Below, piece after piece: positions 1-41,466 of a DNA stretch of 41,466 nucleotides. A program made the translations under genes and the position numbers. The stretch comes from Synechococcaceae cyanobacterium (GTDB lineage: Bacteria > Cyanobacteriota > Cyanobacteriia > PCC-6307 > Cyanobiaceae): positions 1 to 41,466 of the forward strand of contig CANEWU010000006.1 in the NCBI GenBank assembly GCA_947442825.1. The letters run 5' to 3'. Each line of letters begins with the position of its first letter. The first letter of the stretch is position 1. The notes below the pieces were generated by a model. That model was given only the letters and a program-made list of their open reading frames with translations. It was not told where the DNA came from and did no database searches.

Positions 1-28
1 CAGCTGACGGCAGACTGGGCGCAGGCCG

Positions 29-748
29 ATGTCGAGTTCCCGCGTGGCGTCCTCCCTCTCCCTGTTCCGGTCGCGGCGCGCCGCCCCCCTAGTGCCGATC
101 TTCGCCCTGCTGCTGGGCCTGGCGCTGCTGGTGGCGCCATCATTTCCCGCCCTTGCCCTGTCCCTGGGCGATCTACCGATCGAACCGCCCAGCGCCCGCG
201 TTCTCGACGACGCTGACGTGCTGAGCATCGCCTCCCGCACAGACATCGAACGTCAGCTGGACCAGTTCGGTGATGACCGGGTCGATGCCCGCCTGGTCAC
301 CGTCAGCCGACTCGACTACGGCCTGACGCTGCCGGAGCTCTCCCGCCAGTTGCTGGAGCGCTGGTCGAGCGCCCCCGGGGGGGATGCCCGCCTGCTGCTC
401 CTGATCGACAGCCAGACCAAGAGCGCCGCGATTGCTGCCTCTCCGGCCCTCGAACGCCAACTCCCGCCCGACCTGCTTCGCAGTACGGCCCGCACCACCA
501 TGGCCCAACCGCTGCGGGAAGGGAATCGTTATCGCCAGGCCAGCCTCGATGCCCTCGAGCGCCTCTCGACCGTGCTACGCGGCGGAGAAGATCCGGGCGA
601 ACCGGCGGTATCAGAGGCCACGGTGGTCGCCACCAACATCCCCACCCGCGAGGAAACGGCCAGCAGCAACGCCTTCACCTGGGTGGTGGTGTTGCTGGTG
701 GTGGGCACGATCGTGCCCATGCTCACCTGGTGGGTTTTCTCCCGCTGA
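29..748 (+). CDS. psb32: TPM-domain thylakoid protein, Psb32-type photosystem II repair factor
   Basis: Predicted membrane-anchored lumenal/periplasmic protein of 239 aa. It has a hydrophobic N-terminal segment (about residues 20-44, ending ALAL) that looks like a signal peptide, a TPM domain (about 54-165, including the RLLLLIDSQ strand typical of TPM proteins), a Ser/Thr/Glu-rich linker and one C-terminal transmembrane helix (about 216-237) followed by a short basic end. In cyanobacteria this architecture belongs to Psb32, linked to protection and repair of photosystem II. The only in-frame ATG after an upstream stop is at 29, so the start is firm. It is followed after 39 bp by pcxA on the same strand. 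A generic YgcG-like TPM protein cannot be excluded from sequence alone. Confidence 0.8.
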   Translation: MSSSRVASSLSLFRSRRAAPLVPIFALLLGLALLVAPSFPALALSLGDLPIEPPSARVLDDADVLSIASRTDIERQLDQFGDDRVDARLVTVSRLDYGLTLPELSRQLLERWSSAPGGDARLLLLIDSQTKSAAIAASPALERQLPPDLLRSTARTTMAQPLREGNRYRQASLDALERLSTVLRGGEDPGEPAVSEATVVATNIPTREETASSNAFTWVVVLLVVGTIVPMLTWWVFSR

Positions 749-787
749 CGCTGCCCTTTCTCCCCCTGCATTTCCTGGCGTGCGCCC

Positions 788-1933
788 ATGGGTCTGACGA
801 ACTGGATGGGGACCTTCGGCCGAGCCCAATCCCTTGATCTGAGCAACCACCTCGAGCGCGGCTACGAAGCCGCCCTGCTCATCCAGAGCCTCGAGATGGA
901 GTACTACAACGATCGCCCCGTGCGGCCGGAGCTCGAACTGCGCATCCCTAAGGGAACCCAGGCCCAGATGCTGCGCCGTTTCCGCGCTGCCCTTCAAATC
1001 TGTCGACAATCGCTGGATCTGATCGAGCCCCAACGGCAGGAGCTGGCGGGTCAGGAACTGCGCCAGCTTCAGCTGGTCGAATCGGTGGTGAGCCGCTACG
1101 ACGCAACCCGCAAACCCCTGCCCACGATCAGCCGCTCGCCCGAAGTGCTGCCCCGCAGCCTGATCGGCATGGTGGATCAGGTGCGCCGGCAGCTGGATCC
1201 TGAAGCGGAGGCCAGTGTGGTGGCGGGCTTCCGCCGCCGCCGCGATTCCACCTTGGTGTCGCTGCGCATCCTGCTGTTGTTGATCCTGGTGCCGATTCTC
1301 ACCCAGCACTTCATGCGGGCCCAGGTGGTCTCGCCGCTGGTGGATCACTTCTCCGGCAACAATCCTTTGCTGAGCTATCCGCGTCCCCAGCTGGAGGAAG
1401 CGGCCGTGCGCAAGCTTCGCGTGTTCCAGGATGAGATCGAGTTCGAGGCGCTGATCCGCGGCGAACCGGTGCCCAGCCGCCTCGAGATGCAGGATCGCTT
1501 GGCCGACCGGGCGAAGGAGCTGAAGCGTGAGGCCGATCAGGAGAGCACCCAGGCCATCAAGAACGTGTTGGCGGATCTTTTCGGGCTGCTTGGCTTCACG
1601 TTGGTGTGTGTGTTTGGGCAGAGGGATCTGCAGGTGCTGCGCAGCTTCATCGATGAATTGATTTATGGACTGAGTGATAGCGCCAAGGCGTTTGCCATCA
1701 TTCTGTTCACCGATATCTTTGTCGGCTTCCACAGCCCTGAAGGCTGGACGGTGCTGCTCGATGGCATCGCCCACCACTTCGGCCTACCGGCGCGGCAGAA
1801 TTTTGTGATGTTGTTCATCGCCACCTTCCCGGTGGTGTTGGCCACGATTTTTAAATACTGGATTTTCCGCTACCTCAACCGCGTGTCCCCCTCCTCGGTG
1901 GCCACGCTGCACAACATGAACGGCGGCGGCTGA
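788..1933 (+). CDS. pcxA: Proton extrusion protein PcxA (CemA family)
   Basis: Inner-membrane protein of 381 aa in the PcxA/CotA/CemA family, which in cyanobacteria supports light-induced, Na+-dependent proton extrusion and is homologous to the chloroplast envelope protein CemA. The N-terminal 150 residues are soluble and charged. Membrane segments are visible at about 156-176, 260-277, 299-314 and 338-361. The C-terminal half holds the conserved family core (FGLLGF, the DIFVGFHSPEGW stretch, and the final KYWIFRYLNR). The ATG at 788 follows psb32 closely. The stop lies 3 bp before the cobU start, so all four genes from psb32 to trmL probably share a transcript. Confidence 0.9.
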   Translation: MGLTNWMGTFGRAQSLDLSNHLERGYEAALLIQSLEMEYYNDRPVRPELELRIPKGTQAQMLRRFRAALQICRQSLDLIEPQRQELAGQELRQLQLVESVVSRYDATRKPLPTISRSPEVLPRSLIGMVDQVRRQLDPEAEASVVAGFRRRRDSTLVSLRILLLLILVPILTQHFMRAQVVSPLVDHFSGNNPLLSYPRPQLEEAAVRKLRVFQDEIEFEALIRGEPVPSRLEMQDRLADRAKELKREADQESTQAIKNVLADLFGLLGFTLVCVFGQRDLQVLRSFIDELIYGLSDSAKAFAIILFTDIFVGFHSPEGWTVLLDGIAHHFGLPARQNFVMLFIATFPVVLATIFKYWIFRYLNRVSPSSVATLHNMNGGG

Positions 1934-1936
1934 AGC

Positions 1937-2482
1937 GTGGTGGCGGTTCTCACCCTGATCAGTGGTCCAGCCGGCGGAGGCAAGAGCCGCTGGGCCGAAG
2001 AGCTTGCCAGCCGCAGCGGCCAGCAGGTGGTGTACCTGGCCACCGGTCCCCTGCTGCCGCACGATGGCGACTGGCAGGAGCGCCTGCGCCGCCATCGCAG
2101 TCGCCGACCTGCCCACTGGCGCTGCCGGGAGGTGGAGGGGGCTCTGGCCGAGGCACTCGGCGACCTGCGCAACGGCGAGATTGCGCTGGTGGATTCCCTC
2201 GGCACCTGGGTGGCGGCCCATCTCGATCTCGATGACGAGCTCTGGCGCCTGCGTTGCGCCCAGCTGAGGGTGGCCATCTCTGCGGCGGCGGCTCCGCTGC
2301 TGCTGGTCTGCGAGGAGGTGGGCTGGGGTCTTGTGCCCCCGAGCGCGGCAGGGGGCCGCTTCCGCAACCGCCTGCCCCGCTTGCAACGCTCCCTGGCGGA
2401 GACAGCCGATGCCAGCTGGCTGGTGCTGCAGGGCCGGGCCCTCGACCTGAACGCCCTGGGCCATCCGGTTCCACCCGATTGA
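1937..2482 (+). CDS. cobU: Bifunctional adenosylcobinamide kinase / adenosylcobinamide-phosphate guanylyltransferase
   Basis: 181 aa, normal length for CobU/CobP. The enzyme phosphorylates adenosylcobinamide and then transfers GMP to it, making the activated nucleotide-loop precursor of cobalamin. Visible motifs: P-loop GPAGGGKS at residues 10-17, the RHR-SRRP-HW segment at about 52-61 carrying the His (H53) expected to take GMP, and VDSLGTW at about 85-91. The start is a GTG 3 bp after the pcxA stop; a second GTG follows at once, so the exact start may shift by one codon. The stop is 3 bp before trmL. It is the only dedicated B12-synthesis enzyme here, but the cobalt-uptake unit at 6970-8890 makes a B12 theme. 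Confidence 0.9.
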   Translation: MVAVLTLISGPAGGGKSRWAEELASRSGQQVVYLATGPLLPHDGDWQERLRRHRSRRPAHWRCREVEGALAEALGDLRNGEIALVDSLGTWVAAHLDLDDELWRLRCAQLRVAISAAAAPLLLVCEEVGWGLVPPSAAGGRFRNRLPRLQRSLAETADASWLVLQGRALDLNALGHPVPPD

Positions 2483-2485
2483 GCG

Positions 2486-2965
2486 ATGGTGCGCGTCGTC
2501 CTTTTCCAGCCTGAGATCCCGCCGAACACCGGCAACGTGGCACGCACCTGTGCCGCCACCGAGACCGAGCTGCACCTGATCGAACCCCTGGGGTTCACGA
2601 TTGACGATCGCCACCTGCGGCGCGCCGGCCTCGATTACTGGCCGTGGGTTCCCCTCCATCGCCACAGCGACTTTGACGCCTTCACGGCCCATCGCCGCAG
2701 CCGGGGGGGGCGGCTGCTGGCCTTCTCCAGCCAGGCCCGCCTTACCTACAGCGCCTGGGCCTTCCGGCCGGACGACTGGCTCCTCTTCGGCCGCGAAAGC
2801 GATGGGCTGCCTGCCGGGGTGCTCGAAGCCTGCGAGGAGCGCTTGACGATTCCCCTGACACGCCACCGCCACCGGGAAGGGGGAGGCGTCCGCAGCCTGA
2901 ATCTCTCGGTGGCGGTGGGGGTCGCCCTGTTTGAGGCCCTGCGCCAGATCTCGCCTGTCCCCTAA
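2486..2965 (+). CDS. trmL: tRNA (cytidine/uridine-2'-O-)-methyltransferase TrmL (SPOUT family)
   Basis: 159 aa, the usual compact SPOUT methyltransferase. TrmL methylates the ribose of the wobble nucleotide 34 in certain tRNA-Leu species using S-adenosylmethionine. Signature segments are the N-terminal PEIPPNTGNVARTC, the central LLFGRESDGLP loop, and the C-terminal LNLSVAVGVALFEALRQ that forms the SAM-binding trefoil knot. Starts with ATG 3 bp after cobU, consistent with co-transcription. It is the last gene of the psb32-pcxA-cobU-trmL run; the next gene has a promoter-like element of its own. Confidence 0.93.
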   Translation: MVRVVLFQPEIPPNTGNVARTCAATETELHLIEPLGFTIDDRHLRRAGLDYWPWVPLHRHSDFDAFTAHRRSRGGRLLAFSSQARLTYSAWAFRPDDWLLFGRESDGLPAGVLEACEERLTIPLTRHRHREGGGVRSLNLSVAVGVALFEALRQISPVP

Positions 2966-3010
2966 GCGACGGCGAGCGGAGGGACGAAGGGCGCGTTGGC
3001 ACCCGCTCCC

Positions 3011-3039
3011 TTGCCGCTTCCAGTTCGGGCCGCTACTCT
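3011..3039 (+). promoter_or_regulatory. Putative sigma-70-type promoter for the M23 peptidase gene
   Basis: A TTGCCG box at 3011-3016 and a TACTCT box at 3034-3039 are separated by exactly 17 bp. This would place a transcription start near 3046, about 50 nt before the ATG at 3099. It lies in the 133-bp gap after trmL, the only sizeable gap in this plus-strand run. Both boxes deviate from consensus, so this is a pattern-based suggestion. Confidence 0.4.
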
Positions 3040-3098
3040 CTGCCGGACCCGGGGATGTCGGCTTCTCCACCGGGTTTTGTCCCTTGGGTGAATCCTGC

Positions 3099-4127
3099 AT
3101 GAAGCCATCCCGATGGATCCTGACTTCCCTGGTCGGCACCTCGGTCTGCCTCCCCTTGGTGGGGATTGCGACCGAAGACCTGGGAGGATCCGCCTCCACC
3201 GAGGTCCTTCTCGCCTCCCTCCCCCAGCGCAGCGACCGGGTGTGGGTTCAGGTGAGCCGGCCGATCAGCAATGAGGATCTTGCCTCCCAGCTCGGGGCCG
3301 ATGAGAGCCTCCTGGCCCGCCTGAACGAAACCGACGAAGACCATCGCTACCTCACGGGCGATTGGCTGGCCCTGCCGTCGCGCATGGCCGACCAAGCCAC
3401 CCGCATCGCCTCGCTCGATGCCAAGGCCCTGCGCCAAACCCTGCCGCTCCAATCACCGCCGCCGGTCACCAGCCCCTCAGCCCGCAGCACGGTGGTTCGC
3501 TTCGGCGACACGCTGGTGAAGATTGCCCAGCGCTACGGCATGACCCTGAGCGAACTCCTTTCGCTGAACCCTGGCCTGGAAACAGCCCGCCTTGTGGTTG
3601 GAAGCCAGGTGCACGTCGCCCAGTCTTCCCCTGGCCGTAATCGCCTGCTGCTGGGCCTCAAGCCCGTGGGCAGTGGTGGCTTGAGTTGGCCGGAGATGCC
3701 CCGCTTCGGCGAGGAGGAGCGTCCCGGCACATTCCAGAAGGGCTCGGTGGCCTGGGTCTGGCCTGCTCAGGGGGTGTTCACGTCCGGCTACGGCTGGCGC
3801 TGGGGACGTATGCACAAGGGCATCGACGTCGCCAACAACGTTGGCACGCCAATTGTGGCGGCTGCAGCGGGGCGCATCACCTACGCCGGTTGGCATGACG
3901 GCGGCTACGGCTACTTGGTGGAGATCACCCATGAAGACGGCAGCACCAGTATTTACGCCCACAACAGCCGCATTCTTGTGCGGGAGGGAGACGAGGTAGC
4001 CCTGGGACAAACCATCAGCGAGATGGGCAGCACGGGACGCAGCACCGGACCCCACCTCCACTTCGAAATCCGTCCCGTCGGTAGCGGGGCTGTGAATCCC
4101 CTGCAGTTTCTGCCCCCGCGGGCCTGA
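3099..4127 (+). CDS. LysM and M23 (LytM) peptidoglycan endopeptidase
   Basis: Secreted cell-wall protein of 342 aa. After a short hydrophobic N-terminus (residues 5-24) comes a degenerate LysM-like segment (about 49-93), a clear LysM (about 130-174: VRFGDTLVKIAQRYG to VGSQVHV), and a complete M23 domain (about 236-330). The zinc ligands are visible: H239 and D243 in HKGID, and H321 in HLHFE, with H319 as catalytic His. The family cleaves cross-bridges or stem peptides of peptidoglycan, or activates amidases. I chose the ATG at 3099 because the frame upstream is Arg-rich with no signal sequence, and the ATG gives a normal export signal. An elongator tRNA gene follows 45 bp downstream. Confidence 0.9.
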   Translation: MKPSRWILTSLVGTSVCLPLVGIATEDLGGSASTEVLLASLPQRSDRVWVQVSRPISNEDLASQLGADESLLARLNETDEDHRYLTGDWLALPSRMADQATRIASLDAKALRQTLPLQSPPPVTSPSARSTVVRFGDTLVKIAQRYGMTLSELLSLNPGLETARLVVGSQVHVAQSSPGRNRLLLGLKPVGSGGLSWPEMPRFGEEERPGTFQKGSVAWVWPAQGVFTSGYGWRWGRMHKGIDVANNVGTPIVAAAAGRITYAGWHDGGYGYLVEITHEDGSTSIYAHNSRILVREGDEVALGQTISEMGSTGRSTGPHLHFEIRPVGSGAVNPLQFLPPRA

Positions 4128-4155
4128 TCTAGCCGGGGTAGGGAGGCCCGTGGCT

Positions 4156-4161
4156 TACACT
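4156..4161 (+). promoter_or_regulatory. Putative -10 element for tRNA-Met
   Basis: TACACT lies 11 nt before the mature 5' end of the tRNA, the spacing expected for a tRNA promoter -10 box. No convincing -35 box is seen upstream in the GC-rich tail of the M23 gene. Confidence 0.35.
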
Positions 4162-4172
4162 CCCCTTAACGC

Positions 4173-4246
4173 GGCTCGGTAGCTCAGCTGGTTAGAGCGT
4201 GGGATTCATAACCCCAAGGTCGGGAGTTCAAGTCTCCCCCGAGCCA
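4173..4246 (+). tRNA. tRNA-Met(CAT), elongator type
   Basis: A full cloverleaf can be drawn. The 7-bp acceptor stem GGCTCGG/CCGAGCC has discriminator A; the D stem is GCTC/GAGC; the anticodon arm is TGGGA-TTCATAA-CCCCA with anticodon CAT and an A-C apposition at the base of the loop; the T arm is CGGGA-GTTCAAG-TCTCC-like with the canonical TTCAA. It lacks the three G-C pairs in the anticodon stem and the unpaired first base typical of initiator tRNA, so it is the elongator type (tRNA-Ile2 with a lysidine-modified CAT cannot be fully excluded). CCA is not encoded. Confidence 0.93.
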
Positions 4247-4290
4247 TTGCGCAAGTCCGCGTAACCCGTTGGTTGCGCCCTGATCGCCAA

Positions 4291-4317
4291 ACCTCCCGCG
4301 CTGCGGGAGGTTTTTTT
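4291..4317 (+). terminator. Rho-independent terminator after tRNA-Met
   Basis: Hairpin with a perfect stem CCTCCCGC/GCGGGAGG (flanked by AA/TT) and a 3-nt loop, followed directly by seven T residues. It lies 45 nt after the tRNA. It is also close to the 3' end of the convergent small gene at 4346-4684. Confidence 0.9.
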
Positions 4318-4345
4318 GCATGAATGAGGCGTTCTGCCCGGCCTC

Positions 4346-4684
4346 TCAGCGCATGTCGATCTGGTTGAGGCGGTCACGGAAGCTGGCCGAGGCTCCACTG
4401 CCGAAAGGCTGGTGACCCGGGCCTTCGCCGCCCTCCGGCAGCGCCTCCACCACCGTGACGGAGGGATAGAGGGCGGCGCTACGACGGGCCCGGGCGGGAG
4501 CCATGCCCTGCGGCCGGTTCTCCAGCACCCGCGTGAGGCTGCGGCTGCGGTTTGCCACCGCCACCGACTCGCCATCCTTGGGCCGCACCAGGGGATTGGC
4601 TTTCAACTCAGAGCGCACTTGGTTGAGTAGGCGGAAATGGCCTGTGCTGTTGTATTTGCGCAAAACCGTTGGGTCCCAGGCCAT
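4346..4684 (-). CDS. Conserved cyanobacterial hypothetical protein
   Basis: 112 aa, no assigned function. The N-terminus (MAWDPTVLRKYNSTGHFRLL) matches what I recall as a widespread cyanobacterial hypothetical family that begins with this motif, followed by NQVRSELKANPL and a basic/Ala-rich middle. There is no signal peptide, transmembrane segment or Cys pair, so it is probably a soluble cytoplasmic protein. I use the ATG at 4684 because the conserved motif starts there; an ATG nine codons upstream would add a non-conserved tail. It converges on the tRNA-Met terminator and diverges from the peroxiredoxin gene, with a 269-bp gap in which I see no convincing promoter pair. Confidence 0.75.
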   Translation of the reverse strand: MAWDPTVLRKYNSTGHFRLLNQVRSELKANPLVRPKDGESVAVANRSRSLTRVLENRPQGMAPARARRSAALYPSVTVVEALPEGGEGPGHQPFGSGASASFRDRLNQIDMR

Positions 4685-4953
4685 CAAAAAAAGTCGAGAA
4701 GGCGGATCCACACCAGCCTATGGCGCAGGGGAACCACGGCGGCAGGCTGATCCGTGATAGGTTGAAAAGGTTGCAACTGGTAGTCGGTACGACTTCGATC
4801 TGACCTTCGCCGATGCTGTACCCACAGTTGGCGAAGGAAAGGGTGCAGCACTCCTGGCACGTCGACCGTTCAGCGGCTGATGGCGCCACCGGGAATCCGC
4901 ACCCTGTCTCCGCTCCCGTTGCCCTCTCTTTCCCCAACCCCCTCGCGTAGACC

Positions 4954-5544
4954 ATGACCAGGCTCGTTGGCCTGCCGGCCCCCGATTTCACCGCCACTGC
5001 GGTGGTGGATCAGGAATTCAAGGAGGTGACCCTCTCCCAGTACCGCGGTAAGTACGTGGTGCTGTTCTTCTATCCCCTCGACTTCACCTTCGTCTGCCCG
5101 ACGGAGATCATCGCCTTCAGCGACCGCTACGGCGATTTCACCAGCCGCAACACCGAGGTTCTCGGCGTCTCGGTTGACAGCCAGTTCAGCCACCTGGCCT
5201 GGGTGCAAACTGATCGCAAAACCGGTGGCCTCGGCGACATCGCCTATCCCCTGGTGGCCGACCTCAAAAAAGAGATCGCCCGCGCCTACGAAGTGCTCGA
5301 TGAGGAAGCCGGCGTCGCTCTGCGCGGCCTGTTCATCATCGATCCTGAGGGTGTGATCATGCACAGCACGATCAACAACCTGCCCGTGGGCCGCAGCGTC
5401 GACGAAACCCTGCGCGTTCTGCAGGCCTTCCAGTACGTGCAGTCCCACCCCGATGAGGTCTGCCCCGCCAACTGGCAGCCCGGCGAGAAGACCATGAATC
5501 CCGATCCGGTGAAGAGCAAGGAGTTCTTCGCTGCGGTCAACTGA
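4954..5544 (+). CDS. Typical 2-Cys peroxiredoxin (AhpC/TSA family)
   Basis: 196 aa, thioredoxin-dependent peroxidase that reduces H2O2 and alkyl peroxides. The peroxidatic Cys48 sits in FVCPTE and the resolving Cys170 in EVCPANW, so it is a dimeric typical 2-Cys enzyme like the chloroplast 2-Cys Prx. A GGLG motif (91-94) is present and the C-terminal helix ends KEFFAAVN. Eukaryotic hyperoxidation-sensitive enzymes carry GGLG plus YF, so the FF variant suggests intermediate sensitivity (inference). The gene stands alone with its own terminator. Confidence 0.95.
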
Positions 5545-5567
5545 GCCGCCCAGCTGCGGCAGCATTT

Positions 5568-5590
5568 GGGGGCCCTCAGGCCCCCTTTTT
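5568..5590 (+). terminator. Rho-independent terminator after peroxiredoxin
   Basis: Perfect 7-bp stem GGGGGCC/GGCCCCC with a CTCA loop and a T5 tract at 5586-5590, starting 23 nt after the stop codon. On the other strand the hairpin lacks a T tract, so it serves the peroxiredoxin gene rather than the convergent purQ. Confidence 0.88.
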
Positions 5591-5605
5591 CATGGGGGCA
5601 TGCCC

Positions 5606-6259
5606 TCAGCCCAGGGCGGCAGCCAGCAGCCGCAGACCGTCGGTGCCGCCGGTCTGGGGATCGCAGGCCCGCTCCGGATGGGGCATCAACCCCAGCACAT
5701 TGCCCCCGGGGTTGCTCAGACCGGCCACGTCCCCCACCGAGCCATTGGGATTGGCCGCGTAGCGCAGCACCACGCAACCCTCACCCTCCAGACGCCGCAG
5801 TTCCTCACCCCCTACCTGGTAGCGCCCCTCCCCGTGGGCAATCGGCAGGGTGATGCGCTCGCCGGCGCCATAGTTCTGCAGCCAGCGGCAGGCTCCCGGT
5901 TGCACCTGGAGTGGCGCCGGCTCGCAGAGGAAATGGAGATCGCGGTTGCGGGTGAGCGCCCCAGGCAGCAGTCCCATCTCCGTGAGCACCTGAAAGCCGT
6001 TGCAGATGCCGAGCACAGGCCCGCCGCCGGCGGCGAACTGGCGCACCTCCTCAAGCACCGGTGCGAAGCGGGCGATGGCACCGCAACGGAGGTAGTCGCC
6101 GTAGCTGAAGCCCCCTGGCAGCACCACGGCCTCCAATCCCGCCAGATCCCGCTCCTCATGCCAGAGGAAGCGGGTGGGTCTCTCCAGACAACCCTCTAGA
6201 GCCCACTGCACGTCCCGGTCGCAGTTGGAGCCGGGAAACACCACGATGCCAATCGTCAT
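5606..6259 (-). CDS. purQ: Phosphoribosylformylglycinamidine synthase subunit PurQ (glutaminase)
   Basis: 217 aa class I glutamine amidotransferase. With PurL and PurS it converts FGAR to FGAM in purine synthesis, supplying ammonia from glutamine. The nucleophile Cys86 is in [11 protein letters not shown] and the His193/Glu195 pair is in MPHPERACD; the N-terminal FPGSNCDRD motif is typical. The ATG at 6259 has a purine-rich GGAAGGGG stretch just before it. purS is immediately upstream, with 10 bp between stop and start. PurL is not in this window. Confidence 0.96.
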
Positions 6260-6269
6260 CCCCTTCCCC

Positions 6270-6527
6270 TCAACCGGCTTCGCGTACGTCCAGGGACCAA
6301 TCTTCGATCACCGGATTGGCGAGCAGACGGTCGCTGAGCAGCTCGAGCTGGGCACGGGCGGTGGCGGGATCGGGAGCTTCGAGCTCCACCTCGATCGCCT
6401 TGCCGATGCGCAGCCGGCGAACCCCTTCCACCCCGAGCCGTCCGGCGGCGGCACGGGTGGCCTCGCCGGCCGGATCGAGAACCGAGGGGCGAAGGGAAAC
6501 CTGGACTCTGGCGTGGAAGAGGGGCAC
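6270..6527 (-). CDS. purS: Phosphoribosylformylglycinamidine synthase subunit PurS
   Basis: 85 aa, the small subunit that bridges PurQ and PurL in the three-part FGAM synthase found in Gram-positives, archaea and cyanobacteria. Recognisable core: [18 protein letters not shown], then [16 protein letters not shown] and [14 protein letters not shown] at the C-terminus. The start is a GTG at 6527 (VPLFHARV), chosen because the conserved sequence begins there; the upstream in-frame extension is antisense to the neighbouring secreted-protein gene and not PurS-like. Likely co-transcribed with purQ. Confidence 0.93.
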
Positions 6528-6619
6528 CGGCAGCAAGGCTTTTGTTAAATCTTGGCAGCCCGCCTGACACCCCCAAGGCCAGCGCCCCAGGGTGGAGACA
6601 GACCTTCGTCCCACCGGCC

Positions 6620-6955
6620 GTGGTGCCCCCTGGCCGAGCCCTCTCCATCCTCGCCTCCCTGCTTATCTGCACGAGCGTGGCCCCCGTGGCCTGGGCCGGC
6701 GAGGACATGCTGGTGCCCCTGCAGTGCCGGCTTGGCGAGGGGCCCTGGCAGGACTGCCAGATGCGGGTGGAAGAGCTGGGTGCCCACTGGTTCCTGCTGA
6801 TCGGGGAGAGGCGGATCGAATTCCGCCATGACGGCCGTGGCGCGGTCACGATGCAAGAGCAGGGCCGCACCCGGGAGGTGACCAGTCGCTGGAGGGAGGA
6901 TCACAGCCTTTGCTGGGATGGCACCTGCGCGCGCGGGGAGATCCCCCTCGACTGA
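6620..6955 (+). CDS. Small secreted conserved hypothetical protein
   Basis: About 111 aa from a GTG at 6620 (a GTG at 6623 or a TTG at 6542 are alternatives). A basic start, a hydrophobic stretch and an AWA-G cleavage-like site within the first 30 residues indicate export. The mature part has Cys in QCRLG, DCQMR, and the LCWDGTC pair, suggesting disulfides, and a short beta-rich fold (WFLLIGERRIEFRHDGRG). I do not recognise a domain of known function. It diverges from purS with a 92-bp gap and converges on cobW with 14 bp between stops. The start is the least certain part. Confidence 0.6.
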   Translation: MVPPGRALSILASLLICTSVAPVAWAGEDMLVPLQCRLGEGPWQDCQMRVEELGAHWFLLIGERRIEFRHDGRGAVTMQEQGRTREVTSRWREDHSLCWDGTCARGEIPLD

Positions 6956-6969
6956 CATCTCAGGCAGCC

Positions 6970-8067
6970 TCAAAGGCTCGCGAAGGCCCGCTCCAGTCGC
7001 TCCTGATCAGCGGCGGCCCCCAGTACCACCAGCTCCAGTCCCACGGGCGAGGGCGTTCCGGCGACTTCCTCGGGGGCTTTTCCTTCGTACCAGCACTCCA
7101 GGCGGGTGCCGACGGCCTGGATCTGGAGAAGGAGGGGGCGGTCCGCCTGCCGAAGCCGACCCTTGAGGCGAATCACCGGTTCGCTCGCCAGCAGTCCCCG
7201 CAGGCGATCCTCCAGTGCGGCACGCTCCCACGGGCCTGGACGATGCACCACCAGCGAGGCCATGGCCACATGGGCATGGTCGTGGTGGTCGTGGTCGTGG
7301 TCGTGCTCGTTGTCGTTGTCTTGCGTTCGCGATGGACCCTGCAGCTCCCCATCGAGGATCACGCGCGGATCAAGGTCACCGCGGGCCATCGGCAGAACCC
7401 GTGCCCCCTGGCGCAGCAGTGGCTGCAACCGCTCCTGCACCGCTTCGAGGGCAGCGGCCGTCAGGCGGTCGGCCCGGCTGATCAGCACCAGATCGGCCGC
7501 CTCAAGCTGCTCCTCGAACAGCTCTTCGATCGCGGTGAGATGGTCGAGGCTTGGATCAGCCCGGCGCTGGGCCTCCACCGCCTCCGCGTTGCCCACCACA
7601 TGGCCGGCCCCCAGGGCCTCGCCATCCACCACCGCCACCACCGCATTCACCCGCGTCCGCGTGCGTATCTCCGGCCAGCCGAAAGCGGCCACAAGGGGCT
7701 CAGGAAGCGCCAGACCACTGGTTTCCACCACGATCCCATCGAGCTGATCCGCCCGCTCGAGCAGAAATTCCATCGTGGGCAGGAACTCCTCCTGCACGGT
7801 GCAGCAGAGGCAGCCATTGGCCAGCTCCACGATGCGCCCGGCGCGTTCCTCCTCCGGGCAGAAGCCGCAGCTGGCGATCAGGTCTCCATCGATGCCCACC
7901 TCGCCGAATTCATTGACCAGCACAGCCAGACGGCGACCGCTGTCGAGCAGCAGGCGGCGCAGGAGAGTGGTCTTCCCAGCCCCCAGAAAGCCGGTGATCA
8001 CGGTCACGGGCAGTCGGCGAGGGCGAGGAGAGGCCTCAGCCGGATCCGACGTTGTAGGTGAGGCCAT
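6970..8067 (-). CDS. cobW: CobW-family metal-chaperone GTPase
   Basis: 365 aa COG0523 GTPase. P-loop GFLGAGKTT (residues 26-34), the metal-binding GCLCC motif (85-89), SRAD as the guanine-specificity NKxD equivalent, a His/Asp-rich stretch (about 250-266) and a C-terminal CobW domain (about 267-360). Family members deliver Co2+ or Zn2+ to enzymes or chelatases. The context here (directly downstream of hupE under a cobalamin riboswitch, 6 bp between the genes) argues for the cobalt/B12 branch rather than the Zur-regulated zinc branch. The His-rich loop is encoded by a hexanucleotide repeat, see separate entry. Confidence 0.92.
   Translation of the reverse strand: MASPTTSDPAEASPRPRRLPVTVITGFLGAGKTTLLRRLLLDSGRRLAVLVNEFGEVGIDGDLIASCGFCPEEERAGRIVELANGCLCCTVQEEFLPTMEFLLERADQLDGIVVETSGLALPEPLVAAFGWPEIRTRTRVNAVVAVVDGEALGAGHVVGNAEAVEAQRRADPSLDHLTAIEELFEEQLEAADLVLISRADRLTAAALEAVQERLQPLLRQGARVLPMARGDLDPRVILDGELQGPSRTQDNDNEHDHDHDHHDHAHVAMASLVVHRPGPWERAALEDRLRGLLASEPVIRLKGRLRQADRPLLLQIQAVGTRLECWYEGKAPEEVAGTPSPVGLELVVLGAAADQERLERAFASL
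7278..7322. repeat. GGTCGT hexamer repeat encoding the CobW His/Asp loop
   Basis: Five near-perfect GGTCGT units (with one interrupting GGT) followed by three diverged units. On the minus strand they read alternating Asp/His codons (DHDHDH), with Asn/Glu in the diverged units. Such a repeat could change length by slippage and so vary the number of metal-binding His residues. Confidence 0.8.
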
Positions 8068-8073
8068 CAGATG

Positions 8074-8706
8074 TCAGGCCAGAAGCGGGGCTAAGGCCAG
8101 CAGGGCACCAGACCCTGCTACGGCAAGGGCCAGGACCGTGCGGGTGCGGGGTCCGACCGTCGCCGCCGAAGCGGCCAGCAGCCGCAGGGACACAACCAGC
8201 AGCAGACCCTGGCTCAGCATCAGACCGACCAGGTAAGCCGCCACTGGCATCGCCGTCCAGCCCAGAACGGAGGCGCTCAGCACATAGCCGTGCAGGGCAA
8301 AGGCGGGCAGCAACCACTGACGCGGCACACGCTCCCCCAATACCAGCGCCACCACGATCAGGGAGAGGGCGACCAGGAGTTCGGCCCCGGGAAGGCCGGG
8401 TACCAGCAGACCCACCGCGCTGCCCCCCAGGCCCACGGCGAGCAGCCCCAGCATCCAGCCGGCGCGATGGCGCAGGCCCACCAGCGAGAGGGCAAGCAGA
8501 AACAGCAGGTGGTCGGGGCCGAGCACGGGATGGAACAGACCACTCATCAGGCCGTTCAGAGGCGTGGGCTGCCAGTGGAAGAGTTCGACGGGGTGGTGCG
8601 CCAGCGCTGGCAGACCCGCCAGCAACACCAGGGAAAGCAGGCTGAGAACAGCAAAGTTGCGGCGTCCGGAGGCGCCGCGAAGGGAAGGCTTGATCATCGT
8701 GGACAC
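8074..8706 (-). CDS. hupE: HupE/UreJ-family metal (cobalt or nickel) permease
   Basis: 210 aa integral membrane protein with an N-terminal signal-like helix (about 17-36) followed by His37-His38, then about six hydrophobic segments. The family signature HPxxGxDH is present as HPVLGPDH (59-66). HupE/UreJ proteins take up Ni2+ or Co2+; the upstream cobalamin riboswitch and the downstream cobW point to cobalt. The open frame begins with GTG at 8706, but an ATG at 8697 (MIKPSL) is equally plausible; neither has a strong Shine-Dalgarno, which fits control by a structured leader. Confidence 0.9.
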   Translation of the reverse strand: MSTMIKPSLRGASGRRNFAVLSLLSLVLLAGLPALAHHPVELFHWQPTPLNGLMSGLFHPVLGPDHLLFLLALSLVGLRHRAGWMLGLLAVGLGGSAVGLLVPGLPGAELLVALSLIVVALVLGERVPRQWLLPAFALHGYVLSASVLGWTAMPVAAYLVGLMLSQGLLLVVSLRLLAASAATVGPRTRTVLALAVAGSGALLALAPLLA

Positions 8707-8709
8707 GGT

Positions 8710-8740
8710 CCGCGCCGGTCGGGAAAGAACAAAAACCGGC
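8710..8740 (-). promoter_or_regulatory. Candidate expression-platform hairpin before hupE
   Basis: Reading the minus strand, GCCGGT (plus-strand 8735-8740), directly at the 3' edge of the B12 box, can pair with ACCGGC (8714-8719) just before the start codon. The first arm overlaps the riboswitch end, so ligand binding could control whether the hairpin forms and hides the translation start. No T tract follows, so translational control is more likely than termination. Confidence 0.45.
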
Positions 8741-8890
8741 GGGCGTTCTGGCTGGCTCCCGGGGGAGCGTCACAGCTGCGGGACAGCGCCGGACTTAAGG
8801 AAGAGGGGGGCAGGCCCCCTGCCTCCTGGTCACCGGACTTTCCCCGTTTCCTCCACGGGCTGAACCCCCGTGGAACCGGTCAGAGGCAGT
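8736..8890 (-). promoter_or_regulatory. Cobalamin (B12) riboswitch
   Basis: On the minus strand the region carries the ordered hallmarks of the class: CCGGTTCC at the 5' side, GGGAAAGTCCGGTG, then AGTCCGGCGCTGTCCCGCAG followed by CTGTGAC, and the B12 box GCCAGCCAGAACGCC. This is nearly the textbook consensus. It lies in the 237-bp gap between the pentapeptide gene and hupE and reads into hupE-cobW. Adenosyl- or other cobalamin binding is expected to repress the metal-uptake unit. Confidence 0.93.
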
Positions 8891-8943
8891 GTATCCGCGC
8901 TGGGGCGAACCCGATCATCAATCGCCGAAGCCCAGCCGGAATC

Positions 8944-9477
8944 TCAACGGCAGCCCAGGCTGTCGCGCGTGGTGACCCCGGTGCGGGGGTTCACGCCGGT
9001 GGCACGGGCGCAAAGGGCTTTTTGTTCCGGCAGATCGATCACGGCATCGCTGAAATCAGCGCCCTCCACCTGGGCGCCGCGGAAGCGGCTCTGCATCAGC
9101 ATCGCGTTGCGTAGAACCGCCCCCTCCAGGTTGGCGCCGTCAAAGCGGGTGGCGTACGCCACCACATCGCCCAAATCGGCCCCATGAAGATCGGCATCCT
9201 GGAGGTTGCTGCTGTTGAAGACCGCGCCGCGCAGATCAGCGTCGCTGAAGTCAAAGTGCTGCAGATCGGCCTTGAGGAATTCCTGTTGCTGCAGATTGCG
9301 GCCGTGCATGTCGGGCTGAAGCTCCTGCATCGACCGCTGGGAGCGCAATTCCGGCGCCGTGATGGCTGGGGCAGCCGCGGGGTGCGCCACCAGCACCCCC
9401 ACCAGCAGCAGGGCCGCCAGGAGAGAACGGAGCCAGCGCTCCCCGGCGGTGAGGCGAAGACGAAGGCAGCCCCGCAT
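8944..9477 (-). CDS. Exported pentapeptide-repeat protein (thylakoid lumen type)
   Basis: 177 aa. An N-terminal basic and hydrophobic signal (about 15-40, ending AHPAAAPA) is followed by about 16 pentapeptide units, e.g. [20 protein letters not shown] and GADFSD, predicted to fold as a right-handed beta-helix. The C-terminal segment has two Cys (ALCARATG and the final SLGCR) that could form a disulfide closing the helix. Similar secreted pentapeptide proteins occur in the thylakoid lumen of plants and cyanobacteria; their function is not established. I used the ATG at 9477 because it begins the signal peptide. It diverges from the upp-like gene with only 30 bp between start codons. Confidence 0.85.
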
Positions 9478-9507
9478 GGCTTCAGGCTTACGGTGAAAGG
9501 CCAAGTT

Positions 9508-10188
9508 ATGGCAGGCATGAGCATGTCCCTGCGGGTGGTGGTTCCCCCCCACCCCCTGATCGAACACTGGCTCACCCTGCTGCGCGACCGCCAGACACCC
9601 TCACCGCTTTTCGCCACGGCGATGGGCGAGCTTGGCCGCTGGCTTACCTACGAAGCCCTGCGCGACTGGTTGCCCCAGCGCTCCGTGGAGGTGGAAACGC
9701 CGCTGGAGCGCAGCGAGGGGCGCGTCATCGATCCCGAGGTGCCCCTGCTTGCCGTTCCGGTGCTGCGGGGCGGCCTGGGCCTCTGGGATGGCGCTCGCAC
9801 GGTGCTTCCCGCCGCCCGGGTGGCCCATGTGGGCCTGCAGGCGGAAGGGCCGGGTGAACCTGCCCACTGGTACCTCGACGACCTGCCGGAGGCCATCGGT
9901 GAGCGGGTGGGGCTGTTGGTGTTTCTGCCGGTTCTCGCCAGCGGCGCCACCGCCATCGCCGTTCTGGAACGCCTGAAGGCCCTGGGGGTGGAGGGCCCGC
10001 GTCTGCGGGTGGTCACAAGCCTCTGCGGCGCTCCCGGGCTCAAGGAGCTGGGGGAGCGCTTTCCCTCCCTCACCATTTACGCCGCCGGCATCGACGCGGA
10101 GGTGGACGGGCAACGGCGCCTACGGCCCGGCTTCGGCGACGCTGCCGCCCGCCTCTATGGAACCGCCGGGGCGGGCCCCTTAGGCTGA
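9508..10188 (+). CDS. upp: Uracil phosphoribosyltransferase-like protein with altered active site
   Basis: 226 aa. The N-terminal half aligns with Upp: [13 protein letters not shown], then LTYEALRDW (about 46-54), then [13 protein letters not shown] (83-95). Upp makes UMP from uracil and PRPP. The usual PRPP loop DPMLATGG appears as LPVLASGA (about 140-147), with no acidic residue before the Pro, and the uracil-site motif GDaGDR-FGT appears as [10 protein letters not shown]. It is therefore clearly of the family by fold, but activity is uncertain. The ATG at 9508 has GAAAGG about 8 nt upstream; ATGs at 9517 and 9523 are alternatives. Confidence 0.8.
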
Positions 10189-10229
10189 ACGCTCCGGGTC
10201 CCCCTCGCCCCACCCCGGCCCCCCGTTCC

Positions 10230-10550
10230 ATGGCTCACTCCCCGGATCGCTCCAGCGCCGGCGGTACCGCGATCGTGGCCAGCGCCCTGGCCGGAGCGAT
10301 GGTGGGGGCCGCCGGCCTTGCTTGGTGGCTGCTCTCCGAGGCCGACCGCCGCCGCCGCCTGCAGCGACAGCAACGGTTGCTGATCCTCTCGCGCGATCAG
10401 GCCATCGATCCGGAGCCCTTGGCGGAGAAAAGCCGCTCCCCTCTGAGGGCCGCCCCGCAGGAGGCCCAGCTCCACGACCGCGTGAAGCAACTCAACCAGG
10501 CGATTGATGACGTGCGCCGCCAGCTGGAGCGGCTGCAGCCGCAGGGCTGA
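10230..10550 (+). CDS. Small conserved membrane protein, unknown function
   Basis: 106 aa. One N-terminal transmembrane helix (about residues 12-36, Ala/Gly-rich, ending LAWWLL) is followed by a basic stretch (RRRRLQRQQR), a middle linker and a C-terminal heptad-like helix (LHDRVKQLNQAIDDVRRQLERL) likely to form a coiled coil. No catalytic motif. It sits 41 bp after the upp-like gene and about 80 bp before ilvD on the same strand. I do not recognise a named family. Confidence 0.65.
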   Translation: MAHSPDRSSAGGTAIVASALAGAMVGAAGLAWWLLSEADRRRRLQRQQRLLILSRDQAIDPEPLAEKSRSPLRAAPQEAQLHDRVKQLNQAIDDVRRQLERLQPQG

Positions 10551-10628
10551 TCGGGCTTGAGGGGCAGGAGCGGCAATAGGGACTGCAGACCGCTCGGTAG
10601 GTTCAGGGAACGCTCTCCCGCCCCTGCC

Positions 10629-12305
10629 ATGCTCCGCTCCGCCGCCATCACCCAGGGCATCCAGCGCTCCCCCAATCGGGCCATGCTGCGCGCCGTTGGA
10701 TTCGGCGACGACGATTTCAATAAGCCGATCCTCGGCATCGCCAACGCCTACAGCACCATTACCCCGTGCAATATCGGTCTCAACGACCTCGCCCAACGGG
10801 CTGAGGCCGCCGCCTTGGCGGCGGGTGCCATGCCGCAGATGTTCGGCACCATCACCGTCAGCGATGGCATCTCGATGGGCACCGAAGGCATGAAGTATTC
10901 ACTAGTCAGCCGCGAGGTGATCGCCGATTCGATCGAGACCGCATGCAACGCCCAGAGCATGGATGGCCTGCTGGCGATTGGGGGCTGTGACAAGAACATG
11001 CCGGGCGCCATGTTGGCGATGGCCCGTATGAATATCCCTTCCATTTTTGTTTACGGCGGCACCATCAAGCCCGGGCGCCTCGGCGCCTGCGACCTCACCG
11101 TGGTCAGTGCCTTTGAGGCCGTGGGCCAATACAGTGGCGGCCGCATCGATGCCGAGCAGCTCACCGCCATCGAAAAGAACGCCTGTCCGGGCGCTGGCAG
11201 CTGCGGTGGCATGTTCACCGCCAACACCATGAGTGCCGCCTTTGAAGCTATGGGTCTAAGCCTCCCCTACAGCTCCACTATGGCGGCGGAGGATCCGGAG
11301 AAGGCAGAAAGTGCTGCGCGCAGCGCCGAAGTGTTGGTGCAGGCGGTGGGCAAGAACATCCGCCCCTGCGATCTGCTCACCCGCGAGGCCTTCGAGAATG
11401 CCATCAGCGTAATCATGGCGGTGGGAGGCTCCACCAACTCCGTCCTGCACCTGCTGGCGGTGGCCCGCACGGCCGGCGTGGCCCTGACTATCGATGATTT
11501 CGAGATGATCCGCCAGCGGGTTCCTGTGATCTGCGATCTCAAACCCAGCGGCCGATACGTGACGGTGGATCTGCACCGGGCCGGCGGTATCCCCCAGGTG
11601 ATGAAGCTGCTGCTTGACGCTGGCCTGCTCCATGGTGACTGCCGCACGGTGGAGGATCGCAGCCTGCGGGAGGTGCTCGCCGCTGTGCCCAGCGAGCCGC
11701 CCGCCGACCAGGATGTGATCCGCCCACTGAGCAACCCCCTCTACGCCAAGGGCCACCTGGCGATCCTCAAGGGCAACCTCGCCTTGGAGGGCAGCGTGGC
11801 GAAGATCAGCGGCGTCAAGAACCCCTCGATCACGGGTCCAGCCCGCGTGTTTGAAAGCGAGGAGGAGGCCCTGGCAGCGATCCTGGCCAAGCGGATCAAC
11901 GCCGGTGATGTGGTGGTGATTCGCTACGAGGGCCCGGTTGGCGGTCCGGGGATGCGCGAAATGCTCGCCCCCACGGCCGCGATCATCGGCGAGGGTCTGG
12001 GCGATTCGGTAGCCCTGATCACCGACGGACGCTTCAGCGGCGGCACCTACGGGATGGTGGTGGGCCATGTGGCCCCGGAGGCGGCCGTAGGCGGCACCAT
12101 CGGCCTGGTGCAGGAAGGTGACAGCATCACGGTGGACGCCCATCAGCTGCGGATCGATCTCAACGTGGCGGAGGAGGAACTCGACCGCCGCCGCGCCGCC
12201 TGGGTGCGGCCAGCACCGCGCTACCTCACCGGCGTGCTCGGGAAGTACGCCCGCCAGGTGAGCTCTAGCAGCCTCGGCGCCGTTACGGATCTGCCGCCGG
12301 ACTGA
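10629..12305 (+). CDS. ilvD: Dihydroxy-acid dehydratase
   Basis: 558 aa IlvD. It dehydrates 2,3-dihydroxy-isovalerate and 2,3-dihydroxy-3-methylvalerate to the 2-keto acids of valine and isoleucine synthesis. The three cluster-ligand Cys are at 47 (ITPCN), 120 (GGCDKNMPG) and 192 (GAGSCGGMF), the pattern seen in the oxygen-tolerant [2Fe-2S] enzymes. The C-terminal [13 protein letters not shown] motif is intact. The ATG at 10629 begins the conserved [20 protein letters not shown]. The 3' end overlaps the convergent small gene by 23 bp. Confidence 0.97.
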
Positions 12306-12678
12306 GCGGCACGACCAGGGCCCGCAGCCGCCTGGCCAGGGCTTCCAACGGCAGACCTTCGGCGGGACGCTCGCACCGTCGCCCTTGGGGATCCATCCAC
12401 AGGGGATGCTCCCCCTGCCAGAGCATGGGCCGATCGTCGTCCTGCCGCCAGGCCAGGGTGAGGTGAATCGAATCACCGCTGCGGTAGATCTCCAGATCCA
12501 GGTCCTCGGCCTCCAGCCTCTCCCCTTCGGGAGAGCGCACCTCCAGGCGCAGGCTGCAATCCAGGTCGTCGTCAGTGGATTCGAGCACCACGCCGTGGCG
12601 CAGGGGGCGACGACAGAGATCCGCAGCGGCGGCCACCAGCTGGCTCAGGTCGGTGTTGGCAGCCTCAGGCCAGGGCAT
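12283..12678 (-). CDS. Conserved hypothetical protein, 131 aa
   Basis: Soluble, acidic protein of 131 aa without recognisable domain. It has a central beta-rich part with many charged residues ([20 protein letters not shown], then [19 protein letters not shown]) and a [11 protein letters not shown] segment. The ATG at 12678 lies inside the 3' end of the upstream CIA30-family gene (14-bp overlap), so translation is probably coupled. Its stop lies within the last codons of the convergent ilvD. Codon use resembles its neighbours, and the frame is intact, so I accept it as a gene. Confidence 0.7.
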
Positions 12679-13267
12679 CGATCGCCTGGATCTCCAACAG
12701 GATCGGGCCGCTGCGAAATCCCTCGTTTCTGCCGCCGCCATCGCTGAACCGCGAGTGCAACAGCTGCAGGCGGGTGATGCGGGCGGGGTCGAAGCGCAAC
12801 GGCAGGCCCAGGGGCAGCCCCGCCACCGGTTGGGCACGTACCGAGGGGGTGAGGGCCTCGAAGGGAATCTCCACCCGGGAGAGCCCCTCGCCCGCGGTGC
12901 CGAATTCGTGCACCCAGCGCAGGCCACCGGGAATCAGCTCGGTAAGCCCAGCCACACCGTCGGCGCAGGCCACCGCCAACTTGAACCGGCGACCTTCCCC
13001 TTGCAGCGTCAGCACCAGGCCACGCGCGCCGGAGAGATCCAGCGGGGGGGAGAAGAGCGGCGAGCGTACCGAAACAAAGCCACCCCCCTCTTCCACCACC
13101 TCCCCCGTAAAGCGCAATCCCTCGGGACCCACCGAGGTGGAGCCGCTGCTACGGCCGCCCATGACGGTGTCGTTGAGGGCATGCCAGCCGCTGAAGCCGC
13201 TGCCGGCCACGAGCGTGCGGGCAGGGGAAAAAGCGGGGGAAGAAATCGAGGCGGAGGAGATATCCAT
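12665..13267 (-). CDS. CIA30-family (NADH:ubiquinone oxidoreductase intermediate-associated protein 30) protein
   Basis: 200 aa. Typical CIA30 features: WHALNDTVMGGRSSG near residues 28-42, then VSVRSPLFSPPLDLSGARGLVLTL-like strands and a C-terminal GPILLEIQAI. The fold is a beta-sandwich of the carbohydrate-binding type. In mitochondria the founder assists complex I assembly; in cyanobacteria and plastids relatives are associated with photosynthetic or NDH complex assembly, but the role of this copy is unknown. It lies downstream of pgl with a 52-bp gap and overlaps the next gene by 14 bp. Confidence 0.88.
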   Translation of the reverse strand: MDISSASISSPAFSPARTLVAGSGFSGWHALNDTVMGGRSSGSTSVGPEGLRFTGEVVEEGGGFVSVRSPLFSPPLDLSGARGLVLTLQGEGRRFKLAVACADGVAGLTELIPGGLRWVHEFGTAGEGLSRVEIPFEALTPSVRAQPVAGLPLGLPLRFDPARITRLQLLHSRFSDGGGRNEGFRSGPILLEIQAIDALA

Positions 13268-13319
13268 GGCGAGCGGGGCCTGACCCGGTTCGAGCGGCTG
13301 GCTTCAGTCTGGCGGGTGC

Positions 13320-14048
13320 TCAGGCAGTGACGCGCTCCGGCAATCCCTGGGCCGCCTCCGCATCCGCGAGGATCAACACCTCCCCGCGTGGTTGCACCAG
13401 GCGGGCGGGGGTGTGCTCCACCGGCTCCTGGGGGTCGAGCAGGCGCTCGAGGGCCTGACGTTTCCCCGCACCACTCACCAGGAAGATCACCTGCCGCGCG
13501 GCACTCAGGACCGGTGCGGTGAGGGTGATGCGGGGCAGGCCTTTGCCTTCGCCAACCGCCACGCTGCGTACGCGCTCGGCCAGGGCACCGGAGCCGGGGA
13601 AGAGGGAGGCCGTGTGGCCGTCATCCCCCAGGCCGAGCAGGATCACATCGAAGCAGGGGATCGGTCCACCCCCAAGCTCCTGGAGCACCTGGGCATAGGC
13701 CTCGGCACTGGCCTCCGGAGTGGCCCTGTCGGTGGGCACTGGATGGAAGGCGGCTGATTGGGCCGGACCCTGTGCCAGGAGCGTTTCGCGCAGCATGCGG
13801 GCGTTGCTGGCAGCGTCGTCGGCGCTCACCCAGCGCTCATCCCCCAACAGCACATCGACCCGCTCCCAGGGAAGGTGGCCCGCCCCAAGGTGCAGATAGG
13901 TGGCCCGTGGGGTGGCACCGCCGGCCAGCGCGATCTGGGCGCGGTCGCGCTCCGCCAGGGCCAGATCGATGCGCGAGGCGATCTGCTCCGCGCTCTGACG
14001 GGCCAGGTCTTCGGCGGACTCGACGATGCGGAGGTGGTATTGGGTCAT
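13320..14048 (-). CDS. pgl: 6-phosphogluconolactonase
   Basis: 242 aa DevB-type enzyme that hydrolyses 6-phosphogluconolactone to 6-phosphogluconate in the oxidative pentose phosphate pathway. Motifs: ALAGGATPRATYLHL (sugar-phosphate loop), VDVLLGDERWV, the FDVILLGLGDDGHTASLFPG segment with the catalytic His, and the C-terminal half of the isomerase-like fold. I chose the ATG at 14048 because it forms an ATGA overlap with the gnd stop, a sign of translational coupling to the enzyme that uses its product. Confidence 0.95.
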   Translation of the reverse strand: MTQYHLRIVESAEDLARQSAEQIASRIDLALAERDRAQIALAGGATPRATYLHLGAGHLPWERVDVLLGDERWVSADDAASNARMLRETLLAQGPAQSAAFHPVPTDRATPEASAEAYAQVLQELGGGPIPCFDVILLGLGDDGHTASLFPGSGALAERVRSVAVGEGKGLPRITLTAPVLSAARQVIFLVSGAGKRQALERLLDPQEPVEHTPARLVQPRGEVLILADAEAAQGLPERVTA

Positions 14049-15463
14049 GGGAGCCACTCGGTGTGGAAGGAGCCGGGCTGGTCGGTGCGCTCGTAGGTGT
14101 GGGACCCGAAGCAGTCGCGCATGGCCTGCACCAGATTCTGTGGCAACCGCGCGGTGAAATAGCTCTGGATGTAGTCGAGGGTGCTGCTCAGGCAGGGCAC
14201 GGGGATGCCGGCCATGGCGGCCCCGGCCACCACGGTCCGCAGGGAGCCCAGGCGCTGGTTTACCTGCAGAAGGAACCAGGGGTCGAGCATCAGATTGGCC
14301 AGATCTCCGTTGGCCTTGTAGGCGTCTTGGATGCGTTGCAGCAGGCGGGCGCGGATGATGCAGCCCCCCTTCCAGATGCGGCCGATCTCGGGGAAATTGA
14401 GGTCGTAGTCGTGCAGGCGGGAGGCCTCCTGCATCAGCGCCATGCCCTGGGCATAGCTGGCGATGGAGGCCAGGATGCAGGCATCGCGAAGCGGCGCCAT
14501 GCCATCGGCGGGGCTGCCAAGGTCAAACGAAGGGCCAGGACCCACCTGCAGTAGCGGTTCGGCGGCGATGCGCTGGGGCCGCAGCGAGCTGAGTACGCGG
14601 GCGTTGAGGGCGGCGTAGACCGTAGGCACAGGCACCCCCATGTTCAGGGCGCTCTCCACGGTCCACAGACCGGTTCCTTTCTGGCCGGCGGCGTCGACGA
14701 TCTTTTCGACCAGCTTTTCACCGCTCTGAGGATCCTCGGCACGGAGGCAGACCTCGGTGATTTCCACCAGAAAGGAACTGAGCTCCTCGGTATCGTTCCA
14801 GCCCTTGAGCACATCAGCCATCGCGGTGCCCTCGAGGCCCGCCACACGCTTCATCAGGTCGTAGGCCTCGGCAAGGATCTGCTCGATGCCGTACTCAATG
14901 CCGTTGTGCACGGTTTTCACGAAATGGCCCGCGCCTCCAGGCCCCACGTAGGTGACGCAGGGGCCATCAATCACCTTGGCCGCCATCGCCTGAAGCAGTG
15001 ATTCGATGGCGTCGTAGGCGGTACGCGTGCCACCGGGCATCATGCTTGGCCCTTCCAGGGCGCCCTTGGCGCCGCCGGACACCCCCATGCCGATGTATCC
15101 GAAGCTCTGGCTTTCGAGCTCCTTCACCCGCCGTTCCGTATCGGTGTAGAGGCTATTGCCGCCATCGATCAGCAGGTCGCCCTCCTCCAGCAGGGGGGCC
15201 AGGGTGCTGATCATGTCGTCAACCGGCTGGCCGGCCTTGACCATCATCAAGATGCGCCGGGGTTTCTCCAGCGCCGCCACGAATTCGGGCAGGGTCGCTA
15301 CGCCGATGATGTCCTTGCCGGCGCCGCGTCCGGCAAGGAATTTCTCCGTTTTGTCGAACGTACGGTTCCAGACAACGCTGGAGAAGCCGTTGCGCTCGGC
15401 GTTGAGCACCAGGTTTTCCCCCATCACGCCGAGGCCGATCAAGCCGAAATGCGCTTTGCTCAT
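14045..15463 (-). CDS. gnd: 6-phosphogluconate dehydrogenase, decarboxylating
   Basis: 472 aa, full length. Converts 6-phosphogluconate to ribulose 5-phosphate with NADP+ reduction. NADP-binding GLGVMGENL near the N-terminus, substrate motif GVSGGAKGALEGPSMMPGG, and the catalytic-Lys segment HFVKTVHNGIEYG are intact. ATG at 15463. The 224 bp upstream, to glgC, contain no gene and no convincing promoter or terminator that I can defend. Followed by pgl through an ATGA overlap. Confidence 0.97.
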   Translation of the reverse strand: MSKAHFGLIGLGVMGENLVLNAERNGFSSVVWNRTFDKTEKFLAGRGAGKDIIGVATLPEFVAALEKPRRILMMVKAGQPVDDMISTLAPLLEEGDLLIDGGNSLYTDTERRVKELESQSFGYIGMGVSGGAKGALEGPSMMPGGTRTAYDAIESLLQAMAAKVIDGPCVTYVGPGGAGHFVKTVHNGIEYGIEQILAEAYDLMKRVAGLEGTAMADVLKGWNDTEELSSFLVEITEVCLRAEDPQSGEKLVEKIVDAAGQKGTGLWTVESALNMGVPVPTVYAALNARVLSSLRPQRIAAEPLLQVGPGPSFDLGSPADGMAPLRDACILASIASYAQGMALMQEASRLHDYDLNFPEIGRIWKGGCIIRARLLQRIQDAYKANGDLANLMLDPWFLLQVNQRLGSLRTVVAGAAMAGIPVPCLSSTLDYIQSYFTARLPQNLVQAMRDCFGSHTYERTDQPGSFHTEWLP

Positions 15464-15687
15464 AGGAAATCTCGATGACTGTGGCGTCTACACAAGTTTG
15501 ACCGCGCCAGGGTCCCAAATGGAAGGCGTCAGCGGCGGATGTCAGCAAGTCCGCAACCGCGGCAGGGTGGCATCCCCGCAGCAGGCGGGAAGGCAGAAAG
15601 CCAAAAGGCCTCTGGGAAACAACCCTGAAATGCAGACATGAAGCAAGGAGCGACAGGAACCCTGTGCCCAGCCCCTAAGCCACAGGC

Positions 15688-16983
15688 TCAGATCACCGTG
15701 CCGTCTGCAATTGTGCCATTTTTCACCACGACGACGATGCCGTTACGAATGTAAAAGTTAAGCTCGGGCCTATCCGCCTCCTCAATCCGGTCTTTGTTCA
15801 CAATTGTGACATTGTGACCAATGCGTACGTTCTTATCGAGGATCGCGCGCTTCACGGTAGTGCCCTGTCCCACGCCGATCGGAATGCCGCCGCGCTCGCG
15901 CAAAACCGCGCGCTCTTCGGCGGATTCGAAGTAGTCGGCCCCCATGACCAGGGTGTCCTGCAATACCGCCTCGTCCTCGACCCTGCTGCGTACCCCGAGC
16001 ACACAATGGTGAATGCTGCACGCCTTAAGCAGGGAGCCCTCGCCGATGATGGACTGGGTTACCTGGCAATCGTTCAGCTTGCTGGGGGGTAGATAGCGTG
16101 GACGCGTATAAATAGGAAATTTTTCGTCGTAGAAGGAGAATGGGGGATTGGGCTGTTCCGTGAGGGCAAGATTCGCCTCATAGAAGGCGCCGATCGTACC
16201 GATATCCTCCCAGTAGTCATTAAAGAGATAGCTCTGCAGTGCGTCGCCCCTCTCCAGAGAGGCGGGAATGATTTCCTTGCCAAAATCGGTGGCCTGGGGA
16301 TGGGCAGCCAGCAGATTGAAGAGTGTATCGCGGCTGAATACATAGATGCCCATCGAAGCCAGGTACGGCCTGCGCACGGCCTCCTCAGGGGTCAGGCCCA
16401 GGCTGGCGGTGTCGACTGCCATCGCATGGAGAGCATCCCCTTTCGGTTTCTCCCGGAACTCGCGGATGCGGCCTTTGCTATCGGTGCGCATCAAACCAAA
16501 GCCCTCCGCATCGCTAGCGGTAACCGGCAGGGCGCCAACAGAAAGCTGGGCACCCGTATCGATGTGGTGCTGCACAAAACGGCTGTAGTCCATACGGTAA
16601 AGCTGGTCGCCGGAGAGGATCAGCACGTGATCCACATCCCATTCCTGGAACAGCCATTGATATTTGCGCACCGCATCAGCGGTTCCTTCGAACCAGCTAG
16701 GGCTATCGGGAGTTTGCTGGGCAGCCAGCACCTCGACGAATCCCTGCCCGAAGCCCGCAGAGAGGTTGTAGGTCATCGTCAGATGACGATTGAGGGAAGC
16801 GCTGTTGAACTGTGTCAACACGTAGATCTTGTTGATCTCAGAGTTGATGCAGTTGCTGATAGGAATATCGATGAGTCGGTATTTGCCTGCCAACGGCACG
16901 GCAGGCTTGGCACGGGTTTTGGTGAGAGGGTAGAGGCGAGTTCCCGCTCCACCGCCGAGAATGATGGCCAGAACACGTTTCAT
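15688..16983 (-). CDS. glgC: Glucose-1-phosphate adenylyltransferase (ADP-glucose pyrophosphorylase)
   Basis: 431 aa. Makes ADP-glucose, the glucosyl donor for glycogen, and in cyanobacteria is activated by 3-phosphoglycerate and inhibited by phosphate. N-terminal nucleotidyltransferase domain with [32 protein letters not shown] and the [17 protein letters not shown] segment; C-terminal left-handed beta-helix (about 300-431) ending in hexapeptide turns ([14 protein letters not shown]). The ATG at 16983 is preferred to the TTG one codon earlier. The downstream gap to gnd (15464-15687) has nothing recognisable. Confidence 0.97.
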
Positions 16984-17005
16984 CAAGAAGCCTCAATCCC
17001 CAGCT

Positions 17006-17026
17006 CGCTCCGACCGTACCGGAGCG
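17006..17026 (-). other. Hairpin between hemA and glgC
   Basis: Perfect 7-bp inverted repeat CGCTCCG/CGGAGCG with a 7-nt loop in the 96-bp gap before glgC. There is no T tract, so it may be a weak terminator for hemA or a structure in the glgC leader. Confidence 0.4.
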
Positions 17027-17079
17027 GGGGCCATTCCTGAGGGACTCGGCAGCACTTTGTAGTCGTTGGCCGCAACACC

Positions 17080-18393
17080 TCAGCGACCCCCAGCTGCGTC
17101 GTCCTGCAGCTCAAACAACTCCTGCAGCACCTTCATCGCTTGATGGCGCTGCGTGCGCGGCTGCGGAGCCCGCAGCCTGGTGACCGGGGTGTGCAGAACC
17201 TTGTTGATGATGCCCTTGCTGAGGGCCTCCACCACCTTGCGCTCCCGGGCGGAAAGGTCGGGGCCCATACGACTGAGGGCTTTCTGTAGCTCCTGCTCGC
17301 GAATGTCCTCCAGTTGGGTACGCAGACGATTGACCAGAGGCACCGCCTCCAGGCCGTCCCACCAGTCGAGAAAGAGCTGGGCTTCCTCCCGTAGCATCGC
17401 TTCGGCCTCGGCGGCCATCTCTCGCCGGGCCTCCTGGTTGCGGGCCACCACCTCCTGTAGATCATCCACATCGAAGCTCTCGACGCCCTCGAGTTCGGCT
17501 GCATCTGCGCCGATGTTGCGGGGCACGCCGATGTCGATGAGCATCAGGCTGGAGCGACGGTTGAGCTTGGCGAGGCGCGAGCGGCTGATGATTGGCTCCT
17601 CGGCCGCCGTGCTTGTGAACACGAGCGAGCAGGTGCTCAGGCAGTGGTCGAGGTCGTGGATGGGGCGGCACTGCACCGGTAGCTGCGGGAAATCGGCCGC
17701 CAGCTGTTCGGCCCGGACCACGGTGCGGTTGAGCAGCACCACGCCACGGCATCCTTTGGCCTGCAAATGCTGCAACAGCAGACGCGCCATGCGACCTGCC
17801 CCCACCACCGCCACCTGCTCTTGGTCCAGGGGTACCAACTCATCGACGCCCCGGGCCTGCCCCACCTTCAGTTGGGCCAGTTCCACGGCGGCGGAGCTGA
17901 TCGAGACCGCGCCGGTGCCGAGGTTGGTTTCCGTGCGCACCCGCTTGCCGGTGCTCACCGCCTGGGTGAGCAGACGGTTCAGGATCGGGCCGATGGAGCG
18001 GTACTCCTGGCCGAGGCGCACCATCTTCTTGACCTGGGAGAGGATCTGCCCCTCCCCGAGCACGAGGCTGTCGAGACCGGCGGACACCCGCAACAGGTGA
18101 TCGATGGCGGCTTCGTGGTGGTAGGCAAAGAGGTGGGGGCTCAGCGCCTCAAGGGGCAGGCCCGACACCTGGCTGAGGAAGGCGCCAATGGCTGAAATCC
18201 CCTCCTCAGGATGGCGTAGCAGGGCATAGATCTCCAGGCGGTTGCAGGTGCTGAGGATCGAGGCCTCCAGCACCTGGTCGTCAGCCCGCAGCCTCTGGAG
18301 TGAGGCCTCCATGGTGGGCTCGGGAATGCTCAGCCGCTCGCGGATCTCCACCGGAGCCGTGCGGTGACTGAGGCCGATGACGGCGATGTGCAT
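17080..18393 (-). CDS. hemA: Glutamyl-tRNA reductase
   Basis: 437 aa. First committed enzyme of the C5 route to 5-aminolevulinate and so of haem, chlorophyll and bilins: it reduces Glu-tRNA(Glu) to glutamate-1-semialdehyde with NADPH. The catalytic Cys50 is in STCNRLEIYA; the N-terminal GLSHRTAPVEIRERLS and the NADPH domain (VVGAGRMARLLLQHL, about 193-207) are intact, and a helical dimerisation domain forms the C-terminus. ATG at 18393. It lies between glpX and glgC on the same strand; a leader of about 100 bp separates it from glpX. Confidence 0.97.
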   Translation of the reverse strand: MHIAVIGLSHRTAPVEIRERLSIPEPTMEASLQRLRADDQVLEASILSTCNRLEIYALLRHPEEGISAIGAFLSQVSGLPLEALSPHLFAYHHEAAIDHLLRVSAGLDSLVLGEGQILSQVKKMVRLGQEYRSIGPILNRLLTQAVSTGKRVRTETNLGTGAVSISSAAVELAQLKVGQARGVDELVPLDQEQVAVVGAGRMARLLLQHLQAKGCRGVVLLNRTVVRAEQLAADFPQLPVQCRPIHDLDHCLSTCSLVFTSTAAEEPIISRSRLAKLNRRSSLMLIDIGVPRNIGADAAELEGVESFDVDDLQEVVARNQEARREMAAEAEAMLREEAQLFLDWWDGLEAVPLVNRLRTQLEDIREQELQKALSRMGPDLSARERKVVEALSKGIINKVLHTPVTRLRAPQPRTQRHQAMKVLQELFELQDDAAGGR

Positions 18394-18404
18394 GGAGGCT
18401 GATC

Positions 18405-18428
18405 TGCTGCCTGGGGTGCTGCCTGGGG
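18405..18428. repeat. Two tandem 12-bp units in the hemA leader
   Basis: TGCTGCCTGGGG occurs twice head to tail, within 40 bp of the hemA start codon. It may simply be a local duplication; no known operator matches it. Confidence 0.6.
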
Positions 18429-18492
18429 TTCTGCCGGACTTGCGGCCGAGCCTGGCGGCCGCGGGAGGCGGCTTGGGGCTCGGTGCAGGGGC

Positions 18493-19497
18493 TCAGCGCA
18501 GGGCGATGCTCTGGGCCCCCTCCTTGATGTGGACGGTGGTGGTGAAGCGGGCGGTGTTGTCGAGGGTGCTGATCACCAGGCTGCTGGTGCGGGTGCAGTC
18601 TTTTTCGAACTTAACGCCATCGAAGAGCAAGCCATCGGTGATGCCACTGGCGGCGAACACCACATTGGCGCCAGAGGCGAGCTCCTCAGCCTCATAAACC
18701 TTGTCAGGGTCGGTGATGCCCATCTCGGCCAGGCGGGCCAGGTTGCCCTCGCGGGTGAGGCCTTCCCACTCCTTGGTTTGGGCCACGGCCGGGTCGTAGA
18801 CCAGCTGGCCCTGGAAGTGCCCGCCCAAGGCGCGCAGCGCTGCCGCGGAGATCACTCCCTCCGGGGCGGCGCCAATGCCCATCAGGCAGTGGGTGCCGGT
18901 GCCCGCGAAGCCGGCGGCGATGGCAGCCTGCACATCGCCGTCGGAGATGGGCTGCACCCGCGCACCTGTGGCACGGATTTCCGCGATCAGGTCGTTGTGG
19001 CGGGCCCGGTCCATCACCACGATCACCAGCTCATCCTTGGCCACACCCAGGCATTCGCTGAGAATCTCGATGTTTTCGGTGGCCGACTTACTGATATCCA
19101 CCTTGCCCTTGGCAGCCGGGGGAGCCGCCAGTTTCTTCATGTAGAAATCGGGAGCGTTGAACAGGCCACCGCGGTCAGAGGCGGCGAGCACGGCCATCGA
19201 GCCGCGCTGGCTGTTGGCGCACAGATTGGTGCCTTCGCAGGGATCTACGGCGAAGTCGACGCCGGGGCCACTGCCGCTGCCAACCTCTTCGCCGATGTAA
19301 AGCATCGGTGCCTCATCCCGCTCGCCCTCACCGATCACGATTCGGCCCTGCATGGCGATCTGGCCCATGCGCTCGCGCATCGCCTCGACAGCCGCGGCGT
19401 CAGCCTCGTTCTTGAGGCCCATGCCGGTCAGCCGGGCGGAGGCGATGGCGGCCTGCTCGACGACCTCGAGAATTTCCTGGATAAGAGAGCGATCCAC
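18493..19497 (-). CDS. glpX: Class II fructose-1,6-bisphosphatase / sedoheptulose-1,7-bisphosphatase
   Basis: 334 aa GlpX-type bifunctional FBPase/SBPase, the Calvin-cycle enzyme of cyanobacteria. Metal and substrate motifs: [17 protein letters not shown]-like segment (read here as [14 protein letters not shown]), [16 protein letters not shown], and the C-terminal [13 protein letters not shown]. The start is GTG at 19497 ([15 protein letters not shown]), which matches the family N-terminus. It diverges from rpe; the 272-bp region between them has a short inverted repeat (GTCCCT/AGGGAC at 19574-19590) but no strong promoter pair for glpX. Confidence 0.96.
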
Positions 19498-19734
19498 GAC
19501 GATCCGGCGGAGGGAAGGGAGCTTCGCGACCGATCGAGAGGACAGGGGTGTCGACGATCGGCACAGATGGACCGTCCCTTGGCGAGGGACTCTCTGCAGG
19601 GGGAGCAGAACGATGGGCGGGAGCGGCGCCGCGGGAGATTCCCGAGGGTAACCGGCTGCCTTGGGCCCTCTGGAAATCGGGAAGCTGTGACATCTTATCA
19701 GCGTGTCCTGCAGGTCCCTGGGCGCGTGGCTCCT

Positions 19735-19740
19735 TACAAT
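19735..19740 (+). promoter_or_regulatory. Possible -10 element for rpe
   Basis: TACAAT, one mismatch from consensus, lies 29 nt before the rpe ATG in an otherwise GC-rich stretch. No clear -35 partner is visible at 17 bp. Confidence 0.3.
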
Positions 19741-19769
19741 TCGCTACCCCTTTGCCCCGGTGGACGTCC

Positions 19770-20453
19770 ATGACCCGCAAGCCCCTGGTGGTTTCCCCCT
19801 CGATCCTCTCCGCCGATTTCTCACGCCTCGGCGACGATGTCCGTGCCGTCGACGCGGCCGGCGCCGACTGGATCCATGTGGACGTGATGGATGGCCGCTT
19901 CGTGCCGAACATCACGATCGGCCCCCTGATCGTCGAGGCACTGCGCCCCGTCACGGCCAAGCCTCTGGACGTCCACCTGATGATCGTCGAGCCCGAGCGG
20001 TACGTGCCCGAGTTCGCCCGTGCGGGTGCCGACATCATCTCGGTGCAGGTGGAGGCGTGTCCGCACCTACACCGCAACCTTGCCCAGATCAAGGAGCTGG
20101 GCAAGCAGGCCGGAGCGGTGCTGAACCCCAGCACCCCGATCGACACCCTTGAGTACTGCCTGGAGCTCTGCGACCTGGTGCTGATCATGAGCGTAAATCC
20201 CGGCTTCGGGGGCCAGAGCTTCATCGAAAACCAGGTACAGAAGATCCGCGACCTGCGCCGTCTCTGCGACGAAAAGGGTCTCGACCCCTGGATTGAGGTC
20301 GATGGCGGCATCAAGCCCGCCAATGCCTGGATGGTGATTGAGGCCGGCGCCAACGCCATCGTCTCCGGATCTGGGGTGTTCGGCGCCGCCGACTACGCCG
20401 AGGCGATCCAGGGCATTCGCACCAGCCGTCGTCCCGAGCCGGCCTTGGTCTGA
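19770..20453 (+). CDS. rpe: Ribulose-phosphate 3-epimerase
   Basis: 227 aa TIM barrel that interconverts ribulose 5-phosphate and xylulose 5-phosphate in the Calvin and pentose phosphate pathways. Metal and catalytic residues are visible in SILSADF (residues 10-16), [12 protein letters not shown] (36-47), the HLMI strand, [12 protein letters not shown] and EVDGGI. The ATG at 19770 begins the conserved [17 protein letters not shown]; the upstream open frame is not family-like. It is placed head-to-head with glpX, which supplies the same pathway. Confidence 0.97.
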
Positions 20454-20459
20454 GGACCA

Positions 20460-20488
20460 CGCGACCGGGACGCATGCTCCCGGTCGCG
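20460..20488 (+). terminator. Perfect 11-bp hairpin after rpe
   Basis: CGCGACCGGGA and TCCCGGTCGCG flank a 7-nt loop, starting 7 nt after the rpe stop. The stem is long and GC-rich, but no T tract follows, so it is either an atypical terminator or an mRNA 3'-end stabiliser. Confidence 0.55.
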
Positions 20489-20590
20489 CAAGACTCGCGA
20501 AGCAATGGGGAAGGGATCCGAAGTCTTCCTCTTTGCCCTACAGATTTTGACGTTTTTCCGTTGTGATGGGGTAACCACCCCCTCCACGCG

Positions 20591-21790
20591 ATGCTCTCAT
20601 CTCTCTTGGCACGAGCCTCACGACCGGCGCTGAGGGCGGTTCGCGAACGGCCATTGTTGTCCCGCTCCCTGCGCCGTCTCTGGCCGGTGGCCTGCGTGGC
20701 TCCCCTGCTTGGGGCAGCTCTATCGCCAGCGCCCGTCGCCGCAGGGGTGGCTTCCCTGAGTCGTCTTTACGTATTTGGCGACAGCCTTTCCGACAACGGC
20801 AACAGCGGTGTGATCAGCAGCAACGCTGCCTCATCCCCTCCCATCTTCCCGCCACCGCCCTACGACGGTGCTCGCTTCAGCAATGGCAGGGTGGCTGCTG
20901 AATACCTCTGGAGGGCTTTCAACCCCTCAGGCCCCGCCCTGCAGGCCTCGCTTCAGGGGGGGAGCAACTTTGCCGTGGGCGGGGCCAGCAGCGGGGTTGA
21001 GAACTTCATCCAATACTCCGATTTCCCAATCGCCCCAGCCCTCAAGAGTGCCTACGCAGGCAAGGGCAATGCCTGGCAGCTCGATCAGTTCGGCAGCCCC
21101 TCTTTCGATCCGGAAACCAGCCTGTTCATGGTCTGGATGTTCCCCAATGATCCCTTTACATTCTTCGCCAACGGCGGTCTGGGAGTGGGCACCTTTGATG
21201 GCAACACGTCACCGGATGGAGCGGCGGCCATCGTGCCGACGGCCGTCTCCAACATCATCGGGACCGTCCAGGAACTCGCCGCCAAGGGAGCGCGCAATTT
21301 TCTGGTGCCTAATACACCCGACCTTGGACTGATCCCTGAATTCATTGGTACGGGTTTTCAGGGCTTTTTCAGCGATCTCAGTGACAAGTTCAACACCGAG
21401 CTAGCCGTGAAGCTGGACGAATTGTCGGACAGTCGGCCGGATCTTGACATCGTTGCGTTTCAGGTTGATGACGTGCTTGCCGAGGTGCGAGCCGATCCTG
21501 CGGCCTATGGCTTCAGCAATGTGACGCAACGTTGCCTCGCGAGCATTGTTGCCACACCCTGCAGCGATCCGGACAGCTACCTGTTCTGGGACGGTTCCCA
21601 TCCGACGACCGCTGGTCACTCTCTGATCGGCCAACGTTTCTACCAGGCCACCTACGAACCCGTACCGGCACCGTTGCCGTTGGTCGGTGGCCTGGCCGCC
21701 GTGGGCTGGAGCCGCCGGCTTCGGCAGCGCCTCAGGCTTCGCTCCCAAAGAACCAGCCGTAGCTGTGCAGGCCAATGCCCAGCAGATTGA
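20591..21790 (+). CDS. Secreted GDSL/SGNH esterase with PEP-CTERM-like tail
   Basis: 399 aa. N-terminal signal-like helix (about 30-52), block [13 protein letters not shown] with the nucleophile Ser65, block II-like [18 protein letters not shown], block III-like Asn/Gly region, and block [11 protein letters not shown] with Asp334 and His337, giving a complete Ser-Asp-His triad. This matches the phospholipase/lecithinase/haemolysin GDSL subgroup. The C-terminus (about 358-380) has [10 protein letters not shown], a short hydrophobic run and an Arg-rich end, resembling a PEP-CTERM-type sorting signal. The frame then runs about 20 residues further and overlaps the convergent ccsB by 59 bp. Confidence 0.85.
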
Positions 21791-22661
21791 CGCCGATGTA
21801 GCAGACCGCCAACACCACCAAGCCGGCGGAAGCCAGCAGGGCCGGCCGACGGCCCTGCCAGCCGCGGATCAGGCGGGTGTGCAGATAGGCGGCGTACACC
21901 AGCCAGGTGATCAGGGCCCAGGTTTCCTTCGGGTCCCAGCTCCACCAGCTGCCCCAGGCTTCGTTCGCCCACACCGCCCCACTCACCAGACCTACCGAGA
22001 GGAGCAGAAAGCCCACCGTGATCGTTCGGTAGCTGAGGCTGTCGAGCTGCTCACTGATGCGGAACGTGCTGCTGCTCAGGTTCATCGCCCCTGGTCCCTC
22101 GGAGGCAAGCTGGGCCTGGCGGTAGCCGCCGCTGCCGATGGAGCTGCTACGCAGCTCCAGTTGTTCGTTGCGCTCGGTGAACAGCACCGCCACCGACAGA
22201 AGCGAGCCCACCAGGAGCGCTGCATAACTAAGCATGATCACACTCACATGCATCACCAACCAGCTGGAGCGCAGGGCAGGGACCAGGGGTGAAGCCTCCT
22301 GAAGCCTCTCCGGAAGGGCGAAGCTGGCGAAGGCCACGCAGCCCAGGGCCAGGGGGGTGGCGGCCGCCGGCACCAAGGGATTGGGCCAGGTCCGCTCCAC
22401 CAGCAGCTGGGTGAGGGTGCCGCCCCAGGCCAGGAAGCAGAGCGATTCGTAGAGATTGCTGATCGGGAAATGGCCCGAATCCCACCAGCGCAGCACCAGC
22501 TGGGCGGTGAGGCAGAGATTGGCGGCCGCCACCAGGAAGCGCACCAGGGAGCTGACGCGTTCCTGCCGCCCCCCACTGAGGGCCCAGAAGCTCAGGGGAA
22601 GCACCAGCAACAGCAGCGCAAAGGCCCCCAGACCGAGGGCGATGACCGGATCGTTCACCAC
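21732..22661 (-). CDS. ccsB: Cytochrome c biogenesis protein CcsB (ResC/CcsA-type haem handling)
   Basis: 309 aa polytopic membrane protein of system II cytochrome c maturation. It has about eight transmembrane segments and the family's tryptophan-rich WWSWDPKE motif at 239-246, which presents haem on the lumenal side. Partner Ccs1/ResB is not in the window. In cyanobacteria this protein (CcsA/CcsB by naming scheme) is needed for cytochrome f and c6. The start is one of two adjacent GTGs at 22661/22658. Forty-two bp separate it from the end of lptF, and it is the last gene of the typA-to-ccsB run. Confidence 0.93.
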
Positions 22662-22703
22662 GAGGTTGTCAGACCAATCCAGTGTGCCGCGCCGTGGGGG
22701 GAT

Positions 22704-23945
22704 TCAGCGGCTGGCCTCCCGCAGCAGGGCCAGACCACCCCCTAGGCCCACGAACACCGGCAGCCAGGCGGCCAGGAAGGGCGTCAGGCTGCCGGTGATC
22801 CCCAGGGAGCTGAAGATGAAGGACATCAGGTAGTAGCCGAAGATCAACAGGACGCTGATGCCGAAGCCCTGGCTGCGGCTGGTGCGCGAATGGGGCCGTA
22901 CACCGAGGCTGCTGCCGATCAAGCCGAACACCAGGCAGATGGCAGGGAAGGCAAACTTTTCCTGAATACGCACCCTCAGGCGGCGGGCCTCCTTGGCGTT
23001 GCCGGCCTGTCGCTGCAGCCGTTCGGCGGTGCGAGCCTGGCCCACCGTCATCACACTTGGATCGCTGGGCAGCTTGGCCACCTCCAGGGGGTCGCGGCTC
23101 AGGGGGTAGCTGTAGCGGTCGAAGCGAGCCGAGGTGGTGGTGCCGGTGTCGTCATCGACGTTGATGATGCGGCCGTTACGGAACTCCCACGCGGCTTGTT
23201 GATCGTTCCAGAGGCCGGTTTCGGCGGTGAGCATCTGGCGCTGACCGGGACGGGAGAAATCAAGAATCGTGACATCCCTCATCTCACCGCGCAGATGATG
23301 GCGGGCATAGAATATGTGGGTGAGCATCTTCACTTTCTCCCCATCTTCCTTGGCGATCTTGCCGAAGCGGGAGTACATGATGTTGCTGCCCTTTTCTGTG
23401 GAGATCGCCTTGCCCAGGGCACGCTCCAGGCTTGTGGTGGCGGCCAGATTGGCCCTGGGCACGATCAGGTCGTTGAAGACAAACGTCAGCAGGCTCATCG
23501 CCAGGGCCAGGGCCAGGGCAGGCACCACCATGCGTTGGGTGCTCACACCAACGCTGCGCAATGCGGTCAGTTCACTGCTGCCCGAGAGCCGGCTGAAGGC
23601 CAGCAGTGTGGCCATCAAGGTGGCCATCGGGAAGGAGAGCACCAGAAAGCTCGGCAGCCGCAGCGTCAGCACCTGCATGGCCGCGGTGAGGGGCAGGCCG
23701 GATTCCGCCACCCGGCGCACGAGCTCGAAGACCACACCCACCGAGAGGGTGACCGCTGTGAAGGCCGCAATCCCGAACAGCAGCGGGCCCATCAGCTCCC
23801 CGAGCAGCCAGCGATCCAGAAGCGGCAAACGCTGCCAGCGGGGTCGCAGCTGGTCGGCTAGGGCGCTGATGCCAGCGGGGGGGATCCTGTGGCGTGCCGC
23901 CACGCGCGGGGCAGGCGGAAGCGTTGGTGGGCTGACTCCTCTCAC
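22704..23945 (-). CDS. lptF: LptF/LptG-family lipopolysaccharide export permease
   Basis: 413 aa inner-membrane protein of the YjgP/YjgQ family, the transmembrane half of the LptBFG ABC transporter that extracts lipopolysaccharide. About six transmembrane helices flank a large periplasmic beta-jellyroll domain (roughly residues 150-300). A PLLFGIAAFTAVT segment and SFPMATLMATLLAFSRLS are typical. The GTG start at 23945 overlaps the lptB stop (GTGA), so the subunits are translationally coupled. Only one permease gene is present here, as is usual in cyanobacteria. The N-terminal 30 residues are Pro/Arg-rich and possibly not conserved. Confidence 0.9.
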   Translation of the reverse strand: MRGVSPPTLPPAPRVAARHRIPPAGISALADQLRPRWQRLPLLDRWLLGELMGPLLFGIAAFTAVTLSVGVVFELVRRVAESGLPLTAAMQVLTLRLPSFLVLSFPMATLMATLLAFSRLSGSSELTALRSVGVSTQRMVVPALALALAMSLLTFVFNDLIVPRANLAATTSLERALGKAISTEKGSNIMYSRFGKIAKEDGEKVKMLTHIFYARHHLRGEMRDVTILDFSRPGQRQMLTAETGLWNDQQAAWEFRNGRIINVDDDTGTTTSARFDRYSYPLSRDPLEVAKLPSDPSVMTVGQARTAERLQRQAGNAKEARRLRVRIQEKFAFPAICLVFGLIGSSLGVRPHSRTSRSQGFGISVLLIFGYYLMSFIFSSLGITGSLTPFLAAWLPVFVGLGGGLALLREASR

Positions 23946-24670
23946 AGTTGGAAGGCCTCCCCGAGGTAGTGGCGACGCACCAGCGGATCATGGGCCATCG
24001 CCTCCGATGTGCCAGCCGCCAGGATGCGGCCGTCGGTAAGGATGTAGGCCCGATCGGTGATCGCCAGGGTTTCACGAACGTTGTGGTCGGTGATCAGCAC
24101 CCCCATTCCGCGAGTTCGCAGTCCGTCGATCAGCCGCTGCAGATCGGCCACAGCCATCGGATCCACCCCGGCGAAGGGTTCATCGAGCAGCAGGTAGCGG
24201 GGGCCGCTCTCACCCACCGCCAGGGCGCGCGCCACCTCGCAGCGCCGTCGTTCGCCACCGGAGAGCTGGAAGCCGCGTCGATGCTGGAAGGCCCCCAGAT
24301 GGAACTCGCTGATCAGCTCCTCGAGGCGCTCCCCATAGAGCTCGCGGGGGGTGCCGCTTTCCTGCAGGGCCAGACGAAGGTTGTCGCGAACGGTGAGGCT
24401 GCGGAACACGCTCGCTTCCTGGGGCAGATAGCCGATCCCCAGCCGTGCCCGTTGGGGCATAGAACGATCCGCCACGCTCAGGCCATCGAGCATCACATCA
24501 CCGCGGTCGGGGCGCAGCAAGCCGGTGACGAGATTGAACGTGGTGGTTTTGCCGGCGCCATTGGGGCCGAGGAGACCGACAACTTCACCGGGTTGAAGGG
24601 CGAGGCTCACGTCACTCACCAGGGGGCGACCCCCGAGGGTGATGGCGACCCGATCGAGGGTCAGGCTCAT
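23942..24670 (-). CDS. lptB: Lipopolysaccharide export ATP-binding protein LptB
   Basis: 242 aa ABC ATPase that powers LPS transport from the inner membrane. Walker A GPNGAGKT (35-42), Q-loop YLPQEASVF (about 81-89, a hallmark of LptB), signature LSGGE (136-140), Walker B LLLDEPFAGVDP (160-171) and switch His in TDHNVRETL are all intact. It is linked by ATGA overlap to lptA upstream and by GTGA to lptF downstream. Confidence 0.97.
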   Translation of the reverse strand: MSLTLDRVAITLGGRPLVSDVSLALQPGEVVGLLGPNGAGKTTTFNLVTGLLRPDRGDVMLDGLSVADRSMPQRARLGIGYLPQEASVFRSLTVRDNLRLALQESGTPRELYGERLEELISEFHLGAFQHRRGFQLSGGERRRCEVARALAVGESGPRYLLLDEPFAGVDPMAVADLQRLIDGLRTRGMGVLITDHNVRETLAITDRAYILTDGRILAAGTSEAMAHDPLVRRHYLGEAFQL

Positions 24671-25275
24671 GGCAGCAACGGGCTGGGGGCCTGTCCGTTG
24701 GCCTGGCGAAGTTTGAGGCGGCTGGTGACCTGGCGGCCGGCCTGTGGCTCGGCCACGATCCGTTCGCTGTCGAGCCGGTAGGTGAGTTTCTCGGCGCGGA
24801 TCCGCTGGCCATCGGCATCGATCACGTCCACGTCGCCGCTGAGCACCAACTTGCCTTCACGGGAGAAGTACTGGGCCTGGCGCGCCGTGGCCACCATGCC
24901 CTTTCCGGGGTAGGTGATGCGCACGTTGCCCGTGGCGGTGACGATCCCCGTGACGTTGTCGGCCTGCTGGCTGTCGGATTCGATCGTGACCATGCTGCTT
25001 TCCGGGCTGCTTTCCGGGCTGCTTTCCGGGCTGCTTGCTGGGCTGCTCGCCGGTTTGGTCGCTGGGCTTGGGCCTGGGGCTGTTGCTGGGGGGCTTGCCG
25101 CAGGGGGAAGGGGGGAAGGGCGCGGCGCGGGGGGGGCGCCGAAGGTGCTTGGGCTATCCGCCAGGATCAGGCCCCCGGCCAGCATCCCCACCAGCGGGGA
25201 CAGGGCGGTCCGGAGGGATCGCAGGCGAGCCGGGTGTGGCAAGACCGAAGCTCGGCAAAGGGACAAGCGCCCCAA
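24667..25275 (-). CDS. lptA: LptA/OstA-like periplasmic LPS transport protein with Ser-Pro-Glu repeat linker
   Basis: 202 aa. N-terminal signal-like region (about 22-46), then a low-complexity Pro/Ala/Ser linker (about 48-95) with repeated ESSP units, then an OstA-like beta-jellyroll half (about 95-185: QQADNVTGIVTATGNVRI, GKLVLSGDVDVIDADG, IRAEKLTYRLD). It would form part of the bridge to the outer membrane. The start is a TTG at 25275, 1 bp after the DUF309 stop; a GTG at 25191 is an alternative that would shorten the signal. It is coupled to lptB by ATGA overlap. Confidence 0.88.
   Translation of the reverse strand: MGRLSLCRASVLPHPARLRSLRTALSPLVGMLAGGLILADSPSTFGAPPAPRPSPLPPAASPPATAPGPSPATKPASSPASSPESSPESSPESSMVTIESDSQQADNVTGIVTATGNVRITYPGKGMVATARQAQYFSREGKLVLSGDVDVIDADGQRIRAEKLTYRLDSERIVAEPQAGRQVTSRLKLRQANGQAPSPLLP
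24994..25053. repeat. Five 12-bp tandem repeats inside lptA
   Basis: Three identical GCTGCTTTCCGG units followed by two diverged ones (GCTGCTTGCTGG, GCTGCTCGCCGG). In the lptA frame each unit encodes four residues (Pro-Glu-Ser-Ser in the identical units), so copy-number change keeps the frame and only alters linker length. Confidence 0.9.
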
Positions 25276-25276
25276 T

Positions 25277-25687
25277 TTACCGGCCCCCCCTCCCCGCCTC
25301 GGCTAGCCGGGGCGGGGCCAGATCCGCCAAGGGGTGCCCCTGCTGCAGCGCCATCAACCGCTCTTTGGCGCAGGCGCGCAGGGGCTCCAAGGCAATTCCC
25401 AGGGCAACATCGCCACACGAGCGCAGGCGCCCCAAGCCCTCCCCCATGAGAACGGTGGCGCCGCGCCTGTTGCCCCGCTCTTGGTGGAGTTCGGCCACGG
25501 CGATCTGGAGCAGGCCCTGGAGCACCGGACGCATCGGTCCCTGGGTTTCGTGCCAGAGCTCCTCGAAGCCGTCGTGGCAGGCGTACCACTCACCGGCGTT
25601 GAAGCGGCGCATGGCTTCCCCGAGGCGGGGATCGGCCATGAGCCGTTCCTCCTCGCCGCCGGGTGGGGCGGGGGCCGGAGCCGTCAC
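25277..25687 (-). CDS. DUF309 domain protein
   Basis: 136 aa small helical protein. The DUF309 core is clear: FNAGEWYACHDGFEELWHETQGPMR followed by LQGLLQIAVAELHQERGNRRGA. The conserved Glu/His/Trp residues of the first helices suggest metal or ligand binding, but no biochemical function is established. The start is a GTG at 25687 giving a GTGA overlap with the typA stop; a later ATG at 25639 (MADPRLGEAM) is possible. It stands between typA and lptA, an order that I recall as conserved in marine picocyanobacteria. Confidence 0.88.
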   Translation of the reverse strand: MTAPAPAPPGGEEERLMADPRLGEAMRRFNAGEWYACHDGFEELWHETQGPMRPVLQGLLQIAVAELHQERGNRRGATVLMGEGLGRLRSCGDVALGIALEPLRACAKERLMALQQGHPLADLAPPRLAEAGRGGR

Positions 25688-27492
25688 CGCTTGGCCGGTT
25701 TGCGGGCCGGCAGCTTGCGCAGCCGGATCGATTCGGGGGTCACCTCGAGCATCTCATCGGGACCGATGTATTCCAGGGCCCGCTCAAGCGTCATCTGAAC
25801 GGGGGCCTGCAGGGTGTCGAGCTCCTCAGCGCCAGCGGAGCGCATGTTGGTGAGCTGCTTGGTCTTGCAGACATTGATCTCGAGATCCTGGGGGCGATTG
25901 TTTTCGCCCACGATCATTCCCTTGTAGACCTTGGTGCCGGGCGTGATGAAGAACTGGCCACGGTCCTCCGCGTTTTTGAGGGCATAGAAGGTGGCAGCAC
26001 CCTCCTCGAAGGCGATCAGCACCCCGTTACGGCGGGCATCGAAATCACCCTGCATCGCGCGGTAGTCGAGGAAGGAGTGACTCATGATCCCCTCGCCGCG
26101 GGTGGCGCGGATGAACTCGCCCCGGAAGCCGATCAGCCCCCGGGATGGCACCACAAACTCCAGCTGGGTGCGGCCGTCGTTGCTGGTCTCCATGTTCTGC
26201 ATCTCGGCCTTGCGGATACCGAGCTTCTCGATGCAGGCGCCCACCGACTCCTCGGGCACATCGAGCACCAGGGTTTCAAACGGTTCGGAGGGAGTGCCGT
26301 CGATGGTGCGGAAAATCACCTGCGGTTGGCTCACCTGGAACTCATACCCCTCACGGCGCATCGTTTCGATCAGGATGCCGAGGTGCAGCTCGCCCCGGCC
26401 GCTCACTGCCCAGCGGTCGGGCGAATCGGTGTCTTCCACCCGCAGGGCCACATTGGTGAGCAGCTCCTTCTGCAGGCGGTCGCGCACCTGGCGGCTGGTG
26501 ACGAATTTGCCCTCCTTGCCGGCAAAGGGCGAATCGTTGACGACGAAGGTCATCTGCAGGGTGGGTTCATCCACCTTGATCAGCGGCAGGGCCTCCGGGT
26601 TGTCGGGGCAGGCGATGGTTTCGCCGATGTTGACCTCATCGAAGCCGGCGACAGCCACCAGATCTCCGGCGGCCGCCTCTTCGATTTCCACCCGTTGCAG
26701 CCCCTGGAAGCCGAGCAGCTTGCTGATGCGGCCGCGCTTGACGCTGCCGTCGTCGCGGAGAAGGGCCACGGGCTGGTTGGCGCGGATCCGGCCGTTGTGG
26801 ATCCGGCCGATCATGATGCGGCCAAGAAAATCGCTGTAGTCGAGAGTTGTTACCTGCATCTGCAGGGGCTTATTCGCATCGCCAACCGGCGGCGGCACAT
26901 GGCGCAGGATGGCGTCGAACAGGGGACGCATCGTGTCGCTCTCGGTGGCCATGTCGGGCTTGGCGTAGCCGCTCATGCCACTGCCAAAGAGGTAGGGGAA
27001 ATCGCACTGGTCGTCGTCGGCGCCCAGCTCAAGAAACAGGTCGAGCACCTTGTCGACCGCCTGTTCAGGATCCACCCGGGCCCGGTCGATCTTGTTGACG
27101 AACACGATCGGCCGCAGGCCTTTCTCCAGGGCCTTCTTGAGCACGAAGCGGGTTTGGGGCATCGGCCCCTCGTTGGCGTCGACGATCAGCAGACAGCCAT
27201 CCACCATGCCCAGCACCCGCTCCACCTCTCCGCCGAAATCCGCGTGGCCAGGGGTATCGACGATGTTGATGCGGATCCCCTCGTAATCCACCGCGGTGTT
27301 CTTGGAGAGGATGGTGATGCCGCGCTCACGCTCCAGGTCGTTGGAGTCCATCACGCAGGTCGGCACCGCCTCGTTGTCGCGGAAAATGCCGGACTGGGCG
27401 AGCAGGGCGTCCACCAAAGTGGTTTTGCCGTGGTCGACGTGGGCGATGATCGCAATGTTGCGGATCCTGGCGCCTCTGTGCTCGCCGCTCAT
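25684..27492 (-). CDS. typA: Translational GTPase TypA/BipA
   Basis: 602 aa, full length. EF-G-like ribosome-binding GTPase used in ribosome assembly and stress or low-temperature growth. G1 HVDHGKTTL, the G3 [16 protein letters not shown] and G4 NKIDR are intact; the EF-G-like domains and the TypA-specific C-terminal domain (ending in basic residues) follow. ATG at 27492. The 149-bp gap upstream to the VanY-type gene contains a GAATC/GATTC inverted repeat at 27560-27575 but no clear promoter. Confidence 0.97.
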
Positions 27493-27641
27493 AGGTCGGG
27501 GTCCTGGGAATGGAATGGGCAGGGGAAAGCTTCTGACGACTGCGGCCGTGGAACGGGCGAATCTGAAGCGATTCTTGACTCTAGACGCCCACCTCCCGTT
27601 TCAGGATGAGCCGCCGCCGCTTCCTCGGCTGTGCGGCCGTC

Positions 27642-28484
27642 TCAGCGGGAGGACAGGCCCTGGGTCGGCTCGAACAGCCGCAGAGCTTCCGTGGAGCCTT
27701 CGAAGCGCCAGTGCCAGGGTTCGTAGCTCACCCCCTGGCGATTGGCGCGCGGAAAGGAAAGGGTGAAGTGGTAGCGGTTGGCGTTGGCGGCCAGCCAGCG
27801 AAAGGCGCCCGTGTCCTCGAAACTCTCGGAAAGGTCGGTGGCGGGCACCCGGCCATCGCCGAGATCCACTGCGTAGCCGGTGCTGTGCTCGGAAAATCCG
27901 GGGGGTGCGCTCACCCGCGCGCGGGTACGGGCGTCCTGGTTGCGGTCGGCCTTCACATCAAAGAACAGTTGCTTCTGCAGGGCGCGATCCCGGAAGGCGC
28001 TCAGCACGCGCAACTCCACCCCATCGGCGGCGGCGGCCCGCTGCATCTGTCGCAGCGCTTCGGCCGCCTCGCGCCGCAGGGCCAGGCCCGGACCGATGGC
28101 GGTGAGGGTGGCCGGGGGGGCCTCGGGGTAGGGGAAGTGGCCAAGCAGACGCCCGTCGGCGCTGGGGCGAGCTGCCATCGCCGTCAGCGGCGGGGGCAGC
28201 AAGCGCTGGCGCAGGGGCGTCAGCAAAAAAAGAGCAATCAGGGAGGCGCTGACGCCACCGCCCACGAACAGCCAAAGCAAGCCAGAGCCTCGACGCCGCT
28301 GGGGGGTGGCCTGCGGTTGGGCGCGACGGGCGAGCGGAATGTCATCCAGGGGGACCGTCCCGGGGGATCGGGCGCTCCTGGAGGATCGGCCGGTGCGGCC
28401 GGTGCGGGGAGCCCTAGGGGACACCGATACGGGGATACGGCCAGTGCCGATGCTACGGACCCTCGGCAAGTGGGCGCCCAACAT
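27642..28484 (-). CDS. VanY-type D-alanyl-D-alanine carboxypeptidase (M15B)
   Basis: About 280 aa. A Pro/Arg-rich cytoplasmic N-terminus, one transmembrane anchor (about 68-89), then a periplasmic M15 domain. Zinc and catalytic residues are visible: H200 and D207 in [10 protein letters not shown], and E255/H258 in YEPWHWRF. The family trims the terminal D-Ala from peptidoglycan stem peptides. I chose the ATG at 28484 because the longer open frame would overlap chlP; later in-frame GTG codons are also possible. It diverges from chlP with 60 bp between start codons. Confidence 0.87.
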
Positions 28485-28544
28485 CCACCCGGTCGGCGGT
28501 GTTAGCTTCCAGGTAATGATCCTTTGCCTGGAGCAGGTTTCAAG

Positions 28545-29924
28545 ATGTTGCGAGTCGCGGTGGTCGGCGGTGGCCCAAGCGGATCCTGTGCTGCCGAGGT
28601 GTTGGCCCGCGCCGGCATCTCCACCTGGCTGTTCGAGCGCAAGCTCGACAACGCCAAGCCCTGTGGCGGTGCCATTCCTTTGTGCATGGTCGAGGAGTTT
28701 GATCTTCCCGAATCGATCATCGACCGCAAGGTGCGCAATATGCGCATGATTTCCCCCTCCAACCGTGAGGTGGACATCCATCTGGAAAATCAGGCCGAAT
28801 ACATCGGCATGTGCCGGCGCGAGGTGATGGATGCCTTCCTGCGCAATCGGGCCGCCGATCTGGGGGCCCAATTAATCAATGGCCTCGTGCAGAAGATTGA
28901 TACGGGCACTGGTCGCCAAGGGCCCTACACCCTCCACTACGCCGACTACAGCAACGGCGAGGCCACCGGCGATCTCAAGACCCTGGAGGTTGACCTGATC
29001 ATCGGAGCCGATGGCGCCAACAGCCGCGTAGCCAAGGCGATGGATGCCGGCGACTACAACGTGGCCATCGCCTTCCAGGAACGCATCCGCCTGCCGAAGG
29101 AGGAGATGGCCTATTACGAAAATCTGGCCGAGATGTATGTCGGCACCGATGTCTCTCCCGATTTTTACGCCTGGGTCTTTCCTAAGTACGACCATGTGGC
29201 GGTGGGTACCGGCACGATGCAGAAGAACCAGTCGCTGATCAAGTCCCTGCAACAGGGGATCCGGGAGCGCGCCGCCAAGCGGCTGGTCAATGGTGAGGTG
29301 ATCAAGGTGGAGGCCCATCCGATCCCCGAGCATCCGCGGCCCCGCCGGGTGGTGGGACGCATGGCCCTGGTGGGGGACGCGGCCGGCTATGTGACCAAGA
29401 GCTCGGGCGAGGGCATCTATTTCGCGGCTAAGAGTGGCCGCATGTGCGCCGAAGAGATCGTGGCAGCCAGCGCCAATGGCACTCGCATCCCCAGTGAGAA
29501 AGATCTCAAGGTGTACATCAAAAAGTGGGACCGGAAGTACGGAGCCACTTACAAGGTTCTGGAAATTCTGCAGAATATCTTTTACAGCAATGACGCCGCC
29601 CGCGAGGCGTTTGTCGAGATGTGTGACGACAAGGATGTGCAGCGCCTCACCTTTGATAGCTACCTCTACAAGCGTGTGGTGGCGATGAACCCCTGGCAAC
29701 AGCTCAAGCTCACCGCCAAAACCCTCGCTTCGGTGCTTCGCGGCCAGGCACTGGCCCCCTCCCGCTATAGCCCTGTGCCCAGTGCCGTGCGCACGGAGGA
29801 GGAAACCCAGAGCATGCTCGCCGTTCAGACCATCAAAGGGGGTATCCGCATGCCCGTGCGCCCGGAGGAGTCCCCCGCTCCGGCACCCCCAATCGAGCGG
29901 GAGCCGGCCCTTTCACGTCCCTGA
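28545..29924 (+). CDS. chlP: Geranylgeranyl diphosphate / geranylgeranyl-chlorophyll reductase
   Basis: 459 aa FAD/NADPH enzyme that reduces geranylgeranyl to the phytyl chain of chlorophyll and tocopherol or phylloquinone. N-terminal FAD loop GGGPSGSCAAEVLARAG (8-24), the substrate-region NAKPCGGAIP and the LVGDAAGYVTKSSGEGI motif are intact. The ATG at 28545 begins the conserved MLRVAVVGGG. The last 60 residues are Pro/Glu-rich and less conserved. It overlaps the convergent ThDP enzyme gene by 12 bp. Confidence 0.96.
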   Translation: MLRVAVVGGGPSGSCAAEVLARAGISTWLFERKLDNAKPCGGAIPLCMVEEFDLPESIIDRKVRNMRMISPSNREVDIHLENQAEYIGMCRREVMDAFLRNRAADLGAQLINGLVQKIDTGTGRQGPYTLHYADYSNGEATGDLKTLEVDLIIGADGANSRVAKAMDAGDYNVAIAFQERIRLPKEEMAYYENLAEMYVGTDVSPDFYAWVFPKYDHVAVGTGTMQKNQSLIKSLQQGIRERAAKRLVNGEVIKVEAHPIPEHPRPRRVVGRMALVGDAAGYVTKSSGEGIYFAAKSGRMCAEEIVAASANGTRIPSEKDLKVYIKKWDRKYGATYKVLEILQNIFYSNDAAREAFVEMCDDKDVQRLTFDSYLYKRVVAMNPWQQLKLTAKTLASVLRGQALAPSRYSPVPSAVRTEEETQSMLAVQTIKGGIRMPVRPEESPAPAPPIEREPALSRP

Positions 29925-31622
29925 GCGGGGACGCACCCGCTCGGCCAAGGCCTCGGTGAGTCGCTGCAGGGCTGGCGAGCAATCGCCCGCCCGAATCTCC
30001 ACCGACAACAGCACCGGCCCCGGACGGACGCCCTGCCAACGCTGCAGTGCTGCCCAGAGGGCCTCCTCCGTGGAGATGCGCTCGCTGTAGACCAGCCCCA
30101 TGCTTCTGGCCAGGGAGCAGTGGTCCACAGCCGCCACGTCGTTGAAGGGGCCATCAAGCATCGGCCTTTCGGTGCCATAGCCTCCGTTGTCGAGCACGAT
30201 CACCAGGGCGGGGATGGCATAGCGGGCCAGGGTCGCCAGCTCTGAAGCGCACATCAGCAGCGCCCCATCGCCGATCAGCACCACCGGCCCCCGCTCCGGG
30301 CAGGCCCCCCAGGCCCCCACCGCCCCGGGCAGGGCAAATCCCAGCGACGCCCAGTACGTGCTGGAGAGAAAGTGGCTGGCCTCCTGCAGGCGGAGATCGG
30401 CGGCGGCAAAGAGGGCGTCGCCGGGGTCGGCCAGAACGATGGCCTCGGGCGGCAGGCTGGCATTAATCGCCTCCATGAGCCTCGTGACCCGGATTGTCTG
30501 GTCGGGCTCCGGCTGGAAAATCGCAGGGAGTCCGCCGTCTCGGCTGCCGTTGCCATCAAGCCCCTGCTGTTGCTCCTTGGGCTGACCCTGTTGGCGTGCG
30601 AGAGGGGGAGATGGCGCCGTCGCGTCGTTTCCGGCCGCAGCCCAGATACCCAGAAGGGTGAGGGGATCGAGGTTCTCGTCGCGCTCCTCGCCCCAGCGCA
30701 GACCCTGCTCCATGTCGACCACCAAGGCGGCTCCGGGGGTCAGGTCCATGGTGAACAAGCCCGTGTCGAGGTCGTTGAGGGGCATGCCGAGAACCAGCAG
30801 GCCATCGCTTGCCTCCACCTGGGCCCGTAGATCCGGCCGGCCCATGGCCCCCTCGTAGACACCCAGAACCAGGGGATGGCGCTCCGAGAGCAGGGTCTTG
30901 CCGGAGAGGCTGGTGGCCAGGGGCCACCTCTCCCGCTCCAGCACCTGCCGCAGCGTCTCCTGCAGCGCGAAGCGCGCCACCTCCACCCCCGCCAGCACCA
31001 GCGGACGGCGACGGCCCCGCAGCCAGGCAAGCCAGCGCTCCCCCTGCTGCCGAACGGTCTCCGGGATCACGAGGGGAGCTGGAGCCGGGGGGGCCAGGGT
31101 CAGGGGCCAGGGGATCTCCCGCTCGAGACAGTCACGGGGAATCTCCAGGTAGCCCGGCCGTGACTCCCGCTGCATCGCCGCCAGCACCTGCAGAAGCTCG
31201 GCGCCGGCGGTGCGCGCGGATTCGAGCACGGCGGTGGCGGCGGTGACCTCCTGGAAGAAGCGGCGCTGGGTGTCGTCCGCGCGAATGCGGTGGTGCAGCA
31301 GGGCGTGGCTGTCGCTCTCGCGCACGCCAGGGGCACCGCTGATCACCAGCACCGGCGAACGCTCCGCGTAGGCGCCAGCCACGGGGTTGAGCAGCTTGAG
31401 GGCACCAACGCCGTAGGTGACCACCACCACACCCAGTCCGTTGAGGCGCGCATGGGCATCGGCGGCGAAGCCGGCCCCCTCCTCCCCGGTGGTGCAGATC
31501 ACCTCAAGGGGGGAGGCCTCCAAGCGGGCGAAGAGGCCCAGCACGTAATCGCCCGGCACCCCGTACACCCGCCGGACACCCCGCTGCCACAGCGCTTCGA
31601 TCAAGGCCTCAACGATCGTCAT
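29913..31622 (-). CDS. Thiamine-diphosphate 2-keto acid decarboxylase (pyruvate/indolepyruvate decarboxylase-like)
   Basis: 569 aa ThDP enzyme. The residues that define decarboxylases of the PDC group are all present: Asp25 in GVPGDYV, Glu47, the His110-His111 pair, the ThDP/Mg motif GDG (451-453) to Asn479, and Glu485 in GGYGTE. The His-His pair separates it from acetolactate synthase. The likely reaction is non-oxidative decarboxylation of a 2-keto acid to an aldehyde; the substrate (pyruvate, indolepyruvate, phenylpyruvate or branched-chain) cannot be told by eye. A Gln/Gly-rich insert at about 334-362 links the middle and C-terminal domains. It lies downstream of glyS and overlaps chlP at its 3' end. 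Confidence 0.85.
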   Translation of the reverse strand: MTIVEALIEALWQRGVRRVYGVPGDYVLGLFARLEASPLEVICTTGEEGAGFAADAHARLNGLGVVVVTYGVGALKLLNPVAGAYAERSPVLVISGAPGVRESDSHALLHHRIRADDTQRRFFQEVTAATAVLESARTAGAELLQVLAAMQRESRPGYLEIPRDCLEREIPWPLTLAPPAPAPLVIPETVRQQGERWLAWLRGRRRPLVLAGVEVARFALQETLRQVLERERWPLATSLSGKTLLSERHPLVLGVYEGAMGRPDLRAQVEASDGLLVLGMPLNDLDTGLFTMDLTPGAALVVDMEQGLRWGEERDENLDPLTLLGIWAAAGNDATAPSPPLARQQGQPKEQQQGLDGNGSRDGGLPAIFQPEPDQTIRVTRLMEAINASLPPEAIVLADPGDALFAAADLRLQEASHFLSSTYWASLGFALPGAVGAWGACPERGPVVLIGDGALLMCASELATLARYAIPALVIVLDNGGYGTERPMLDGPFNDVAAVDHCSLARSMGLVYSERISTEEALWAALQRWQGVRPGPVLLSVEIRAGDCSPALQRLTEALAERVRPRSGT

Positions 31623-31647
31623 GGGGGCGGGGGCATCTTTCCGTCAT

Positions 31648-31681
31648 GGTGGGCCCATCGGGGCGCGATTGGGGGCCCACC
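31648..31681. other. 9-bp inverted repeat between glyS and the decarboxylase gene
   Basis: GGTGGGCCC and GGGCCCACC flank a 16-nt GC-rich spacer in the 77-bp gap. There is no T tract in either direction. It could weaken readthrough from glyS or serve as a protein-binding palindrome. Confidence 0.5.
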
Positions 31682-31699
31682 GCAGCCCTCAGGCGCCGC

Positions 31700-33865
31700 T
31701 TATGCGCCGCTGATGCGCTCGAAATCAGCCAGCAGGGCGGCCTGATTGCGTAGGACCCCGAGCAGGTTGAGCCGGTTGCGGCGCACGGCGGGATCGTCCG
31801 CCATCACCAACACGCTTTGGGGGCCATCGAAGAAGGCGGCCAGGCTGTCGGCACTGCTCGCCAGACCCACGGCCAGGCTCGCGTAGTCACCCTCCCGGAC
31901 CGTGACGGCTATCGGTGCGAGACGCTGCAACACGTCGCGCATCGCCGTTTCCGCCGGGGACTCGAAGAGTGTCGAATCCACGACCTGCTCGGGGGAGAGC
32001 ACCGCGGCGTTGAGATCTCCTTTGGCTGCCAGGCGGGAGGCGCGCTGCACCACAGCCTGCACTCCCGCCAGCTCGCCGCTGCGCCGCAGCTCCGCCAACA
32101 GGGCCGCTCGGCGACGGGCATCCTCCGGATCCCCAAGCACCCGCTCCAGGGGCAGACCAGGCCCGGCCACGGCCTGCACCAGATCGCCATCGAGGCCCCC
32201 CTCCTCCAGGAGGCTCACCAGTCGCTGTCGCAGGAACTCGGCCAGGTCGGCCGCTAGCGCCGCCGGATCGATGGCGAAGTGGGGGAAAAGGCTGCCCCAG
32301 TGGGAGCAGGCCCGCTGCAACAGCGCCAACAGGTCGAGGCGCCAGCTCCGTTCCCAGAGGATCTGCAGCAGGCCATTGCCGGCCCGCCGCAGGGCGTAGG
32401 GGTCGCTGGAGCCGGTGGGGCGCTCGCCCTTGGCAAAGATGCTCAGCAGCAGCTCCAGGCGCTCCGCAAGGGCCACCAGGGACCCGGCGGCCGACGCCGG
32501 CAGGGCATCGCCGGCGCCGCGGGGCAGGTAATGCTCCAGCACCGCCAGGGCCACCTCCCGCGGCTCCCCCTCGGCCAGGAGGTACTTGGCACCGATCACC
32601 CCCTGGAGCTCCGGAAACTCGCCCACCATCTGGCTGACCAGGTCGTGTTTGCAGAGGTGGGCGGCCCGCCGGGCCACCGCCGCCGTCTCTTCTTGGCCGG
32701 TGGCCTCCAGCAGCACGTCGGTGAGCCATTCGATGCGCTCGCTGCGGTCACGCAGGCTGCCGAGCCCCTCCGCAAAGGTGACCCGCGCCAGGGCGTCGCG
32801 CCGATCGATGCTCGGCACCGCGCGGTCGGCGCGCACAAAGAAGTCGGCATCCGCCAGGCGAGCCCGCAGCACCCGCTCGTTGCCGCGGCGGATCACGGCC
32901 GCCGCTTCCGCCCGTCCATTGGCCACACAAAGGAACCGCGGCAGCAGCACGGCGCCAGCCTCCAGGGCCAGGGGATCGGCAGGCGCGTCAGCGCGCAACA
33001 GGGGCACGTAGCGCTGGTGGGCGCGCATCACGGTGCTGAGCACCTCGGGAGGCAGGGAGAGGAAGCGGGGCTCGATCGCCCCCTCGATCAGCTGGGGGGC
33101 CTCCACCAGATCCACCAGTTCCTCAAACAGCGTTTCCGGCAGATCGGCGCGCCCGCCCGCTTCGGCGGCGGCCAGCTCCAGGTGCTCACGGATCCAGGTG
33201 GCACGGATCGTGCGATCCACCTGCACGTCGTGGGCCGCCAGGGTGGCGGCGTAGACGCCGGCATCAGCGATGGAGACCGTGCCGCTCTGCAGGCGGTGGC
33301 CACGACTGAGCCGGTCGCTGCGCACGGGGGGATCGCACTCGCTGAGCTCCACCGGCACCACCTCCGCATCGAGCAGGGCCACCAGCCAGCGCACCGGCCG
33401 GCTGAAGCGGCTCTCGCCTGTCCCCCAGCGCATGAAGCGGCGGCCCTGCAGCGCCCAGAGCCAGGTGGGGATGAGGGTGGGCAGCAGCTCCACGGTTGCC
33501 TGACCCCGCTCCAGGCTGCAGGCGAACACGAAGGGGCCCTTCTCGGTCTCGCGGATTTCCAGCTGCTCGGGCGCCACACCGCAGCGGCGGGCGAAGCCCA
33601 GGGCCGCCTCCGTGGGCTGCCCCTCGCGGAAAGCCTGCTGGGCCGGTGGGCCCTTGCGCTCACTTGTGCGGTCCTCCTGGCGCTCGGCCATTCCCTCGAT
33701 CGTCAGGGCCAGCCGGCGTGGCGTACCGGCGCAACGCACGGCCGTGCTGGTCAGCCGGAGTCGCTCCAGGTCGGCGCTCACCTGCTCGTGCAGTTGACGC
33801 AGGGCCTCCCGTGCGAAATCAGCCGGAAGCTCCTCCGTACCAATCTCCAACAGAAAGGTGGCCAT
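31700..33865 (-). CDS. glyS: Glycyl-tRNA synthetase beta subunit
   Basis: 721 aa beta chain of the bacterial alpha2beta2 GlyRS, responsible for tRNA binding and editing-like HD domain functions. N-terminal FLLEIGTEELPADF, the HRLQSG and GAIEPRFLSLPPEVL segments, the central LCKHDLVSQMVGEFPELQGVIG (HD-type region) and the C-terminal anticodon-binding DALR-like domain (ending in VMADDPAVRRNRLNLLG) are all recognisable. I chose the ATG at 33865 because MATFLLEIGTEELP is the family start. glyQ is not in the window. It diverges from sir with 133 bp between starts. Confidence 0.96.
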   Translation of the reverse strand: MATFLLEIGTEELPADFAREALRQLHEQVSADLERLRLTSTAVRCAGTPRRLALTIEGMAERQEDRTSERKGPPAQQAFREGQPTEAALGFARRCGVAPEQLEIRETEKGPFVFACSLERGQATVELLPTLIPTWLWALQGRRFMRWGTGESRFSRPVRWLVALLDAEVVPVELSECDPPVRSDRLSRGHRLQSGTVSIADAGVYAATLAAHDVQVDRTIRATWIREHLELAAAEAGGRADLPETLFEELVDLVEAPQLIEGAIEPRFLSLPPEVLSTVMRAHQRYVPLLRADAPADPLALEAGAVLLPRFLCVANGRAEAAAVIRRGNERVLRARLADADFFVRADRAVPSIDRRDALARVTFAEGLGSLRDRSERIEWLTDVLLEATGQEETAAVARRAAHLCKHDLVSQMVGEFPELQGVIGAKYLLAEGEPREVALAVLEHYLPRGAGDALPASAAGSLVALAERLELLLSIFAKGERPTGSSDPYALRRAGNGLLQILWERSWRLDLLALLQRACSHWGSLFPHFAIDPAALAADLAEFLRQRLVSLLEEGGLDGDLVQAVAGPGLPLERVLGDPEDARRRAALLAELRRSGELAGVQAVVQRASRLAAKGDLNAAVLSPEQVVDSTLFESPAETAMRDVLQRLAPIAVTVREGDYASLAVGLASSADSLAAFFDGPQSVLVMADDPAVRRNRLNLLGVLRNQAALLADFERISGA

Positions 33866-33998
33866 GGCACGCCCGATGCTGCCCGCGACTTTATGGAACG
33901 GTGCTCCCAGCGGCACTGCTGTCCCCGTTCCCTGCCGACATCGGAGGGAGACGCCTGCCGTTCGCTAGTTTCGAGTTGTGTATGAGCGCCGGGCGCGG

Positions 33999-35798
33999 AT
34001 GTCACCCACGCGGGTCAGCAAGAGCCCTTCCCCCGCCCCTGCGGCCGAGAACCAGCCCGCTGCCGCCGCCCCGGCGCGAACGGCAGCGGAAACCCTCAAG
34101 CTGGAGAGTGGTCACCTGCGGGAGCCCCTGCTCGTCGAGCTCGACGGCGAGGAGGCTGGCGCGCGTCGCCACTTCGGCCAGGACGCCGTCTCGATCCTGA
34201 AGTTCCACGGCAGCTACCAACAGGACGATCGGGACCGTCGCCAGAAGGGGCAGGAGAAGGATTGGCAGATGATGCTGCGGCTGCGCAGCCCGGGCGGCCG
34301 CATTCCCGCTTCCCTGTATCTGGCACTGGATGGCCTGGCCGACCGACTGGGGAACGGCACCCTGCGGGCCACCACCCGCCAGGCCTTCCAGATGCACGGC
34401 ATCGCCAAGGCGGATCTGCGGGAGGTGATCGGCACGATCGTGCGGGCGATGGGCTCAACCCTCTCGGCCTGCGGCGACATCAACCGCAACGTGATGGCCC
34501 CCGCCGCGCCGTTCTCCGAGGGCGGCTACCCCGCCGCGCGCCGGCTGGCCGACGACATCGCCGACCTGCTGGCGCCCCAGGCCGCCGAAGGCTCCTACCT
34601 CGACCTCTGGGTCGACGGCGACCACGCTTACCGCATCAAGCCAAGCCGGGCGGTGAGCCGGGCCCGCGCCCGCCAGCAGGAGGGACGGGTGTACAGCGGC
34701 GATCCCGAAGAACCGCTGTACGGCAGCACCTACCTACCCCGCAAGTTCAAGATCGCCGTCACCGTGCCCGGCGACAACTCGGTGGATCTGCTGACCCAGG
34801 ACATCGGCTTGGTGCTCTTCGCCGACCGACAAGGCAGACCCCAGGGATGCAACGTGGTGGTGGGCGGCGGCATGGGCCGCACCCACAACAAAGAGGAGAC
34901 CTTCGCGCGCACCGCCGACCCGCTGGGCTATGTGGCCCACGAGCACATCCTTGAGCTGGTGCAGGCGATCGCGGCCCTCCAGCGCGACCACGGCGACCGG
35001 GTGCAGCGGCGGCACGCGCGCATGAAGTACCTGATCCACGATCGCGGCATCGAGTGGTTCCGCGCCGAACTGGCCTCCTACTTCCCCCATCCGATCCAGG
35101 CGAGCCGCAAGGAACCGAAACCACGGCTGCACGACTACCTCGGCTGGCATCGGCAGGAGGCGGGTCTGTGGTTCGTGGGTCTGCCCTTGCTCTGCGGTCG
35201 CCTGGAGGGGGAGCGGAAGGAGGGCCTGCGCCGGCTGGTGGCTACCTTCCAGCTGGAGGTGCGCCTGACCCCGAACCAGGATCTGCTCCTCTGCAACATC
35301 GGCACCGCCCAGCGCAAGGGGGTGAAGCTGGCCCTGGCGGCTCTGGGCTTTGAGGAGCCTGACGCCCCGCCGTTGCTGGAGCGGCACGCGATCGCCTGCC
35401 CGGCCCTTCCCACCTGCGGGCTGGCGATCACCGAGTCGGAGCGGGTGCTGCCCCAGGTGCTGGAGCGGATCCAGGCGTTGTTCACGCGGTTGGGGATCGA
35501 GCGACCGGTGCTCGTGCGCATGACCGGCTGCCCCAACGGCTGCGCCCGCCCGTACATGGCGGAAATCGGTTTGGTGGGCAGTGGGGTGGATCAGTACCAG
35601 CTGTGGCTGGGCGGCACCCCGGGGCTGACGCAGCTGGCGCGGCCCTTCCTCGAGCGCATGCCTCTGGAGCGCCTGGAGGAAACCCTGGAGCCCCTGTTGG
35701 CCGCCTGGAAGCGCGAGGGGGGGGTGCGCAGCAGTTTCGGCGATTTTGTGGGGCGCATCGGCGACGAGAGGGTCCACACGCTCCTGGGCACCCCATGA
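33999..35798 (+). CDS. sir: Ferredoxin-dependent sulfite reductase
   Basis: 599 aa. Reduces sulfite to sulfide with six electrons from ferredoxin, using sirohaem and a [4Fe-4S] cluster. The cluster ligands are Cys467 and Cys473 (CPALPTCG) and Cys511 and Cys515 (GCPNGCARP). The LSACGDINRNVMAP motif and the LRATTRQAFQMHG substrate-side motif are those of sulfite/nitrite reductases; the TCGLA-ITESER context fits sulfite rather than nitrite reductase. The ATG at 33999 is preferred to a GTG at 33978. The N-terminal 30 residues are Pro/Ala-rich. Its stop overlaps the next start as ATGA. Confidence 0.94.
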   Translation: MSPTRVSKSPSPAPAAENQPAAAAPARTAAETLKLESGHLREPLLVELDGEEAGARRHFGQDAVSILKFHGSYQQDDRDRRQKGQEKDWQMMLRLRSPGGRIPASLYLALDGLADRLGNGTLRATTRQAFQMHGIAKADLREVIGTIVRAMGSTLSACGDINRNVMAPAAPFSEGGYPAARRLADDIADLLAPQAAEGSYLDLWVDGDHAYRIKPSRAVSRARARQQEGRVYSGDPEEPLYGSTYLPRKFKIAVTVPGDNSVDLLTQDIGLVLFADRQGRPQGCNVVVGGGMGRTHNKEETFARTADPLGYVAHEHILELVQAIAALQRDHGDRVQRRHARMKYLIHDRGIEWFRAELASYFPHPIQASRKEPKPRLHDYLGWHRQEAGLWFVGLPLLCGRLEGERKEGLRRLVATFQLEVRLTPNQDLLLCNIGTAQRKGVKLALAALGFEEPDAPPLLERHAIACPALPTCGLAITESERVLPQVLERIQALFTRLGIERPVLVRMTGCPNGCARPYMAEIGLVGSGVDQYQLWLGGTPGLTQLARPFLERMPLERLEETLEPLLAAWKREGGVRSSFGDFVGRIGDERVHTLLGTP

Positions 35799-36205
35799 TC
35801 CAGCCGCGCCTTCCGGCAACCCTGGCCCTGGCGGCTCTGGTGATCCTCGTCCCGACGGTCTCCACGGCGGCGCCTACCGGCCCCACCCGGCCCCAGCCCC
35901 CTCCGCCCAGCAAGGTGCTGTACGACCCGGACCAGGCCACCTGCCAGCCTGCCTCTGTGGAGCGCACCTTCGCCGAGCAGCTCAGGCCCTGGGCCGACCA
36001 GCCCGAGCCGGTACAGGCCCGCCTGCGTTTACTGCAGGCCGAGATGTTGCGAGGCAGCTTGCAGCGTTGTGTGTCCCGGGGCCTGTTGAGCGCGGCCGAT
36101 GCCCAGGCCCTGGAGCAACGGCTGCTCGCCGGACCTCAGCCTTCCAGCCCTCAGCCTTCCAGCCCTCAACCTTCGAACGCTCAGCCCTCAGGGCAACGGC
36201 CGTAG
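35795..36205 (+). CDS. Small secreted protein coupled to sir, unknown function
   Basis: 136 aa. The ATG at 35795 overlaps the sir stop (ATGA), so translation is coupled. A signal-like helix (about 8-26, ending STAAP) is followed by a Pro-rich linker, a helical core with two Cys (DQATCQPAS and LQRCVSRG, possibly a disulfide) and a C-terminal Pro/Gln/Ser tail made of PQPSS units. I know no function. The tail is encoded by a 15-bp tandem repeat and overlaps the 3' end of the convergent VanX-type gene by 25 bp. Confidence 0.75.
   Translation: MIQPRLPATLALAALVILVPTVSTAAPTGPTRPQPPPPSKVLYDPDQATCQPASVERTFAEQLRPWADQPEPVQARLRLLQAEMLRGSLQRCVSRGLLSAADAQALEQRLLAGPQPSSPQPSSPQPSNAQPSGQRP
36134..36193. repeat. 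Four 15-bp tandem repeats at the end of the sir-coupled gene
   Basis: Two identical CCTCAGCCTTCCAGC units followed by two diverged ones. Each encodes five residues (PQPSS or PQPSN-like). The last unit reaches into the C-terminal codons of the convergent dipeptidase gene. Confidence 0.88.
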
Positions 36206-36888
36206 CAGGCCACCGGCTCGCCCCGCCGCCAGGCCCAGAGCTGATCTCCGAAGCTGTAGTGCCACCATTCGTTGGGGTGCTGGGCGAAGCCCGCCTGCCC
36301 CAGGCAAGAGGCCAGCAGACGTCGCCGTTGGTGCCATTGCGCCGCTGGTCCGCCGGGTTCGGCGGCGGCCGCTGCGGCGTAGTGCTCGGGCTCGGAGATG
36401 GGCCCGAGCACATCGATGGCTCCCCCCATCGCCAAGCCCTGGCCGTGCGCATCCGACAGGGTCAGATCGACAGCCGCGCCGGTGCTGTGGGGGGGGGGTG
36501 TACGCGGATCCTCGCTGGGGGGGGCCCAGAAGCGGCCCACGAGCTGCGTTGCCTCCTCCAGGGCTGGGCATGCCTGATCGGGGTCGATGCCGCGCCGGTG
36601 GCATTCCTCCTCGAGCGCCTGGCGCACCATGAATGCCTGCACGGCCAGGGGCCGCCAGGCATCGAAAATCGCCAATCGCCAGCCCGGCTGCTGGCTCGCC
36701 AGGGCTGACTGGGCCACCAGCAGCCGCTCAATCACGCCCCGCCGCAGGCGGAACGGACCCCCTCCCCCATAGGGAGCCCCAAGGGACTGGTAGGGATGCG
36801 GCTCCAGCCGCAAGAGGCTGGCGGGGAGATCCTCCAGCGGCTCGCCGATCTCATGGATCGGGATCGGACTCCAGGGGCGCAGGGCCAT
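36181..36888 (-). CDS. VanX/DdpX-type D-Ala-D-Ala dipeptidase (M15D)
   Basis: 235 aa from the ATG at 36888 (a TTG at 36900 would add four residues). The M15D zinc and catalytic residues are visible: H134 and D141 in PHSTGAAVDL, E207/H210 in NEWWHYSFGD, and the transition-state Arg79 in FDAWRPL. VanX-like enzymes hydrolyse free D-Ala-D-Ala; chromosomal copies such as DdpX recycle the dipeptide. No signal peptide is seen, so a cytoplasmic location is likely. It follows recG (stop at 36908) with 19 bp between stop and start and probably shares its transcript. No vanH/vanA-like genes are nearby, so vancomycin resistance is not implied. Confidence 0.87.
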   Translation of the reverse strand: MALRPWSPIPIHEIGEPLEDLPASLLRLEPHPYQSLGAPYGGGGPFRLRRGVIERLLVAQSALASQQPGWRLAIFDAWRPLAVQAFMVRQALEEECHRRGIDPDQACPALEEATQLVGRFWAPPSEDPRTPPPHSTGAAVDLTLSDAHGQGLAMGGAIDVLGPISEPEHYAAAAAAEPGGPAAQWHQRRRLLASCLGQAGFAQHPNEWWHYSFGDQLWAWRRGEPVACYGRCPEG

Positions 36889-36907
36889 GGCGGGGATCAA
36901 CCGGCGC

Positions 36908-39376
36908 TCAATTCAACTGCGCCGCCTCCGCCAGCCGCTGGCGCCGCGCCGTCAGGGCCGCCTCCAGCTGGGGATGGCTCGCCAGGTGTGGATCGCTCTC
37001 CAGAAGCCGCCGCGCCACATCCCTGGCCTCCTCCAGCACCGCCCCGTCATCGCTGAGGCTGGCCAGGGCCAGATCCGGGAGTCCGGACTGGCGCGTGCCC
37101 AGCACCTGCCCAGGCCCCCGCAGGCGCAGATCCATCTCGGCGATTTCAAAGCCATCGGTGCTGTGCACCAGCACATCGAGCCGCTGGCGGGCCGTGGCGC
37201 TGTTGCCGTCGTGAATCAGCAGGCAATGGGAGGCGGCCGCACCCCGCCCCACCCGGCCGCGGAGCTGGTGGAGCTGGGAGAGGCCAAAGCGCTCGGCGTG
37301 ATCGATCACCATCACACTGGCCTCCGGCACGTCCACCCCCACCTCCACCACCGTGGTGGACACAAGCACCTGGCAGACGCCACCGGCAAAGGCACCGATG
37401 ACGGCCTGTTTTTCCTCGCTGGAGAGGCGGCCGTGGAGCAATCCCACCTGCAGTTCCGGAAACACCTCCTCGGCCAGCTGGCGGTGCACCTCCACCGCGG
37501 AGCGCAGATCAAGCTTTTCCGATTCCTCCACCAGCGGCAGCACCACATAGGCCCGCTGGCCCAGGGCCACCTGTTCGCGAATTAGGGCCCAGGCCTCCGC
37601 TCTCTCCTCCGGGCGGAGGGTGGTGGTGCGGATGGGGGTGCGACCCGGGGGCAGCTCATCGATCTGGCTCACATCCAGGTCGCCGTGGAGGGAGAGGGCC
37701 AGGGTGCGGGGAATGGGGGTAGCCGTCATCGTTAGCAGATGGGGTTGGAGACCCTTGGCGAGCAGGCGGTTGCGCTGACGCACGCCGAAACGGTGCTGTT
37801 CATCCACCACCACCAGGCCCAGCCGATCGAACTGGACCGGGTCCTCCAGCAGGGCATGGGTGCCCACAAGCAGCTGGAGCTGGCCGTTGGCGAGATCCTG
37901 CAGCAGGCGCCGGCGCTGGCGAGCCGGGGTCGAGCCGGTAAGCAGGTCGAAGCGCACATGGAGCTGGGGGAGCCAAAGGGCCAGTCGCTGCAGGTGCTGC
38001 TCCGCCAGCACCTCGGTGGGAGCCATCAGGGCCCCCTGCCAGCCGGCCTGCACCGCCCCTAGCAGGGCCGCCAGGGCCACCACCGTTTTGCCGCTGCCCA
38101 CATCCCCCTGCAGCAAGCGCGCCATCGGCCGGTTGCTGGCCATGTCGGCCCGGATCTCCGCGAGCACGCGCGCCTGGGCGCCGGTGAGCGCAAACGGGAG
38201 CAGGTCCAGCAGGCGGGCCACCAGGACATCGCCGCCGGGGGGCAGGGCCAGGGGAGGGGCGGGGCGGCTGCGTAGCTGCTGACGCTGCAGCCCCAGGGTG
38301 AGCTGCAGGAGCAGGAATTCATCAAACACCAGACGGCGACGGCAGGCCTGCAGATGCTCCTGGCTCTCGGGCTGGTGGATGCCGCAGCGGGCCCTGGGCA
38401 GGGGAAGCAGATCGAGTTCGCGGAGCAGGGCTGGATCCAGGGGATCCCCCCAACCCTCACAGTGGGGCAGAACGTTTCGCAGGAGCCCGGCGATCCGCTC
38501 CTGGCTCAACCCCTCGCTCAGGGAATAGACGGGCACGATCCGGCCAATCCGCTCAGAGCGGACGGGGGCCGAGGGACCGTCCAGCACTTCGATCAGGGGA
38601 TCGCGGAAGGCCGGGCCATAGGGGGTCTCCTGCACCAGACCGCTGATCGCCACACTGGCCCCCACGGGGTACTGGTTCTGCTGGAGCCGGAGCGCACCGG
38701 GGGAGGCGAAGCGTCGACCCGCCAGGAAGCGCGACACCCGCAGGCGTCCGGTGCCGTCGTTCAGCTGGAGCTCGAGGATCGCCAGGTTGGGGTTGCGCGG
38801 GCTGACGAAGGCATGGCAGCGGCGCACCCGCGCCACGATTGTGGCGGTGTTGCCGGGCACCAGATCGATGATGCGCACGAGGCGGGCGTAGTCGAGGTAG
38901 TCGCGGGGGTAGTGCTGCACCAGATCCCGCACCACCAGAAGGCCGAGGCCGGCCAGTTGACCCGCCAGCTTCGGGCCCACCCCAGGGATCTCCAAGAGGG
39001 GGGAATCGGGCTCCAAGCGACGGATAGGCGCGCCGGAGTCTGGGCGCCCCTGCAACCGCAACCGCGGAGGGGAGACGGGCAGGGGGGGGCGATAGCGACA
39101 GCGCAGTTGGTGCAGGCGCTGGCGCAGCTGGCTCACCAGGCGCGCACGGCGCTCCGGGGGGTCTGTGGGGTAGGAGGCGAAGCGCCCCGCCATCTCGGCC
39201 AGGGCCCGCCGTTCTTCCTCCGTGAGACCCCGGGTTCCCTCCTGCAGGCTGCGGACGATGAAGGCGCTGTAGGTCTCGCGGCGACCTACCAGGTCGCCGA
39301 AGCCCCGCTCGCTCTCGAGCTGGCTGGCCTGCTGCAGGGTGGCGCACCAATTTTCCACTCCGGCGGGAGGGGTCAC
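36908..39376 (-). CDS. recG: ATP-dependent DNA helicase RecG
   Basis: 822 aa. Remodels stalled replication forks and Holliday junctions. A long N-terminal helical extension (about 1-110) typical of cyanobacterial and plastid RecG precedes the wedge/OB domain (LLEIPGVGPKLAGQLAGLG, then the DLVQHYPRDYLDYA motif). Helicase motifs: GDVGSGKT (Walker A), DEQHRFG (motif II), TATPIPRT (motif III), VVEVGVDVPEAS and QLRGRVGRG (motif VI). I chose the GTG at 39376 because it forms a GTGA overlap with the upstream gene; a GTG at 39415 would add 13 residues. Confidence 0.95.
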   Translation of the reverse strand: MTPPAGVENWCATLQQASQLESERGFGDLVGRRETYSAFIVRSLQEGTRGLTEEERRALAEMAGRFASYPTDPPERRARLVSQLRQRLHQLRCRYRPPLPVSPPRLRLQGRPDSGAPIRRLEPDSPLLEIPGVGPKLAGQLAGLGLLVVRDLVQHYPRDYLDYARLVRIIDLVPGNTATIVARVRRCHAFVSPRNPNLAILELQLNDGTGRLRVSRFLAGRRFASPGALRLQQNQYPVGASVAISGLVQETPYGPAFRDPLIEVLDGPSAPVRSERIGRIVPVYSLSEGLSQERIAGLLRNVLPHCEGWGDPLDPALLRELDLLPLPRARCGIHQPESQEHLQACRRRLVFDEFLLLQLTLGLQRQQLRSRPAPPLALPPGGDVLVARLLDLLPFALTGAQARVLAEIRADMASNRPMARLLQGDVGSGKTVVALAALLGAVQAGWQGALMAPTEVLAEQHLQRLALWLPQLHVRFDLLTGSTPARQRRRLLQDLANGQLQLLVGTHALLEDPVQFDRLGLVVVDEQHRFGVRQRNRLLAKGLQPHLLTMTATPIPRTLALSLHGDLDVSQIDELPPGRTPIRTTTLRPEERAEAWALIREQVALGQRAYVVLPLVEESEKLDLRSAVEVHRQLAEEVFPELQVGLLHGRLSSEEKQAVIGAFAGGVCQVLVSTTVVEVGVDVPEASVMVIDHAERFGLSQLHQLRGRVGRGAAASHCLLIHDGNSATARQRLDVLVHSTDGFEIAEMDLRLRGPGQVLGTRQSGLPDLALASLSDDGAVLEEARDVARRLLESDPHLASHPQLEAALTARRQRLAEAAQLN

Positions 39377-40788
39377 TCCAGAGGGCTGAGGCTGGTGTGG
39401 CGATCCTGCAACCACAGCTGTTCGGCCTCGTGCGCCTCGCGCCGCCGCTGCAGGCGACGGAATTGCTGCGCCATTCTGCGCACCTCCTGACGATGCTGCT
39501 GGAGGCGTCGCCGACAGGTGCGCAGCCGGGGTTCCTCCAACTCCAGGTCGACGCGGCGCAGGAGCACGGCCATCACCAGCAGGGGGCTGGCGTCCTCCGC
39601 TGGAAAGGGAAGCTGCAGGCGCAGCAGGTTGGGGGGGGCCGGCTGCACCTCGATCTGACCGGATAACACCCCATCGAGCAGGGAGACCGGCAGCAGGCTG
39701 CCGCTCAACCCTGTGCGCAGCAGTTCGACGTTGATCGCGTGGGAAAGGTTGCGCAGCCGCCTCGCCAGAGCCTGCTCCACCCCATCGAGCCAGCGAAGCA
39801 GGACCAGGGGATCGTCGGGCAGGCGGGCGTCCTTCCAGGGGTCGGTGGCGCTGGAGCGCTTGGGCGGATCCCCCATCAGCTGCTGCAGCAGCTGGGGCAG
39901 GTGCATCCCGGCCAGGGAGGCGGGATGGGGCAGGGCCAGCTCCTCTTCAGCCTGCCCCCCCCCGTCGGAGCCGTTCTCCGGTTCATCGATGTCTCTCTCC
40001 ATCTCTTCATCGATGTCTGCCCCCATCCCGCCGTCACCCCCGTCGCTCTCTTGCGTACCGTCCGCCTGATCGTCCGCTTCCTCGGCTTCACCCCCCTCTT
40101 GCGCAAGATCCGCAAGCCCCTCGAGATCCGCCGCCGCTGGTGCCTGCGCTGAGGCCGAGAAGGGGCCAGAGGGGATCGCTGAGGTGAGGCTCTGCAGCAG
40201 GCTGATGCTGAAGGGGCGGGAACCATCGAGGTTCACGGAGCCTTTTGGCAGATCCTCCGGCCCGGCCCTCCCGACACCGTGCCCGTTGGCAGCACCCGAA
40301 GGGCTTGGCAGACGGAGCCTTGGAGGTGGTGTCAAGCCCAGGCTCTCGCCGTCGCCGTCGCCATCGCCGGATGGGTCGGAGAAACGCTGCAACAATTGTT
40401 GGCGCTCGCGCCGTTCCTGTCGCTCGCGTTCGCGCGCCATCTGGGCGGCCAGGCTGACGAGCTGCTCCACGGTGAGCAGGCTGCTGCAGCGGTGGACCAG
40501 CGCCCGCAGGCGGCGATGCAGCTGCTGACGATCGTCGGGCGGCAGAACCGCGTAGCGGCGCGGCTGAACCTGGGTAGCGAGATGGAAAACGGCCCGCTCG
40601 ACACGAACGGGGAGGACCTGGCGCAGCACCTGCAGGTACAGCGCCAGATGGCGATACAGATCTGCGTTACCGCAGCCCACGCGCTCCTGCAACGCCCGCA
40701 AGTGAGATTCAGGCCCGCTCGGTGCTGGCGCAGCACCGGAGGGTCCGGCGGAGGAACCGGGGGGCTCCGATGGCGCTCCGTGGCTCAC
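39373..40788 (-). CDS. Conserved hypothetical protein coupled to recG
   Basis: 471 aa, no recognised function. An N-terminal alpha-helical domain (about 28-125: GNADLYRHLALYLQVLRQVL, then AVFHLATQVQPRRYAVLP) carries a charged RERERQERRERQQ stretch. A long acidic, low-complexity linker (about 125-290, with many Glu, Asp and Gly and Ser) follows, then a C-terminal domain (about 315-405) and a strongly basic coiled-coil end (RTCRRRLQQHRQEVRRMAQQFRRLQRRREAHE). No enzyme motif, signal or transmembrane segment. The GTG at 40788 is uncertain. tsf lies 9 bp upstream and recG overlaps it by GTGA. Confidence 0.7.
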   Translation of the reverse strand: MSHGAPSEPPGSSAGPSGAAPAPSGPESHLRALQERVGCGNADLYRHLALYLQVLRQVLPVRVERAVFHLATQVQPRRYAVLPPDDRQQLHRRLRALVHRCSSLLTVEQLVSLAAQMARERERQERRERQQLLQRFSDPSGDGDGDGESLGLTPPPRLRLPSPSGAANGHGVGRAGPEDLPKGSVNLDGSRPFSISLLQSLTSAIPSGPFSASAQAPAAADLEGLADLAQEGGEAEEADDQADGTQESDGGDGGMGADIDEEMERDIDEPENGSDGGGQAEEELALPHPASLAGMHLPQLLQQLMGDPPKRSSATDPWKDARLPDDPLVLLRWLDGVEQALARRLRNLSHAINVELLRTGLSGSLLPVSLLDGVLSGQIEVQPAPPNLLRLQLPFPAEDASPLLVMAVLLRRVDLELEEPRLRTCRRRLQQHRQEVRRMAQQFRRLQRRREAHEAEQLWLQDRHTSLSPLE

Positions 40789-40797
40789 TCCTGGGCC

Positions 40798-41457
40798 TCA
40801 GGCCGCCTTGCCCATGGACGCCACCTCAGTAGCAAAATCAACCTTCTCCACCTCGATGCCCTCGCCGAGGGTATAGCGGGTGAAGCGACGCACCTGGATG
40901 TTCTCCCCTGTTTTGCCGGCGGCCTGCTTGACCAGTTCGCCAAGGGTCATGTTGGGGTCGCGGATGAAGGGCTGCTCGAGCAGGGCCATCTCCTTGAGGC
41001 GTTTGCCGATGCGTCCTTCCACGATCTTTTCTTTCATCTCGGGCTTCTTGCTGGAGAGGTCGTCACGACCCATCTCGATCGCCTTCTCGCGGTCGACTAC
41101 CTCTGCAGGGATCTCGTCTGTGCTGACGTACTCCGCGTTGGGACATGCGGCAATCTGCATGGCCACGTTGCGCAGGAGCTCCTGGAAGAGCTCGCCGCGG
41201 GCAACGAAATCGGTTTCGCAATTGACCTCCACCAGCACGCCCACGCGGGCACCGGTGTGGATGTAGCTACCCACAGCCCCTTCGGCGGCGGTGCGGCCCG
41301 ATTTCTTCTCCGCCGAGGCGATGCCTTTCTGGCGAAGCCACTCGGAGGCCTTGGTCATGTCGCCGGCGGTCTCTGCGAGCGCCTTCTTGCAATCCATCAT
41401 GCCTGCGCCGGTACGCTCGCGCAGGTCACGGACCATACCCGCTGTGATTTCAGCCAT
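40798..41457 (-). CDS. tsf: Elongation factor Ts
   Basis: 219 aa, the nucleotide-exchange factor for EF-Tu. N-terminal UBA-like domain [27 protein letters not shown] is canonical, with the EF-Tu contact TDFVARG motif ([12 protein letters not shown]) in the core. The length matches the short bacterial EF-Ts rather than the longer chloroplast form. The ATG at 41457 is the family start. rpsB, usual upstream neighbour, would lie beyond the window end. Confidence 0.97.
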
Positions 41458-41466
41458 TGTTCATCC

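Follow-up and report, generated by a model that had tools for sequence, protein, structure and literature searches.

The 41,466-nucleotide stretch of DNA analysed here (the window) carries on its minus strand a cobalamin riboswitch, followed by hupE, encoding a HupE/UreJ-type permease precursor, and cobW, encoding a COG0523 GTPase. With a probability of roughly 0.75 we read this arrangement as a two-gene, B12-repressed operon for cobalt acquisition. The RNA and both genes are present, their order is conserved, a covarying hairpin precedes the start codon, and throughout the family the riboswitch is associated with cobalt genes.

The preliminary description of this DNA had placed a B12 riboswitch at 8736-8890, giving no strand, and had proposed a search with Infernal and the Rfam model RF00174. 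In this search (cmscan) the aptamer was found at 8721-8895 on the minus strand, enclosing that interval, with 55.9 bits against a gathering threshold of 31.5, an E value of 2.2e-11 for the window and an alignment spanning the full model (1-189). Scanning the entire assembly (2,498,031 bases on 209 contigs, 90% complete) yielded this single match (8895-8721). The aptamer displays the L5 core TCCCGC, found in 110 of 111 aptamers, and the RNA is predicted to bind a corrinoid and to alter expression. The P5/L5 region of the aptamer contains an insertion of about 32 nt, rich in G/C (8797-8830, minus strand), that is able to form a hairpin of its own. The gene 5' of the riboswitch (8944-9567, minus strand) encodes pentapeptide repeats and ends 48 bp upstream of it; no sigma-70-like promoter was found at the locus.

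The permease gene hupE (8074-8697, minus strand) encodes 207 amino acids and matches PF04955 with 54.2 bits (cut-off 23). Its product has a hydrophobic N-terminal segment (residues 15-33) ending in ALAHH and the motif HPVLGPDH, and thus displays the features of the family: the HPxxGxDH motif, a precursor signal segment and about six helices, according to a hydropathy analysis that gives approximate topology. The start codon is most likely ATG 8697, which lies at a conserved distance 3' of the leader hairpin described below; GTG 8706 was rejected as a start, as it overlaps this hairpin. The closest named relative of the protein, 86% identical, is encoded in an uncultured Synechococcaceae MAG (L180), and further relatives carry the names Cyanobium, Synechococcus, Vulcanococcus and Prochlorococcus, which makes a picocyanobacterium the most probable host. 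HupE had no match in a plasmid search. The second gene, cobW (6970-8067, minus strand), encodes 365 amino acids and matches TIGR02475, a curated model for cobalt-specific COG0523 proteins, with 349.1 bits (equivalog cut-off 332.1), as well as PF02492 and PF07683. The permease and the CobW GTPase, 6 bp apart from stop to start, are hence as first described. CobW carries the P-loop GFLGAGKT, the metal motif CLCC and a His/Asp-rich stretch, EHDHDHDHHDHAH. CLCC is present in 59 of 60 CobW proteins encoded behind related HupE genes, and the G4 motif, SRAD in the window protein, is shared by 41 of 60 relatives (the pattern did not match 15).

The hupE start codon follows the aptamer after only 23 nt. 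Leader sequence and a comparison of 111 leaders place a predicted P13 hairpin, CGG-CGCGGA-CCG, at 8703-8720 (minus strand, limits approximate). Its loop CGCGGA ends 11 nt 5' of ATG 8697, and its stem is short, with 3 bp (CGG/CCG) and a possible bulged extension. A hairpin with the loop C[GT]NGG[AT] and a stem of at least three pairs, close 5' of the start codon, occurs in 107 of the 111 leaders, compared with 0.21 leaders expected by chance from mononucleotide shuffles; the loop variants are CGCGGA (54), CGAGGA (48), CTCGGA (3) and CGTGGA (2). Stems of at least four pairs, present in 91 leaders, fall into four covarying types that all keep the pairing (CCGG/CCGG 49, TCGA/TCGA 31, CTGG/CCAG 7 and TCGG/CCGA 4). 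The L5 consensus UCCCG is known to kiss L13, and P13 controls the ribosome binding site in the translational riboswitches E. coli btuB and env8HyCbl (PMC10653944). As a prediction, the cyanobacterial hairpin fits P13/L13, with a Shine-Dalgarno-like GGA in the loop, and for the window we propose that the loop CGCGGA kisses L5 (TCCCGC) and holds this GGA. Both the L5-L13 kissing and the role of P13 in controlling ribosome binding would be shared with btuB and env8HyCbl; in contrast to them, as far as the available passages describe them, the loop CG(A/C)GGA of the cyanobacterial leaders itself carries the Shine-Dalgarno-like GGA (PMC10653944). When the 3' end of the window leader was folded locally by itself, the P13 hairpin was not recovered and another pairing that covers part of the loop was preferred, so we claim no pair of OFF and ON structures.

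Control looks translational, and no terminator-like site was found between aptamer and start. Action through transcription termination instead of a translation block appears improbable. A terminator-like hairpin does exist at 8819-8806; however, it sits within the aptamer, chance alone would yield about 1.4 sites of this kind over the scanned stretch, and the 23 nt between aptamer and ATG hold a hairpin with a Shine-Dalgarno-like loop rather than a terminator.

From these data we infer how the system works, including its ligand, the direction and translational mode of its regulation, cobalt as the substrate and delivery by CobW, as follows. When B12 is scarce, the leader would permit ribosomes to start on hupE, and HupE, which has a signal segment and some six membrane spans, would bring Co2+ across the inner membrane. 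The GTPase CobW, translated from the same message, would hand Co2+ to a CobN-type chelatase. As adenosyl-corrinoid builds up it would bind the aptamer, upon which L5 (TCCCGC) would kiss the loop CGCGGA just 5' of the start codon and shut off translation. In many waters cobalt is in short supply, and picocyanobacteria synthesise B12-type corrinoids; with importer and chaperone set by one riboswitch message, the operon would form a simple feedback loop for cobalt supply.

A candidate client of CobW is present in the genome. Two PF02514 proteins are encoded, on contigs C65 (1134.6 bits) and C25 (1220 bits), and from these scores we tentatively read the former as CobN and the latter as ChlH. The adjacency of cobW and cobN, which is usual and not obligatory, was not found here: cobW lies on contig C6 and the cobN-like gene on C65. 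The B12 pathway gene cobU is located in the window at 1937-2482 on the plus strand (PF02283 150.3 bits; NF004469 152.9 bits, just below the cut-off of 161). It had been named as a nearby pathway step, which holds insofar as a B12 gene is present; however, it forms a separate transcription unit on the other strand. Membership in the operon was rejected, as cobU lies on the opposite strand about 4.5 kb past the end of cobW, and the RF00174 scan of the window detected no separate riboswitch for it.

The wider distribution of the riboswitch was assessed in 121 related genomes of the family, the genome of the window included. In 88 of these, RF00174 gave 131 matches, 129 over the Rfam cut-off and 2 below it. 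Altogether, 121 of the 131 precede HupE: 111 have a listed HupE within 600 nt, and 10 HupE genes were added by reading the sequence; BLAST comparison covered all 10 of these, and a Pfam scan 2 of them. The other 10 riboswitches precede CbiM (4), a CbiX chelatase (1), fatty acid desaturases (2), a porin-like gene (1), a short open reading frame (1) and a contig end (1), where the porin (G075), one desaturase (G083) and the short frame (G115) were judged by eye. Given these counts for HupE, CbiM and CbiX, the B12 riboswitch in this cyanobacterial family appears almost wholly given to metal uptake. The riboswitch-CbiM units (G044, G054, G083 and G099) resemble the window in having RF00174 before an inner-membrane cobalt permease, and differ in having CbiM where the window has HupE. 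One genome has riboswitch, HupE and CbiM consecutively on the same strand, an apparent operon with permeases of two kinds (L115, G081:C1:292702-294177).

Among the 150 HupE matches listed, 36, in 35 genomes, have a CobW gene (from a set of 107 above 250 bits) within 600 nt downstream, and a riboswitch leads all 36 of these pairs; an additional pair in G049 was found by reading the sequence. In three genus-mates (G005, G090 and G113) CobW is located away from hupE, so the pairing is not required by the mechanism. These three genomes have two back-to-back hupE genes, each riboswitch-led, with the riboswitches about 50 bp apart (L032, L034 and L033, respectively). A set of 80 named loci, kept from 203 relatives, overlaps the 121 genomes and is not independent of them; CobW lies directly behind HupE in 60 of the 80, and RF00174 is over its cut-off in 39 of the 40 scanned. 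Synechococcus sp. WH 5701 (L252) carries the complete riboswitch-HupE-CobW unit, and WH7803 (L250) has the riboswitch and HupE with no CobW behind HupE. A tree of 149 of the 150 listed HupE proteins (one with an in-frame stop was dropped), computed by a quick method with SH-aLRT support, displays two large parts, I (101 proteins) and II (48 proteins). The window HupE belongs to part I and, within it, to a supported group of 35 proteins, 30 of which come from riboswitch-HupE-CobW units. B12 riboswitches lead 31 of the 48 part II genes, and in the back-to-back arrangement one product falls in part I and the other in part II.

The metal was addressed by testing co-occurrence of genes. The presence tests leave out six genomes with HupE matches beyond those listed (G008, G049, G063, G091, G096 and G114); the tests with nickel enzymes include 7 part II and 1 part I genomes added from sequence reading and confirmed by BLAST. 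Among the HupE matches listed, to which the test with CbiM is confined, 4 of 5 CbiM genomes and 14 of 110 others lack part I HupE (p 0.002; this and the following p values treat related genomes as independent and are therefore too small), as if CbiM could take the place of part I HupE. The riboswitch-CbiM genome G054 has no HupE among the matches listed. Part I HupE displays no association with hydrogenase, urease or nickel superoxide dismutase (Ni-SOD) (p 0.78, 0.40 and 0.43), and part II HupE tracks the Hox hydrogenase, which is present in 28 of 39 genomes with part II and 4 of 76 without it (p 7.8e-14).

In the preliminary description, absence of hydrogenase and urease genes from the window had served as an argument for cobalt. 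This argument fails. The same genome encodes a urease on contig C67, together with what we read as urease accessory genes and a urea ABC transporter (names beyond the alpha subunit were assigned by reading), and a bidirectional Hox-type NiFe hydrogenase on contig C43, whose genes read as hoxEFUYH-like. Their absence from 41 kb therefore says nothing on the metal. Better grounds are CobW itself and the comparative data above, which support the proposed import and delivery of cobalt under B12 control; cobalt over nickel is a choice that we infer, and one of the original reasons for it was wrong. The conclusion in favour of cobalt is nevertheless probably right, and published reports on cyanobacterial HupE, in their available parts, agree with it (PMC4284471, PMC7689651, PMC5904137): a Synechocystis hupE mutant is rescued by cobalt or methionine (PMC4284471, PMC7689651), and HupE of this organism is unable to replace the nickel importer (PMC5904137).

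Since nickel must enter this cell somehow, a dual role of HupE is conceivable. As a nickel/cobalt permease, HupE would also feed urease and Hox, CobW would draw the cobalt share, and B12 would indirectly limit nickel. We regard this as rather unlikely. It would account for a genome with urease and hydrogenase, no recognised nickel importer and a single HupE among the matches listed: in the assembly (90% complete) no CbiM/NikM, NicO or Ni-SOD was detected. The same gene state, urease or hydrogenase together with part I as the sole HupE type and neither CbiM nor Ni-SOD, is found in 11 genomes including this one. An importer may, however, be missed at 90% completeness. Two candidates in this genome were rejected: the sole DsbD_2 match as SodT, which reads as a CcdA-like protein beside an FtsW-like one, and a NikA match (109 bits, cut-off 393), more likely a general peptide-binding protein; the NikA model TIGR02294 is uninformative here, with matches in 108 of 121 genomes and none over its cut-off. 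Against a dual permease stand the missing association of part I HupE with nickel enzymes, the failure of Synechocystis HupE to substitute for the nickel importer, and three riboswitch-HupE genomes (G055, G066 and G107) in which no urease, NiFe hydrogenase or Ni-SOD was detected, though these are 64-82% complete. Urease or hydrogenase is also present in five genomes that lack both HupE and CbiM, which implies another nickel route in the family, perhaps SodT in Ni-SOD genomes. A more specific version, in which the single riboswitch gates nickel for urease and Hox along with cobalt for B12 and CobW sorts out the cobalt, is unlikely as well; if true, urea use and hydrogen metabolism would be tied to B12 in picocyanobacteria.

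It is very improbable that HupE is a nickel permease of the HupE/UreJ kind encoded in urease and hydrogenase clusters and only happens to follow a B12 riboswitch. The family name, the nickel role of members in such clusters (PMC4284471, PMC7689651) and the HPxxGxDH motif in common speak for it. B12 regulation, the pairing with CobW, the replacement by CbiM and the lack of linkage to nickel enzymes argue against it, as does the location of hupE outside both the urease and the hox contig.

B12-riboswitch control of hupE and its function as a cobalt importer in cyanobacteria are already in print (PMC4284471, PMC7689651). The hupE of marine cyanobacteria and of Synechocystis PCC 6803 (slr2135) resembles the window gene as a HupE/UreJ permease with a cobalt role, and the marine gene also in riboswitch control; the available passages of these accounts make no mention of cobW behind hupE (PMC4284471, PMC7689651). 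New here is the joining of cobW to the riboswitch-led hupE. Proteobacterial operons likewise have cobW under a B12 riboswitch, usually, unlike the window, beside cobN in B12 biosynthesis clusters (PMC2770081). A Novosphingobium unit of riboswitch, TonB receptor, NiCoT and CobW also places CobW and a Ni/Co permease together behind a B12 riboswitch, and differs in having NiCoT in place of HupE, an extra TonB receptor and a proteobacterial host (PMC7689651). In metagenomes, cobW and hupE are both among the genes behind B12 elements, their joint placement not being stated in the passages available (PMC2211319). No description of a joint hupE-cobW riboswitch unit was found in the literature searched, which did not extend to papers behind a subscription, the original surveys of 2003 and 2006 among them. 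A 2009 survey, in its available part, states that cobW of cyanobacteria does not cluster with B12 genes and is not under riboswitch control (PMC2770081); the riboswitch-HupE-CobW unit contradicts the latter statement in at least 35 of 121 genomes. The operon is thus real, well conserved and for the most part expected; it corrects the literature on one modest point, and strains whose genomes are public, Synechococcus sp. WH 5701 among them, carry it and would allow direct tests.

Several minor observations accompany the census. A contig filed as Bifidobacterium breve (L254) carries a cyanobacterial riboswitch-HupE-CobW unit, almost surely owing to a binning or labelling error. The riboswitch at G030:C16:16843-17012 (L068, minus strand) lies shortly 5' of a CbiX-type chelatase with a His-rich tail. 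Two further riboswitches lie about 210 nt 5' of fatty acid desaturase genes, at G099:C1:2160650-2160824 (L037, minus strand; PF00487 match) and G083:C1:143064-143238 (L064, plus strand), and a B12 element before the desaturase ole1 has been described in metagenomes (PMC2211319).
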